This document shows positions 1 through 64,000 of a stretch of DNA of 64,000 nt, one piece after another (position 1 is the first letter of the stretch; each line of letters starts with the position of its first letter). A program made the position numbers and the translations under genes. This stretch comes from Eubacterium sp. (lineage in GTDB: Bacteria > Bacillota > Clostridia > Acetivibrionales > DSM-1351). The DNA is taken from positions 38,144-102,143 of the forward strand of contig JAQSXC010000009.1 in NCBI GenBank assembly GCA_029266335.1. Reading direction: 5' to 3'. The notes beneath the pieces are model-generated. The model was not told the origin of the DNA. It did no database searches and saw only the letters and a program-made list of their open reading frames with translations.

Positions 1-135
1 TTATCATATTAAATATAAAAAACCAAAAGACATGAGCAAATAATAGAAACTGTTTTCTTGAAAGGCGCATTTGAGAACAGCTCCTTGAAAAATGAAAGGC
101 TATTATTTATTCATTCTTAAAAAGGAGAGGTTTAA

Positions 136-1578
136 ATGAAAAGCATATTTAAGAAAAGTATGTCACTCCTGCTTGCACTGGGAATTACGGCATCTCTGGC
201 GGCAGGATGCGGATCACAGCCGGCGGCCACAACAACTGCAGCCGGGTCAACAGCAGTGGGCAGCACGGCTGCAACAGATACTCAGGCGGCTGCAAGCAGT
301 TCTGACGGCAAAAAAGAATTTGCCAACAAGGAACTTAATATTGCAGTATTCCAGGGGGCTTACGGAAGAGATTTCTGGGACGCGGCAGCTGCAAAATTCA
401 TGGAACAGTATCCGGGAACCAAGATAAATATTACTGCCAATGCAAAACTTGGTGAAATGATTAAACCGAGTATAGTAGCCGGAAACCCTCCGGATTTCAT
501 TTATCTGAATGATGGCGACCCATCCGGTGTAACCAAAGGTTTGATAAAAGACAAGGCGATTTTGGACATAACAGATGTATTTGACAGCATTGCTCTTGAC
601 AAGGATTCAAAAATAAGAGATCTAATTCTTCCGGGCTTTCTTGAGACCTCTTACTGTACACCATACGGAGACGGCAAGATATACCTTGCACCTTACAACT
701 ACGGTGTAATGGGATTATGGTATAACAAAGACTATTTTGACAAAAAAGGTTATTCCGCTCCGAAAACCTGGGACGAATTCTTTGCTTTGAATGATAAGGC
801 AAAGACCGATGGAAGGTCATTATTTACATACCAGGGAATCTATCCGGGATATCTTGAGGAAGTACTCATACCGGCCTTCTATGCAGCCGGAGGTCAGCAG
901 GCAGTTGATGACTTTACAAGCTACAAGGAAGGTTTCTGGAAGTCAGAAGCAGCTACAAAGACCATGGATATATTCTCAAAGATTGCAAATACCGACAATG
1001 CTCTCATGAAGGGAACTGTAGCACTCAACCATACTCAGGCTCAAACGGCATTTATGCAGGGGAAATCTATGTTCTGTGTAAATGGAAACTGGTTTGAAGG
1101 TGAAATGAAGGACGCTCCAAGAGAAGACGGTTTCCAGTTTGGTTTTGCAGGAGTACCGGACTTTAATGCTGGAGATCCCACAATCGCACTTGTTAGTGTA
1201 GAGCAAATGTATATTCCGGCAAAATCCAAAAATCCAGAACTTGCAAAAGAATTTATGAAGTTCATATATACTGATACTTCAGTGAAGTTGAACGGTGAAA
1301 AAGCCAAAGCAGTAATGGCTGTCAAGGGTGCAACCGACATGGTAAAAGACTATATTACTCCATCCTCGTATAACTGTTTCAAAGCGGTTGAGCAGGGAAT
1401 GAAGCCTGTTGTGGCAGCTTTGAAGCCTGTTGCAAACGGAAGCAAGATCAATATTTCCGATGAAATCTATAAACCTTTCTCAAGCATAATGAACAAGCAG
1501 ATGACAGTTCAGGAATATGCCGACAAGCTGGAAAAAGTCTATGCAAAAGTCAGGGATGAACTGGCAAAAGCTCAGTAA
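136..1578 (+). CDS. Sugar ABC transporter substrate-binding lipoprotein (family 1 extracellular solute-binding protein)
   Basis: Signal peptide with lipobox (LAAGC), Ser/Thr/Ala linker, SBP-like sequence; followed by two permease genes. Confidence 0.93.
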   Translation: MKSIFKKSMSLLLALGITASLAAGCGSQPAATTTAAGSTAVGSTAATDTQAAASSSDGKKEFANKELNIAVFQGAYGRDFWDAAAAKFMEQYPGTKINITANAKLGEMIKPSIVAGNPPDFIYLNDGDPSGVTKGLIKDKAILDITDVFDSIALDKDSKIRDLILPGFLETSYCTPYGDGKIYLAPYNYGVMGLWYNKDYFDKKGYSAPKTWDEFFALNDKAKTDGRSLFTYQGIYPGYLEEVLIPAFYAAGGQQAVDDFTSYKEGFWKSEAATKTMDIFSKIANTDNALMKGTVALNHTQAQTAFMQGKSMFCVNGNWFEGEMKDAPREDGFQFGFAGVPDFNAGDPTIALVSVEQMYIPAKSKNPELAKEFMKFIYTDTSVKLNGEKAKAVMAVKGATDMVKDYITPSSYNCFKAVEQGMKPVVAALKPVANGSKINISDEIYKPFSSIMNKQMTVQEYADKLEKVYAKVRDELAKAQ

Positions 1579-1599
1579 GAAAATAGATGCTCCAATAAG

Positions 1600-1635
1600 T
1601 TATAACCGGAGAGGAAATGTCTTCTCCGGTTATAA
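1600..1635 (+). terminator. Intercistronic hairpin (TTATAACCGGAGA / TCTCCGGTTATAA), likely attenuator or mRNA-stabilising stem
   Basis: Perfect 13-bp inverted repeat directly after the SBP stop codon and before the permease; no strong T tract. Confidence 0.6.
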
Positions 1636-1770
1636 TGAGGCATTAGTTTTTCAAGATGGCTTTTGGGACACCTTAGCCTCGTTGAAATGCGCTAAGGTTA
1701 GAAATTTTTATATAGCCGGAAAATTTTCTTGAATCTTTGCGTTATATATTAAAATAGGGTGTGAACATTA

Positions 1771-2658
1771 ATGAATAAGAATATTAAAAGAAATCTATTT
1801 CTTGCAGCATGTATCCTTCCTTCCCTGATTCTTTTTGCAATATTCATCATATATCCAACCGTAAGAGTTTTTATCAGCTCTCTATATGAGGACAGTGGGC
1901 TGGGAAACGCCTCGAGATTTATCGGGTTCGATAACTTTAAAGCAATGTTTCAGGATGAAGTTTTCTACATAGCACTGAAAAATACCGGTTTCCTGATGAT
2001 AGTATCCGGAATTCCCACTATACTTTTTGCTTTGTTTTTTGCAGGTATGCTGACCTCGGGAAAAATAAGAGAGAGTAATTTCTACAGAATTGTTTTTTTC
2101 TTCCCCAGCATACTATCCTTTGTTGTAATTGCCATTCTATGGTCGTTTATATACCATCCTACCATGGGTGTTATAAATCCTGTTCTGCAGCTTCTGGGAA
2201 AGGGAGATCTTGACCTGGCCGTTTTGGGAAACAAAAACACTGTCATGTGGGGCATAGCAGTTACAATGATATGGCAGGCGGCAGGGTATTATATGGTAAT
2301 GTACATAGCCGGAATTGACGGTATATCAAAAGAACTGTATGAAGCAGCTGAAATTGACGGTGCAACAGGCATACAAAGTTTCTGGTCAATTACCATACCT
2401 CTCTTATGGGATATCATAAAGACCACAATAATATTTGCCATAAACGGAGTTATTACCAACAGCTTTACCATTGTCAGAGTAATGACGGACGGGGGACCTG
2501 ACAGAGATTCCGAAGTACTTCTGACCTTTATGTATAAACATGCAATGAACGCCAGCTTCGGATATGCTATGGCTATAGCAGTATTCGTATTCACAGTCTC
2601 TATCATTTTATCTGTAATAAGCAACAGGGTAACGGGTAGAGAAGCCACAGAATATTAA
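1771..2658 (+). CDS. Sugar ABC transporter permease (MalF/UgpA type)
   Basis: Multi-TM protein with EAAEIDGATGIQSFWSITIPLL permease motif. Confidence 0.93.
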   Translation: MNKNIKRNLFLAACILPSLILFAIFIIYPTVRVFISSLYEDSGLGNASRFIGFDNFKAMFQDEVFYIALKNTGFLMIVSGIPTILFALFFAGMLTSGKIRESNFYRIVFFFPSILSFVVIAILWSFIYHPTMGVINPVLQLLGKGDLDLAVLGNKNTVMWGIAVTMIWQAAGYYMVMYIAGIDGISKELYEAAEIDGATGIQSFWSITIPLLWDIIKTTIIFAINGVITNSFTIVRVMTDGGPDRDSEVLLTFMYKHAMNASFGYAMAIAVFVFTVSIILSVISNRVTGREATEY

Positions 2659-2765
2659 TCGAGGTGAAAGGTTGATAAATTTTCAATAATAAATAAAGGA
2701 GGTACCGAGCCCATGCTATTTCTATCATTGCATTTCGTGCAAAATGCTGGGCATGGGGGATATTT

Positions 2766-3614
2766 ATGAAAAATAGCAGGAGTTTATATAATAAAATCAT
2801 TGGAGCTGTATTCAGAATTGTTTTGCTGGTGAACACAATAATGGTAATTTATCCTTTGTTATGGACTGTTCTGACGTCCTTTAAGACCAATACGGAAATT
2901 ATGGATAATCCGTGGCTGCTGCCAAAGGGTATCAACCTGGAAAATTATATTACGGCATTTACAAAAGCAAACATAGGCGGATATTCCGTCAACTCCATTT
3001 TGGTTACTGTAGGTTCTATTTTTCTGCTGGTTGTAATGGCGGTGTCTTCCTCCTATGCACTGGCACGATATGAGTTTCCTTTCAGAAAGTTTATTAAGAA
3101 CATATATATGGGCGGTATCTTCATACAAATTACATTCATAATAATTCCGCTCTTTCTATTAATGACGAAGCTCCACATGAATGATAACCGTTTCTGGCTT
3201 TCACTGGTATATGCAGTATCGCAGCTCCCGTTTTCTGTTTATCTGCTTATAAGCTTCATGAAGGGAATCCCAAAAGATTATGAAAATTCAGCCATGATAG
3301 ACGGATGTGGTTATGCCGGGGCATTTATCAGAATTATTGTCCCCCTTGTGAAACCAGGAATTATCACAGTGGTTATATTCAGTTTCTTTGCATTCTGGAA
3401 TGAGTTTCCGCTGGCAATGACACTTATTTCTTCAGACAGTAAAAAAACACTGCCTATTGGCCTGGCAAATCTGATGGAGGTACAGCGTTATGCCACAGAT
3501 TGGGGAGCATTGTTTGCAGGGCTGGTAATAGTGCTGGTGCCTACAATCATAGTGTATATGCTGACGCAGGATAAGCTGACAAAAGGTATGCAATTGGGCG
3601 GTTTAAAAGGCTGA
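2766..3614 (+). CDS. Carbohydrate ABC transporter permease (MalG/UgpE type)
   Basis: Multi-TM protein, MIDGCGYAGAFIRIIVPLVKPG motif, adjacent to the first permease. Confidence 0.93.
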   Translation: MKNSRSLYNKIIGAVFRIVLLVNTIMVIYPLLWTVLTSFKTNTEIMDNPWLLPKGINLENYITAFTKANIGGYSVNSILVTVGSIFLLVVMAVSSSYALARYEFPFRKFIKNIYMGGIFIQITFIIIPLFLLMTKLHMNDNRFWLSLVYAVSQLPFSVYLLISFMKGIPKDYENSAMIDGCGYAGAFIRIIVPLVKPGIITVVIFSFFAFWNEFPLAMTLISSDSKKTLPIGLANLMEVQRYATDWGALFAGLVIVLVPTIIVYMLTQDKLTKGMQLGGLKG

Positions 3615-3752
3615 TATGAAAACTTAAATAATGGTATTTATTACTTGGAAAATTATTAAATAACATATAAACAGATGGATGAGGAGTAAATAATCATTAA
3701 TTTTGAGGCCGCAATGCGGCTCAAAGCCATAACCTGGCTCATGGAGGTAAAA

Positions 3753-5912
3753 ATGACTAAAAATCCCGGAAGGGTTACACTTCCCGCAGAAAAGGGAATG
3801 GAAGAGGAAATTCTCAGAATAGCTGAAAAATGGGGCGTAGATGCGGTGCGCGACAGTGACGGTACAAAACTTTCAGACGAAATCCTAAACATGGGTTTTG
3901 ATATATACTCGACCTTATGTCTTATAAGAGAAGACAATGCTTGGACCAAAGCAAACAGGGACTGCCTGCAGCAGACATATTTGCTGTCGGAACCGGTTAT
4001 TGCTGCCGGGAACACAATTAAAGTGGATTTAATGAAAGGGTACTTTTCGGAACAATTTCAGATAGACAGTGTACATGATCCAAAGATCTGGTGGGAGGTT
4101 ATCGACCGTACAACGGGAGATATTGTTCCTGCAGCTCAATGGGCTTTTGAAAAGGATGCGGGCATTGTTACTATAAATAACGCATTGCCATGGCACAAAT
4201 ATACCGTAAGTTTTCTGGCCTGCCAGATATGGGAGCCTGTTTCCATGTACAACCATATAACCAATCAATGGAAGGAAGAACACAGGCTGCCCGTTGATCC
4301 AAGGCATCCAAAGGCCAGGAAACATTTGCTGGAGGTGCTGGAAAAATGGCTTGAAGAGCACCCGGGAACCGATATTGTGAGGTTTACGACCTTTTTCTAT
4401 AATTTTGATCTCATTTATAATGAGAACGGAAGAGAACGTCAGGTTGACTGGTTTGGCTATTTAAGCTGTGTGAGCCCTTCGGCCCTGCAGAATTTTAAAA
4501 AAGAATATGGTTACCGGCTCAGACCGGAGGATTTTATAGACAATGGTTATTACAATACGCCGTTTAAGGTTCCATCAGGCAATTATCTGGACTGGATGGA
4601 TTTTAACCAGAAATTTATTGCCGGCTTTGCAAAGGAATGCGTTGATATGGTTCACAAAGCAGGTAAAAAGGCAATTATGTTTTTGGGTGACCATTGGGCA
4701 GGAACTGAGCCCTATGGGAAATATTTCGGTGAAATAGGTCTGGATGCCGTAGTTGGAGCGGCCGGTGATGGCGTAACCACAAGAATGATTTCAGATATAC
4801 CTGTAAAAGCAACAGAAGCAAGATTTTACCCATATTTCTTTCCTGATATTTTTTATAAGGGAGGCAATCCGGTAAAGGAATCAATGGAAGTCTGGAGGAA
4901 ATCCAGAAGGGCGTTGCTGAGAAAACCAACCGATAGAATGGGCTATGGGGGGTATCTGAGTCTGGCGGCTGCATTCCCTGATTTTGTAGAACATATAGGT
5001 CAGGTATGTGACGAGTTCAGAAGGATTCATCAAATGGCAAGGGGAACAAAACCATTGAGTGCTCCTTTCAAGGTTGCGGTTCTTAATGCATGGGGACATA
5101 TCAGGACCTGGATGACTCATCAGGTAGCCCATTCACTGTGGAATCAAAGGTGTTATTCCTACCTTGGAATCATGGAGGCACTGGCAGGCCTGCCTTTTGA
5201 TCTGGAATTCATCAGCTTCGAGGATATAAGACAAAACGGAATTTCTGAAGATACAGGAGTAATAATCAATGCCGGTGATGCCGGAACATCGTGGAGCGGT
5301 GCAGAATACTGGAAGGATGAAGAAATTGTAACAGCCATCAGAAGCTGGGTATATAACGGAGGAGGCTTTATAGGTGTCGGCGAACCTTCTGCTTATGAAT
5401 ATAACGGTTCCTTTTTTCAATTAAGCGATGTTTTGGGTGTTCAGAAGGAAACAGGGTATTCGGTAAGTCATAATAAACCTAGTATATCTGTTGCAGAAAA
5501 GCATTTTATAACTGCCGATATAAAAAATCCCATAGATTTTGGTGAAGGGATGAACTGTATATATAAGTGTTCCGATTCGGTGGAGGTTCTTGCGCTTAAC
5601 AACCTGAGCTGCTCTCTGACAGTAAATGGTTACGGGAATGGCCGTTCTGTATATATTGCGGGTCTACCCTTTAATATGGAGAACACCAGACTTTTATCAA
5701 GGGCTATCTACTGGACGGCGCATAAGGAAGCTGAAATGCAGAATTGGTACAGTGACAATCCTGAAGTGGAATGTGCAGTTTATCCTGAGACCGGCTGTTT
5801 TGTTGCAGTGAATAACAGCGGCCAAAATCAATTGTCAAGTATATTAAAGCCGTCAGGTGACAGAATAGCAGTCCAACTGGAGCCGATGGGCTACAAATGG
5901 TTTGAAATTTAG
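3753..5912 (+). CDS. 1,3-beta-galactosyl-N-acetylhexosamine phosphorylase (GH112, galacto-N-biose/lacto-N-biose phosphorylase)
   Basis: Family-typical N-terminus GRVTLPAEKGMEEEILRIAEKWGVDAVRDSDGTKLSDEI; ORF track starts at 3714 but GGAGG lies before ATG 3753. Confidence 0.9.
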   Translation: MTKNPGRVTLPAEKGMEEEILRIAEKWGVDAVRDSDGTKLSDEILNMGFDIYSTLCLIREDNAWTKANRDCLQQTYLLSEPVIAAGNTIKVDLMKGYFSEQFQIDSVHDPKIWWEVIDRTTGDIVPAAQWAFEKDAGIVTINNALPWHKYTVSFLACQIWEPVSMYNHITNQWKEEHRLPVDPRHPKARKHLLEVLEKWLEEHPGTDIVRFTTFFYNFDLIYNENGRERQVDWFGYLSCVSPSALQNFKKEYGYRLRPEDFIDNGYYNTPFKVPSGNYLDWMDFNQKFIAGFAKECVDMVHKAGKKAIMFLGDHWAGTEPYGKYFGEIGLDAVVGAAGDGVTTRMISDIPVKATEARFYPYFFPDIFYKGGNPVKESMEVWRKSRRALLRKPTDRMGYGGYLSLAAAFPDFVEHIGQVCDEFRRIHQMARGTKPLSAPFKVAVLNAWGHIRTWMTHQVAHSLWNQRCYSYLGIMEALAGLPFDLEFISFEDIRQNGISEDTGVIINAGDAGTSWSGAEYWKDEEIVTAIRSWVYNGGGFIGVGEPSAYEYNGSFFQLSDVLGVQKETGYSVSHNKPSISVAEKHFITADIKNPIDFGEGMNCIYKCSDSVEVLALNNLSCSLTVNGYGNGRSVYIAGLPFNMENTRLLSRAIYWTAHKEAEMQNWYSDNPEVECAVYPETGCFVAVNNSGQNQLSSILKPSGDRIAVQLEPMGYKWFEI

Positions 5913-5969
5913 TATTAAAGTTATGTATCAATATTAAAGTTATGTATTAGTATTAAAGTCAGGTATATA
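5911..5969. repeat. Three tandem ~18-21 bp units (RTATTAAAGTTATGTATYA-like) overlapping the GH112 stop
   Basis: AGTATTAAAGTTATGTATCA / ATATTAAAGTTATGTATT / AGTATTAAAGTCAGGTATATA read directly. Confidence 0.8.
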
Positions 5970-6020
5970 ACATGAGCCCTGTTGTGGGAGCTCATGTCAT
6001 GGCTTTTACAGGAGGTTTTA

Positions 6021-7466
6021 ATGGATGATTTTATTATAAAGGCTGCGGGAGTTCTGCCGTCGGAACGGCAATATGTGTGGCAGCAGATGGAGTTTTATGC
6101 TTTCATCCATTTTACGGTCAATACTTTTACAGACCGTGAGTGGGGCTATGGTGATGAAGCTCCGGCCATATTTAATCCTCCGGCACTCAATGCGGACCAG
6201 TGGGCCGAGACATGCAGAGCTGCTGGAATGAAGGGGCTGATTCTCACCTGCAAGCATCATGACGGCTTTTGTCTCTGGCCCAGCAGATTTACCGGGCATT
6301 CGGTAAAAAACAGTCCCTGGAAAGACGGGAAAGGTGATGTGGTAAGGGAAGTCTCGGATGCATGCCGGAGAGCCGGACTGAAATTCGGAATTTATATTTC
6401 TCCCTGGGACAGGCATGAAAAAACCTATGGAGATTCCGAGGCATACAACCGGTATTTTATTAATCAGCTTACTGAGCTTTTAACCGGCTATGGAGATATC
6501 TTCTGCGTATGGTTTGATGGTGCCTGCGGTGAGGGACCAAACGGAAAAAGACAGATATATGACTGGGAGGCCTACTATAAAATTATCAGAGAACTGCAGC
6601 CGCAAGCTGTTATAAGTGTTTGCGGACCTGATGTCCGATGGTGCGGCAATGAAGCAGGCCACTGCCGTAAATCCGAGTGGAGTGTTGTTCCAAGGGAACT
6701 TCAGGATGCAGAAAAAATAGCCGGGAAATCTCAAAAGGCTGATGACGGGGAATTCTCCAAACTTATAAATTCAATGGAGCAGGATCTGGGAAGCAGGGCA
6801 GCAATAAAAAATGCATCTGAGCTTATATGGTATCCCGCCGAAGTAAATACATCCACACGGCCGGGCTGGTTCTACCATTCGGCAGAAGATCACAGTGTAA
6901 AGACTGCGGAACAGCTGCTGAAGGTATATTTGAATTCGGTGGGCGGAAATTCCTGCTTTCTGCTAAATATTCCACCTGACGGCAGAGGCTTGATACATGA
7001 AAATGATGTTGCAGTACTTGAAAAATTAGGTGGTACAATAAAGAAAACTTTTTGTGAAAACCTGGCGGCCAAAGCTGTTGCAACCGCATCAGAAAGCCTG
7101 AACGATGCTCACCTTCCAGATAACATCTTAAGTGAAAATAAAGATTCCTTCTGGCGTCCGGCAGCAGGCACAGAGGCAGCTGAACTGGTGCTCACACTGG
7201 AATCTGAAAAAACCTTCAACATTATTGTATTAAAGGAAAATATAAGTTACTCCGGTCAGCATGTGGAAAGCTTCACTCTGGAGGTTTTGCAGAACGGCTG
7301 CTGGATGCGGGTTTTTGAAGGTACCGTGATCGGTTATAAACGGATATGCTGCTTTAACAAGATAAGTGCAAGTGGTATCCGCTTGAAGATTACAGCTTCA
7401 AGGCTATTTCCTACAATCGAATACCTGGGGGTTTTCCTTTCAGAAGTCGAATTATCAGGTATGTAA
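6021..7466 (+). CDS. Alpha-L-fucosidase (GH29), no signal peptide
   Basis: MEFYAFIHFTVNTFTDREWGYGDEAPAIFNP...LILTCKHHDGFCLWPS motif; GGAGG before ATG 6021. Confidence 0.9.
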   Translation: MDDFIIKAAGVLPSERQYVWQQMEFYAFIHFTVNTFTDREWGYGDEAPAIFNPPALNADQWAETCRAAGMKGLILTCKHHDGFCLWPSRFTGHSVKNSPWKDGKGDVVREVSDACRRAGLKFGIYISPWDRHEKTYGDSEAYNRYFINQLTELLTGYGDIFCVWFDGACGEGPNGKRQIYDWEAYYKIIRELQPQAVISVCGPDVRWCGNEAGHCRKSEWSVVPRELQDAEKIAGKSQKADDGEFSKLINSMEQDLGSRAAIKNASELIWYPAEVNTSTRPGWFYHSAEDHSVKTAEQLLKVYLNSVGGNSCFLLNIPPDGRGLIHENDVAVLEKLGGTIKKTFCENLAAKAVATASESLNDAHLPDNILSENKDSFWRPAAGTEAAELVLTLESEKTFNIIVLKENISYSGQHVESFTLEVLQNGCWMRVFEGTVIGYKRICCFNKISASGIRLKITASRLFPTIEYLGVFLSEVELSGM

Positions 7467-7499
7467 CGAGCATCGAAAAATGGAATTGTAAAAAAATAC

Positions 7500-7543
7500 A
7501 AAAAGCAGGTCAGTGCAGATAATTGCAATGACCTGCTTTTTAT
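7500..7543 (+). terminator. Rho-independent terminator
   Basis: AAAAAGCAGGTCA...TGACCTGCTTTTT. Confidence 0.85.
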
Positions 7544-7713
7544 AAATATTAATAAGTTCCGTTCCATTGAGAAGAATATTATTTGATGAATTTGTACTCT
7601 ATGACAATTGATATATGGAAAATTGTATGTTATTCTATTATGAATTTAATCGATAAAATCAGTGTATATGACATTGAAAATGCTGGCTTTGAAGTCTCAG
7701 GCTTCAGCTGTGG

Positions 7714-9156
7714 ATGGAGGATTACATGGAACTTATTCAATATAAAAACCGGGGATTAATACTGATAAACATTGTGCTGCTGACTTTTATGGCATGTCTT
7801 GACAGCAGCATAGTAAATGTTGCTCTGCCTGTTATGGCCGATTACTTCAACGTTGGAATGAATTCAATATCAGTAATAGTTTCCACTTATCTTATAGCAA
7901 TATCTGCAACAATCCTTATCTTTGGAAGATTGGGAGACATCAAAGGGACAGTCAGGATTTTTAAAATAGGTATTGTTATTTTTACTATAGGGTCTTTATT
8001 GTGTGCCATAGCAAACTCTCTTAATTTGTTGATATTTGCCAGAATAATTCAGGCAGTGGGTGCTGCAGCTTACATGGCAACAAATCAGGGTATCATAACC
8101 AGAGTTTTTCCAGCAGGCGAAAGGGGAAAAGCCCTGGGTATAACAGGTTCGTTTGTAGCCCTGGGAACCCTGGTTGGTCCGCCTCTGGGTGGTTTTATAG
8201 TTGATGCAGCCAGCTGGCAATATATCTTTCTGATTAATATCCCGATTGGTATTTTTGCTTTTATACTGGGAATGAAGATCCTGCCGAGGGATGAAGAAAG
8301 CAAAAAGGCCAGATTTGATATAAAGGGTGCTGCATTGTTCCTGATTTTTATAGTTGCATTGTTTGCAGCACTGTTGGTGGGTGAAAAGGTCGGCTTTACC
8401 AACCCCTTGATTTTGGGAGGCTTTGGACTTGCAATAATTTCGTTTGTAATGTTCCTTAAGGTAGAAAACAGTGTAGACAGCCCCTTGCTTCAGTTGACGA
8501 TTTTTAAGAATCAGCTTTTTTCTCTGAGCATATTTTGCGGATTTTTACTTTTCGTAGCAATGAACTGCTCCAATATCATAATGCCTTTTTATCTTCAGGA
8601 TGTTATCAAGCTCTCCCCTTCAGTTGCCGGACTGTATCTTATGACATATCCGCTGGTACTTTTTGTAGTTGCACCAATAAGCGGTCATATTTCAGACAAG
8701 ATAGGGTCTGAGCTGCTTACCTTCATAGGGCTTATAATCTTTAGTTCGGGTTTCTTTTTCATTGCCACTTTAAATGAACATTTTGAGCCGGTGAAGCTGG
8801 TGGTTATTATTGCGGTAATGGCTCTTGGCAACGGGATGTTCCAGTCTCCCAACAATTCGCTGGTAATGTCTTCTGTTCCGCGGGAAAGGGTTGGTGTTGC
8901 AGGCAGTATAAATGCTCTGGTGCGTAATCTGGGCCTTGTTGTGGGGGTTTCTGTATCAACGCTTATCCTGTACGGGGTTATGAGCAGTAAATTGGGCTAT
9001 TCCGTTACCACCTTTGTTGCAGGCAAGGAGTCGGAATTTATATTTGCCATGCGTGTAACTTATATATGTGCAGGATTAATATCCTTTATAGGAGCTGCCT
9101 TGACAGCCTTCAGATTAATCCAGAAAAGAAGAAAAGGCCGTCCTAAGGAACAATAA
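7714..9156 (+). CDS. MFS transporter, DHA2/EmrB-QacA type
   Basis: 14-TM-like protein; LDSSIVNVALPVM and GRLGDIKG motifs. Confidence 0.9.
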   Translation: MEDYMELIQYKNRGLILINIVLLTFMACLDSSIVNVALPVMADYFNVGMNSISVIVSTYLIAISATILIFGRLGDIKGTVRIFKIGIVIFTIGSLLCAIANSLNLLIFARIIQAVGAAAYMATNQGIITRVFPAGERGKALGITGSFVALGTLVGPPLGGFIVDAASWQYIFLINIPIGIFAFILGMKILPRDEESKKARFDIKGAALFLIFIVALFAALLVGEKVGFTNPLILGGFGLAIISFVMFLKVENSVDSPLLQLTIFKNQLFSLSIFCGFLLFVAMNCSNIIMPFYLQDVIKLSPSVAGLYLMTYPLVLFVVAPISGHISDKIGSELLTFIGLIIFSSGFFFIATLNEHFEPVKLVVIIAVMALGNGMFQSPNNSLVMSSVPRERVGVAGSINALVRNLGLVVGVSVSTLILYGVMSSKLGYSVTTFVAGKESEFIFAMRVTYICAGLISFIGAALTAFRLIQKRRKGRPKEQ

Positions 9157-9184
9157 ACCTTAAGACAGCCACTAACCTTTAAAC

Positions 9185-9805
9185 TTATTTCAACAGCTCC
9201 AGCAAATCCTCCGGTGTCTTTAAAAAGTAGTCGGCATCAATATTATCGCAGTTATTTGAACCCCAACATGCCAGCGCGAATTTAACACCGGCGTTTTTAG
9301 CACATTGTCTGTCGAAAACGGTATCTCCTATATATATTGTTTCGGCAGGAGCTGCACCCAGCTTTTCCATTGCCTTAAGCAGAGGCTCGGCTTGGGGCTT
9401 GTGTAATGCCGTATCATTGGAGCATACCACAGCTTCAAAATTATCGATAAAACCATGCAGACATTTGTCTATTTTTATCTCATAGTCAGATCTGGAGGTA
9501 ACAACTCCAAGAGGAAGGTTCATAGTCTTGAGTTTTCCAAGCAATTCATAAATACCATCAAAGGCTTTACAGCGTTCAAAACCCTGAATCAGAAATTCAT
9601 AATAATCCTTCATAGCAGCTTCTATATCTGTAAAACCATACCTGGAAAGGGTTTGAGGAGTCGGAACCCCATAGCCTTCAAGAAGCTCCTCCTGAGTAAA
9701 ATATCTTCCGTGCTTTGCGAAAATAACACTTTGGTAGGCGAAATTGACAGCTTCCTCGGTATCTACCATTGTTCCGTCTACATCGAATACAACATATTTA
9801 AACAT
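9185..9805 (-). CDS. HAD-superfamily hydrolase (phosphoglycolate phosphatase-like)
   Basis: FDVDGTMVDTEEAV motif I; IGDTVFD motif IV; start taken at MFKYVV with SD GGAGG. Confidence 0.9.
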   Translation of the reverse strand: MFKYVVFDVDGTMVDTEEAVNFAYQSVIFAKHGRYFTQEELLEGYGVPTPQTLSRYGFTDIEAAMKDYYEFLIQGFERCKAFDGIYELLGKLKTMNLPLGVVTSRSDYEIKIDKCLHGFIDNFEAVVCSNDTALHKPQAEPLLKAMEKLGAAPAETIYIGDTVFDRQCAKNAGVKFALACWGSNNCDNIDADYFLKTPEDLLELLK

Positions 9806-9895
9806 TTTGGCCTCCGAAATATATTTCAAATAAGTATATTTAGTTGTTACTAACATTAACATATCTGATATTATAACATTAATGAGGCCTTCAGG

Positions 9896-11419
9896 TCATA
9901 AGAAATTTTGTTTAAAATTATGCATTCTGGACATATAAAATATGATCAAAAAGCACATACCGGTTGAAAACAGGACGTCAAACACTATTAGATTATCAGG
10001 AATTATTCTATTTATGATACTGACTGCCAGATAACCGGCCAACCCTGAAATGGCCAGTACAGCTGCTTTTAAAAAAGATACTCTTAGCTCACAAACCTTT
10101 CTTATTTCATATAGATTCAGAATAAGTCCTGTAATTGATGTAATAACAAGTGCAATACCATAACCGAAAATATTCAGGGAAGGAATACCGGTTAAAATAA
10201 ATACCAGAATCAAACCTTCAACTGAAACAATTATTGAATTCTTCAGGTTTACATTTTGCTTACCCAGTCCGTTAAGTATGCCAAAGGTAGCGGCAGTCAC
10301 ATAACTTATAAAATTGCAGACTCCGGCTACCATAATCATTTGACCTAGATCGTTCCTTCCATAGAAGAGCATTCCAAGCTTTTGAGGAATGCAAAGTGAT
10401 ACAATGAGAGTTCCCATTCCCACCATGTAGGATATCCTGAGAACCTGTGAAATTCGTTTTTCAGTACTCCAGGAATCCTTTTTGCTCAGACTCAGAGACA
10501 TGTCGGGAATCATTACTGTCATCATGGAACCTACAATTATAAAGGGGAGGTTGACTGTGGTCAGTGACATTCCCAGAAATTTTCCTATCTGTTCAAGTGC
10601 CGTATCATAGCTAAGCCCTGAACTGATCAGTCTCCTTGGTAATATCAAGGTCGAAGCTGTGTTAAGTATGGAGGATAAAAAGCCGTTAAGACTCAGAGGA
10701 CAGGAGATTACAAGAATATCAACCAAAAGCTGTAAGGGGTTTTTTACCTTGGTTTTAACAGGAACAAGCCGGTGGGAAAATAATTTAAAAGCTGTAAACA
10801 GCATTATCAGACTGATAGCTTCTCCTACCGCCAGAGCAAAATATGCTGTTGTCACCGCTCCTTTAATATTCTTTACAGAAAGGATGGCCATTGTGGCAAG
10901 TAGAATGGTAACGCGAATACATTTTTCAAGGATATCTATTCCTGCAGGAATAGTAAATTTCTCAAAGCCGTAGAAGAAGCCTTTAAAAATTGCCGACATC
11001 GGAATAAATACCAACGCCGGACAGATTATTTTCAATGCATCAGCTGCACGGCTGTCTTTAATAAAAAAGCTGCTGATGGTTGAAGCATTAAGGAAAACCA
11101 AAATGGCAACTGCAATACTCCACATTCCTATAAAACCTATTGCAACCTTAACTGTCCTGTGGAGATTGCGGTAGTCCTTTTTGCTGTTATATACAGCACA
11201 GGTTTTTGAGACAGCTGTAACCAGGCCATCGGCTGTGAGACAGAGGAGCAGAGAATACACCGGCATTATAAGACCATACAACCCCAGACCTTCAGCTCCC
11301 AGCTTTTTAGAAAGAATTATGGAGAAGGCAAAACCGATAAATCCTGTAATTAAGTTTGACATGGTAAGTATTGCAGAGTTTTTATAAAATTTATCCAATC
11401 CCATCAGGTATAGCTCCAT
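9896..11419 (-). CDS. Polysaccharide flippase / SpoVB-like MATE-fold membrane protein
   Basis: ~14 TM segments, SpoVB/MurJ-like sequence (KLGAEGLGLYGLIMPVY). Confidence 0.85.
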   Translation of the reverse strand: MELYLMGLDKFYKNSAILTMSNLITGFIGFAFSIILSKKLGAEGLGLYGLIMPVYSLLLCLTADGLVTAVSKTCAVYNSKKDYRNLHRTVKVAIGFIGMWSIAVAILVFLNASTISSFFIKDSRAADALKIICPALVFIPMSAIFKGFFYGFEKFTIPAGIDILEKCIRVTILLATMAILSVKNIKGAVTTAYFALAVGEAISLIMLFTAFKLFSHRLVPVKTKVKNPLQLLVDILVISCPLSLNGFLSSILNTASTLILPRRLISSGLSYDTALEQIGKFLGMSLTTVNLPFIIVGSMMTVMIPDMSLSLSKKDSWSTEKRISQVLRISYMVGMGTLIVSLCIPQKLGMLFYGRNDLGQMIMVAGVCNFISYVTAATFGILNGLGKQNVNLKNSIIVSVEGLILVFILTGIPSLNIFGYGIALVITSITGLILNLYEIRKVCELRVSFLKAAVLAISGLAGYLAVSIINRIIPDNLIVFDVLFSTGMCFLIIFYMSRMHNFKQNFL

Positions 11420-11553
11420 TTTCCTAAAGTCAATTAATATTGTTTTATAGTAATTGATTGTTTATTGCCTTATTATTAAATGCTATTCAGTATGAGACAG
11501 GTTTATTACTGGACGGAGACTGTTAAATTTTATCAGAGCTATCTGCTGCAACA

Positions 11554-11590
11554 AAAAAGAGGCTGCTTTCTATGGAGAAAGAGCCTCTAT
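11554..11590 (-). terminator. Terminator overlapping the DUF1294 stop codon
   Basis: On - strand AGAGGCT...AGCCTCTTTTTTGTT. Confidence 0.8.
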
Positions 11591-11865
11591 TTGTTAATGA
11601 GATAATAAATGAAAATAAGCTGTGCCAGAAGTATAAAAGGTATAACTGTCATAAAGTACCAGTTCCTGGTTTTATGATTGAAGAAGAATAAGCCGATATA
11701 AACGCCTATACTTCCTCCGAGAATTGATAAAAGAAAAAATGATCTTTCCGGTATCCGCCATAATTTGTTTTTTGCTTTATATTTATCCAATGATACCAAT
11801 ACAAACCCGAATATATTCAGTATCACTAATACAGCTATTATAATATTTTGCATAAAGCACCTCAT
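11587..11865 (-). CDS. DUF1294 family small membrane protein
   Basis: DKYKAKNKLWRIPERSFFLLSILGGSIGVYIGLFFFNHKTRNWYF is family-typical. Confidence 0.85.
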   Translation of the reverse strand: MRCFMQNIIIAVLVILNIFGFVLVSLDKYKAKNKLWRIPERSFFLLSILGGSIGVYIGLFFFNHKTRNWYFMTVIPFILLAQLIFIYYLINK

Positions 11866-11978
11866 CAGGTATTTAAAGATGTATTATACTATAATAATAC
11901 AATATTATACCTGTAAAGTGCTAGCTTTTTCTAAAATAGTATTTAAAAAAAGCGCATTTTCAGCAAATACAATGATAA

Positions 11979-12007
11979 TTGACATAACAATAATTATATG
12001 ATAATCT
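11979..12007 (+). promoter_or_regulatory. Sigma-A type promoter: TTGACA - 17 nt - TAATCT
   Basis: Consensus -35, 17-nt spacer, near-consensus -10 just upstream of the structured leader. Confidence 0.65.
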
Positions 12008-12047
12008 TTCATAAATAAAATTTTGGTTATAAAGCATTAATGTGAAA

Positions 12048-12247
12048 TTTACTCAGGCGTACAGGCGTTCCAATGACGCAGAAGGGTGCAGAAATTGAGA
12101 TATAGCTTGAAAGACTTTACATACGTGTATCTTCCAAGCCAACCTGTGAATTTATGGCCGAGCGAAATATTTAAAGTATTTTTCAATACTTAAAAGCGCA
12201 CATGGCCAATTACCCTCCTTTATTCGCCTTAAAACGGTAGGGGAGTG
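12048..12247 (+). ncRNA. Candidate structured ncRNA or long 5' leader (unclassified)
   Basis: Nested complementary stems: 12055-12059/12225-12229, 12061-12065/12143-12147, 12105-12114/12130-12139, 12155-12159/12204-12208, ~12172-12180/12185-12194. Confidence 0.5.
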
Positions 12248-12294
12248 AGAAAAAATATTATTTGTGGCTGCTATTGCGGCTCATGGAGGTTAAG

Positions 12295-12549
12295 GTGAAC
12301 ACTTTTGAAAATGTGAGTATTGTAAAGAAAGCAAATGTATATTTTGATGGCAAGGTTACCAGCAGAACAGTGGTTTTCCCAAATGGAGAAAAGAAGACTC
12401 TTGGAATAATGATGCCGGGAGAATATGAATTCGGTACTGCAGATAAGGAGCTTATGGAGATACTTGCCGGAAAGCTGGAGGTTCTGCTTCCCGACAGTGA
12501 CAAGTGGGTAGCAGTTGAGGTTACTGCAGACAAAGTGATCGGTGTTTGA
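12295..12549 (+). CDS. ppnP: Pyrimidine/purine nucleoside phosphorylase PpnP-like (DUF1255), C-terminally shortened
   Basis: [59 protein letters not shown] matches the family; GTG start after GGAGG; stop arrives before the family C-terminus. Confidence 0.75.
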
Positions 12550-12576
12550 ATTTAATTATCGAGGATGCAATCATTT

Positions 12577-12622
12577 AGAGGATTTCTTGTATGAATAGAT
12601 CCTCCTGGTTTTGTTTTTTTTG
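12577..12622 (+). terminator. Terminator after the PpnP-like gene
   Basis: AGAGGAT...ATCCTC followed by GGTTTTGTTTTTTTTG. Confidence 0.7.
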
Positions 12623-12825
12623 CCGTGTAGAATCTTTATAATTTTGTTTTAGTGTATATTAAAAGCTCAGATTTCTGCAATAGCTTAAGGACAGCAATTC
12701 ACGACATAATCTTTATGGTCATAATACAATTATTTATCAGATAAATAAAATTTATTGTACAGGTATGAACTTCTTTATATAACATACAATGGTAAGGGCG
12801 GATAGAATTACAGGAGAATAATAAT

Positions 12826-13023
12826 ATGGAGAAATTTGAATACAAAACATTGTTTTCTGATGCCAAGGGAATATTCGGAGGTAAGGTTGACAAATTGACA
12901 TTCCAAAATGAGTTGAATGAATTAGGGTCACAAGGCTGGGAGTTGGTAAATACTGTGGCTACTGCTCAAAGCTATGGAAGTACAAGGTGGATTATCTCAA
13001 TATTTAAGCGCAGGATTCAATAA
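12826..13023 (+). CDS. DUF4177 family protein
   Basis: 65 aa; WEYKT/GWELV-type motif (FEYKTLF...LNELGSQGWELVNTV). Confidence 0.8.
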   Translation: MEKFEYKTLFSDAKGIFGGKVDKLTFQNELNELGSQGWELVNTVATAQSYGSTRWIISIFKRRIQ

Positions 13024-13055
13024 AATCTCAATATTTAAGCGCAGGATTCAATAAA
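12994..13055. repeat. Perfect 31-bp tandem duplication (12994-13024, 13025-13055)
   Basis: ATCTCAATATTTAAGCGCAGGATTCAATAAA twice without mismatch; first copy includes the DUF4177 stop. Confidence 0.97.
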
Positions 13056-13159
13056 AATAAGTATAGTCAATCAAATACTCTTTAATATGTTGTGGAATAC
13101 AAGGACTGATAAGGAGACGCAAATAACCTGGATTTTTTTAATAGATAAATATTCAATTT

Positions 13160-13197
13160 TTAAAACCCGTATGTATTATCAACATGCGGTTTTTTTG
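13160..13197 (+). terminator. Terminator after DUF4177
   Basis: AAACCCGTATGT attatca ACATGCGGTTTTTTT. Confidence 0.75.
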
Positions 13198-13346
13198 TGT
13201 AAAAAATACTTGGACAGGTAACTTAAAGAATTCATGGAAGTGAGAATCCAAACCTTACCTTGGTGAGGCAGGCTTAGTGACACAATCTTTTTCCTCAACT
13301 AAAAAGCTTACTTTTAAATTATTGGGTTCCTTAATCAGCCCACTTC

Positions 13347-13412
13347 AAGACTTTATTCAGACAATTTGTAAATTGCAGAAAGACTTTATTCAGACAATTT
13401 GTAAATTGCAGA
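13347..13412. repeat. Perfect 33-bp tandem duplication (13347-13379, 13380-13412)
   Basis: AAGACTTTATTCAGACAATTTGTAAATTGCAGA twice. Confidence 0.97.
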
Positions 13413-13480
13413 GTATTTGTATATAATAGGTTAAATGGATTTTTTCATTTTCTATTTTTTAGGCGCTGCAAAGCAGCAAA

Positions 13481-13939
13481 ATGGAGAGTTTTATGAAATT
13501 TGATTTATTGGATTTAAGCTTTTTTGGAGTAGTTTTGAAAATAGTACTTATATTAATTATATATATAATTATAGTTCAGGCCCTTAAGATTATGTCCAAA
13601 GATGTAAAAAGAGGCGGAAAGGGCAGCCGTAATCTTGGATGGAAGCTGAAACTGGTTTACCCGGGAGACGGCGGGAATTTTGTTGAGGGAGATATTATTC
13701 CTATTGGCAATAAGCTTACTATTGGCAGAAATAAACTGAATCAGATGGTTTTAACCTCACAGTCTGTTTCTAACTATCATGCAAAAATATATTTTGAAGA
13801 TGGGCGTTATATGCTGGAGGATCTGAATTCTACCAACGGCACTTTTATTAATGGAATTATGGTAGACAAAAAAAGCCTTCAGCCAGGGGATGAGATCAGT
13901 ATATCTCAAACGGTGCTTGTTGTAACAGACGACGAGTAG
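13481..13939 (+). CDS. FHA-domain protein with N-terminal TM segment
   Basis: IGRNKLNQMVL...VSNYHAKIYFEDGRYMLEDLNSTNGTFING is a canonical FHA core. Confidence 0.93.
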   Translation: MESFMKFDLLDLSFFGVVLKIVLILIIYIIIVQALKIMSKDVKRGGKGSRNLGWKLKLVYPGDGGNFVEGDIIPIGNKLTIGRNKLNQMVLTSQSVSNYHAKIYFEDGRYMLEDLNSTNGTFINGIMVDKKSLQPGDEISISQTVLVVTDDE

Positions 13940-13997
13940 CTTTTGAAGATCAGCACTGAAAGGAACTGCCGGAGTATATGGAATATTCCTGTGCGGT

Positions 13998-15218
13998 GTG
14001 GAATTATTAATGACAAAACGGCTAAAAACATTACAACTACTAATATATGTATTTATTTTCTTCGGGTTTTTAAATTTATCATTTTTAGGAAAACCCATTG
14101 ACCCCATGGCAGGAGTATTTTTTGCAGTTTTAACCGTTATAATTGCAGTAACCTCCTGGGTATTGAAAAAATATTATCCCATGGGTGACAGGCTGATATT
14201 TTTACTGGCCATGCTACTGTGCTCCATTGGTTTGATCATGCTCTTCAGGCTTAACAAGGCTTCAGCTCTAAAACAGCTTGTTTGGCTTGTCATCGGCATT
14301 GCAATGTTCCTGTTTGTAGTTCTTTATCTCAAGAAGGGTCTTATCAAATATGCAAAATACAAGTATATATTTCTGGCAGGAACAATCATGTTCATGGCTA
14401 TGGCCACCTTTATAGGAGTTGAAATTCTTGGAGCGAAGAACTGGGTGAAAATTGGCCCGTACGGTTTTCAACCCTCTGAATTCGGGAAGATATTTCTGAT
14501 ACTTTATCTGTCAACGGCACTATCCAGCATTACTTCAAGGAAACAACTGATAGAACCGGGGATTGTAATCATAATATCCCTGGGATTTATGGTTATGCAG
14601 AAGGATTTGGGTACGGCTCTTATAATATTTGCTGTTTCAGTTACAATGGTTTATCTTGCAACTTCAAAGAAGCTCTATGTACTTGCCTCACTTGGCTTGT
14701 TCAGTGCAGGAGGTATGGCAAGCTATGTGGTTTTTGATCACATAAGAAGACGTTTTATGATCTGGCTGAATCCCTGGGATTATGTATATAACGAAAGCTA
14801 TCAGCTGGTACAGTCCATGTATGCCATTGCTATGGGAGGCTTTTTCGGAAGAGGGCTGGGCATGGGTCATCCGGGTTATGTGGCTGTAAATGAGTCCGAC
14901 TTCATTTTTTCGGTTATTTGTGAAGAAATGGGATTACTTATGGGTATGGCCATTCTCATCTTACATTTTCTTCTTTTCTACCGCTCCATAAGGAGTGCCA
15001 TACATGCAGAAAATAACTTTACCAAGCTGTTGACTGCCGGCCTGAGTGTTATGATTGCAACACAGACACTCGTAATCGTAGGCGGAGTTACAGGCTTTAT
15101 TCCATTAACGGGGATTACCCTTCCCTTTGTAAGCTATGGCGGAACATCACTGTTGATCAGCTTCCTGTCCCTGAGCATAATCCAAAAGGTCTCAGAAGGT
15201 GATGAGGAAGGAGAATAG
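13998..15218 (+). CDS. FtsW/RodA/SpoVE-family SEDS glycosyltransferase
   Basis: KNWVKIGPYGFQPSEFGKI, LPFVSYGGTSLL motifs. Confidence 0.95.
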   Translation: MELLMTKRLKTLQLLIYVFIFFGFLNLSFLGKPIDPMAGVFFAVLTVIIAVTSWVLKKYYPMGDRLIFLLAMLLCSIGLIMLFRLNKASALKQLVWLVIGIAMFLFVVLYLKKGLIKYAKYKYIFLAGTIMFMAMATFIGVEILGAKNWVKIGPYGFQPSEFGKIFLILYLSTALSSITSRKQLIEPGIVIIISLGFMVMQKDLGTALIIFAVSVTMVYLATSKKLYVLASLGLFSAGGMASYVVFDHIRRRFMIWLNPWDYVYNESYQLVQSMYAIAMGGFFGRGLGMGHPGYVAVNESDFIFSVICEEMGLLMGMAILILHFLLFYRSIRSAIHAENNFTKLLTAGLSVMIATQTLVIVGGVTGFIPLTGITLPFVSYGGTSLLISFLSLSIIQKVSEGDEEGE

Positions 15219-16632
15219 TATGAATAACCTTACAACAAATATAAAACGAGTTATGATAATTTTCCTGATAGTGTTCATAGTATTGATCAGCTATCTGTCA
15301 TATTTCACACTGTTCAGAGGTCCTGAAATCTCAACCAGGCCCGATAACAGAAGAATGTGGGATATAAGAAACAAAGTGGTGAGAGGTACGATATTTGATA
15401 GAAACGGGAAAGAGCTTTCAGTAAGTGAGAAAGCAAAAAACAATGAATACAAAAGGACCTATAAAGGCGGAGCTGCAACAGCACATGTACTGGGCTACTA
15501 TGATCCCCAGTATGGAATAACAGGGCTGGAAAATCTTTATGACAGCTATTTGTCCAGTAATATATCAGCATCTTTTTTAGCCTGGGTTGGAAATGGCTTT
15601 AAGGAAGTAAATAAAAAGGGTGATGATGTATATACCAGTCTTGATCTCAAACTGCAGCAGACTGCCTATAACGCACTTGGCTCGGCACGGGGTTCGGTGG
15701 TGGTATTAAAAGTGGATACTGGTGAAATTTTGGCTATGGTATCAAAGCCGTCCTACGATCCCAATACATTGAGTAAAAATTGGAAGAGCATCAGTACAAA
15801 CGAAAGCAGGCCCCTCTTAAACAGAGCCGTTTCAGGTTTGTATCCGCCGGGCTCCACCTTCAAGGTTGTAACCGGCATAAGTGCTCTTGAAAATATTGAC
15901 GGCATAGAGAATGAAACTTTCAACGATGAGGGCAGGCTGGTTTTGGGAAAGGATTACACCTTGAGCAATGACAAGGGCAAGGTGATGGGGAAGATCAATT
16001 TCGAACAGGCTATGATAAAGTCCAGCAATGTATTTTTCGGAAACCTTGGAATCAGATTGGGTAATGACCTTTTCAAAACTGCTGAAGACTTCAGATTCAA
16101 CAGAGATATTCCGGCTGACGGAATAATTATAGATAAAAGCAGATTTCCAAAATACAAAGCTTCAGAAAAGGGTAATCTTGCCCAAACCGGAATAGGGCAG
16201 GCAGAAATACTTGCAACGCCTGTACAGATGGCTTTGGTAGCTCAGACAATTGCAAATGACGGAATAATGCTTAAACCCGCACTTGTCAACAAGGTGGTGG
16301 ATTACAGCGGGAATACCGTAAAGGAATTAAAGCCTGAACAATTGGACAAGGTCACCACACCTGGATATGCAAGCGAAATTAAACGATTCATGAAAGAGGT
16401 AGTCTCGAAAGGGACCGGTACCAGAGCACAGGTCAGTGGTGTTCAGGTAAGCGGAAAAACAGGTACTGCCCAGCATGTTGAAAGCAAGACACCCCACAGC
16501 TGGTTTATAGGTTTTGCGCCATATAAAAATCCGGAGATAGCTATAGCAGTCATAGTTGAGGAAGGTGGGTACGGCGGAACCGCTGCTGCTCGAATTTCCT
16601 CCGAGGTAATGACCAGATATTTTTCTAAATAA
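15199..16632 (+). CDS. Class B penicillin-binding protein (PbpA/PBP2-like)
   Basis: SGLYPPGSTFKV (SxxK), SSN, KTGTAQ motifs; N-terminal TM; overlaps the SEDS gene. Confidence 0.95.
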   Translation: MMRKENSMNNLTTNIKRVMIIFLIVFIVLISYLSYFTLFRGPEISTRPDNRRMWDIRNKVVRGTIFDRNGKELSVSEKAKNNEYKRTYKGGAATAHVLGYYDPQYGITGLENLYDSYLSSNISASFLAWVGNGFKEVNKKGDDVYTSLDLKLQQTAYNALGSARGSVVVLKVDTGEILAMVSKPSYDPNTLSKNWKSISTNESRPLLNRAVSGLYPPGSTFKVVTGISALENIDGIENETFNDEGRLVLGKDYTLSNDKGKVMGKINFEQAMIKSSNVFFGNLGIRLGNDLFKTAEDFRFNRDIPADGIIIDKSRFPKYKASEKGNLAQTGIGQAEILATPVQMALVAQTIANDGIMLKPALVNKVVDYSGNTVKELKPEQLDKVTTPGYASEIKRFMKEVVSKGTGTRAQVSGVQVSGKTGTAQHVESKTPHSWFIGFAPYKNPEIAIAVIVEEGGYGGTAAARISSEVMTRYFSK

Positions 16633-16664
16633 CAGTTCTGATTTAAAGCTAAAAGGAGTAATAA

Positions 16665-17783
16665 ATGAGCGGGGTAAGAAGACGCTATGATGTGGATTGG
16701 ATAAGAACAGTTGCTGTTTTGCTTATAATTCCATTTCATGCTGCCATTATATATAATACAGATCCTGATGCAATAATGTACGTTAAATCAGGAATCAATG
16801 TGCATCAAATAAACCTGTTTGAATTTTTTCTGGACCGTTTTCATATGACATTATTGTTCTTTTTGGCCGGCATGGCTATATACTATTCTCTTTTGAGCCG
16901 GACCACCCGTCAGTTTGCAGGTACTCGTACCAAAAAATTATTGCTGCCGACAGTAGTGGGGGTATTTACCTTTTGCCCGATTACTACTTATGTTTTTGCA
17001 AGACAAAACGGCAGTCAGGATAGTTTATTAAGTCATTATATAGGTTTCTTCACCAGACCTGTTGGAGGATTTGAGGGGGTAAACGGTGGATTTACTCCGA
17101 TGCATCTATGGTTTATATTGTTTTTGTTTGTATATTCATTTATAGGGATACCTGTATTTAGAGCTGTTATTAGCGAAAAGGGAAGAAGGTTGACAGACGC
17201 TCTGGCGGATTTCTTTTCAAAGCCGTTGATGTTCTTGCTGCTGACAGTCCCATATAGTATGATATTTCTGGTAGATTTAATGGATGAGCGGAATCCGGTT
17301 GCGTATTTTTTTGTAGTGATACTTGGCTTTATTTTTGCCAGCAATGACAAATTTCAAAAGGCTGTAAACCGTGATAAATGGATTTATCTTGCTTTAAGTG
17401 CAGGCATTCTTCTTCTATGGTACTTATGGGTAAAAGAGAATGAAACAGGCTCTACATTTATATTATATCTCAAATATTTTATTACCAAGGCTGCCCGTTT
17501 AATACCAACCTTTGCACTTTTGGGTCTGGGCAACAGTTTTATTAAAACAGGAGGAAGAACGCTCAGATATCTGTCTGAAGCATCCTTCCCGGTTTACATT
17601 ATACATATGCCCGTAGTAACTTATGTTGGTTATTTGTTACTTAAATTCAATATAAAGCCTGTTTATCAATACATCTTAATTATTTCATTATCATATATGA
17701 TATGTTTCATTTTATATGAAACCTACCGGAGATTATTTTCAAACAGGACCTCCGCCAAGGCTGTAAAGATGATACAAGGTTGA
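16665..17783 (+). CDS. Acyltransferase family 3 membrane protein (OpgC/MdoC-like)
   Basis: RRYDVDWIRTVAVLLIIPFHAAIIY N-terminus, multi-TM. Confidence 0.88.
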   Translation: MSGVRRRYDVDWIRTVAVLLIIPFHAAIIYNTDPDAIMYVKSGINVHQINLFEFFLDRFHMTLLFFLAGMAIYYSLLSRTTRQFAGTRTKKLLLPTVVGVFTFCPITTYVFARQNGSQDSLLSHYIGFFTRPVGGFEGVNGGFTPMHLWFILFLFVYSFIGIPVFRAVISEKGRRLTDALADFFSKPLMFLLLTVPYSMIFLVDLMDERNPVAYFFVVILGFIFASNDKFQKAVNRDKWIYLALSAGILLLWYLWVKENETGSTFILYLKYFITKAARLIPTFALLGLGNSFIKTGGRTLRYLSEASFPVYIIHMPVVTYVGYLLLKFNIKPVYQYILIISLSYMICFILYETYRRLFSNRTSAKAVKMIQG

Positions 17784-17822
17784 CAGGCTGAGCGACAGGG
17801 TCTTAATATGAGCTGGTATTAC

Positions 17823-20009
17823 TTAATTTCTTACAAGCTTGGATAGTATTACTGCTATTTCGGCCCTGGTAGTCAAGGCCCTTGGATTGATTTTGCTTCC
17901 CGTTCCACTGACAAATCCGTTCTTAACCAGGATGGCAATTGCTTCTCTGGCATAACTGCTTATGAGATAGGAATCGCTAAATTTATTTAATTCGGAGGTG
18001 TCCGCCGGAGTTAAGGGGATACCTGCTGCCTTCACAGCATTATACACCTGTACCAGCATATCCTGTCTTGAGATATTGGACTTTGGCCCGAACAAGCCTT
18101 TACCCGTTCCGCTGGTAATACCAAGTGCCTTTGCAGTTCCGATGGCAGTATAATAGTATGAACCTGCAGGAACGTCTGAAAAATTACCGTTAAACTCAGC
18201 GGTAAGTCCCAGAGTTTTCATCAGCATGAGTATAAAATCGCCCCGTCTGGAGTTATTCATGGGTAGAAAGGTATTCTGCCCCACACCTGCCACAATACCC
18301 TTCTCATAAAGAGTATCAATAGGGTCAATAGCCCAATAAACTTTTTGTCCCACATCAGTAAAGTATTTTGAATTATAGCTGATCTTGAGCCCGTGGCTTT
18401 GATTATGCAGCCTGTCCAGCGCTGTAACCACATAAACCAAACCATTTGTAGTGGTTTTGGCGGTATCGGTATACTGCTGAAGTCCGGAACTGTTTTTTCT
18501 AACAGTTGCAATAAGCTTTTTAGCGCTCTCATCTGAACCAATATCTATAGTTTCAGTATTAGTGTATCTATATATGGCATAATAAGTTGAAACAGAATCA
18601 TTATCCTTCCAGGTTAAAGTATTTCCGGCTATACCTGAGCTGATTGTGCCGCTGACCGGAATGGCAGGAGCTCTGCCGCCTTTCCATGGCATAACGGGAA
18701 CAAGTGCCTTGCTGGACCACAAGTCCTTTTGAAGAGCAGAAACTACCTGCTGTATGGGAGTTTCAAAGGAATTGGCTATTCTGAACATGACACTGCCCTT
18801 TACTTCAGGCTTTAAGAGGTTATGTTTTGTTTGCCGTGTCATCTCCGGCACTCCGTTGTCAACAGAGAAATCCCTGTCATTGGTGGAGGAGTCTTCATTA
18901 ACCCTGTACAGCGCCTGTCCGATATACAAATGAACCTTCTTGCCGCTCACAGTGTTTGACCACCAGGTAACCAGTTCACCGTAAGGAGCAGCAGGATTGG
19001 CATATGTAAAATAGATCTGGGGACAAATATAATCTATAATTTCTTCATCTACCCACTTCTTTGTATCTGCATAACATTTGTCATAATTAGTATAGGAGGA
19101 ATTGGTATTTGAGCCGGCCGGATCATCTTTTCTATTTCTCCAGATTGCAGAAGGACTTATTCCAAACTTTACCCAAGGCTTTGCTGTGTTTATTTTTGCA
19201 GACAATTCCTTTACAAGCAGATATGTATTATTTCTTCTCCAATCAGCCTTGCTGGTGAACTGTCCATTGTTATATTTTTGATATGTAGTATCATCACCCA
19301 TTTCATTTGCAGCCGCCTCATAATAAAAGTAATCATCAAAATGCACGCCGTCAATATCGTAGTTGTTTACTACCTCCATGACACAGTCCTCAACCCATTT
19401 CCTTGCAGCCGGAATACCCGGATCAAGCACAAATCTGTTGTTTGCAGTTTTTATCCAGTCGGGATGCTCCTGGTAGACACTCTCAGGAACATTAAGAGAA
19501 GCCTTTGTAGCAGCACTTGTGTCCATTGAAACCCTGTAAGGATTAAACCAGGCGTGGAGCTCCAGATTTCTTTTATGAGCTTCGTCTATGGCAAACTGAA
19601 GAGGGTCAAAGCCCGGATCCTTCCCAAAGGTACCGGTCAGATAGCGCGACCAGGGAACAAGATTGGATTTATAAAAAGCATCGCCGGTGGAACGCACCTG
19701 CAGAAATACAGCATTCATATTAAGTGCTGCTGCTTTGTCCAGCAAGCGTATAAGCTCCTCTTTGGTTTTTTGAATCCTTGTATTATTATCTGCAATAGCT
19801 TTGGTTTTTGAGGATGGCCAGTCAAGATTTACAACTGTACTGATCCAAGCCCCTCGCAGGTGACTTTTTGATACCGGCGTATAAGCGGGTAAATATTGTA
19901 CATAGGGGTTCCAGGCAGCAGCAAGGGCTTTAATAGGGAGAGAAGTTAAAAATATGGTGATCAGAAGTAAAAAGGCAATATGTACACGATAAATAAGAAC
20001 TTTATTCAT
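17823..20009 (-). CDS. GHL10/DUF187-family glycoside hydrolase with C-terminal SLH domains
   Basis: RGAWISTVVNLDWPSSKT, GVHFDDYFYY, WRNRKDDPAGS motifs; SLH repeats (FTDVGQKVYWAIDPIDTLYEKGIVAG). Confidence 0.92.
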   Translation of the reverse strand: MNKVLIYRVHIAFLLLITIFLTSLPIKALAAAWNPYVQYLPAYTPVSKSHLRGAWISTVVNLDWPSSKTKAIADNNTRIQKTKEELIRLLDKAAALNMNAVFLQVRSTGDAFYKSNLVPWSRYLTGTFGKDPGFDPLQFAIDEAHKRNLELHAWFNPYRVSMDTSAATKASLNVPESVYQEHPDWIKTANNRFVLDPGIPAARKWVEDCVMEVVNNYDIDGVHFDDYFYYEAAANEMGDDTTYQKYNNGQFTSKADWRRNNTYLLVKELSAKINTAKPWVKFGISPSAIWRNRKDDPAGSNTNSSYTNYDKCYADTKKWVDEEIIDYICPQIYFTYANPAAPYGELVTWWSNTVSGKKVHLYIGQALYRVNEDSSTNDRDFSVDNGVPEMTRQTKHNLLKPEVKGSVMFRIANSFETPIQQVVSALQKDLWSSKALVPVMPWKGGRAPAIPVSGTISSGIAGNTLTWKDNDSVSTYYAIYRYTNTETIDIGSDESAKKLIATVRKNSSGLQQYTDTAKTTTNGLVYVVTALDRLHNQSHGLKISYNSKYFTDVGQKVYWAIDPIDTLYEKGIVAGVGQNTFLPMNNSRRGDFILMLMKTLGLTAEFNGNFSDVPAGSYYYTAIGTAKALGITSGTGKGLFGPKSNISRQDMLVQVYNAVKAAGIPLTPADTSELNKFSDSYLISSYAREAIAILVKNGFVSGTGSKINPRALTTRAEIAVILSKLVRN

Positions 20010-20304
20010 TTAACCTCCATGAGCCGCATTAGCAGCTACAAAATATTGGTTGATGTGCATAGTTTTTCAGACTTGTATTTCAGACTTAAGTCCTTAAACA
20101 GCCCGTATAACAAAGTGAAAATAAATGTTTATAAAATGAAAATTGTCAGCTGTTAATTTTAGAAAACTATATACATGTTTGTGGTTGACATAAAACTGGT
20201 TTTTGAGTAAAAAAATAGGGCTTTCCCGTATTAGCTCTATAGTATTATGTTAATCTATATGGAGTGAGGCGTCAATTAAAAACATCCTATTGTTAAAAAT
20301 TGCA

Positions 20305-20335
20305 AAGCGCCAGCAGGGATGATCCCCACTGACGC
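20305..20335 (-). terminator. Terminator for the DHA2 transporter
   Basis: - strand AGCGTCAGTGGGG atca TCCCTGCTGGCGCT then AT/T-rich. Confidence 0.7.
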
Positions 20336-20352
20336 TAAAAGTACAGGATTAA

Positions 20353-22395
20353 TTATTTGATCAATGAGCTCTTTAACCTGGACTTTTCAGGTTCCCGATA
20401 AAACAGCAGCAGTAAAATGGATAAGACACAAAAAACTGCCACCGTAATATACATTTGCTGGAAACCTGTACTCAAGGAGTTCTGAAAGGATTTTTCCAGC
20501 TCGGGCTTCAGCAGATCTATTTTTTTGAGATAATCCTTTTGGGACTGCTCAAAGGCCTGCGGTACAGCTTTCTTCAGATCCTCCATTTTAACAACGGTAT
20601 CCGCCATTAAAGCTTTCTGAGCTTTCATACCTTTTACAGCACCCTGAAGAGCAGCCTTGTCAATATTGGGACTGCCCGGGCCTCCTGCAGTGTTTCCTGT
20701 TTCCATTTGTGATATAGCTGCATCAATTCCTGTTATGCCTTGATTAAGCCCGGCGATACCCTTTTGAAGGCCTTCCAGAATTCCCGCTATTACTTCAGGG
20801 GTGTTCTGGCCATACATGAATTCTGAAAACTCCCGGGCTCTTTGTGCAATATTAGTAACATCAGCTGATTGCAAGGCTTTTAAGGCTTCTTCAGGTATGG
20901 CTTTGCCGCTGCTCATATCAAAATTCATTGTACCCAGGTTGTTTAAGTCGGGGATATTAACATCCTTAAGCATTTCTGCCATTCTGGGGTCCTTTTTCAT
21001 CTGTTCGATGTTTTTATTTACCTGGGCAGTTTGACTAATTGCTGGAACAGAAGGCTGGGGAAGCAGGCTCATAAGATTGTCCCTGGCAACAACTCCGGAC
21101 TGTGCAAGGAACCCGATCATAATGGACGGTGCTATAATTGTACCTATAGATCTGACCAACGACAGTGTTGCCAGTGCGGAATTAGCCTGCTCTTTTCTGG
21201 TATTGCCAAGCATCATATAGTTCAGCGGTGATCCCATGACAAAACCCAGGCCGGTACCGATCAACGCAAGGCTGATGAGAACAGCGGCCAGATTGTTTAC
21301 CTGTGTAGCAATGAGGGCAAGAAACAGCGAACCTGCAAGAGAGACCAGAAAGCCGCCTGTTAAAACCTTGCCGGCTCCATAGCGGTCTACAAGCCTGCCG
21401 CTCATTGGAGCACCTATCGCAGTAAATACACCCAGAATTGTCACAAAGTAGCCGCCTTTACCTGTCGCAATATGAAGAGCATTCTCAGAAAATTGGGGTA
21501 CAAATATCATACCCATCATGCAAATACCCACGAAAAATCCTACTACCAGTGTTATCAGGATTTTTGGCGTAGTAAAATACTTCAGGTTTAATATAGGGTC
21601 CTGCGCTTTTTTCTCAATAAAAATAAATAGCGGCAGCAGCAGAACAAACAGCAGCAAATATGGATAAACACCTGTGCTTTTTATTGTGCTTCCAAAATCA
21701 AAAAAGTCTATGTTTTTTAGTCCGTATATTAACGCAAGGATCATTGCTACAATGACAGCCGTACCGCATATATCGATTTTTCCGGGTTTTTCCTGTGCTT
21801 TGTTGACCGGAAGGAATACTATTCCAAATATAATAATTATGACACTAATGGGCAGATTGATGTAAAAAAGAAACTGCCAGTTTTCTATACCGAAAATATC
21901 CAGAATTGCACTTCCTAAAGATGACCCCATTATATTAGCCAGACCGTAAACGCCTCCAAGCAGTCCAAGCGCCATTCCACGCTTTTCTTCCGGGAAGGTA
22001 GTGCCAAACTCGGCATTTGCAATGGGCATTATGCCACCGCCCCCAATTGCCTGAATTACACGGCCTGTCAAAAGCATGGGAAAGCTGCTGAAGTTCTCTG
22101 AAAGTCCGCATATGAGTGAACCCATTCCAAATAAGGTTATACAAACAAGATAGACATGCTTTCTTCCTATTCTATCGGCAATCTTGCCTGAAACCGGTAT
22201 TGAAGCAGCATAAGCCAGTGTAAAGATTGTTATCATCCATATGCCTGCTTTGTCGGTTATACCGAGATTTGCCTGTATAACTGTTCTGGCAGGTGTTACT
22301 ATACCTGTATCAATTGCACCCATGAAAATGCCGAGCATATAAAGAAACATCAGCGTTCCTAACCTGGGTTTGACTCTGGAGTTGAGTTGATCCAT
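20353..22395 (-). CDS. MFS transporter DHA2/EmrB type with ~200-aa extra loop before the last TM
   Basis: IDTGIVTPARTVI, GKIADRIGRKHVY, 680 aa; hydrophilic/helical insert then TM MYITVAVFCVLSILLLLF. Confidence 0.9.
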   Translation of the reverse strand: MDQLNSRVKPRLGTLMFLYMLGIFMGAIDTGIVTPARTVIQANLGITDKAGIWMITIFTLAYAASIPVSGKIADRIGRKHVYLVCITLFGMGSLICGLSENFSSFPMLLTGRVIQAIGGGGIMPIANAEFGTTFPEEKRGMALGLLGGVYGLANIMGSSLGSAILDIFGIENWQFLFYINLPISVIIIIFGIVFLPVNKAQEKPGKIDICGTAVIVAMILALIYGLKNIDFFDFGSTIKSTGVYPYLLLFVLLLPLFIFIEKKAQDPILNLKYFTTPKILITLVVGFFVGICMMGMIFVPQFSENALHIATGKGGYFVTILGVFTAIGAPMSGRLVDRYGAGKVLTGGFLVSLAGSLFLALIATQVNNLAAVLISLALIGTGLGFVMGSPLNYMMLGNTRKEQANSALATLSLVRSIGTIIAPSIMIGFLAQSGVVARDNLMSLLPQPSVPAISQTAQVNKNIEQMKKDPRMAEMLKDVNIPDLNNLGTMNFDMSSGKAIPEEALKALQSADVTNIAQRAREFSEFMYGQNTPEVIAGILEGLQKGIAGLNQGITGIDAAISQMETGNTAGGPGSPNIDKAALQGAVKGMKAQKALMADTVVKMEDLKKAVPQAFEQSQKDYLKKIDLLKPELEKSFQNSLSTGFQQMYITVAVFCVLSILLLLFYREPEKSRLKSSLIK

Positions 22396-22416
22396 AAAAT
22401 ATCTCCTTTAAATTTA

Positions 22417-23001
22417 TTACGAATTTTTGTTTTCCAACAGATCAATTAGTGCTGTCAGAGATGGCTTGACCATGCTGAACTCAGCTTCCTCATTAGAGTA
22501 TGAAATGAGAATGTGAGAAATAATATCGCAGATATTCATTACCTCTTGAGAAGGTTCGGGTTTTTTACCGGTGCTTCTGCCACTTTCAATAACTTTAAAC
22601 ACCTTCTCTGAAATATGGTTTCTCAGAAGTTTTCGTTTTTCATTTATCTTGCTTACATTCATATCCTCAGTGTTTTCAATGGGATGCGTCTGAAACCATT
22701 CACCATGAACATTGATCATAAAACTATTTAGTTCATTAAATATAATTTCTATTTTATCGATTGCAGGAGCAGAAGTTTTTATATTCTGGTCAATCCTTCT
22801 TAGCATAAGATTCCACTCGTTTAGAAGGATTTCAGCAATTATCTGGTTTTTTGAACTGTAATAATTGTACACTGTGCCTGTAGCAACACCGCATCTGGCT
22901 GCTATATTTCTTATGTTCAATTCGGAATATCCTGTCTCCTTGATCAATTGCCGGGTTACGGACAATATATCCTCTTTAACGTTGTTTAAATTCTTTGGCA
23001 T
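22417..23001 (-). CDS. TetR/AcrR family regulator
   Basis: N-terminal HTH: IRNIAARCGVATGTVYNYYSSKNQI. Confidence 0.93.
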   Translation of the reverse strand: MPKNLNNVKEDILSVTRQLIKETGYSELNIRNIAARCGVATGTVYNYYSSKNQIIAEILLNEWNLMLRRIDQNIKTSAPAIDKIEIIFNELNSFMINVHGEWFQTHPIENTEDMNVSKINEKRKLLRNHISEKVFKVIESGRSTGKKPEPSQEVMNICDIISHILISYSNEEAEFSMVKPSLTALIDLLENKNS

Positions 23002-23024
23002 TTTTCCTCCACATTATCTTCTAC

Positions 23025-23062
23025 TATAATGAACGGTGTTCATGTGAACAATGTTCATTATA
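23025..23062. promoter_or_regulatory. Nested palindromic operator, probable TetR binding site
   Basis: TATAATGAACGGTGTTCATGTGAACAATGTTCATTATA: 10-bp outer and 5-bp inner inverted repeats around one centre. Confidence 0.8.
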
Positions 23063-23268
23063 ATTTATTTTTATATATTAATCAATAAAAAAATCTACAG
23101 TATTAAAAAGCATTCAAATTTCTGATAACATGTATATAGAATATGCATAATGCAGTGAGAACGTTAAAGACTAAAACTATTATATTTGCAGAAGGTTATG
23201 GATTTTTTTATTAATAAGGGATATATTCAGATAAAGCGGGGGTTCAGTATATAAAGGAATGGAGATAA

Positions 23269-23952
23269 ATGATGGAAATAAGCGTATTTGAAGTTTTGGG
23301 TCCGGTCATGATTGGTCCGTCCAGCTCTCACACCGCAGGTGCTGCAAAAATAGCAAGGATTGCCAGGTCTGTTGCAAACGAGGATGTTAAAAGGGTGGTT
23401 TTCGGCCTTCATGGGTCATTTGCCAAAACCTATAAGGGACATGGGACAGATAAGGCTCTTGTAGCAGGTATTCTGGGAATGATGGAGGACGATGAAAATA
23501 TACGGAACTCCTTTACTATTGCCGAAATGAACGGTATCGACTATCAGTTCAGAGAGGTGGAGCTTGCCAACGCACATGACAATTCGGTACTTATAGAAGT
23601 GATTGACAGCCATAACAGGTATCACAAGCTTATTGGCGCTTCTATCGGCGGAGGCAGCGTTGTTATCACAAATATAGATGATTTCGATGTGGAAATAACA
23701 GCAGAAAATCCTGTTATCATTATAAAGATGAAGGACACAAAGGGGATGGTGAGTGAGATAACTTCCCTGCTGGCTAAAAACAGTATCAATATAGGTGTCA
23801 TGAGAGTAAGCAGGAAGGAAAAAGGGTCTGAAGCTTCTACCGTTATAGAAACAGACGAAGAAATATCACATACCATAATAGATGAGCTCAAGAAGATAGA
23901 AAATCTATATGATGTGAAGGTTATGAATTTTACAGAAAATAAGAGTTTTTAA
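23269..23952 (+). CDS. sdaAB: L-serine dehydratase, iron-sulfur dependent, beta subunit
   Basis: VLGPVMIGPSSSHTAGAAKIA; ACT domain at C-terminus. Confidence 0.95.
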   Translation: MMEISVFEVLGPVMIGPSSSHTAGAAKIARIARSVANEDVKRVVFGLHGSFAKTYKGHGTDKALVAGILGMMEDDENIRNSFTIAEMNGIDYQFREVELANAHDNSVLIEVIDSHNRYHKLIGASIGGGSVVITNIDDFDVEITAENPVIIIKMKDTKGMVSEITSLLAKNSINIGVMRVSRKEKGSEASTVIETDEEISHTIIDELKKIENLYDVKVMNFTENKSF

Positions 23953-23980
23953 TAAGAGCTTTTAAAATGAGGAGTTTTTT

Positions 23981-24856
23981 ATGTACAGTAATGGAAGAGA
24001 ACTGTTGGAATTAACTAATATCAGAAATTTAAGGTTATCGGACATAATTCTTGAAAATGAAATAAAAATATCCGGCAAGACCGGACAAGAGATCAAGGAT
24101 GTAATGAGAAGAAGATACCATATTATGAAGGAATCTGCACAAAAAGCATTGACGGCTCCTCAGGAAACTGTTGGGGGAATGATTGCAGGTGATTCTAAAA
24201 GAATCAATGATTATTCTGATGAGGGCAAAACCATATCCGGTGACTTTATGGGAAAAGTAATGGCAAGAGCGCTTTCCTCCTGTGAAGTAAACGCTTCCAT
24301 GGGTAGAGTCTGTGCTGCACCAACGGCAGGCTCCTGTGGAATAGTCCCTGCAGTAGTCATCTCTGTATGTGAGAAGCTGGGATTGGATGAAGAAAGCGCT
24401 ATAAGGGGACTAATTACCTGCTCCGGCATTGGAGCAATAATTGTAAAGCATGCAACTGTTGCCGGAGCAGAAGGCGGCTGCCAGGCCGAATGCGGAGTAG
24501 CTGCAGCCATGAGCGCAGCTGCTGTGGTTGAGTTGGCCGGCGGCACACCTGAGATGAGCCTCCATGCAGCAGCAATATCACTTAAGAATATATTGGGACT
24601 GGTTTGTGACCCTGTGGCCGGCCTGGTTGAGGTGCCATGCGCAAAAAGAAATGCCTCCCAGGCAGTTAATGCAGTTACCTCTGCTGACCTGGCTCTGGCA
24701 GGAATAAAAAGCAATGTGCCCTTTGATGAAGTGGTAGAGGCAATGTACAAGGTGGGGAAAATGCTGCCCTATCAGCTGCGTGAGACGGCAATGGGTGGCA
24801 TTGCAGCCTCTGAAACCGCCAGAAAGATTGCAGCAAACATTTTCGGCAAAAAATAA
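23981..24856 (+). CDS. sdaAA: L-serine dehydratase, iron-sulfur dependent, alpha subunit
   Basis: GRVCAAPTAGSCGIVPAVV, GCQAECGVAAAMSAAA motifs. Confidence 0.95.
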   Translation: MYSNGRELLELTNIRNLRLSDIILENEIKISGKTGQEIKDVMRRRYHIMKESAQKALTAPQETVGGMIAGDSKRINDYSDEGKTISGDFMGKVMARALSSCEVNASMGRVCAAPTAGSCGIVPAVVISVCEKLGLDEESAIRGLITCSGIGAIIVKHATVAGAEGGCQAECGVAAAMSAAAVVELAGGTPEMSLHAAAISLKNILGLVCDPVAGLVEVPCAKRNASQAVNAVTSADLALAGIKSNVPFDEVVEAMYKVGKMLPYQLRETAMGGIAASETARKIAANIFGKK

Positions 24857-24857
24857 G

Positions 24858-24901
24858 GAAACCCATAAGCGCGGCCGAAAAAGCCAAGCTTATGGGTTTT
24901 A
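24858..24901 (+). terminator. Terminator after sdaAA
   Basis: AAACCCATAAGC...GCTTATGGGTTTT. Confidence 0.85.
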
Positions 24902-24915
24902 TGTCTGGATATGTA

Positions 24916-25092
24916 TCAAACACTCTGATCGAAATTTCCTCCAAGGTGTGGGCTCACACTTAGTTCCATCATTTTGGTCAAGGCTTCAGAATCTTCCAAA
25001 GCCGTATCCATTGCAAGTTTTGTTACAGCCAGTCCGACTTTCTGACTGACAGAAGCCTGTGACTTCAGCACTGATAATTCAGCTATATCCAT
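24916..25092 (-). CDS. YjfB-like putative motility protein (58 aa), absent from the ORF track
   Basis: My translation: MDIAELSVLKSQASVSQKVGLAVTKLAMDTALEDSEALTKMMELSVSPHLGGNFDQSV*; AAGGAGTGG SD upstream. Confidence 0.8.
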   Translation of the reverse strand: MDIAELSVLKSQASVSQKVGLAVTKLAMDTALEDSEALTKMMELSVSPHLGGNFDQSV

Positions 25093-25333
25093 TTCTAAAC
25101 CACTCCTTCTAAATTTTAATGATATGATTTCTTCTTAATTCTTAAATGGATTTACAAGTATAATGTAATTTTACATCATTCAACATTAAACTACAACATA
25201 TTTCTGGTAATCCTGACTTATTTAAACATTGCTGATGTCTGCAGTTCAAAACCCGGGGAATTTCAAGAAAATAAGGAGACAGGGAGATTTACTCAAGGGT
25301 AAATTGGCAAACCTGTTTTTCCAGTCATATTCC

Positions 25334-25362
25334 TTGACTGACACAATAACTAAACGTATAAT
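25334..25362 (+). promoter_or_regulatory. Sigma-A type promoter: TTGACT - 17 nt - TATAAT
   Basis: Near-perfect consensus upstream of the homocysteine methyltransferase gene. Confidence 0.75.
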
Positions 25363-25436
25363 TATTCAAAGGGTATACAGAACGGGCTATAAGCCTTGAA
25401 ACTACAGCCTACATTAAAATAAGGAATTGTATTGCC

Positions 25437-27200
25437 ATGAATATATTCGATAACAAGGACTATTTTCTGTTTGACGGTGCAATGGGTACCTATTACTCCT
25501 CCAGGCATGACAGCAACATAGCTTGTGAAACTGCAAACCTGACAGACAGAGACGCAATTTATAACATACATAAAGAATACATCAATGCAGGTGTTAATGC
25601 CATAAAGACAAACACCTTTGCTGCCAACAGGTTCTCTTTGGCCTGTGAGCAGGCAGAGGTGGAACAGGTCATAAAAAGCGGCTGGCAAATTGCCAACAGG
25701 GCTGTTAAAAATCATAATGTGACTGTGTTCGCAGATATTGGACCGATTCCGGTAACCGAAGGTACTGATGAAGAGGAAGAATATAAAGAAATAGTTGATA
25801 TTTTTTTGGACTGCGGTGCTGAGTACTTTCTTTTTGAAACTTTTCCGAAATACGATATACTGCTTGAATTGTCAGCCTATATTAGACTCAGAAAGCCGGA
25901 GGCTTTAATAATCACCTCCTTTGCCGTCTATCCTGACGGATATTCCAAAGAAGGTCTGTTTTATATGGATATTTTCAACAAGGTTGCCAACAGCGGGCTG
26001 ATTGACGCTTATGGTTTTAATTGTATCAGCGGTCCTGCGCATATGTGCAGACTTGTAAGTGAGTTGGATATAAAAGGTAAAGTTGTATCTATTATGCCCA
26101 ATTCAGGTTATCCGTCTTCAGAACGGGGCAGGGCTGTTTACGTTGACAATTCCGAATACTTTTCCGGAAAAATACTGGAATTAAAAAATCTTGGAGTAAA
26201 AATACTGGGAGGCTGCTGTGGAACAACTCCCAAGCATATTGCGGTGACTGCCGGCTTGCTGTCTTCAAATGCAGTTCCGGTTGATAGAAATGAGCTTCAG
26301 AGTGATACCGTCATAAAAGATTCATATAGAGAGCAATTAATCCAAAAGCTTGTGACTGAAAAAAAGTCAATTCTGGTTGAAATAGACCCTCCATTTGACA
26401 CTAACTGGGAGTATATGCTCAGAGATGCTTTTCTCTTAAAACAGGCCGGCGCGGATATGATTACAATTTCAGACTCACCACTGGCCAAGGCCAGGGCCGA
26501 CAGTGCCATACTGGCCGCAAAAATACAGCGGGAAACCGGTGTGCCTGTCATGCCTCACATAACCTGCAGAGATAAAAATTTGCTGGGGATAAAAGCAACT
26601 CTGCTGGGACTGAGTATTGAGGGTATAAGAAATGTATTGGTAGTCACAGGAGACCCAATTGCCAATATAGAGAGAAAAGATGTTAAAGGCGTCTTTAGCA
26701 TGAACTCATCAAATCTTGCAAATTATGTATCAAGTTTGAATACAAATATATTTGGAAATGCTTCCTTTGAAATCGGAGGTGCCTTAAATGTAAACGCCTT
26801 TAATTTTGAAGCGGAGTTAAGACGTGCACTTAAAAAAATAGAAAATGGAATAAGTTATTTTCTTACACAGGCTACCTATACAGAAACGGCAGTAAATAAT
26901 ATTATTAAGGCAGTTGAAATATTGAAGGTGCCTGTATTTGCCGGCTTGATGCCCATAGTCAGCTTCAGGAATGCCCAGTTTATAAATAATGAAGTTCCTG
27001 GTATAACAATAGATGAGGCAACCATTGAAGGCTTCAGGGACAAGAGCAGGGAAGAAGCGGAATTGCTGGGAATAGAACTTGCAATGAAGTGCATTAATAA
27101 GTTGTATGAGCATGTGTCGGGTTTTTATATTATGACACCCCTTAAGAGGACAAATATTGTTTGTGAAATAATAAAAAGAATCAAGGAGATAGAATTATGA
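25437..27200 (+). CDS. Bifunctional homocysteine S-methyltransferase / methylenetetrahydrofolate reductase
   Basis: FDGAMGTYYSSR, GGCCGTTPKHI (Zn site) then MTHFR-like domain (NVLVVTGDP). Confidence 0.92.
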   Translation: MNIFDNKDYFLFDGAMGTYYSSRHDSNIACETANLTDRDAIYNIHKEYINAGVNAIKTNTFAANRFSLACEQAEVEQVIKSGWQIANRAVKNHNVTVFADIGPIPVTEGTDEEEEYKEIVDIFLDCGAEYFLFETFPKYDILLELSAYIRLRKPEALIITSFAVYPDGYSKEGLFYMDIFNKVANSGLIDAYGFNCISGPAHMCRLVSELDIKGKVVSIMPNSGYPSSERGRAVYVDNSEYFSGKILELKNLGVKILGGCCGTTPKHIAVTAGLLSSNAVPVDRNELQSDTVIKDSYREQLIQKLVTEKKSILVEIDPPFDTNWEYMLRDAFLLKQAGADMITISDSPLAKARADSAILAAKIQRETGVPVMPHITCRDKNLLGIKATLLGLSIEGIRNVLVVTGDPIANIERKDVKGVFSMNSSNLANYVSSLNTNIFGNASFEIGGALNVNAFNFEAELRRALKKIENGISYFLTQATYTETAVNNIIKAVEILKVPVFAGLMPIVSFRNAQFINNEVPGITIDEATIEGFRDKSREEAELLGIELAMKCINKLYEHVSGFYIMTPLKRTNIVCEIIKRIKEIEL

Positions 27201-27982
27201 TTATTGTCGGAGAGAAGTTAAATAGCTCAATTCCCAAGATGTTTGAGCTTATGAAGGCTAAAAATACTGAGGAGATAAAAAGGATTGCTGTTGATCAGCA
27301 AAATGCCGGAGCAAATTTCCTGGATATTAATACTGCAATATTCAGAGATGAAGAGTCCGATATGATGGAGTATATACTGGGCATTGTGCTTGAAAATACT
27401 GACTGCGGTATTATGCTGGATTCGCCGTCACCTGCAGTGATTGAAAAAGCTATTAAATTGGTATCCGGCAGAGAGATTATTATTAATTCGATAACTCTTC
27501 AGGATAGAATAAATGAACTGCTTCCGGTTGTAAAAAACTATAAATCAGGTGTTGTGTGCCTGCCCATTGATAATAACGGCATACCAAAAACTGCTGAAAG
27601 CAGACTGGAGAATTCTCTCAAGCTGATTGAGCTATTGCTGGAAGCCGGCATAGAGAAGAGTAAGATTTATATTGATGTACTTGCTGAAGCCCTTGCTGTT
27701 GATAATGAAGCGGCAAAAACCACCATTGACACTATAGCGGCTCTCAGAAAAGCTCAGCCGGATGTTCATATTATATGCGGAGTTTCAAATGTTTCCTTCG
27801 GCTTGCCAAAAAGGGCCAGTATAAATGCTGCTTTTCTTACAGCCGCCATATATGCAGGCCTTGACAGCGGTATTGTGGATATTACCAACGAACAGATTCA
27901 GAGTACAATATTTATCTCAGAGATGATTGCCGGCCTTGATGAATATTGTATGGAATATCTGGGTTGGTTCAGGGGCAGATGA
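27197..27982 (+). CDS. Methyltetrahydrofolate:corrinoid methyltransferase-like protein (pterin-binding domain)
   Basis: VGEKLNSS, GANFLDIN, CGVSNVSFGLPKR motifs; overlaps upstream gene by 4 nt. Confidence 0.9.
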   Translation: MIIVGEKLNSSIPKMFELMKAKNTEEIKRIAVDQQNAGANFLDINTAIFRDEESDMMEYILGIVLENTDCGIMLDSPSPAVIEKAIKLVSGREIIINSITLQDRINELLPVVKNYKSGVVCLPIDNNGIPKTAESRLENSLKLIELLLEAGIEKSKIYIDVLAEALAVDNEAAKTTIDTIAALRKAQPDVHIICGVSNVSFGLPKRASINAAFLTAAIYAGLDSGIVDITNEQIQSTIFISEMIAGLDEYCMEYLGWFRGR

Positions 27983-27992
27983 CACCATTAAT

Positions 27993-28027
27993 ATATTTGC
28001 TTAATGGGAATGCATTAAGCAAAATAT
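27993..28027. terminator. Hairpin after the methyltransferase gene
   Basis: ATATTTGCTTAAT...ATTAAGCAAAATAT. Confidence 0.6.
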
Positions 28028-28043
28028 TGTGATAAAATATCTA

Positions 28044-28200
28044 GGCATGATTAATAATAAAACGACCTTTTAAGGCGAGATATTTTTTGTCAATACAAGG
28101 CGGAGGAAGGCGCAATAATTACTTTATTGCAACTGACGACAAGGTCGTATTGGCGGAAAATAGCCGTCTTAAAATGGGGAAGTTATTATTTAATCATGCC
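28044..28200. repeat. Palindromic (MITE-like / foldback) element, long copy, 157 bp
   Basis: GGCATGATTAATAATAAAAC...GAAGTTATTATTTAATCATGCC terminal inverted repeats, internal hairpins. Confidence 0.75.
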
Positions 28201-28282
28201 TTACGGCATAAAGATATTATCCATCTGCGGATATTGCTTATGAGCTGTCTTGGAAAAAATTTGCATATCGGAGGTAACACCA

Positions 28283-29995
28283 ATGAAAGACAAACCGTTG
28301 TATGAAGTCAGAAAGATATCTAATCTCAAGGACATGATAGAACAGAGCGCCAGGATTTATTCAGATAAGGCAGCATTCCTTATAAAGACTAAAACCAGTT
28401 CTGATTATGTTCCGGTATCCTACAGGAAATTCAAGGAGGATATTGATGCTCTCGGAACAGTCTTGATGAGCCTTGATCTTAAGGGTAAAAAAATTGCTTT
28501 GATCGGCGAAAACAGATATGAATGGGCTACCTCATATCTTGCTGTCTGTAACGGAACAGGAATTGTTGTCCCTTTGGACAAGGAGCTCCCACAAAATGAG
28601 ATTGAGAATTGCTTACAACGTAGTCATGCAGATGCTATAATTTTTTCCGGTGCTGTTTCAAAAAATATTGAAAATATTCTTAAAAATATCAGTACTTGCA
28701 AGTACTTTATAAACATGGATCTGGAAGAGGATGTGGACGGGCAGCTGTCGTACAGCAAACTGCTTGGCAGGGGTTATGAGCTTATAAGCCAGGGAAACAG
28801 GGCTTTTCTTGATGCGGTCATTGACAACGAAGCAATGGATATTCTGTTGTTTACCTCCGGTACCACTGAAAAATCCAAAGCAGTAATGCTGTCACATAAA
28901 AACATAGCGGCAAATCTTATGGCCATGTGTTCAATGCTTTATATAGATGAGAAAGATGTATTTTTGTCGGTATTGCCCATGCATCATACCTATGAATGTA
29001 CCTGCGGCTTCCTCTGTCAGATGTACAGAGGCTGTACCATCGCTTTCTGCGAAGGCTTACGCCATATTGTGAAGAACCTCAGGGAATCAAAATGTACTGT
29101 AATGAACGGTGTTCCTCTTGTGTTTGAATCCATATACAAGCAGCTGATGAATCAGGTTGCCAAGAAACCCGGAGGTCCTCGTAAACTTAAATTGGGTATC
29201 AGATTGAGCAATATAGCGGGAGTATTTGGTCTTGATATCAGAAAGAAGCTCTTTGCTGAAATACATGAGGCCCTTGGCGGACATCTGAGATTGTTTATCA
29301 GCGGTGCTGCTGCAATTGATCCGGAGGTTTCAAAAGGCTTCCGCAGTATCGGTATAAAGCTGGTACAAGGTTATGGACTTACTGAATGTGCACCTATTGT
29401 GGCTCTTAACAGAAACTGCTGGTTCAAGGATGATGCTGCAGGTCTACCATTACCCGGATTGAAAGTGGTAATTGACAATCCTAACAGTGAAGGAATTGGG
29501 GAAATAAAGGTTCAGGGACCAAGCGTCATGTCGGGCTATTATGAAAATAAAGAAGCTACCGATGCTGCAATCAGGGGTGGATGGTTCTATACAGGAGATA
29601 TGGGCTTCATAGACTCGGACGGCTTTGTTCATATAACAGGCAGAATGAAAAATGTTATTGTTACCAAAAACGGAAAGAATGTATATCCCGAAGAAATTGA
29701 GACCTTGCTGAACAGAAGCGACTATATCAAGGAATCACTTGTTTATGGTACGGATGGTAAGGATGATGTGGTTGTTTGTGCTCAAATAGTGCCCGACAAG
29801 GAAAAAATTGATGAGGATATTAAAAATGGAGTAATCGTGCAGCAGGATGTACAAGCCATTATCAGTTCAGAGGTTAAACGTATCAACAAGGATTTGGTTA
29901 CTTATAAGTATGTAAAGGAATTTACACTGAGAGATACAGAATTTGAAAAAACAACTACCAAAAAGATAAAAAGGTATCAGGAGCTTAAACAATAA
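28283..29995 (+). CDS. AMP-binding long-chain acyl-CoA synthetase
   Basis: LLFTSGTTEKSKAVMLSH, YGLTECAP, YTGDMGFID motifs; SD GGAGG before ATG 28283. Confidence 0.92.
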   Translation: MKDKPLYEVRKISNLKDMIEQSARIYSDKAAFLIKTKTSSDYVPVSYRKFKEDIDALGTVLMSLDLKGKKIALIGENRYEWATSYLAVCNGTGIVVPLDKELPQNEIENCLQRSHADAIIFSGAVSKNIENILKNISTCKYFINMDLEEDVDGQLSYSKLLGRGYELISQGNRAFLDAVIDNEAMDILLFTSGTTEKSKAVMLSHKNIAANLMAMCSMLYIDEKDVFLSVLPMHHTYECTCGFLCQMYRGCTIAFCEGLRHIVKNLRESKCTVMNGVPLVFESIYKQLMNQVAKKPGGPRKLKLGIRLSNIAGVFGLDIRKKLFAEIHEALGGHLRLFISGAAAIDPEVSKGFRSIGIKLVQGYGLTECAPIVALNRNCWFKDDAAGLPLPGLKVVIDNPNSEGIGEIKVQGPSVMSGYYENKEATDAAIRGGWFYTGDMGFIDSDGFVHITGRMKNVIVTKNGKNVYPEEIETLLNRSDYIKESLVYGTDGKDDVVVCAQIVPDKEKIDEDIKNGVIVQQDVQAIISSEVKRINKDLVTYKYVKEFTLRDTEFEKTTTKKIKRYQELKQ

Positions 29996-30780
29996 TGAAT
30001 AATCACTTAGATGCAGTAATTGACGAAGCAGTTAAACTTGTTAAGGATGTCAGCCGTTTTCTTTTGGAGGACATGGAGGATAAAAAGGTCATAAGGAAAA
30101 GCGGTGATGCAAATTTCGTAACGGATATAGACCTTAAGGTCCAGGAAATAATTCTTAAAAAACTGTACGAAATTCTTCCCGAAAGCAATATAATCGCTGA
30201 AGAGACAATAGCCAACGATTTTAAACTTGGAAAATACACCTGGATTTTAGATCCGGTAGATGGGACTACCAATCTTATGTACGGGTATAAATACTCCTGT
30301 ATTGCTTTGGGATTGGTGGTAGACGGTACTCCTTATGCCGGCATTGTTTACAATCCGTATCTGAACGAAATGTTTACGGCAAAAAAGGGTCAGGGTGCTT
30401 TTGTAAACGGTTTGCCTATTGGAGTAACGGACAGCAAAACTCTTGGTGACAGTCTGATAACCTTTGGAACATCGCCTTATGATAAGGGTAAGGCTGAGGA
30501 AACCTTCAGGGTAAGCAAAAACGTTTTTATGCAATGCAGGGACTTAAGACGTTCAGGCTGTGCGGCTCTTGATATATGCAATGTGGCAGCCGGGCGGATG
30601 GATGGTTTTTATGAGATGGAACTTCAACCCTGGGATTATGCGGGGGCTTCTGTCATTCTGGAAGAGGCCGGCGGTCGTATAACTAACTGGCAGGGAAATA
30701 AGCTTACATATCTCACTAAGGATTCTGCCATAGCTACCAATGTCCATATTCATGAGGAATTGCTGGAAGCAATAAAATAA
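29995..30780 (+). CDS. Inositol monophosphatase family protein
   Basis: EETIAND, WILDPVDGTTNL, WDYAGASVILEEAGG motifs. Confidence 0.95.
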   Translation: MNNHLDAVIDEAVKLVKDVSRFLLEDMEDKKVIRKSGDANFVTDIDLKVQEIILKKLYEILPESNIIAEETIANDFKLGKYTWILDPVDGTTNLMYGYKYSCIALGLVVDGTPYAGIVYNPYLNEMFTAKKGQGAFVNGLPIGVTDSKTLGDSLITFGTSPYDKGKAEETFRVSKNVFMQCRDLRRSGCAALDICNVAAGRMDGFYEMELQPWDYAGASVILEEAGGRITNWQGNKLTYLTKDSAIATNVHIHEELLEAIK

Positions 30781-31121
30781 GTTGAGATATTGACTTACAG
30801 AATAAAATAAATGAAAGAACCTCATGCAGATTTAACAAGTGCCCGATCAATTCAAGGTGCTTGTTTTTGTTTTATGGAAATTAAAATTTTTATAGTAATT
30901 TACCTCCATGATTGGTATCATAAATTATGTAATTATATTGAAGCAATAAATTACTATTGTTCCTTGGGACACATTGTGGACACCTTTGCTTAGTTGATAA
31001 GCTCTAAGGTTAAGCAGATATCATATAGTTGAAAAATTTTCTCTTGAACCTGAGTGTTATACAGCAAATAAGATAAGTGTTTGCATGTTTACAGCATAAT
31101 TTTGAAAATACGGAGGATTTA

Positions 31122-32987
31122 ATGTTTACACCTGAGAATAAATACCAAAGAAGGGTAAATGCCTATGGTAAAAAACTTGAGATATATTCACGTAAAAGCG
31201 GGAGTATAGGTAATTACAAGCTTTTACTGTTCTTTACAGGAATTGCTGCCACTGCGGTTCTTTATATAATGAAGCTCCATATCTTTATGTCTGCCTTACT
31301 TGTACTGTTTATAGCCGGATTCATATATCTGTCAATTGTTCATAACAAACTTATAAGGATTAAAAACTATTCTCAAGCAATGTTTCAGATAAACAATATG
31401 TGCCTTAAAAGAGCAAAGGGTCTTTGGACAGCTTTTACAGATACGGGTGAGGAGTTTGAAAATCATGATCACAGGTATACCTATGATCTCGACCTGTTTG
31501 GAAAGGGTTCGCTTTTTCAGATGATTAACATGACCACAACTTTTTCCGGGAGGCAAAGTCTGGCTGAAATAATACTCAAACCGTTGGATAATGCGGAGGC
31601 TATTGTTCAACGCCAGCAGGCTGTAAAAGAACTGGCAGGGAAACTGACCTTCAGGCATAGGATGTATTCTAATGTACTTATGTCCAACAAAAACATAACT
31701 TTGCCCGATTCCGAGGAAAAAGGCAAAAAAAGGGCTAAAACACTTTTGGACACTATTAATAAGCTGGATGATGTATTTTTGTGGGCAAAACAGAAAAACA
31801 GCACGTATTCGGCATTGTGGTTTAAAACTCTTATTATTGTTCTGCCGCTAATCACAGCACTTACACTGGTTTTGTCGGTTTTTAAAATTGTTCCTTTTTA
31901 TCTTCCTGCTGCAGGTTATGTAATTCAATTTATAATGCTTGGGTATAGGATAAATTTCAGAAATAAAAGCTTTGAGCTTGTTGAAAAATACTCCAATACA
32001 CTTAAAGTATTCAGTTCACTTTTGAAACAGTTTGAAGCCGAAAGGTTTCAAAGCAAGTATATAATGGATTTAAAACAGGTTCTAAAGGGTAATTCGGACA
32101 AGACTGCATGGAAGCAGATTGAGAAGCTGTCAAAGATATGGGAACTGATAGCAAACAGATACAATTTCCTGCATACGGTAGTTAATACCATGACACTGTG
32201 GGACTTCCACTGCATGGTTGCTTTGGAGAAATGGAAGAATACCAGCGGAATATTTGTTGAGAAATGGTTTGGGGTTATAGGCGAAGTTGAAGCTTTATGC
32301 AGTATGGCAGTATTGTGCCATGATAATCCCGACTTTATCCTGCCCCAGGTAGCTGAGTCTTTAAATGGCGGAATAGTTGCAGAAGAACTTGGCCATCCGC
32401 TGCTTACAAAAGGCAGAAAATGCAACGATATCAGTATTACCGCCGGGCAGCCCATACTTCTCATTACCGGCTCAAATATGTCGGGGAAGAGTACTTTCCT
32501 GAGAACAGTGGGGCTCAGCCTTGTTTTGACATATATGGGGCTGCCGGTTTGCGCCAAATCCTTCAGCTGCCCTGTCATGAAGGTTTATGCCTGTATGAGG
32601 ACCAGCGATAATCTGGGACAGAGCGTTTCCTCCTTCTATGCCGAACTTCTCAGGGTGAAAATGATAGTGGAAGCAGTGGACAATGAAGAAAAGGTTTTTT
32701 TCCTGCTGGATGAGATATTCAAGGGTACAAATTCTGCAGACAGGCATACGGGAGCTAAAATGCTTATTACCCAGCTGGACAAAAAGAGAGCCTGGGGGTT
32801 GGTATCCACACACGATCTTGAGCTGGCCGATATGGAAAAGGAAAGTGGAGGCAGAATTCGAAATTATCACTTCAAGGAATACTACAGGGACAATAAGATA
32901 TACTTTGATTATCAGCTCCGAAAGGGAGTGTCGGATACCCGGAATGCAATTTATTTAATGAAAATGGCCGGAGTAAATATCGATTAA
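31122..32987 (+). CDS. Membrane-associated MutS-family ATPase (MutS domain V)
   Basis: ITGSNMSGKSTFLRTVG Walker A, FFLLDEIFKGTNSADR Walker B, STHDLELA; two TM regions. Confidence 0.9.
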   Translation: MFTPENKYQRRVNAYGKKLEIYSRKSGSIGNYKLLLFFTGIAATAVLYIMKLHIFMSALLVLFIAGFIYLSIVHNKLIRIKNYSQAMFQINNMCLKRAKGLWTAFTDTGEEFENHDHRYTYDLDLFGKGSLFQMINMTTTFSGRQSLAEIILKPLDNAEAIVQRQQAVKELAGKLTFRHRMYSNVLMSNKNITLPDSEEKGKKRAKTLLDTINKLDDVFLWAKQKNSTYSALWFKTLIIVLPLITALTLVLSVFKIVPFYLPAAGYVIQFIMLGYRINFRNKSFELVEKYSNTLKVFSSLLKQFEAERFQSKYIMDLKQVLKGNSDKTAWKQIEKLSKIWELIANRYNFLHTVVNTMTLWDFHCMVALEKWKNTSGIFVEKWFGVIGEVEALCSMAVLCHDNPDFILPQVAESLNGGIVAEELGHPLLTKGRKCNDISITAGQPILLITGSNMSGKSTFLRTVGLSLVLTYMGLPVCAKSFSCPVMKVYACMRTSDNLGQSVSSFYAELLRVKMIVEAVDNEEKVFFLLDEIFKGTNSADRHTGAKMLITQLDKKRAWGLVSTHDLELADMEKESGGRIRNYHFKEYYRDNKIYFDYQLRKGVSDTRNAIYLMKMAGVNID

Positions 32988-33133
32988 ATAGTAATTAAAC
33001 AGACAAAAGCAATCGATCACCAGCAGGATTTTACGGACCGAAAGTGCCTTATTTATGTATATTATTCATACATACAAATAAACTATATATCAGAAGTAAA
33101 TTAATTACTTAACTATATGTTTAGGAGTTGTGT

Positions 33134-33631
33134 ATGAATCCTTTTAAGGTTAACGGAAAATTTAACTTGCGAAAGCTTATTATAAGTATTGCCATAAGTG
33201 AAGGTGTAGGACTTTTGAGCGGATTTCTTACCAGAGGCGGAATGGAGATATACAAAAATCTTAAGCAACCGTTCTTCGCTCCGCCCTCCTGGTTATTTGG
33301 AGTTGTCTGGCCGGTTTTATATTTTCTTATGGGTTTTGCAAGCTACAGAATATGGATGTATGCTTCCCAGAAAACTGCAGAGGTAAAAAATGCATTGTTT
33401 TATTATGGAGCACAACTGGCATTCAATTTTTTATGGAGCATTCTTTTTTTCAGATATGGATTAAGAGGTTTGGCTTTTCTAGATTTACTGGTGCTTATAG
33501 CATTCGTAATAATAACCCTGGTACTATTCTATCGAATAGATAAATTGGCAGGATATCTTCTGATACCATATTTATTATGGATCATCTTTGCAGCCTTTCT
33601 AAACTTCTTTGTATGGCAGTTAAACAAGTAA
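33134..33631 (+). CDS. TspO/MBR family protein
   Basis: Trp-rich, PPSWLFGVVWPVLYFLMGFASYRIW, NFLWSILFF. Confidence 0.93.
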   Translation: MNPFKVNGKFNLRKLIISIAISEGVGLLSGFLTRGGMEIYKNLKQPFFAPPSWLFGVVWPVLYFLMGFASYRIWMYASQKTAEVKNALFYYGAQLAFNFLWSILFFRYGLRGLAFLDLLVLIAFVIITLVLFYRIDKLAGYLLIPYLLWIIFAAFLNFFVWQLNK

Positions 33632-33668
33632 TGACCTCCTGTACACAGAATGGGTGGCATTCGTTACA

Positions 33669-33705
33669 CAATAAAGCGCTGTATTTCTACAGCGTCTTTA
33701 TTGCT
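33669..33705. terminator. Bidirectional terminator
   Basis: AATAAAGCGCTGTA tttc TACAGCGTCTTTATT. Confidence 0.75.
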
Positions 33706-33744
33706 AAACAAATAAACCGGCTGTCAGGTCGGCCATATTAATAA

Positions 33745-33963
33745 TTAATACTCCTCCTCTTGGATATCAAATACAAAGTTACACTTGTCACATCTGAAAA
33801 CCAGAAGAGTTCCAAAATTTTCACTGTCTGTTTCTTCTACATGTATCAGACCTCCGCAGCTGCATTTTTTCGGATATCCGTTCATGCAGGTACAACATTC
33901 TTTATGGTGTGAATTGCTGTGGGTTACATCAGCTTTTACATCAACAGTACGAGTATTACACAT
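33745..33963 (-). CDS. Small Cys-rich zinc-ribbon-like protein
   Basis: 72 aa from MCNTRTV; paired Cys CTC/CSC/CDKC; convergent with TspO. Confidence 0.6.
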   Translation of the reverse strand: MCNTRTVDVKADVTHSNSHHKECCTCMNGYPKKCSCGGLIHVEETDSENFGTLLVFRCDKCNFVFDIQEEEY

Positions 33964-34191
33964 GACCACCACTCCATTCAATTTTATGTATTTATTTTAA
34001 TACAATTCAAGGAAATAGTAAAGTGTTTACGCATGTATACATGAGAATTTACAAGGGTTCGCAGCATTTTTGCATGATAAAAAAATCACAATTATCAAGA
34101 CGATAAATGTTAAAAAATATTCAAATTCTGTGAAAAAAATATCAAACTCTAATTGACAATGTTCCCTTGAGAATTTACAATATAAATGAGA

Positions 34192-34209
34192 ATGTTAAAA
34201 AATTCGCAT
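34192..34209. promoter_or_regulatory. Possible Rex-like operator ATGTTAAAAAATTCGCAT
   Basis: Imperfect palindrome upstream of NADH/hydrogenase operon; related ATGTTAAAAAATATTCAA at 34107. Confidence 0.3.
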
Positions 34210-34389
34210 ATTAGAGATACGGTATTTAGCAAACTCATTTTTTTATGACTGTGAGATTGTATACAAAGTACTATTTGCGGAAGTGTCAGGGTTGACTTTA
34301 TCTGGCCTTATACTTGAATGTCGGGGTTTAAGGAAAGATTTTGTATTTTATTTATGGGAGCCGCGATGGGGCTCATATAGGAGGCTAAA

Positions 34390-34854
34390 ATGGAGAAGGT
34401 TAGAGAAGTATTGAATCGCTATGGCAATTCAAAGGACAATCTTATTCAAGTAATGTTGGAACTGCAGAATATTTCAGGTACAAATTCACTCCCTCACGAA
34501 TGGGTTGAATTTGTGGCAGATGAGTTGGATATGCCATTAAGCAGGGTATACAGTGTCATCACTTTCTATTCAATGTTCGGCACCGAACCAAGAGGCAAAT
34601 ACGTGGTTGAAGTCTGTAAGAGTGCTCCATGTCATGTTACAGGTGCCAACAGCTTATTAGCTATGTTAGAAAAGGAATTGAAGGTTAAGCCTGGTCAAAC
34701 AACAGAAGATGGAGTTTTTACATTAATACAGTCGGCATGTTTCGGAGCATGTGACATTTCACCTGCTATAAAAATCGGTGAAAAGGTTTATGGAAATCTC
34801 ACATCTGAAAAGCTGAATGAGATAGTAAACTCTTATAGGGAGGGCCAACAATAA
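34390..34854 (+). CDS. NuoE-like [2Fe-2S] subunit of NAD-linked [FeFe] hydrogenase (HydC/HndA-like)
   Basis: EVCKSAPCHVTGA...SACFGACDISPA thioredoxin-like 2Fe-2S ligands. Confidence 0.93.
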   Translation: MEKVREVLNRYGNSKDNLIQVMLELQNISGTNSLPHEWVEFVADELDMPLSRVYSVITFYSMFGTEPRGKYVVEVCKSAPCHVTGANSLLAMLEKELKVKPGQTTEDGVFTLIQSACFGACDISPAIKIGEKVYGNLTSEKLNEIVNSYREGQQ

Positions 34855-36143
34855 TGAATAAGGTATTGAGTGCAAGATTCGGTAAAATCAAACCTGACAG
34901 TGTTGAAGAATATATTGCAGCAGGTGGTTATGAAGGTCTAAAAAAGACAATGTCAATGGAGCATGTTGATGCCATTGAAGAAGTTAAGAAAGCAAATCTT
35001 TTTGGCAGAGGCGGAGCAGCTTACCCGACAGGTATCAAGTGGGAACAGGCTTATGCAATCCAAAAAGGTCCTAAATACATGGTCTGTAACGGTGACGAAG
35101 GTGAACCCGGTACTTTTAAAGACAGGCACATTCTTGCAGAAGACCCGCTGGAACTCATTGAAGGTATGACAATAGGCGCATATATCATGGGTGCCAAAGA
35201 GGGATTTATATACATCAGAGGTGAGTACGCAGCTATTCAGAAAATTGTTAAAAGCGCAATTGTTAATGCTGAAAAAGCCGGATACCTCGGAAAGAACATT
35301 CTTGGAAGGGAAGGTTTTGACTTTACGCTCAAGGTTGTTTCAGGTGCAGGAGCTTATGTTTGCGGTGAAAATACTGCACTCGTTGAATCCATAGAAGGCA
35401 AGACCGGCAGACCAAGACAGAAGCCGCCATATATCAAGAATTGCGGGTTGTATCTGATGCCGACAATTTTGAACAACGTTGAAACCTACTCCTGTATTCC
35501 CTGGATAATCAAGGATGGCGGAGAAACCTTCAGCAAGATGGGTACCGAGTTCAGCGGCGGTACAAAGTTAATGTGTCTTTCAGGAAATGTTCAGAACAGA
35601 GGAACTTATGAAATTCCTTTCGGTATGACTTTAAGAGAACTCATTTATGACCTGGGCGGCGGAATTACAAACGGCCGCAAGCTCAAGTTTGTTCACCTTG
35701 GAGGACAGTCTGGAAGCTGCTTCCCCGAGAGCCTGCTTGACACTAAAATTTGTTACTATGATCTTAAAAAAGCGGGTATATCTTTAGGATCAGGAGCTGT
35801 TGTTGTAGTAGATGACAGTCATTGTGTTGTTGACTACCTTAAGAATTCCATGGAATTCTTTGAAGAAGAATCCTGCGGTAAATGCACTCCTTGCAGGGAA
35901 GGAACTTATAGATTGGTTCAGCTTGTTGACAAGTTTACAGAAGGTACTGCAACTATGGAAGACTTCAATAAGATGAAGAGCCTTGCACAGACTATGAAAA
36001 CTTCAAGCTTCTGTGGCCTCGGTCAAAGTGCTCCTGTGCCGCTGTTAACTCTCATCAAGTATTTTGAAGAAGAATTCCTTGAGCACATAAACGGTAAATG
36101 CAGTACTGGTATATGCCATATGTCCGGAAAGGCAGGTAAATAA
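34854..36143 (+). CDS. NuoF-like NADH-binding subunit (core form)
   Basis: GRGGAAYPTGIKWE, VCNGDEGEPGTFKDR, SCGKCTPCREGT motifs; 429 aa. Confidence 0.94.
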   Translation: MNKVLSARFGKIKPDSVEEYIAAGGYEGLKKTMSMEHVDAIEEVKKANLFGRGGAAYPTGIKWEQAYAIQKGPKYMVCNGDEGEPGTFKDRHILAEDPLELIEGMTIGAYIMGAKEGFIYIRGEYAAIQKIVKSAIVNAEKAGYLGKNILGREGFDFTLKVVSGAGAYVCGENTALVESIEGKTGRPRQKPPYIKNCGLYLMPTILNNVETYSCIPWIIKDGGETFSKMGTEFSGGTKLMCLSGNVQNRGTYEIPFGMTLRELIYDLGGGITNGRKLKFVHLGGQSGSCFPESLLDTKICYYDLKKAGISLGSGAVVVVDDSHCVVDYLKNSMEFFEEESCGKCTPCREGTYRLVQLVDKFTEGTATMEDFNKMKSLAQTMKTSSFCGLGQSAPVPLLTLIKYFEEEFLEHINGKCSTGICHMSGKAGK

Positions 36144-36144
36144 T

Positions 36145-37869
36145 ATGGAAATGATTAATGTTACTATAGATGGTATTGCAGTAGAAGTTGAAAAGAATAC
36201 TACAATACTTGAAGCTGCTAAAAAGCTTAATATAAATATTCCTACGCTCTGCTTCATGAAAGGTGTAAACGAACCGGGTTCATGCAGAGTATGCGTAGTC
36301 GAAGTTGAAGGCTGGAGAGGCTTACATCCTGCCTGTGTAACAAAGGTCTCTGAGGGATTGGTGGTTAAAACTGCTACCAGCACAGTAAGAGAAGCAAGAA
36401 AGAATATTCTTGAATTGATTATGGCAAATCACAACAGAGAATGTCTTTCATGTACAAGAAACTTAAGATGTGAATTGCAGACTCTCTGTAATGATAACGG
36501 TATAGACAGACTTCCTTACGGCGGCAAAGTTGAAAAGGGATGTATAGATACTTCCGGCCCAATCGTCAGAGATCCCAACAAATGTGTTCTCTGCGGCAGA
36601 TGTGTAAGTGTCTGTTCAAAGATTCAGGATGTAGGAGTTATAGACTATGCTTACCGTGGAGCTCATATGACAGTTACTACTGGGTATGAAGAAGGTCTTG
36701 CAGGCCATGATTGTATCAATTGCGGTCAATGTATCAAAGCCTGCCCTGTTGGTGCTCTTACTGAAAGAGATGATACTGCTAAGGTATGGAAAGCTCTAGA
36801 AAACCAGGAGCTGCACGTGGTAGTTCAAACTGCCCCCGCTATAAGAGTTGCACTCGGTGAAGAGTTTGGATTGGCTCCTGGAACAAATGTTGAAGGAAAG
36901 ATGGTTACTGCATTAAGAAGATTGGGTTTCGATAAAGTATTCGATACAAATTTCGGTGCAGACCTGACAATAATAGAAGAAGGTAATGAACTCCTGGAAA
37001 GAATCAAAAATCGCGGAAAACTTCCAATGATCACATCCTGTTCACCGGGATGGATCAAGTACTGCGAACACAAACACCATGACTTCCTGGAGAATTTATC
37101 AACCTGTAAATCACCGCAGCAGATGTTTGGCGCTGTTGCAAAATCCTACTATCCTGTTAAAGCTGATATAGATCCAAAGAAGATATTTGTTGTATCAGTA
37201 ATGCCATGTACGGCAAAGAAATACGAAGCTGAAAGAGAAGAATTACAGGTTAACGGACTTAAGGATATTGACGCTGTTATAACAACAAGAGAGCTTGCAA
37301 GAATGATTCGTCAGGCCGGTATGAAGTTTACTGAGCTTGAGGACGGAGAAAGAGACAGCATACTGGGAGATTATACCGGTGCGGGAACTATTTTCGGCAA
37401 CACCGGCGGAGTTATGGAAGCAGCACTTAGAACTGTTGCCGACAAGCTTACAGGCAAATCCCTTGAGGCTATTGAGTATACGGCGGTAAGAGGCCTGAAT
37501 GGCATCAGAGAAGCTACTGTGAACGTAGCAGATATGGAAATCAAGGTAGCTGTTGCCAATGGAACAGGTAATGCTGCCAAGCTTTTAGATAAAGTGAGAT
37601 CAGGCGAAGCCAACTATCACTTCATCGAAGTAATGGGTTGTGAAGGCGGCTGTATCAATGGCGGCGGACAGCCAATCATCAAGGATAAGAATACTACCGA
37701 TGAAGTTAAGGCGGCAAGAATAAAGGGACTTTATGATATTGACAAGGCATGTGCAAAGAGAAAGTCACATGAAAACCCTGAAATTCAGAAGCTTTACGCT
37801 GAATACCTCGGTGAAGCTGGAGCTCATAAGGCTCATGAATTACTCCACACACATTATACAGCCAGATAA
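36145..37869 (+). CDS. [FeFe] hydrogenase catalytic subunit
   Basis: 2Fe-2S N-terminus, His-ligated cluster (HNRECLSC), two 4Fe-4S motifs, H-cluster motifs TSCSPGW / MPCTAKKYE / CEGGCINGGGQP. Confidence 0.96.
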   Translation: MEMINVTIDGIAVEVEKNTTILEAAKKLNINIPTLCFMKGVNEPGSCRVCVVEVEGWRGLHPACVTKVSEGLVVKTATSTVREARKNILELIMANHNRECLSCTRNLRCELQTLCNDNGIDRLPYGGKVEKGCIDTSGPIVRDPNKCVLCGRCVSVCSKIQDVGVIDYAYRGAHMTVTTGYEEGLAGHDCINCGQCIKACPVGALTERDDTAKVWKALENQELHVVVQTAPAIRVALGEEFGLAPGTNVEGKMVTALRRLGFDKVFDTNFGADLTIIEEGNELLERIKNRGKLPMITSCSPGWIKYCEHKHHDFLENLSTCKSPQQMFGAVAKSYYPVKADIDPKKIFVVSVMPCTAKKYEAEREELQVNGLKDIDAVITTRELARMIRQAGMKFTELEDGERDSILGDYTGAGTIFGNTGGVMEAALRTVADKLTGKSLEAIEYTAVRGLNGIREATVNVADMEIKVAVANGTGNAAKLLDKVRSGEANYHFIEVMGCEGGCINGGGQPIIKDKNTTDEVKAARIKGLYDIDKACAKRKSHENPEIQKLYAEYLGEAGAHKAHELLHTHYTAR

Positions 37870-37891
37870 TTTTTTGTTTTAACAAAAGAAA

Positions 37892-37944
37892 TAAGGACTG
37901 TGATAGAACCGGTAACTGTATTGGTTTTATCGCAGTCTTTTTGT
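37892..37944 (+). terminator. Terminator of the hydrogenase operon
   Basis: AAGGACTGTGATAGAACC...GGTTTTATCGCAGTCTTTTTG. Confidence 0.8.
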
Positions 37945-38081
37945 ATTCCTGGCAACTTTGATCCGGACTACAAATCGTGATGTATTCAGGTAAACGGTTT
38001 TGTAAATAAATTTGTTTTACCAATAGATATATTATTTATTTTCTGTTCATACTAAGTATTATAGCATCAAAGGAGGCTGGA

Positions 38082-38648
38082 ATGTCAAATATACCAAAGG
38101 ATGTAGGAATTCAAAAACAGCTGACGGAAATTCATATGGATAATTGGCTGCAGGATGTTGTATTTCAGCCAAAATGGTGGTTACTGATATTTTTAATAAT
38201 TATTTTGCTGTTTATATGGTGGAAAGCAGCTGATAAAGCAAGTCTGCAAGATGTTTGCCTGTATGCCTGCTTAATTACCATCGTCGCTCTTGGAATTAAC
38301 GAATACGGGCAGGAATTGACCTTCTGGGATTATCCGATAGATATTATCCCGGTATTTCCTCCTTTATCCTCCATTAACCTGATCTGTTTAATATTGATAT
38401 ATTCAATTGTATATCAGCATTTTAAGGAAAATAGGAGGTTTATACTTGCAGCAGCCGTAACCTCGGCAATTATTTGTTTTATATTGGAACCTTTTCTTGC
38501 CTGGGGTGGCTACTATCATTTGCTGAAATGGAAATATGTTTACGGTTTCCCACTATACACCCTGGCATCCATATGTGTTTGGTATATTACTAATAAAATT
38601 AGAAAAATTGAAAACTCTATAATAAAGGCACCAGGAGATAATAGCTAA
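38082..38648 (+). CDS. CBO0543-like multi-TM protein, copy 1
   Basis: ~5 TM; QPKWWLLIFLIII, GQELTFWDYPIDIIPVFPPLSSI. Confidence 0.7.
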   Translation: MSNIPKDVGIQKQLTEIHMDNWLQDVVFQPKWWLLIFLIIILLFIWWKAADKASLQDVCLYACLITIVALGINEYGQELTFWDYPIDIIPVFPPLSSINLICLILIYSIVYQHFKENRRFILAAAVTSAIICFILEPFLAWGGYYHLLKWKYVYGFPLYTLASICVWYITNKIRKIENSIIKAPGDNS

Positions 38649-38683
38649 ATATAAAGTGTGATAGTATTCCGGGAGATAAAAAA

Positions 38684-39238
38684 ATGCTTTTTGCTGCGTT
38701 ATTTGCACGTTCTGCTGTAAAAGTTCAGGAACAGTTATCAGCAGTCCGTATTGATCAATGGCTTCATGGGATTGTTTTTCAATGGAGATGGTGGTTTCTG
38801 TTATTTATTTTTTTTATATCGGCTTTTATTTGGTGGAGGACTTTGGATAAAAGCAGATTAAGAGAAATAGTTTTATATGTATCATTAATAATTATATTGA
38901 CTTTGGTGTTGGATGAAATCGGTGAAGAAATGACACTATGGGACTACCCATATGATCTGATTCCTTTGTTTCCGCCTTTGTCAGCCATTGATCTGGCTTG
39001 TTTACCCTTTATATATTCTTTGATATTTCAGCGCTTTAGGACATGGAAGAGCTTTGTAATTGCTACGATTATCATGTCGGGTATCTTTTGTTTTATATTG
39101 GAGCCGCTGTTTATAAGGATTGGTATATATCAAATGCTTGTATGGGAAAGCTATTATGGTTTTCCAATATATATCATGATGGCTGTCATCTGCAAAATTC
39201 TTGTAAAAAGGATATGTCGAAAATCTGTAACTTCATGA
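38684..39238 (+). CDS. CBO0543-like multi-TM protein, copy 2 (paralogue)
   Basis: QWRWWFLLFIFFIS, GEEMTLWDYPYDLIPLFPPLSAI aligned to copy 1. Confidence 0.7.
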   Translation: MLFAALFARSAVKVQEQLSAVRIDQWLHGIVFQWRWWFLLFIFFISAFIWWRTLDKSRLREIVLYVSLIIILTLVLDEIGEEMTLWDYPYDLIPLFPPLSAIDLACLPFIYSLIFQRFRTWKSFVIATIIMSGIFCFILEPLFIRIGIYQMLVWESYYGFPIYIMMAVICKILVKRICRKSVTS

Positions 39239-39418
39239 AAATATGTTTATGACAAAGTAACATGTAATGTAATAGCAGTTATGCAGCATAACATATAAAT
39301 TCAACCTTCTTATTCAACAGCAAACTGATAGTTTGTTTTTATCCGAGAACAGAGGTAATTTTCATATGGATACAAAAAGGATATATCTGTATGCTAAACT
39401 ATACTTGGAGGTGAGAGA

Positions 39419-40102
39419 ATGGCTTACAGACTGTTACTTGTAGAAGATGATCCAGAACTTAGAGAAATCATTTCAGATTATTTCATGGAAAAAAGCAGAG
39501 GAGTGTTTAATGTAGAGTTTGCCTGTACGGGCAGTGAAGGCCGGGACAAATGCATGGAGTATGAATACGATTTGCTTCTGCTGGATGTAATGCTTCCTGA
39601 GGTTGATGGGTTTTCACTTTGCAGGGAACTCAGAAAAAAGAGTGATGTACCCGTTATTTTTATAACTGCAAGGCATAGTGAAGCAGATAGATTGCACGGG
39701 TATAATCTGGGCTGTGACGATTACATATCAAAACCTTTTTCGCTGGCAGAACTGTATGCAAAGGTAACAGCTTTAATCAGGCGGGCTAAAGGTACTGTTG
39801 GAAGTGATATGCTGACAGCCGGCAGTATAAAACTGAATCCATATCGCTGTACAGCTTATGTGCATGATAAAGAAATAACTCTTGCCCCTAAGGAATTTTC
39901 CATCTTGAAAATTCTAATGGAAAATAAAGACGGGTTGGTAAGCCGGGAAAGCATTTTAGTAAGGGTTTGGGGCTATGATTTTGAAGGAAACGACAGAGTA
40001 GTGGACAATCATGTGAAAAAACTGCGAAAGGCCCTGGGAGATGCATCAGATCAAATAAAAACCTTAATCAAACGAGGTTACAGGCTGGAGAGCCGGCCTT
40101 AA
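39419..40102 (+). CDS. OmpR/PhoB-family response regulator
   Basis: LLVEDDPELREI, LLLDVMLPEVDGF, winged-helix C-terminus. Confidence 0.95.
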   Translation: MAYRLLLVEDDPELREIISDYFMEKSRGVFNVEFACTGSEGRDKCMEYEYDLLLLDVMLPEVDGFSLCRELRKKSDVPVIFITARHSEADRLHGYNLGCDDYISKPFSLAELYAKVTALIRRAKGTVGSDMLTAGSIKLNPYRCTAYVHDKEITLAPKEFSILKILMENKDGLVSRESILVRVWGYDFEGNDRVVDNHVKKLRKALGDASDQIKTLIKRGYRLESRP

Positions 40103-40104
40103 AA

Positions 40105-41841
40105 ATGGGAGTCAGTATGAAAAAAAATAAAACAAAGCGCACAATTTATATCAGAACCTTCTCAGCATTAATGGCTATATACCTGATACTAATGGTTTGC
40201 TTCAGCATATTTCTTATAGTGCAGGAAAAGAAGGTGGAAAGCTTTCGGTTAAGTTCGTATGCTTCCTATGAAAATGAAAATATTGAAACAGTTTTAGAAA
40301 ATAATACAGTTATAGAAAATACAGAGAAAGAAACTAAATTTACAGATTTATCCAAGGCGAAAAAGCAATTGGTGAACAAATTGGGTTTAACCATGTATCC
40401 AGAGGCGGAGATGGCATTATTCACCGGTGATTTCAACGTGATAGCACATTCAAATGATTATTGGATATGCAGCTATACCGAGTACCGTGAAGGAAATAAA
40501 AACTATTCAGGTTATGGATATTTAAATCAAAATTTATGGTTTAGTGAAAAAGATATTAAAGAGCTTGAAGAATATTTATATGCCCATCCAAAAGCAGAGA
40601 AGGCCGGAGATCTGTCGGGTTATTCAATTGATCTGGAAAGTTTTTGGGTGGACAATGAAATGGTAATTCCTGATAAAATAATAGTTACTCCCATGTATGC
40701 CGATTCCTTTGACGAAAACGGACTTGTTAACTCGGGCAGCGGAATCCGAACAAGAGAAATTGTCTATACCAGTAAATATAAAAACAACAGGGAATTGCCG
40801 CATTATGAGGAAGGTGGCATAATTCCTGTGAACTCATATAATAGAAATATTCAAGGACAAAGTAAACTCCGGGAACTGGCGATGGATAAAGGAAAACTTA
40901 AGGAAGCAGTTGAGCAGGGGAAGATCGGTGTATCTTATCAAAGAATAAATTTATTTGAATATACTTTTTACCTGGTGCAGCCATATAAGTATACCATCAA
41001 ACTGGATAAGGATAATCAGAAATACAGTGAATTCTGGATAGTTTCTGCAGGGAAAATAAATTTCTTTGACAAATGTAAAAATACTTTAGCCTTTGTATGG
41101 AGCAGCTGCTTTCTGACGTTTATTGCAGCAGCGTTTATATTATCGGCACAGACCTATAAAACTTACAAAAAGCGGGAGGAGCTTGACAGGCAGCGGAATT
41201 ATACCACAAACGCCCTGGCCCACGATTTAAAAACCCCTCTGAGCATTATATCAGGGTATGCACAAAACCTAATAGAAAATATTCATTCGGAAAAACGGGA
41301 ATATTATGCTGCCAATATACAATCAAATGTAAGCAGAATGGATGGGATAATCCGAAAGATGCTTGAGCTTTCAAAAATTGAGTCGGAATTAATTCAGCTG
41401 AAATACGAGGAGGTATCGCTTGGAAGAGTGTCTTATGAATTAAGAGAATGCTACATGGGAGTTTGTAATGAAAAACAAATAACGTGTTTAATTGAGGGAG
41501 ATGCTCTTATAAATGCAGACAAATCCCTGATTGAAAGAGTACTTGATAACTTTTTTGTAAATGCACTTGATAATACTCCTGTTGAAGGAACAATTCGCAT
41601 AAGGATATCTAAAAATACCTTCGAATTCTACAACAGCGGCAGTCAAATACCTGAGGATATGTTGAAGGAAATATGGCAGCCCTATAAAAAAGCCGATGAA
41701 GCGAGAGGCAATACAAAAGGAACAGGTCTTGGACTTTCAATCGCGCGTACGATTCTGGAATTGCATAATTTTTCATATGGCGCGAAAAACAATGAAGATG
41801 GGGTAATATTCTGGTTCCAATTCTCCGCTGAACAAAAATAA
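40105..41841 (+). CDS. Sensor histidine kinase with extracytoplasmic sensor domain
   Basis: TNALAHDLKTPLSIISGYAQNL H-box, GTGLGLSIART G2 box, TM at both sides of ~280 aa domain. Confidence 0.95.
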   Translation: MGVSMKKNKTKRTIYIRTFSALMAIYLILMVCFSIFLIVQEKKVESFRLSSYASYENENIETVLENNTVIENTEKETKFTDLSKAKKQLVNKLGLTMYPEAEMALFTGDFNVIAHSNDYWICSYTEYREGNKNYSGYGYLNQNLWFSEKDIKELEEYLYAHPKAEKAGDLSGYSIDLESFWVDNEMVIPDKIIVTPMYADSFDENGLVNSGSGIRTREIVYTSKYKNNRELPHYEEGGIIPVNSYNRNIQGQSKLRELAMDKGKLKEAVEQGKIGVSYQRINLFEYTFYLVQPYKYTIKLDKDNQKYSEFWIVSAGKINFFDKCKNTLAFVWSSCFLTFIAAAFILSAQTYKTYKKREELDRQRNYTTNALAHDLKTPLSIISGYAQNLIENIHSEKREYYAANIQSNVSRMDGIIRKMLELSKIESELIQLKYEEVSLGRVSYELRECYMGVCNEKQITCLIEGDALINADKSLIERVLDNFFVNALDNTPVEGTIRIRISKNTFEFYNSGSQIPEDMLKEIWQPYKKADEARGNTKGTGLGLSIARTILELHNFSYGAKNNEDGVIFWFQFSAEQK

Positions 41842-41858
41842 AATATCTGACTGATTTA

Positions 41859-41902
41859 AAAAAATCAACCGCCTGAATCAACCGAACGGTTGATTTTTTT
41901 TA
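41859..41902 (+). terminator. Terminator after histidine kinase
   Basis: AAATCAACCG...CGGTTGATTTTTTTT. Confidence 0.8.
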
Positions 41903-42010
41903 TTGTCCGGAAATATATACTTCTTAATATGACTTGAAGCTTTTAATGGTTTTCACAAAGGAGCAATTACTGTATTCAGTAAATAAATTGAAATGGAAAG
42001 GGAGAATATT

Positions 42011-42949
42011 ATGAATTCAATTATAAGAGTTGAAGGGTTGGAAAAGAGCTACAGGAAAAACAGAGCGGTGCAGAATATAACCTTCGATGTATATGAGGGT
42101 GAGATATTGTGTCTGCTTGGACCAAATGGAGCGGGAAAAAGCACAACCATCAATATTTTAACTACTGCACTGAAAGCCGACAGTGGCAGGATTTACTTTA
42201 ATGGCAGGGATTTAGGAAAGGCTACACAGGAATACAGAAGCTGTCTTGGAATTGTACCTCAGGATCTGGCTCTGTACGAAGAACTGTCGGCAGAGAAAAA
42301 TGTTGCTTTCTTTGCTGCGTTATATGGCGTCAACAGGAAAGAACTAGGAGCAAAAGTTGATGAAGCACTGAATTTTGTTGGGCTGCTGGATAAAAAGAAA
42401 GATAAGGTGAAAACTTTTTCGGGTGGAATGAAAAGAAGACTGAACATAGCCTGTGCAATTGCTCATAACCCTGAAATCATTTTTTTGGATGAACCTACAG
42501 TAGGTATAGATCCTCAGTCAAGAAACCACATACTGAACTCAATCAAAGAATTGAAGGAGAAAGGAGCAACAGTAATATACACTACACACTACATGGAAGA
42601 AGTTGAGGAGATATCCACAAGAATTATTATTGTAGATCATGGTAAAATCATTGCCGAAGGAACCAAGGAATCCTTGAAGGAAAAACTGGCTGAAGAGAAA
42701 CAATATCTGATCGAATCAGATGAGGTGGAAAAGCTTGAAAAAGATGAGATATTTAAAATAGCCGGAGTTAAAAACGTTGATATAGAAGGCAACCGGATCA
42801 GAATATCCGTAATAAAGGGCATTGATAATCTGGATAAGATTATTTCTATTCTGATTGGCAGGAAAATGAAAATAAATAATGTTACAAATGAGGAAGCAAG
42901 TCTTGAAACCGTATTTCTGAAATTAACAGGAAGAACTCTGCGGAATTGA
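42011..42949 (+). CDS. ABC transporter ATP-binding protein (ABC-2/DrrA type)
   Basis: LLGPNGAGKSTTINIL, FSGGMKRRLNIACAI, IFLDEPTVGIDP. Confidence 0.95.
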   Translation: MNSIIRVEGLEKSYRKNRAVQNITFDVYEGEILCLLGPNGAGKSTTINILTTALKADSGRIYFNGRDLGKATQEYRSCLGIVPQDLALYEELSAEKNVAFFAALYGVNRKELGAKVDEALNFVGLLDKKKDKVKTFSGGMKRRLNIACAIAHNPEIIFLDEPTVGIDPQSRNHILNSIKELKEKGATVIYTTHYMEEVEEISTRIIIVDHGKIIAEGTKESLKEKLAEEKQYLIESDEVEKLEKDEIFKIAGVKNVDIEGNRIRISVIKGIDNLDKIISILIGRKMKINNVTNEEASLETVFLKLTGRTLRN

Positions 42950-42973
42950 TTAAAGCTTGAAAGGAGAAGGTTT

Positions 42974-43717
42974 ATGAGTAGGTTTTGGATTATATTGAAA
43001 AGAGATCTGGCGAATTTATTAAAAAGCCCTGTACTTTTGCAGTTTAATACACTTTTGCCCATATTGCTTACATTGATATTGGGTTTCCTGTGCCAGGGCA
43101 ATTATGGAGAAGATATAACCTCTTATGATTATTATGGTATAACAATGCTTCTGTTTACTGTAATAAGCGTATCTGTTTCGGCCGCTAATGGTTTTATGGA
43201 GAAAAGTATAAAAGCATGCAATTTAAGAGTTATTTATTCGCCTATAAAAGTATCATACATTTATTTATCAAAAATAGTTGCAACTTTCCTGTATACGTCA
43301 GTTTGCTTTATGCTGGTAATAGGTGTTTGCAAATTTTTTATGGGGGTTGATTACGGAGGTAAAAATTTTGGATATGTTTTATTGTTGATCCTTTTGCTGG
43401 ATCTTTTGTCTGCTGCACTTGGCGTTATGTTTTGCTGCATTTTCAAGAGTGAAGAGGTATCAAGTCAAATACTGAGTATGGCTAATAACGTCATGGGAAT
43501 ATTGGGCGGATTGTTTTTTCAATTGGACGGTTTAGGTAAGGCTGCAAGCACTATTTCCAATATATCTCCAGTGAAATGGGTACTTGTGGGGATAATGAAA
43601 GTAATCTATGATGGCGATTTAAGCTTTATGATACCCATAACAATAATCTTTCTGTCAGTTACTGTCCTATTGACCTTTATATGCAAATTAACTTTCAGAA
43701 CGGAGGATTATGTATGA
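42974..43717 (+). CDS. ABC-2 type permease
   Basis: ~6 TM, directly downstream of ATPase. Confidence 0.85.
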   Translation: MSRFWIILKRDLANLLKSPVLLQFNTLLPILLTLILGFLCQGNYGEDITSYDYYGITMLLFTVISVSVSAANGFMEKSIKACNLRVIYSPIKVSYIYLSKIVATFLYTSVCFMLVIGVCKFFMGVDYGGKNFGYVLLLILLLDLLSAALGVMFCCIFKSEEVSSQILSMANNVMGILGGLFFQLDGLGKAASTISNISPVKWVLVGIMKVIYDGDLSFMIPITIIFLSVTVLLTFICKLTFRTEDYV

Positions 43718-44694
43718 GGAACATGTTGTATATATTAAAAAATAACTTTAACAGAGCCGTCGGCAGAAAGAATGTATTTCTGCTTATGTTATGTATATCA
43801 ATTGTCACCGTTATGGCAGCTGTTTTCTTTACAGCCAGGCTTGAAGTAAAAGGTAATGTAGCAGTTGTAACAAGTTCTCATAAGGCTGTCAGTATTAATT
43901 CCAAATACCTTCACGTAGAGAAGCTGAATAAGGTTCCAGAAAAATCATTTTTGGTTATGAATAAATATGATGCAATATTATTGGACAACGGAGATGGAAA
44001 CTTTGAAATAGTAACAATAAAAAGCGACAGCTTCAAAACAAAACTTCAGCAAATTTTATTCAACGGAAATGCCGATTTCAGTGAACCGGAAAAACGCGGA
44101 ATTGCATCAAATATACTGGGATACCTGGTTATGATGGTATTTATTCAAGGACTTCTGTATATGATGATGTATTCTGATGACAAGGAGAACGGGACCTTTA
44201 AAAGAATAGGTGTATCTCCAGCATCAATTGGAACCTATCTTGCCGGACATGGAATTTTCAACTTCCTGCTGGTTTTTGTACCAACTTTTCTAATTATTGC
44301 AGTCAGTAAATTAATATTCAATATCGATATCGGATTAAGCTATTTAAACTATGCCTGGCTGCTTGCTTTAATTACATTTCTGGTTACAAGTTTTTCTCTT
44401 TTATTAAGCTCTGTTTTCAAAAAAGCTGAAAGCAGCAATATGATTGGTCAATCAATAGCTGTTTTGACATCATTGCTTGCAGGCTGCTTCTATAGCTTTG
44501 ATAATTCACACACAATAATGAAGAAAATAATAAGTCTTCTTCCTCAAAAAAATTTCCTTGTATTGATTCAGGGTATAGAGCAGGGGAGGAGTCTTGGCGA
44601 GTATCTTCCACAGTTAACCTACCTGCTGGTATTCCCGGTTTTATTGCTGGTATTGTCGGCAATTCTGGTGAAAACCAAACTAAGGCATGAATAA
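43712..44694 (+). CDS. ABC-2 type permease
   Basis: ~6 TM, overlaps the first permease; start taken at MRNMLYILK. Confidence 0.85.
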
Positions 44695-44757
44695 TAAAAC
44701 TGATTTCTAAGGAGGAAAATAGCATATTAATATGGGAAAGTTATTAAATATCATGTC
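44684..44757. repeat. Palindromic element, degenerate copy (74 bp)
   Basis: GGCATGAATAATAAAAC...GGGAAAGTTATTAAATATCATGTC; overlaps permease stop codon. Confidence 0.5.
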
Positions 44758-44856
44758 TGGGTAAAGGTGAGTGTTGAGTAGTAATATAATTTGATATAGA
44801 ATATTTATTGTCAATCAAGCAGTTATAACACCCGGAGACGCAGATGAGAGGGTAAT

Positions 44857-47436
44857 ATGAACAGTAAAATAAAATTTATTTCAACTAAGCTGAAAATGCC
44901 TGCACCAAGAAAGAATTTTGTCAGAAGAGTTGAACTTTTTAAAAAACTTGAAGGTATTTCTGAATACAGGGTGGTCCTCGTAAAGGGAGTTGCAGGCAGC
45001 GGAAAAACTACCCTGCTGACCTCCTTTATTAAGGATTATTCTCATATGCCCTTTAAATGGCTGACTTTGGAAGGTGATAACAATAATATATTTTCGTTCT
45101 GGTATTATTTTGTAGAAACGGTTGCAGATTACCTTGGAGAAATGAAAGAAGAAGTGTCCTCTCTTTTTAATGCAGTCCTGCAGAAGGAAGACATAGAAAG
45201 ATTGATTGAAATACTGATCAATCAGTTGGACGGGGAAAAACAGCTTGCCATAGTTATTGATGACTTTCAGCATCTTGAGGATGAAGCTCTGGTTGACACT
45301 ATTGAATATTTTATTAAACACATGCCTGAAAATGTACATATTGTAATATTAACAAGGGATGAGCCCAGTATTTATTTTGGTGATTTAGTTATGAATGGCA
45401 GTGTTCTATACATAGACGAGGCAATGCTAAAGTTCAGCCCTGAAGAGGGAGTAGCTTTTTTGACCGGTTCCCTTGGGCTGAAACTGAATGAAGAGGTAGT
45501 AAGTGAAATAAACGAATTGTGCGAAGGCTGGGTGGGGGGACTCCAACTCATCGCACTTGCATGTATTAACAGGTCTCCCAAAGTAATGAAGGATATCAAA
45601 ATATATAATAAATATGCTGTGGACTATCTTTCAAAAGAGATTCTGGATTCACTGCCTGAAAAATACAGAAGTTTCCTCATTAAAACCTGCAATTTAAGCT
45701 ATTTTAATGAAGATATCTGCAATAGGCTTTTAGGAATAAATAACAGCAGAAGTATAATACAGGAGTTGCTGGACAAGGACCTTTTTATTATATGTATAGA
45801 TGAAGAAAGAGAGTTATACAGGTACCATAATATTTTCGGTGAATTTTTAAGACTGAGATTTTCTACTTTCCATGAGGCAGAAAAAAGTGAACTGTATACA
45901 AAGGCTGCCTTAATATTCAAAGCTGCCGGTGATCTGGAGGAAAGTATCAGGCAGCTGTACTGTAACCGGGATTATGGCGGTATGATAGAACTCCTGAAGG
46001 TATTGGAGCCTAATTACAAGGGCTGGGTATATTTACCCAAGATACCTGTCGAGCATTTAAAAGAAGATGTGGATTTGATCATTCAACTATTTTTCTACTA
46101 TTACTATAATGCAGACTTAAAAGGTATTGAGAACATGGTTGAGTCCTGCAAAAAGGAAATGGAAGATCAAAGCATATGGAGATTTGTTAAAATTGTAAAA
46201 GCCATGCTGGTGGACTTTGACATGTGCACCGATCTGATGACGATTGATGAAATAGAGCAGTTTAATGTAAGCAGTACTACAAAAGCTATACTTTATTTAA
46301 AGACAGCTGCTTTTTGTTACATAAAGTTTGAGCTTCACAAGGCGCTTCAATTTATTGAAAGAGCTGCTGTAATTGATTCTCAGAATAGTAATCCTTTTAT
46401 ACGGCTGACTGTATTGTCATTAAAATGTGGTGTTAAAGAGGAATTAGGGGAATTATCGGAATGTGAAAGACTGTTTTCGGAATTATTTAAAGTTCTGGAA
46501 AAAAGCCGGATATTATCTAAATACATGTCAAACTACTATATTGGATTAACAGGTATTTTGATAAAAGCCTATAAACTTGACCAGGCTGAAGAAGCACTGC
46601 TGAATGCACAGAGATATGGTTACGGTGAGAATTTATACATTGATGCCGGTTATCTTTACAATCTGGCAGAGGTAAGAATACTTCAGGGTCAGAAAGAAGA
46701 AGGACAGAAACTGCTTCTGCAGGTGTTAAGCAATCATGCCTATAAAAATATCCTTTATGCATCCGGGATAGTGAAACTTTTAATATATGCAAATATTCTG
46801 ACTCCGGAGTTTACTGATAAATATAAAAGAATGTATATGGAATGTGATCCGGCATATCTCAGGATTGAAGATAAACTGGCCTATGCAAAGGTACTGATGC
46901 AGCAAGGCAGTTTAAACGAATCCCTGTCTTTGGTGGATGAGATACTTCCTGTTGCCAGAAATCAAAAGATAAAGTACAAACTTGTTGAAGCCATACTTTT
47001 TAAAATAAATATTTTAGCAAATTCTGAAAAAATAGATAATAATGAAATTAAAAATCTTATGAGGGAAGCTGTTTATTACGGCTATGAGAACAGGATAATT
47101 TCTCCTTTTATATATGAAGGACAATATTTGAGCAAATATTTAGCTGAGTTGAAAGAGGAGAAAATCAAGGATCTTAAAGAAAAAGAAAAAGTTTTTATTA
47201 ATGAACTTATAAATTATTTGAAGCAAGATAACAGTGAGGAGCAATTAATTAGCGAGAGGGAGCTTGAGGTATTAAGGGAAATGTCCACAGGAGCCACAAA
47301 TAAGGAAATCGGTGAGAAACTCTGTATTTCAGTATCAACTGTTAAAACCCATATAATAAACATATATTCCAAACTCCAGATCAACAGCCGTGTAGAAGCA
47401 GTAGAATACGGAAGAAAACAGAAATGGATTGTATAG
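44857..47436 (+). CDS. LAL/MalT-type LuxR-family transcriptional regulator
   Basis: Walker A VKGVAGSGKTTLL; C-terminal LuxR HTH SERELEVLREMSTGATNKEIGEKLCISVSTVKTHIINIYSKL. Confidence 0.93.
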   Translation: MNSKIKFISTKLKMPAPRKNFVRRVELFKKLEGISEYRVVLVKGVAGSGKTTLLTSFIKDYSHMPFKWLTLEGDNNNIFSFWYYFVETVADYLGEMKEEVSSLFNAVLQKEDIERLIEILINQLDGEKQLAIVIDDFQHLEDEALVDTIEYFIKHMPENVHIVILTRDEPSIYFGDLVMNGSVLYIDEAMLKFSPEEGVAFLTGSLGLKLNEEVVSEINELCEGWVGGLQLIALACINRSPKVMKDIKIYNKYAVDYLSKEILDSLPEKYRSFLIKTCNLSYFNEDICNRLLGINNSRSIIQELLDKDLFIICIDEERELYRYHNIFGEFLRLRFSTFHEAEKSELYTKAALIFKAAGDLEESIRQLYCNRDYGGMIELLKVLEPNYKGWVYLPKIPVEHLKEDVDLIIQLFFYYYYNADLKGIENMVESCKKEMEDQSIWRFVKIVKAMLVDFDMCTDLMTIDEIEQFNVSSTTKAILYLKTAAFCYIKFELHKALQFIERAAVIDSQNSNPFIRLTVLSLKCGVKEELGELSECERLFSELFKVLEKSRILSKYMSNYYIGLTGILIKAYKLDQAEEALLNAQRYGYGENLYIDAGYLYNLAEVRILQGQKEEGQKLLLQVLSNHAYKNILYASGIVKLLIYANILTPEFTDKYKRMYMECDPAYLRIEDKLAYAKVLMQQGSLNESLSLVDEILPVARNQKIKYKLVEAILFKINILANSEKIDNNEIKNLMREAVYYGYENRIISPFIYEGQYLSKYLAELKEEKIKDLKEKEKVFINELINYLKQDNSEEQLISERELEVLREMSTGATNKEIGEKLCISVSTVKTHIINIYSKLQINSRVEAVEYGRKQKWIV

Positions 47437-47447
47437 TGTTTTTAAAT

Positions 47448-47496
47448 AAAACAGCTGCCTGACAAGACACTGTGGCGTTGTCAGGCAGCTGTTTTG
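47448..47496. terminator. Bidirectional terminator
   Basis: AAAACAGCTGCCTGACAA...TTGTCAGGCAGCTGTTTT. Confidence 0.9.
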
Positions 47497-47500
47497 CTGT

Positions 47501-47626
47501 TTATTTCGAAGATGAAGTTTTAACATTTGGCTCAGCGCCCTGAGAGTAACGTTTCTTGTTGCTTAAATCCTGAGTGTTGGCAAAATTCTGCACACCGTCA
47601 GCCTTTGTACTTTTATTCTTTCCCAT
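47501..47626 (-). CDS. 41-aa basic hydrophilic protein, possibly SASP-like; absent from ORF track
   Basis: MGKNKSTKADGVQNFANTQDLSNKKRYSQGAEPNVKTSSSK*, SD TTGGAGG, terminator immediately after stop. Confidence 0.6.
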   Translation of the reverse strand: MGKNKSTKADGVQNFANTQDLSNKKRYSQGAEPNVKTSSSK

Positions 47627-47708
47627 AGCTACCTCCAAGAGTTTTTGAACTTAGTCCTGCAATGTTTATTATTATTCATTTTTAAATATTTTATTATTTG
47701 CAGAAATA

Positions 47709-50318
47709 TTATTTAGCAATACTGGTTCTTATAATCTTATACAGTTGTATTACTACAAAAGGCACCAGGGATAGCAAGCCTATTATTCCAAGGTGATTGC
47801 CGACCTGCGGATTTATTTCAAACAGGTGCTGTAGGGGAGGAACTGTAAGAACCAGAGCCAGTAAGGCTATTCCTATGAGAACTGCACCCCATTGGAACTT
47901 GTTGGTGAAAATACCTATTTTAAATAAAGGATACTTTGACCTGCAGTTGAAACCGTGAATCAATCTTGCAAGTGCCAGAACAGCAAAGGCCATGGTACTT
48001 GCAAGGGTGGCTCCTCCCACATTTAAGCCATAGTAGAATGCAGCCAGGGCACTTGCCGCAATTACAGCACCCTCGAATATGACCTGCAGCAGGAAGCTTC
48101 TGTTCAACAGCGGTTGATTAATATCTCTCGGTTTTGAGTTAAGAACATCTTTTCTATAAGGTTCAAGGCCCAGTGCTATTGCCGGCATGGAATCTGTCAG
48201 CAGATTGATAAATAACAGGTGCATTGCCGTAAACGGCAGCGGAAGGGCCAAAATGGATGTGTACAGCACAGCCAGAATACCTGCCGTGTTACCTGACAAC
48301 AGGAACTTAATTGAGTTCTTTATATTGGTATAGATGCTTCTGCCGTTGGATACAGCTTTGACTATCGTGGCAAAATTGTCATCCACCAGTATCATTGAAG
48401 CGGCATCCTTGGCAACCTCTGTTCCAACCTTGCCCATAGCTACGCCGATATCGGCCTGCTTCAGAGCCGGAGCATCATTTACTCCGTCACCTGTCATTGA
48501 AACAACGTTGCCTTTATCCTGCCAGGCCTTTACAATCCTTATTTTATGCTCAGGAGAAACACGGGCATAAACAGAGATATCCTGAACCTTGCTTTTAAGC
48601 TCTTCTTCAGACATTTTCTCAATATCTGCTCCTTCAACTGCATGGCTCTTTTCATCCATGATCCCTATCTGCTTAGCTATTGCCGACGCAGTTATCTTAT
48701 GGTCTCCGGTTATCATTACCGGTTTTATTCCGGCACGTATACAGTCGGCAACTGCTTGCCTGGATTCTTCCCTCGGAGGATCAATCATTGCCACAAGACC
48801 AACAAAGGTAAGATCCTTTTCGTCATCTGTAGAAAGACTCACCTGCGAATCAAAGGTTTTTCTGGCAAATGCCAGTACACGCAGGCCATCCTGTGAAAAC
48901 TCCCTGTTCACTTTTTCAATAAACTCAATATTTTCCTGTTCAAGAGGTTTGTCACCATGCTCGGTTAAAACATTTTTTGACCTGCTCAATATGACGTCAG
49001 GAGCACCTTTGGTAAACATCATGAACTGCCCGTCAATATTGTGCATGGTGCTCATGAGCTTTCTGTCAGAGTCAAAGGGAACCTCTGACAATCTGGCGTA
49101 TTCGTCACGGACATCTTCCTCTTCGTAGCCATAGTCATTGGCAAGCTTTATAAAGGCTACCTCTGTAGGATCACCCACTGCAGTTCCGTCGGTGATGGTA
49201 GCATCGCTTGAGAGAATGCTTATTTTAACTATTGAACGCTGAAGGGTGTCTTCCATATCGAGCTTTTCGGAATCGAATATCTTCCAGCCTGCAAAAACCT
49301 TCTTTGCCACCATTTTATTCTGTGTCAGGGTTCCAGTCTTATCTGAACAGATTACCGAAACACTTCCAAGACTTTCTACGGCATGAAGCTTCCTTACAAT
49401 TGCATTTTCCTTGGCCATTTTTTGAGTTCCGATGGCAAGCACTATGGTTACAATGGAACTCAGTGCTTCAGGAATGGCGGCTACGGCAAGAGCAATTGCA
49501 AACATGAAGGAGTCAATGACTGTATAACCTCTAATAATATTCGTTGCCAGAATAATTCCGCATAATATCAGTATTGCAACAGCCAGCTTCTTTCCGAATT
49601 TATCAAGGCTGACTTGCAGAGGGGTTTGCTTATTCTCGGCAGCATCCATCAGGGAAGCTATTTTACCCAGCTCTGTCGACATAGCTGTATTTGTTACCGC
49701 AATGACTGCTCTTCCATAGGTTACATGACTTCCTGTGAACACCATGTTTTTTCTGTCACCTATGGGCACATCGGTTGCAGAAATAATATCAGTTGTTTTA
49801 ATAACACTTTCCGATTCTCCGGTAAGTGAGCTTTCATTCACCTGTAAGCTGTGGTTTTCGATAATTCTGCCGTCAGCACTTATAAAATCACCGGCTTCAA
49901 GCAGAAGAATATCTCCGGGTAAAACCTCTCTGGAGGGTATCTCAATCCTCATTTTGTTTCTGATTACCCTGGCAACGGGAGAAGAAAGAGATTTCAAGCT
50001 TTCAAGAGATTTCTCAGCCTTGAAATGCTGTGCGGTACCGAGAATTGAATTTAAAATAGTCACTGCAAAAATAACTATTGCACTTTCATAATCCCTTAGA
50101 AAAAGAGAAATAACTGCAGCAGTTAATAGAATGATTACAAGAAAATCCTTGAATTGCCCCAGAAAAATTTTTATGACACCAGCTTTTTTTCCGGTTTGGA
50201 GTTCATTGTAACCGTATTTTTCTCTGATTTTGTCCTTGTCTTTATCAGAGATACCATTTAAATTTGTGTTGAGTTCTTTTATAACATCCTGAGCTGAGTA
50301 GTTGTAGCAATTCTTCAT
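47709..50318 (-). CDS. P-type cation-transporting ATPase (Ca2+ type)
   Basis: CSDKTGTLTQNKM, MTGDGVNDAPALKQADIGVAMG, PEAL TM4 motif. Confidence 0.95.
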   Translation of the reverse strand: MKNCYNYSAQDVIKELNTNLNGISDKDKDKIREKYGYNELQTGKKAGVIKIFLGQFKDFLVIILLTAAVISLFLRDYESAIVIFAVTILNSILGTAQHFKAEKSLESLKSLSSPVARVIRNKMRIEIPSREVLPGDILLLEAGDFISADGRIIENHSLQVNESSLTGESESVIKTTDIISATDVPIGDRKNMVFTGSHVTYGRAVIAVTNTAMSTELGKIASLMDAAENKQTPLQVSLDKFGKKLAVAILILCGIILATNIIRGYTVIDSFMFAIALAVAAIPEALSSIVTIVLAIGTQKMAKENAIVRKLHAVESLGSVSVICSDKTGTLTQNKMVAKKVFAGWKIFDSEKLDMEDTLQRSIVKISILSSDATITDGTAVGDPTEVAFIKLANDYGYEEEDVRDEYARLSEVPFDSDRKLMSTMHNIDGQFMMFTKGAPDVILSRSKNVLTEHGDKPLEQENIEFIEKVNREFSQDGLRVLAFARKTFDSQVSLSTDDEKDLTFVGLVAMIDPPREESRQAVADCIRAGIKPVMITGDHKITASAIAKQIGIMDEKSHAVEGADIEKMSEEELKSKVQDISVYARVSPEHKIRIVKAWQDKGNVVSMTGDGVNDAPALKQADIGVAMGKVGTEVAKDAASMILVDDNFATIVKAVSNGRSIYTNIKNSIKFLLSGNTAGILAVLYTSILALPLPFTAMHLLFINLLTDSMPAIALGLEPYRKDVLNSKPRDINQPLLNRSFLLQVIFEGAVIAASALAAFYYGLNVGGATLASTMAFAVLALARLIHGFNCRSKYPLFKIGIFTNKFQWGAVLIGIALLALVLTVPPLQHLFEINPQVGNHLGIIGLLSLVPFVVIQLYKIIRTSIAK

Positions 50319-50765
50319 GTGATTCCCCCTGTATTTAATATATTTAAATTTATAGGTTTTACCAGTTTAAAATGACAAATAATAATAACATTATTAGATA
50401 TTTTTAATCTGTACTTATTTCAGGAAATGTATTCGGAAATGGACAAAAAGATACAATTATTATACATAAGCAGGAAAGTTATTACAATTAAATACCGGAA
50501 TTCTTAACAATTCATTAACAAATAGATGGCAGCACTTAAGAAAAAATTTAGTAAAAATGAAATATAATTTTGATGTCTATTCTGATATAATATCAGATGG
50601 GTTTTACAAATAAAGGCTAACTTGGCTGCTTTTGAAGTATAATAACTAAAATGATCCGATTTAAAGGTTTATAAATATTTTAGCCCATGTCCAGGTATGG
50701 AACTTTGAGAGGCTTGTTGACAGGTCTTGAGTAATTTTGGACATAAGGGATTTACGGAGGTAAAC

Positions 50766-52598
50766 ATGAGTTCTAGAAGGAACAAAAGACACAGTCTGTT
50801 ACCTGCAGTAACAGTTTTTTTTACAGTTTTACTGATAGGTTTGACAGTCCTATATTTAATGTACAGCGGTAATCTGCCCTGGCTGGATACCACGCCTCAG
50901 ACCAATGTGACCAATACATCAAAAGCGTCTGAAACTGCAGCAGGCACATCAAAGGCGCCTTCTGCTGCAACAAATACTCCGCCTGCGCAAAACACTGCCG
51001 GGGAAACCGATCAGCAGCCTGCGGAAAGTACCAATCCTGATGACCTGCTGATTTCCTGGAAAAATCCTGCCAGTCTTATTACCAAAAAGGCTTTAGGTGA
51101 TGGTTCCTCACAGAAATCATACAAGGACGGCGGGAAAATTACCTATTGGACTTTAGTTAACAACAAAACTGTTAAAAATTATAATCCGCCATATAATTTA
51201 GCTTTTGGATCGCCCGAAATGTACTCGGCCTTGGAAGGTGTAACTGCCTTTAGAGGCAATAACTACAGAACGTCACCCTCATGGGGGGAAGCCAGTGTAA
51301 AACAGAAAAAGCTTGAAATTGTCTGGACCCATGACATCGGAGCTGTTTCAGGGGTGGGAAGCTATTGGCCGGGTGCAGGCTGGACAGGACAGCCGCTGCT
51401 GGTTCACTGGCCAGAGGATGTAAGAAAAATCATGAATATCAATTCTAGTTTAAAATCAAAGGATCTGGTGGAAGTAATTTACCCAGTATTTGATGGTAAT
51501 GTATATTTCCTGGATATGGAGACAGGCAAACCTTCCAGACCGAAAATGAATATCGGTTTTACCGTAAAGGGAACAGGTATGGTTGACCCGAGAGGTTATC
51601 CTTTGTTCTATACAGGACAGGGGCTTAATGAAATAAACGGAAAAACGGGAACCTTTAAATACAGAATTTTTAATCTGATTAATCAGAAGGAGATATATTC
51701 ATTTCCGGGAAATGATCCCGTTGCCTTCAGATCCTGGGGGGCTAATGATTCTTCCGCACTTCTGAACAGGTATACAGATACGCTGATCAACTGCGGAGAA
51801 AATGGATTGGTATATAAAGCCAAGCTCAACACTAAATTCGATAAAACGGCCGGTACAATTTCAATCAGCCCTACGGTAACAAAGTACCGTTACAAGAGCA
51901 GCTACAGCTCGGAGCAGGGTATTGAAAACTCACCTGCATTTTACAGAAATCTCATGTATTTTGCCGATAATGGCGGGACTATACAGTGTCTGGATATAAA
52001 CACCATGGAGCCTGTATGGATATATAAAGCAGGTGACGATACTGACAGCACTATAACGCTGGAAGAAACAAAAGAAGGAGTATTCCTGTATACTGCAAAT
52101 GAAATTGATAAAAGGGGAAAGGCCGGTGCGAGGGCAAACTGTAACATTAGAAAGCTTAATGCTTTGACAGGTGAGCTTGTATGGCAGAAGGATTATTCCT
52201 GCGTTTATCAGTCATATATTAACGGTGGTGCGTTAGCAACGCCTGTTGTTGGCAAGAATGATATAAGTGATGTTGTTATATTTAATATCGCATTAACCGG
52301 ATCAACAAGTGACGGCACTCTGGTAGCACTGGACAAGAACACCGGCAAGGAAGTCTGGAAGAGACATCTGGATGCTTACAGCTGGAGTTCACCGGTAGAC
52401 TTCAGGTCCGACGATGGTAAAACCTATATGCTGTTGTGTGATTTCAGAGGGGATATGCATCTCATAGACCCCAAAACAGGTGAAGATCTCGATAAGATTT
52501 CTGTAGGGGGAAATGTTGAAGCATCTCCGGCAGTCTATAACAACATGGCAGTTGTAGGAACTTATGCCAAAAAGATTTACGGTGTAAAAATAAATTAG
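50766..52598 (+). CDS. PQQ-binding-like beta-propeller repeat protein, copy 1
   Basis: N-terminal TM, Ala/Thr/Pro linker, repeated W/Y blade motifs (LVALDKNTGKEVWKRHL). Confidence 0.88.
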   Translation: MSSRRNKRHSLLPAVTVFFTVLLIGLTVLYLMYSGNLPWLDTTPQTNVTNTSKASETAAGTSKAPSAATNTPPAQNTAGETDQQPAESTNPDDLLISWKNPASLITKKALGDGSSQKSYKDGGKITYWTLVNNKTVKNYNPPYNLAFGSPEMYSALEGVTAFRGNNYRTSPSWGEASVKQKKLEIVWTHDIGAVSGVGSYWPGAGWTGQPLLVHWPEDVRKIMNINSSLKSKDLVEVIYPVFDGNVYFLDMETGKPSRPKMNIGFTVKGTGMVDPRGYPLFYTGQGLNEINGKTGTFKYRIFNLINQKEIYSFPGNDPVAFRSWGANDSSALLNRYTDTLINCGENGLVYKAKLNTKFDKTAGTISISPTVTKYRYKSSYSSEQGIENSPAFYRNLMYFADNGGTIQCLDINTMEPVWIYKAGDDTDSTITLEETKEGVFLYTANEIDKRGKAGARANCNIRKLNALTGELVWQKDYSCVYQSYINGGALATPVVGKNDISDVVIFNIALTGSTSDGTLVALDKNTGKEVWKRHLDAYSWSSPVDFRSDDGKTYMLLCDFRGDMHLIDPKTGEDLDKISVGGNVEASPAVYNNMAVVGTYAKKIYGVKIN

Positions 52599-52692
52599 AG
52601 CATTTTATATAAAAGTATTAATTCAAAAGTAAAAATTAAAAGGTATTAATTTAAACAAAATCAATTAATTAGTAAGAAACAGTGAGGGAGTT

Positions 52693-54510
52693 ATGAGAAG
52701 ATACAGAAGAAGAGCAAACAACAGATTAAAAGGAATATTGGTAATACTTGTGCTGGCTTTGATTACTACAGGTATCTGGATTGGCCTCAGCAAGTTGTTT
52801 GACTTTGATAAAAACAGTGTTAAAACATCATCAAATACATCGGCAGTTGTAGATTCTGCAGGTTCAACAGAAGAGGAAGAGGAAATTGAGCCAGAACCGG
52901 TGGCAGATCCAATGCCCAAGGAAATGACAGATCCGGAGAAATTGAAAACTTCCTGGACTGAAAAGTCTGATTTTGGCGGAGAAAAAGCCTTTCCGGATTT
53001 TGCGCTCAAGAATTCGTTTTCCAACGGTTTGAGCATGAATTCATGGATATTCAGGCTGAATACCCCTTTAAAAGAATACACTGTCAAGAAAAAGAACAAG
53101 ATTGATTTCGGAGCCTCCTCCGAATACTCGGAGCTTGAAGGAGTTACTACTTTCAGGGGTAATAACTACAGAGACAATGCCTCCTATGGTACAAGAACAG
53201 TCAGTGAGAAAAAGCTTGAAATCGTATGGGAAAAAACCGGTTTGGGTGCAATTTCAGCACACAACAGCTATTGGCCCGGAACAGGCTGGACAGGCCAGCC
53301 TCTTCTGGTTCACTGGCCGGAGGATGTCAGGAAACTGATGAATATTAATGAAGAAATGAAGGCAAAGGATCTGGTAGAGGTTATTTATCCTACTCTTGAC
53401 GGAAATATTTATTTCCTTGATCTTGAAACGGGAAAACCCACAAGAAACAAGCTTCAGATAGGTTACCCCATAAAGGGAACCGCAATGGTTGACCCGCGAG
53501 GCTATCCTGTACTATATACAGGTATGGGTATAAATGAGAACGGCGGCAAGTTTACCGAGTATAAATACAGAATTATCAACCTTCTCAACCAGAAGGAGCT
53601 ATACTCAATATTCGGAAGGGACCAGGTTGCCTTCAGAGGCTGGGGAGCTAACGATGCTTCGGCATTGCTTGACCGTAAAACCGATACATTGCTGGATGTG
53701 GCCGAAAATGGACTGGTGTACAAGGTTAAACTCAATACTAAATTTGATAAGGCCGCAGGCAGCCTGACAATGGCTCCGCAGCTGACCAAATACCGCTATA
53801 GAAGTCCCTTCAACGATGAGCAGGGAATTGAAAACTCACCTGCGGTATACAAAAACTTCATGTATTTCTGTGATAATGGCGGAACCTTGCAGTGTCTGGA
53901 TCTGAATACAATGAAGCCCGTATGGATTTATGATACGAAGGATGATACTGATGCAACAATAGTAATTGAAGAAACAGATGAGGGCGTATTCCTCTACACT
54001 GCAAATCAGGTTGACAAGCGCGGGGAAAACGGAAAAGCCACTGTAGCAGATTGCAATATCAGAAAATTCAATGCCTTGACAGGAGAGCTCATATGGCAGA
54101 AGGACTATCAATGCGTTTATAATTACTATATAAACGGTGGAGCCCTGGGAACACCTATATTGGGTAAGGATGATATCAGCAATATGGTAATCTTCAACAT
54201 ATGCTTTACAGGCTCAAACAGCGATGGTACCATGGTAGCCCTTGATAAGAAGACAGGTAATGAAATATGGAAGAAGAAGCTTGCCTCCTACAGCTGGTGT
54301 TCTCCTCTGGATTTCAAGAGCTCAGATGGAAAGACATATATGGTGTACAGTGACTTTGCCGGAAAGATGTATCTGCTTGACCCAATGAACGGTAAAACTC
54401 TTGATTCCGTTTCATTGGAGGGCAATGTTGAATCTTCACCTGCCATATACAATGACACCATTGTAGTAGGAAGCTACGCAAGAAAGATTTTTGGAATAAA
54501 AGTAAAATAG
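52693..54510 (+). CDS. PQQ-binding-like beta-propeller repeat protein, copy 2
   Basis: Colinear with copy 1 (GVTTFRGNNYR, SYWPGTGWTGQPLLVHWPEDVRKLMNIN). Confidence 0.88.
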   Translation: MRRYRRRANNRLKGILVILVLALITTGIWIGLSKLFDFDKNSVKTSSNTSAVVDSAGSTEEEEEIEPEPVADPMPKEMTDPEKLKTSWTEKSDFGGEKAFPDFALKNSFSNGLSMNSWIFRLNTPLKEYTVKKKNKIDFGASSEYSELEGVTTFRGNNYRDNASYGTRTVSEKKLEIVWEKTGLGAISAHNSYWPGTGWTGQPLLVHWPEDVRKLMNINEEMKAKDLVEVIYPTLDGNIYFLDLETGKPTRNKLQIGYPIKGTAMVDPRGYPVLYTGMGINENGGKFTEYKYRIINLLNQKELYSIFGRDQVAFRGWGANDASALLDRKTDTLLDVAENGLVYKVKLNTKFDKAAGSLTMAPQLTKYRYRSPFNDEQGIENSPAVYKNFMYFCDNGGTLQCLDLNTMKPVWIYDTKDDTDATIVIEETDEGVFLYTANQVDKRGENGKATVADCNIRKFNALTGELIWQKDYQCVYNYYINGGALGTPILGKDDISNMVIFNICFTGSNSDGTMVALDKKTGNEIWKKKLASYSWCSPLDFKSSDGKTYMVYSDFAGKMYLLDPMNGKTLDSVSLEGNVESSPAIYNDTIVVGSYARKIFGIKVK

Positions 54511-54534
54511 TATTGTTTGATTGGTTAATATTCA

Positions 54535-54562
54535 GAGCAACCGTTTGGTTGCTTTTTGAATT
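54535..54562 (+). terminator. Terminator after PQQ-like pair
   Basis: AGCAACC gttt GGTTGCTTTTTG. Confidence 0.75.
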
Positions 54563-54806
54563 TTTTTGAGATCTATTATTAAGAAAAAATTAATAGTTTT
54601 TGTATATTATTAGGTTGTTAAATGTATTATAATTAGAATAATTTGGGACAATGCATACAAAAAAATAATTTTTACGTAAATAGATTGGAACTTATTTAAT
54701 TTCTGCACTGTCTAATAAATGAAGAGATGCGTAAAAAATGATTATTCTCCCGTCACTTAACCGGAAATGGCCGAGATAATTATCCTATATCAGAATGGAG
54801 ACAAAA

Positions 54807-55378
54807 TGAAGATTTTAAGAGAACTTTTAAGCTGGCTTGGAACCATATTAATTTCAATAATTGTAGCACTGCTGGTTATAATTTTCCTTTTTCAGCCTAC
54901 AAGTGTAAATGGGCCATCAATGGAGAACACTTTGCATAACGGAGATAAAATCATAATAAACAAAACTCAGAATATTTTTCATAAAAAGCCCGACTATGAA
55001 GACATTGTCATAATTGACAGCAGAGTAGACCGGAAACGTACCTTTATGGACAATGTGATTGATCCTCTCAAATATAATATCATTGTTACCAAAATAACCG
55101 AAAACACTGATGAAATATTCTGGGTAAAGAGAGTAATCGGTAAAGCGGGAGATGTGCTTGAATTCAAAGACGGCAAGGTTATAAGGAACGGTGAGACTTT
55201 AGAAGAGTCTTACATAAAAGAACCCATGAAAAATCAATCTGATGAAAAGATAACAGTACCTGAAAACAGTGTTTTTGTAATGGGTGATAACAGAAATGAA
55301 AGCATGGACAGCAGGGTTATTGGCCCAGTACCGCTGGATCATGTTGTAGGTAAGTACTTATTGAAGTTGGGTTTCTAA
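54807..55378 (+). CDS. lepB: Signal peptidase I
   Basis: GPSMENTLHNGD catalytic Ser motif, KRVIGKAGD Lys box, VMGDNRNESMDSR. Confidence 0.94.
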
Positions 55379-55416
55379 AAAACTGAGCTTTAATGATAAA
55401 AGAAATGGAGATTTGT

Positions 55417-56166
55417 ATGGAGGTTTTATCAGTATATAAGAAAAAGTACATTGTTGATTATGGAAATGCAGATTATTATAAAAAGTTAAAGATCAGCGCC
55501 TTATTCAATTATTTTCAGGATGTGGCCAGTCTCCATGCTGAAAATCTTGGGCTGGGAGTTGAAAGTCTTCAGGAAAATCAGGGAGTAACCTGGGTTTTGG
55601 TTAAAATACTGGTTCAAATGGACAGGTTCCCAAACCTTAATGAAGAAATAACTGTTGAGACCTGGCCGCAAGAGCCTAAAAAGCTCGAATTTGAGAGGGA
55701 TTTTATTGTCAGGGACATAGAAGGCAATGTGATAGGAAGAGCTATTTCCAGCTGGGTCATAATGGATATAGAAGCCAGGGAAATCAGAAAAACTGAACTA
55801 TTCCCGGGAAGATTTCCTCCTTTCAACCCTGTCAGGGCAATAGAGGGCCGGATGGGTAAGATAAAAGCCAGCGGACAGCTTCAACAGGTATATCAGAAGG
55901 TTATCGGTTATAGTGACATAGACATTAACGGGCATCTGAACAATTCCAAATATATAGATTATATAACCGATTGTTTTTCTATGGAAAGGCATGGACAGTA
56001 TACAGTTGATACAATTCAGGTAAGCTATGTAAGTGAAGCTCTGGCAGGAGATAAAATTACATTTTATAAAGATATCTCAACCCTCGGTGAAGGCACAGTC
56101 TATGTAGAGGGAGTGGATGATGAAGACGGTAAGACCTATTTCAAGGCTTGTATTACTTTAAAGTAA
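55417..56166 (+). CDS. Acyl-ACP thioesterase
   Basis: FatA-like hotdog domain: ALFNYFQDVASLHAENLGLG...YSDIDINGHLNNSKYIDYI. Confidence 0.92.
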   Translation: MEVLSVYKKKYIVDYGNADYYKKLKISALFNYFQDVASLHAENLGLGVESLQENQGVTWVLVKILVQMDRFPNLNEEITVETWPQEPKKLEFERDFIVRDIEGNVIGRAISSWVIMDIEAREIRKTELFPGRFPPFNPVRAIEGRMGKIKASGQLQQVYQKVIGYSDIDINGHLNNSKYIDYITDCFSMERHGQYTVDTIQVSYVSEALAGDKITFYKDISTLGEGTVYVEGVDDEDGKTYFKACITLK

Positions 56167-56197
56167 CTATTAACTCATAACAACAGGAGGGGTTTAT

Positions 56198-56815
56198 ATG
56201 ACTAACAATCAAAAATTGAAGGTTCTAGCAGCAATACTGTTTGTTTTAATTATTGTACTTATAGGAATGTTAATATACGCAACAACCATTCATAAAAATG
56301 ATGATAAGCCGGCTTCAAATACTGCAGACGTATCGACAACCGCTTCATCAACAAACGCCGTACAGCCCGGCCAGAGCAGTACTTCCGAAGAGGCCGGAAC
56401 TATTGACCTGAAGCTGTATAAATATGATGCTGAGGATTATGATAAGCCTAAAGAAATAGTAACAGTACCTGTAGATAAGAAACTCTATGAGGACGATATT
56501 ACCGCGGCTATAAATAAATTACTTGAAACAACAGGTCTTAGTATAAAAAAAGCAGTTGTAAGTGGAGAACTGCTTACTGTTGATTTATCAAAGGAAATAG
56601 AAGCAAAATTTAATATGGGAAGTGCCGGCGGAATAACAAACACAAATATCCTTGCTGCCACTCTGGTTAATCTTCCGGGTATCAATAAGCTTGAGGTTAC
56701 AGTAGATGGTGTTGCCGGTGTGGAAGGAGATCACTTCAGCTTTAACGGAACCTTTGTAAAAGCTGACGGAGATAAATCCTATGAATTTACTTCATCGGGC
56801 AGAGTGAGCAAGTAA
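56198..56815 (+). CDS. GerMN-domain lipoprotein/membrane protein
   Basis: N-terminal TM; ITAAINKLLETTGL...VDLSKEIEAKF...LAATLVNLPGINKLEVTVDG. Confidence 0.75.
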   Translation: MTNNQKLKVLAAILFVLIIVLIGMLIYATTIHKNDDKPASNTADVSTTASSTNAVQPGQSSTSEEAGTIDLKLYKYDAEDYDKPKEIVTVPVDKKLYEDDITAAINKLLETTGLSIKKAVVSGELLTVDLSKEIEAKFNMGSAGGITNTNILAATLVNLPGINKLEVTVDGVAGVEGDHFSFNGTFVKADGDKSYEFTSSGRVSK

Positions 56816-56825
56816 TTGATTTTCA

Positions 56826-56903
56826 GGCATGATTAATAATAAAACTCAGTTTTAAGGTTTAAAAAACCTCTTAAAATGAGTAAATTATTATTTAATTATA
56901 GCC
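56826..56903. repeat. Palindromic element, compact copy (78 bp)
   Basis: GGCATGATTAATAATAAAACTCAGTTTTAAGGTTT aaa AACCTCTTAAAATGAGTAAATTATTATTTAATTATAGCC. Confidence 0.8.
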
Positions 56904-57700
56904 TCAATAATTTAAAGGCTGGTGCAGGAGTGGGGAAAAGATTTATAAAGTTAAGCTTGTTTTTAATAGCGGTACTGGGAATTGCTGACACTATTGTCAT
57001 CAGAAACAGAAGCGGGAGCATGGACTTTGGTATTGTGCTTCCGGCTGTGGGCGGAATAGCAATAATCCTTGGATTGTTATTTATTAATACAAAACATTAT
57101 AAGAAAAATACAAAACTATATAATAGAATCGGTAAATTAATTGGTGCAATGTTTTCTGTTTGGCTGGTTTCATTTATTATCATTTGTGTCATACTGGTAA
57201 CCTCTGCCATATCGGAAAAGGACCAGAAAGTTGATTGTGTTATTGTACTCGGTGCCGGTCTAAAAGGTGAAAAACCAACACTGGTGCTTGTCCAGCGTTT
57301 GAACAATACCCTCAATTACATAGCCGACCATCCTGAAACGAGGGTTATAGTATCAGGAGGTCAGGGGATGGGAGAGGCCATTACTGAAGCTGAGGGCATG
57401 AAAAGATATCTTGTCAGCAACGGTATGGACGAAAACCTTATACTAAAAGAGGAAAAGTCAACAAGCACCTATGAAAATATGATTTATTCCAGAGAACTGT
57501 ATGAACGGACCTTTGGTAAAAAACTTAACAGGGTTATGATAATAACCAATGATTTTCACATGTTCAGATCAAAAATTCTGGCAGGCCGGGCAGGACTGGA
57601 AGCTTATGGAATCAGCTCCGGCACTCCCTGGTATATTTATCCCAATGTATTTTTAAGAGAATACCTGGCAGTTTTCAAATCTTTGCTGCTGGATAGATAA
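56876..57700 (+). CDS. YdcF/SanA/ElyC-like DUF218 protein
   Basis: DCVIVLGAGLKGEKPTLVLVQRL, VSGGQGMGEAITEAEGMKRYL; true start may be downstream of the repeat. Confidence 0.85.
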   Translation: MSKLLFNYSLNNLKAGAGVGKRFIKLSLFLIAVLGIADTIVIRNRSGSMDFGIVLPAVGGIAIILGLLFINTKHYKKNTKLYNRIGKLIGAMFSVWLVSFIIICVILVTSAISEKDQKVDCVIVLGAGLKGEKPTLVLVQRLNNTLNYIADHPETRVIVSGGQGMGEAITEAEGMKRYLVSNGMDENLILKEEKSTSTYENMIYSRELYERTFGKKLNRVMIITNDFHMFRSKILAGRAGLEAYGISSGTPWYIYPNVFLREYLAVFKSLLLDR

Positions 57701-57776
57701 AAAATCAAATGAACCGTAAGAAAATAAGCATAAGCTTATGGAGTATTCACGTAAAATTAAAATAATTTGTTGCACA

Positions 57777-57826
57777 CAAAAAGAGGTTAAGAAAAGTCGA
57801 TTACAACTTTTCTTAACCTCTTTCTT
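57777..57826. terminator. Bidirectional terminator
   Basis: AAAGAGGTTAAGAAAAGT cgattaca ACTTTTCTTAACCTCTTT. Confidence 0.85.
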
Positions 57827-57853
57827 AATTTGATAATTTCAAGCGCGTGCTGC

Positions 57854-59218
57854 TTACTCGATTTTGGGCAGATTGTTCAGGCTGGCTGCATTGGATTCAG
57901 GAGAATACTCAATATCGTCCAGCTTGCCGCTGTAGTAATTTTCATATGCAGTAAAGTCAAAATATCCATGACCGCTTAAGCAGAACAGTATTACTTTTTC
58001 CTCTCCTGCCTCCCTGGCCAGTATCGCTTCATCAATTGCTGCTTTGATAGCATGTGCAGATTCCGGTGCAGGTACGATACCTTCGGCTCTGGCAAAGGCT
58101 ACAGCAGCTTCAAATACTGATTTCTGGCCATATGCCTTAGCCTCTATAATATTATCATGATAAAGCTGGCTGACTATGGCGGAATCTCCATGATATCTGA
58201 GTCCGCCGGCATGTATTCCTGCCGGTATGAAATCATGACCCAGGGTATACATTTTTGTTATTGGAGCTACCTTTACAGTGTCGCCGTAATCGTAGGCAAA
58301 CACACCCTTGGTAAGTGTAGGGCAGGCAGTAGGTTCAATAGCAACAGCTCTGAGTTTCCTTCCCTTGAATTTGTCCTGAAGGAAGGGGAAGGTAATACCT
58401 GAAAAGTTACTTCCGCCACCACAGCAGGCAAATATAACATCAGGGTACTCATCCAGTATTTCAAGCTGTTTTTTGGCTTCTACACCTATTATGGTCTGGT
58501 GAAGGCACACGTGATTTAAAACGCTTCCCAGTGCATAGTTTGTATCTGCATGTGTTGCGGCATCTTCAACAGCTTCACTTATTGCGATACCAAGACTGCC
58601 CGGGCAATCCGGATCTTTTTCCAGAATACTTCTGCCGCAGTTTGTCAGGTTACTGGGACTTGCAACAACATTTGCTCCAAAGGTTTTCATAAATGAACGT
58701 CTATAGGGCTTTTGCTGATAGCTTACATTAACCATGTAAACAGAACATTCCATACCAAATTGGCTGGTTGCAAGGCTCAGAGCACTACCCCACTGACCGG
58801 CTCCGGTCTCGGTGGCCAATCTTTTAATTCCGGCCATTTTATTGTAATATGCCTGTGGAATGGCACTGTTAAGCTTATGACTGCCTGTAGCATTTGTTCC
58901 TTCATATTTGTAGTAAATACGTGCGGTTGTACCCAGCTGCTTTTCAAGTCCTCTGGCACGATAGAGCGGGCTTGGCCTGAACTGGCGGTACATATCCCGT
59001 ACTTCACCGGGAATATCCACATAACGTTCTGTTGTCATTTCCTGCCTGATAATCTCATCTGGGAAAATAGCTTTCATGTCACCGGGCTCTATTAAGTTTA
59101 AGGTTGCAGGATTGTGATAGGGTGCCGGTTTGTTGGGCATGTCGGCAATTACATTATACCATTGCTTTGGAATATCACTTTCGGATAGAATTACTTTACT
59201 GATCTCGTCTCGTCTCAT
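57854..59218 (-). CDS. TrpB-like PLP enzyme (TrpB2 type tryptophan synthase beta)
   Basis: KYEGTNATGSHKLNSA PLP Lys, ETGAGQWGSAL, CCGGGSNFSG; start MRRDEISKV after CATGGAGG. Confidence 0.92.
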   Translation of the reverse strand: MRRDEISKVILSESDIPKQWYNVIADMPNKPAPYHNPATLNLIEPGDMKAIFPDEIIRQEMTTERYVDIPGEVRDMYRQFRPSPLYRARGLEKQLGTTARIYYKYEGTNATGSHKLNSAIPQAYYNKMAGIKRLATETGAGQWGSALSLATSQFGMECSVYMVNVSYQQKPYRRSFMKTFGANVVASPSNLTNCGRSILEKDPDCPGSLGIAISEAVEDAATHADTNYALGSVLNHVCLHQTIIGVEAKKQLEILDEYPDVIFACCGGGSNFSGITFPFLQDKFKGRKLRAVAIEPTACPTLTKGVFAYDYGDTVKVAPITKMYTLGHDFIPAGIHAGGLRYHGDSAIVSQLYHDNIIEAKAYGQKSVFEAAVAFARAEGIVPAPESAHAIKAAIDEAILAREAGEEKVILFCLSGHGYFDFTAYENYYSGKLDDIEYSPESNAASLNNLPKIE

Positions 59219-59328
59219 TTTAGCCTCCATGTCAATGTACTTGTCTGAGTAACATTGAACTCTCCTCATCTATGATTTTTAAAGTTACATATGTTTATTT
59301 TATGCAATTGTTCGAGGGGTGTCAATAA

Positions 59329-59420
59329 AGTACTTTGTGAATTCTTATTCAAGGACTTAATAAATTTTTATTAAAGTTCTTTATAAATTCTTATTCCAGT
59401 ACATTGCGAATTTTGATTTA
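59329..59420. repeat. Four tandem 23-bp units (AGTACTTTRTRAATTCTTATTCA-like)
   Basis: Exact 23-bp periodicity over four consecutive units, read directly. Confidence 0.85.
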
Positions 59421-59588
59421 AGAAATCTAATTCCATTATTAATGCGGGATTTAAAGAATACCCGGCGATTTACTTTTATAATATTTTGGTATGCTGTAGA
59501 ATATATATTGATTAGCACTATGTACAAGTATGCTTTATTAAATTTCGTGAGCTGTCAATTGATTATACACAGCAGGGGCGGGGAGGGT

Positions 59589-60395
59589 ATGATGATCAAT
59601 TACTTTTTTACATATATTGATAAGATTCCAAAGGAGCTGCATAACAGCCTTTTTTCTTCGCAACATCTGCTTGCTTTAGGCATGGTAGCCTTAACCTGGA
59701 TAATAATAATTTTATTGTTCAAAGACAAAGCTGTTGAAAGCAAATGGAAGGCAGTCAAATGGATGGCTTTGACCCTTCCGGTATTAGAAGCTGCTCAAAT
59801 GCTTTGGTATAAAAGTATTGGGGAGTTTTCCTGGGGGTATACACTTCCTCTGCACCTGTGCAGCCTCATGTCGGTGCTCCTTCCTGTAATGGCTTTCACC
59901 AGAAATAGACTTTTACAGGAGTACTCTTACGCCATAGGCATGGCACCGGCTTTAATGACTCTCCTGACTCCGGATGTTTACTATTATCCGTCCCTGTCCT
60001 TCATATATTTGCAAACAATGCTGGTGCATGGCATTATCTGCTTAATACCGCTGTTCATGGTGTTCTGCATGGGCTTCAGACCGGATATCAGAAGACTTCC
60101 GAAGGTTGTAGGCCTGCTTGTTTGCTTTGCGGTGCTGATAGTCCCTGTAAACTACATTACTGATGGAAATTACTTCTTTTTAAGATATCCGGCACCGGGT
60201 TCACCCATGGAAGGTTTCTCACAAATGGTAGGAAGTCCATGGTATCTGGTTCCCACCTTAATGTTGGGTTGTGTACTCTGGTTTGCATTTTATCTGCCCT
60301 TTGTGCTGATTGAGTTTGTTGCTTCACGCAAAAAATCTGCTGATATGTTGCAAAATGAAGCTGTTGAAGAAGAGAAGCCTGCTTTGATGAGATAG
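59589..60395 (+). CDS. TIGR02206/YwaF-like membrane protein
   Basis: LPLHLCSLMSVLLPVM, NYITDGNYFFLRYPAPGSP; strong SD GGGGAGGG before ATG 59589. Confidence 0.88.
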   Translation: MMINYFFTYIDKIPKELHNSLFSSQHLLALGMVALTWIIIILLFKDKAVESKWKAVKWMALTLPVLEAAQMLWYKSIGEFSWGYTLPLHLCSLMSVLLPVMAFTRNRLLQEYSYAIGMAPALMTLLTPDVYYYPSLSFIYLQTMLVHGIICLIPLFMVFCMGFRPDIRRLPKVVGLLVCFAVLIVPVNYITDGNYFFLRYPAPGSPMEGFSQMVGSPWYLVPTLMLGCVLWFAFYLPFVLIEFVASRKKSADMLQNEAVEEEKPALMR

Positions 60396-60416
60396 TAATG
60401 TTTATTAAAAGGTATT

Positions 60417-62171
60417 TTATATCATGTAGTGACAGCTTCCCTTATGCTGTTTGCACTGCTTCTTCAGATAGGCCAGCTGTTCGGAAATCTGGTACTGGTC
60501 AGTAAATCTGGTGTTTTTATTGGTTATGCCTACAATAGAAAGCGAAATAAGCGGAAATTTTTCGGTTTGACCATGCCTGTTCTGAGTGATAATATAACCG
60601 TTTTTTATATCATTTTCAGTATAGTAATTCAGTACATCCCTTTCAAAATCTTCAATAATGGACTTACACACAGGTTCAACATTATAATTATTCATGATAA
60701 TAACAAAATCATCTCCGCCTATATGGCCGGTAAACTGGTGATTACTGATATTCTTTAATATTGTGGAAGACAGCAGCTTTATGATCATATCCCCGTTTTC
60801 AAAACCATAAACGTCATTATAGGCTTTAAAATTATCGATATCAAGATATAAGATACTGTATTCTTCATCTGAATTGATACACCTGTTAATTTTCTGCTCA
60901 ATAATGACATTGCCGGGAAGGCCGGTAAGAGGATTCTGATGTTTGGCATTCACCACTTCAATTTCGGTGGTTTTCTGGAGAAGATCCTTTATGGTCACTG
61001 TCCCGAGGTATTCCGAGTTTTTTGTTACTATTATGAAGTCGTACAGCTTGTCTGCAGGGCGGGACATGGCAATGTGAGAAACAGCACTTATAGGTGTCTG
61101 ATAGTCCACCTCAAGAAAATCCGTTTCCATTAGTGAGGTAATGGGTTTTTTCTGGTAAAGACTGAAGCCGTAACGGCCACTTAGCTTAAGAGTAAACCTT
61201 GCTTTAGAGATTACACCCAGAACGGTATTGCTTTTTACAATGCATAAACTCAGAACAGAGGGATTGTCCTTGAATATTTCAAATACCTGCTCAACCGTTG
61301 TGCCGGGAGAAATTGTAGAGGATGCAGCAGTCAGGTTTTCAATATAAATGCCATTGACCTGATTTCCAAAGGTATGATTCTTTTTTCTGTTTATATCTTT
61401 CAGGACTTGTATAATCTCTGAGGGTATGGGACACATATCCTCATGTGGTCTTTGTATAAAATACCCCTGACCGTAATGCACGCCCAGATTTATAAGTGTC
61501 TCCATTTCTTCGATTGTTTCAATACCTTCTGCAATAAGGTGAATATTGGCCATATGTGAGAGTTCGATCATACTTTTCACAAGTGCAAATTTAATACTGT
61601 CCGCATTAATATTCCTTATCAGGTTCATATCAAGCTTGATGAAATGAGGTTTTATATCACTTATCAGATTTAACCCTGAATAGCCGGCTCCAGCATCATC
61701 AATTGCGATTTTATAGGTCTGCTCCTTGTAATGATTTACTGTGCTCTTAAAGCTGTTCATATCATTTACTGCATTTCGCTCTGTAATTTCAAAAATAATA
61801 TTTTCAGGAGTGATCCCATACTGGCTTAAATACTCCTTTGTAAAGCCCTGACGGAATTTTGTATCATGCATTATATTCGGGTTTACATTAACAAACAGCT
61901 TGGTGTTTATAGTCTGTTTACAGTTAAGAAATGCAGTTTCAAGAGACCTTGTCCTGCAAAGCAGCTCAAGATCCCACAATCTGTTGCATTGATTAGCATA
62001 GTAGAACAAATCCTCAGGATTATTTATGAAGGATTCACCGGTAACCCTGCTCAAGGCCTCATAGCCCAGCATGGAACCGTCTCTGAGTGATATTATCGGT
62101 TGAAAAACAGTCTTAATTTGTTTGTTGTCAAGTATTCTTTCAATTTCTTCCTCGATTCTGTTATTTACCAT
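60417..62171 (-). CDS. EAL-CBS-GGDEF cyclic-di-GMP protein
   Basis: GYEALSR (EAL), EITERNAV, IKLDMNLI, AEGIET; CBS pair; GHIGGDDFVIIM. Confidence 0.93.
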   Translation of the reverse strand: MVNNRIEEEIERILDNKQIKTVFQPIISLRDGSMLGYEALSRVTGESFINNPEDLFYYANQCNRLWDLELLCRTRSLETAFLNCKQTINTKLFVNVNPNIMHDTKFRQGFTKEYLSQYGITPENIIFEITERNAVNDMNSFKSTVNHYKEQTYKIAIDDAGAGYSGLNLISDIKPHFIKLDMNLIRNINADSIKFALVKSMIELSHMANIHLIAEGIETIEEMETLINLGVHYGQGYFIQRPHEDMCPIPSEIIQVLKDINRKKNHTFGNQVNGIYIENLTAASSTISPGTTVEQVFEIFKDNPSVLSLCIVKSNTVLGVISKARFTLKLSGRYGFSLYQKKPITSLMETDFLEVDYQTPISAVSHIAMSRPADKLYDFIIVTKNSEYLGTVTIKDLLQKTTEIEVVNAKHQNPLTGLPGNVIIEQKINRCINSDEEYSILYLDIDNFKAYNDVYGFENGDMIIKLLSSTILKNISNHQFTGHIGGDDFVIIMNNYNVEPVCKSIIEDFERDVLNYYTENDIKNGYIITQNRHGQTEKFPLISLSIVGITNKNTRFTDQYQISEQLAYLKKQCKQHKGSCHYMI

Positions 62172-62266
62172 ATATACCCTTTAACTAAAGTATTTTGTCA
62201 ATAATTGTAACATTATAGCGTTAAATTCATGCTAACTTTTTGTAATGCCAGGGTTAAGAATTTATT

Positions 62267-63796
62267 CTAAAATAATCTGTCCAGGGGCTTCAAGGCCGGT
62301 CCCTCAAGAACTGTCCCGTCAATGCTGTAGCGTGATGCATGGCAGGGACAATCCCAGGATTTTTCTGCTGAATTCCAGCGGACTTCACAGCCAAGATGTT
62401 TGCAGGTAGTGTCAACTATAAAGATATTTCCTTCCATATCTTTGTAAGCTCCCGCTTTTTTGCCGTCATACATTAGAGCCCTACCCTCCCCTGGTTCCAG
62501 AGAAATATCTTCGGGAAGTGGGTCCAGTTTTCCTGCAATCAGACTTTCTACCACATCAAGATTTTCCTTAATAAAATTTTTGGCAGAATCAACAGGCGTA
62601 AATCTTGACGGCTTGAATATTTCTTCTGCTTCGCTTTTACCCTTGGCCAGTATATCCTTTATTATCATTGCTGAGACGGCACTTGTGGTCATACCCCATT
62701 TTTGATATGCGGCCGCAAGGAAGATGTTGAGTTTATTAGCGGTTATATGCCCTATGAAAGGAATTTCATTCATGGCGGTATAATCCTGGGCAGACCAGCG
62801 ATAAGGGATTTCTAATGCCTTAAAGTTATCTTCTGCAAACTTGATCAGATTTTTATAATGTTCTTTTTCATCATTATCCTTTCCGGTTTTATGATGTTCT
62901 CCTCCAATTATCAGCAGCTGGTCATCCTCCTCCAAAGGCTGCGTTCTGATGGACCTTGTTGGATCTTCATAAGATATATACATACCGCCGGAAATTTTAA
63001 TATTGGCTTTTACAGCAAGTGAGTATGAACGTTCAGCATACATTCTGGCTGAGAAGAAACCTCCACCGTCATAGAACGGGAAATGACTTGCAATGATTAC
63101 TTTAGCGGATAGAATACTGAAACCGTTCCTGGTGGAGGTTTTACACTCTCTATCTTCATGAATATCAATTGCAGTGGTGTTTTCAAAGATATGTCCTCCA
63201 TTCCTGACAAAGGCATTTGCCAATTCCAGCAGATACTTTCGGGGATGGAATTGAGCCTGGTTATGGAAACAGACAGCTCCTTTTACTGAATACGGCAGTT
63301 CCAGAGAGGTTTCAAAGGTGGCAGGCAGGCCTAGTGCTTCAGCATTTTTAACCTCATCTTCAATCTTCTGTAAATAATTGTCTTCCCGTGTATAAACATA
63401 ATTCGGCTGCCGGCTGAAGTCACAGCTGATATTGTTTTCCTTTATGACATCTTCAATCATGGTTATAGCAGTTTCATTTATTTCTCCATATTTTTTTGCA
63501 CCATCAGTTCCAATTTGCTTTATGAGCGATGAATATTTCAAATCGTGCAATGAGGTTATCTTGGCTGTTGTATGGCTGGAAGTGGACATTGTTATCCTAC
63601 CGGAATCAATTACAACCACATCAAAGCCTTCTTTTTTCAGGAGGTAGGCATTGGTTAAACCGGTTATTCCTCCTCCTACAATCAGAATATCAGTTTTAAT
63701 ATTTTCACTGAGAGCAGGGTAATTTGTTGTTGGGGTTGTTGCAATCCAATAGGACTCAACAGGCTTTATAAAAGTTTTATCTATAAGATTCTGCAT
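62267..63796 (-). CDS. FAD-dependent oxidoreductase with C-terminal Rieske [2Fe-2S] domain
   Basis: DILIVGGGITGLTNAYLLKKEG; CKHLGCEVRWNSAEKSWDCPCHASRY. Confidence 0.95.
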   Translation of the reverse strand: MQNLIDKTFIKPVESYWIATTPTTNYPALSENIKTDILIVGGGITGLTNAYLLKKEGFDVVVIDSGRITMSTSSHTTAKITSLHDLKYSSLIKQIGTDGAKKYGEINETAITMIEDVIKENNISCDFSRQPNYVYTREDNYLQKIEDEVKNAEALGLPATFETSLELPYSVKGAVCFHNQAQFHPRKYLLELANAFVRNGGHIFENTTAIDIHEDRECKTSTRNGFSILSAKVIIASHFPFYDGGGFFSARMYAERSYSLAVKANIKISGGMYISYEDPTRSIRTQPLEEDDQLLIIGGEHHKTGKDNDEKEHYKNLIKFAEDNFKALEIPYRWSAQDYTAMNEIPFIGHITANKLNIFLAAAYQKWGMTTSAVSAMIIKDILAKGKSEAEEIFKPSRFTPVDSAKNFIKENLDVVESLIAGKLDPLPEDISLEPGEGRALMYDGKKAGAYKDMEGNIFIVDTTCKHLGCEVRWNSAEKSWDCPCHASRYSIDGTVLEGPALKPLDRLF

Positions 63797-64000
63797 AGTA
63801 GCCTCCGTACAAACATTATTAAAGTTTGTTTATTAGATTCCCCAGATTATAGAAAAATATTATAAGGACATTTTTAAAAAATCTGATTAAATTCTTGCTA
63901 TTAGTGCATCTTATAACTGATGAAATACATTATATAGCACATGTATTGATCAGATATCTGAATATTGTTAGTCTATAATTGCTTTTTATTTAACAAAACC

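Follow-up and report, generated by a model that had tools for sequence, protein, structure and literature searches.

The window analysed here, a stretch of 64,000 nucleotides from Eubacterium sp. (contig JAQSXC010000009.1), contains a nucleoside-phosphorylase gene, ppnP, and the structured leader upstream of it is one copy of a dispersed repeat. The features of this locus, together with two short members of the repeat elsewhere in the window, are listed below, with SD1 and SD2 denoting the left and right Shine-Dalgarno (SD) sequences.

11979 to 12007, forward strand: ppnP promoter, TTGACA-17-TAATCT, read directly; hexamers and spacing identical in the ortholog of the congener G004 (L205)
12097 to 12297, forward strand: full copy of the dispersed repeat, from the decayed SD1 to the ppnP start codon (covariance model R1, alignment A1, own-genome matches)
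12097 to 12104, forward strand: decayed left target, SD1, GAGATATA here and GGAGGTTA in most copies (alignment A1, columns 1-8)
12105 to 12139, forward strand: hairpin 1, with double-sided changes at four pairs across copies
12155 to 12208, forward strand: hairpin 2, its 3' side carrying a conserved 2-nt AT bulge; double-sided changes at five pairs and a homologous hairpin in G046
12209 to 12218, forward strand: anti-Shine-Dalgarno (anti-SD) or target complement, ATTACCCTCC here and ATTAACCTCC in most copies (complementarity, compensatory changes at the atp locus)
12213 to 12245, forward strand: hairpin 3, competing with anti-SD:SD2 pairing; present in the MFE structure of the window copy, and sequence variants re-pair
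12266 to 12281, forward strand: hairpin 4, immediately 5' of SD2, with double-sided changes at three pairs
12285 to 12289, forward strand: right target, SD2, GGAGG, 5 nt ahead of the start codon, a spacing kept across copies
12295 to 12549, forward strand: ppnP-like coding sequence with a GTG start (PF06865, 91.6 bits; start aligned with the ATG of G004)
3707 to 3746, forward strand: short member, hairpin 4 and a second small hairpin followed by an SD, ahead of the ORF at 3753
20011 to 20045, reverse strand: short member, hairpin 4 and GGAGGTTA, ahead of a GHL10/SLH-domain protein

A first-pass annotation had described the leader as an unclassified, multi-branched RNA behind a consensus promoter and ahead of a PpnP-like gene. 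The identity of the gene was borne out by the PF06865 match and the promoter by its counterpart in G004; a consensus promoter scan did not list this site, and no terminator-like site was found at the ppnP locus. The stems proposed as GCTTGAAAGA/TCTTCCAAGC (hairpin 1), as TGGCC/GGCCA plus GCG/CGC around TTTAAAGTATT/AATACTTAAA (hairpin 2) and as CCCTCC...GGTAGGGGAG (hairpin 3) are all present and supported. Two further stems, AGGCG/CGCCT enclosing the whole and ACAGG/CCTGT within it, had to be dropped, as the 5' strand of each lies upstream of the repeat and is absent from other copies. Hairpin 4, the anti-SD and the 35 matches of the leader in its own genome (same-genome search, itself counted) were absent from that reading. 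No Rfam 15 model matched the window at the gathering threshold, laxer thresholds gave chance matches only, and the raiA motif, suggested earlier as a possible class, was among the models scanned without a match. The leader is thus still a multi-hairpin structure without an Rfam class, but not an RNA specific to ppnP, since copies lie at dozens of unrelated genes.

The window copy scored 113.6 bits against covariance model R1 over positions 12096-12218, being itself part of the training set. Its SD1 has decayed, its anti-SD is mismatched (ATTACCCTCC versus GGAGGTTAAG, 8 of 10 pairs), and the outer part of hairpin 1, AGGTTA/TAACCT in relatives, has decayed to GATATA; hairpin 2 has kept a compensatory change, reading TTTAAAGTATT/AATACTTAAA in place of the TTCAAAGTATT/AATACTTTGAA of most copies. 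Folding of the 201-nt element gave a z of -2.8, with one of 200 shuffles equally good, and the wider 291-nt stretch around it a z of -0.87. Apart from the window genome, only G004 carries ppnP in this genus, and there the shared promoter is followed by a leader of ~32 nt without the element, which was therefore either gained by the window lineage or lost from that of G004. If gained, the copy may have inserted into the ppnP leader and replaced the native SD region, and would since have begun to decay. A tandem duplication of ~33 bp (ATCTCAATATTTAAGCGCAGGATTCAATAAA) was also observed at the end of a DUF4177 gene (window positions 13000-13055).

Aligned with their flanks, the copies gave a consensus repeat of ~205 nt lying between two SD sequences, with the overall layout GGAGGTTA-hairpin 1-hairpin 2-ATTAACCTCC-hairpins 3, 4-GGAGGTTAAT-ATG-gene. 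The consensus order in full is GGAGGTTA, hairpin 1, TAACCT, GTGAATTTAT, hairpin 2, ATTAACCTCC, hairpins 3 and 4, CATGGAGGTTAAT and ATG, and hairpin 3 occurs as two sequence types. A covariance model of the 5' part found 24 copies in the window genome (G000), 39 in Ruminiclostridium cellobioparum DSM 1351 (G001) and 40 in subsp. termitidis CT1112 (G009), a few of the weakest probably being chance matches or reverse-strand echoes of true copies. The same model found two copies in G004, both at atpD-atpC, and none in seven other congeners. Searching with the 17-mer of the right end (one mismatch allowed) returned 39, 54 and 60 matches in G000, G001 and G009, respectively, and 0-4 in other congeners, with zero control matches; the G000 assembly is fragmented (356 contigs, 5% contamination). 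Many copies were without their 5' part, the 3' end being fixed and the 5' ends variable, and several showed internal deletions rather than simple 5' truncation. Several contigs of the G001 and G009 assemblies terminate within repeat copies, so that the repeat is probably a cause of assembly breaks. Two loci (L184, L247) carry an alternative 3' module, TTTTTGTGCCTTGAGCACAGCGAAAGGAATGATAGTTAATATG, in place of hairpin 4 and GGAGGTTA, and a possible degenerate short member, GGAGCCGCGATGGGGCTCATATAGGAGGCTAAAATG, lies ahead of an ORF at window positions 34340-34390. The only relative in plasmid, phage and viral collections was a CT1112 fragment in IMG/VR, and a literature search, with most subscription papers outside its reach, found no description of the repeat.

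The stems covary across copies. Over 55 full copies, the pairs of hairpins 1, 2 and 4 and the anti-SD:SD2 helix were 94.3% standard. Double-sided changes in these copies occurred at 14 pairs and in 51 cells, against shuffle means of 5.9 and 12.7 that none of 500 shuffles raised to the observed values; these counts are not independent events, as the copies are related to one another, and the anti-SD:SD2 compensatory changes among them come from atp-locus rows. Slid registers gave at most 10 double-change cells, and the 5' part alone of 20 diverse copies had 22 such cells versus 7.1 in shuffles. A fresh copy folded with a z of -7.8 as RNA and -7.7 as DNA, into three domains bounded by the two SDs. 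Of 94 combinations, 50 had an anti-SD exactly complementary to GGAGGTTAAT over 10 bp, and this complementarity to the SD, with hairpin 3 as the alternative, is the sequence arrangement of a translational attenuator. Structured, covarying leaders need not be riboswitches.

Among right ends with enough sequence beyond them to test, an ORF of at least 60 aa follows 88 of roughly 96 genuine ones, most sites on the right-end list without an ORF being chance pattern matches, and the gap between GGAGG and the start codon is exactly 5 nt in 75 of these 88. Nearly all intact right ends fall on the SD sequence of an unrelated gene. Genes found downstream include those for superoxide dismutase, RNase HII, RNase H, Amj, hydrogenase, lactate/malate dehydrogenase, HPr kinase, SbcC- and RecN-like proteins, glycerol-3-phosphate dehydrogenase, histidine kinases, response regulators and a riboflavin transporter, among others, and this lack of relation argues against a pathway-specific switch. 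The purine- or pyrimidine-sensing riboswitch suggested earlier finds no footing here either, with the G004 ppnP lacking the element and close copies standing ahead of so many unrelated genes. A leader peptide starting from a TTG after SD1 was considered and rejected, given an in-frame stop in the common variants (CCAAACTAA) and frame shifts from loop insertions. Because an SD, a spacer and a start region all come with the right end of the repeat, the gene is not left without a ribosome-binding site; a mobile element that lands on the ribosome-binding site of a housekeeping gene and returns a working one could fill the 5' leaders of important genes.

Comparison of G001 and G009, which are ~97% identical at shared loci, pointed to recent change. 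Among 19 orthologous leader pairs, selected solely for having a right end in one of the genomes, none had the same module order, while coding sequence next to them was 92-100% identical; module labels rest on regular expressions, so single labels may be wrong, and the printed sequences show the differences directly. Three sites without the element in G001 are occupied in G009 (L248/L061, L249/L062, L250/L064), and together with the 19 leaders these indicate recent movement or reshuffling. In the occupied/empty pair L169/L104 the join falls exactly after GGAGGTTA, and the target at L250/L064 is without this word. The start codon at L249/L062 changes from GTG (empty) to ATG (full), from which it appears that the right end brings its own start region. 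Inserts also overwrite flanking bases (AGATG or ATGTG to ATATG; GGCTAAT to GGTTAAT), a pattern more in keeping with recombinational copying than with clean cut-and-paste. A 5'-truncated copy stands in place of the native SD region in the comparison of L106 with L238, and modules join at short shared words such as ACATGGC.

Other sites are old, including one downstream of a response-regulator gene and one at atpD-atpC, where the ATP synthase beta and epsilon genes flank the repeat in G001, G009 and G004 (L206, L207, L208), with two tandem units in G004. At atpD-atpC the SD and anti-SD have changed together across these three genomes. Ahead of atpC, several congeners carry hairpin 4 and the SD alone, and both are missing from genera outside, which suggests that this pair predates the core.

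A relative was found in G046, a genome of another family in the same order, where the covariance model matched with an E-value of 2.6e-7 genome-wide and 6e-9 on the locus, the match running through GAATT-ATGGCCGTGCG...CGCACATGGCCAATT. This genome has 28 matching places (loci L292-L319 and L333-L339 belong to the G046 set). TATAAT-type words stand at both ends of the copies there; on the left, several of them complete a promoter, for example TTGAAA-17-TATAAT (L292) or TTGATA-17-TATAAT (L294), and the right word lies 44-146 nt ahead of the gene start where a gene was readable. At the positions of TAACCT and ATTAACCTCC the G046 copies carry ATTATA-type complements, which follow the variants of the words (GGTATAAT/ATTATACC, GTTATAAT/ATTATAAC, GATACAAT/ATTGTATC and TACAAT/ATTGTA). 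With TATAAT at the ends and ATTATA within, the internal complements thus track the target. Hairpin 2 in G046 keeps the 2-nt AT bulge on varying stems (CGCAC-AT-GGCC, CGGCG-AT-GCGC, TGCAC-AT-GCAC). Contig C237 of this genome holds a tandem array of the repeat with a 127-nt period.

On balance we lean towards the repeat being a non-autonomous mobile hairpin element, probably acting at the DNA level, that uses base pairing to select and rebuild expression signals. It would move as DNA, probably single-stranded: relatives ending in promoter boxes make a purely RNA-level role unlikely as the shared function. TAACCT, 3' of hairpin 1, would pair with the left target copy GGAGGTTA, and ATTAACCTCC, after hairpin 2, with the right target copy GGAGGTTAAT, so that both target copies would be held in stems at the ends of the element. 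Such pairing of internal stretches with the target copies suggests that targets are picked by complementarity, somewhat as with IS200/IS605 guides, although these stretches may be no more than the arms of hairpins. A translational effect of anti-SD:SD2 pairing is plausible as a by-product, and homology copying or break repair may contribute to the spread. More tentatively, the SD-targeting copies in Ruminiclostridium and the -10 box copies in the other family may together represent a new superfamily of small enzyme-moved elements with rewritable target complements, the signal being rebuilt at each insertion. As mobilisers, Y1 transposases (PF01797) and reverse transcriptases were rejected, as their gene counts do not follow the repeat: G002 has 13 Y1 genes without core copies, G009 has only fragments and no intact Y1 gene was found there despite its 40 repeat copies, and the Y1 loci inspected had no element-like ends. 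Two matches to hairpin 1 only (C41 and C44 of G001) were considered as ends of a longer autonomous element and rejected, both running off contig ends.

Spread without an element-specific enzyme would follow if a break near an SD were repaired by copying another leader, beginning in the SD/start region that the two have in common and running upstream to any microhomology. The fixed 3' and variable 5' ends, the joins at common words, the overwritten right-junction bases and the replaced SD region at L106 all agree with this, but at 13 bases the right-end homology is short for RecA, the boundary at SD1 is clean in some copies, and the matched complements and TATAAT relatives are left unexplained; we consider it an unlikely account of the repeat. 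A fixed 3' end with 5' truncation would also result from retro-copying, in which leader RNA is reverse transcribed after priming at the target SD. This we regard as highly improbable: reverse transcriptases are few, occur also in congeners without the element and do not track copy number, several copies have internal deletions instead of simple 5' truncation, and the relatives in G046 extend over a -10 box, a sequence outside the transcript of its own promoter.

The remaining alternatives assign the repeat a regulatory role. In one, a main rival to the favoured reading, the host retains it for regulation as a cis-acting translational switch, with the anti-SD masking SD2 or hairpin 3 masking the anti-SD and freeing SD2, and with copies spread by ordinary recombination and retained because they regulate. 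The frequent exact anti-SD:SD2 complement, the compensatory changes at atpD-atpC, the long-lived sites there and 3' of the response-regulator gene, and the location nearly always at a start codon are what such a switch predicts; downstream genes without a common theme, an architecture kept in none of the 19 leaders between two close genomes, and G046 relatives ending in promoter boxes rather than SDs make it decidedly unlikely. That the leader is a riboswitch or ncRNA specific to ppnP, as its promoter and long structured leader first suggested, is hardly credible given the copies elsewhere in the genome and the empty ppnP ortholog.

Several known systems resemble the mobile element that we favour in part. 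Like translational riboswitches and leaders in Rfam, the repeat places an anti-SD and a competing hairpin ahead of a start codon; unlike them, it has no Rfam match, precedes unrelated genes and is unstable between close genomes. For group II introns and retro-elements, a reverse transcriptase linked to copy number was not found. The repeat is small, non-coding, modular and present in many copies, as are MITEs and other modular repeats of intergenic regions (BOX, RUP); it differs from them in that both of its ends carry one functional word, SD or -10. Terminal inverted repeats, as in MITEs, were not found between the two ends by inspection, the repeated word being the SD itself. REP elements have hairpins with a needed bulge (PMC8266576), and with REP/REPIN sequences the repeat shares high-copy extragenic hairpins, a bulge in the stem and a GGAG-like word at the hairpin foot (PMC8266576). 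Unlike them, it is ~205 nt long with several hairpins and lies on SDs in the sense orientation; no TnpA-REP (PF01797) linked to it was found, G009 having no intact gene. Membership in neither REP/REPIN nor IS200/IS605 is claimed. Elements of the IS200/IS605 group and their non-autonomous derivatives have hairpin ends without terminal inverted repeats, as does the repeat. They also join 3' to a short target word, as seen at L169/L104 but not at L250/L064, and carry internal stretches that pair with both target copies, as proposed for the repeat. They differ in that the repeat's complements are ~6-10 nt long and lie 3' of hairpin 1 and after hairpin 2, rather than being tetranucleotides 5' of the hairpins, that no Y1 transposase tracks the copies, and that the right junction overwrites target bases. 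For IS608, the target can be determined by such base pairing, which is extended when a complement is engineered at the 3' base of the left hairpin (PMC5934647); TAACCT occupies a comparable place in the repeat. The -10 box relatives suggest that target choice may be rewritable through the internal complements, which would make the repeat a possible natural case of base-pair-programmed insertion.
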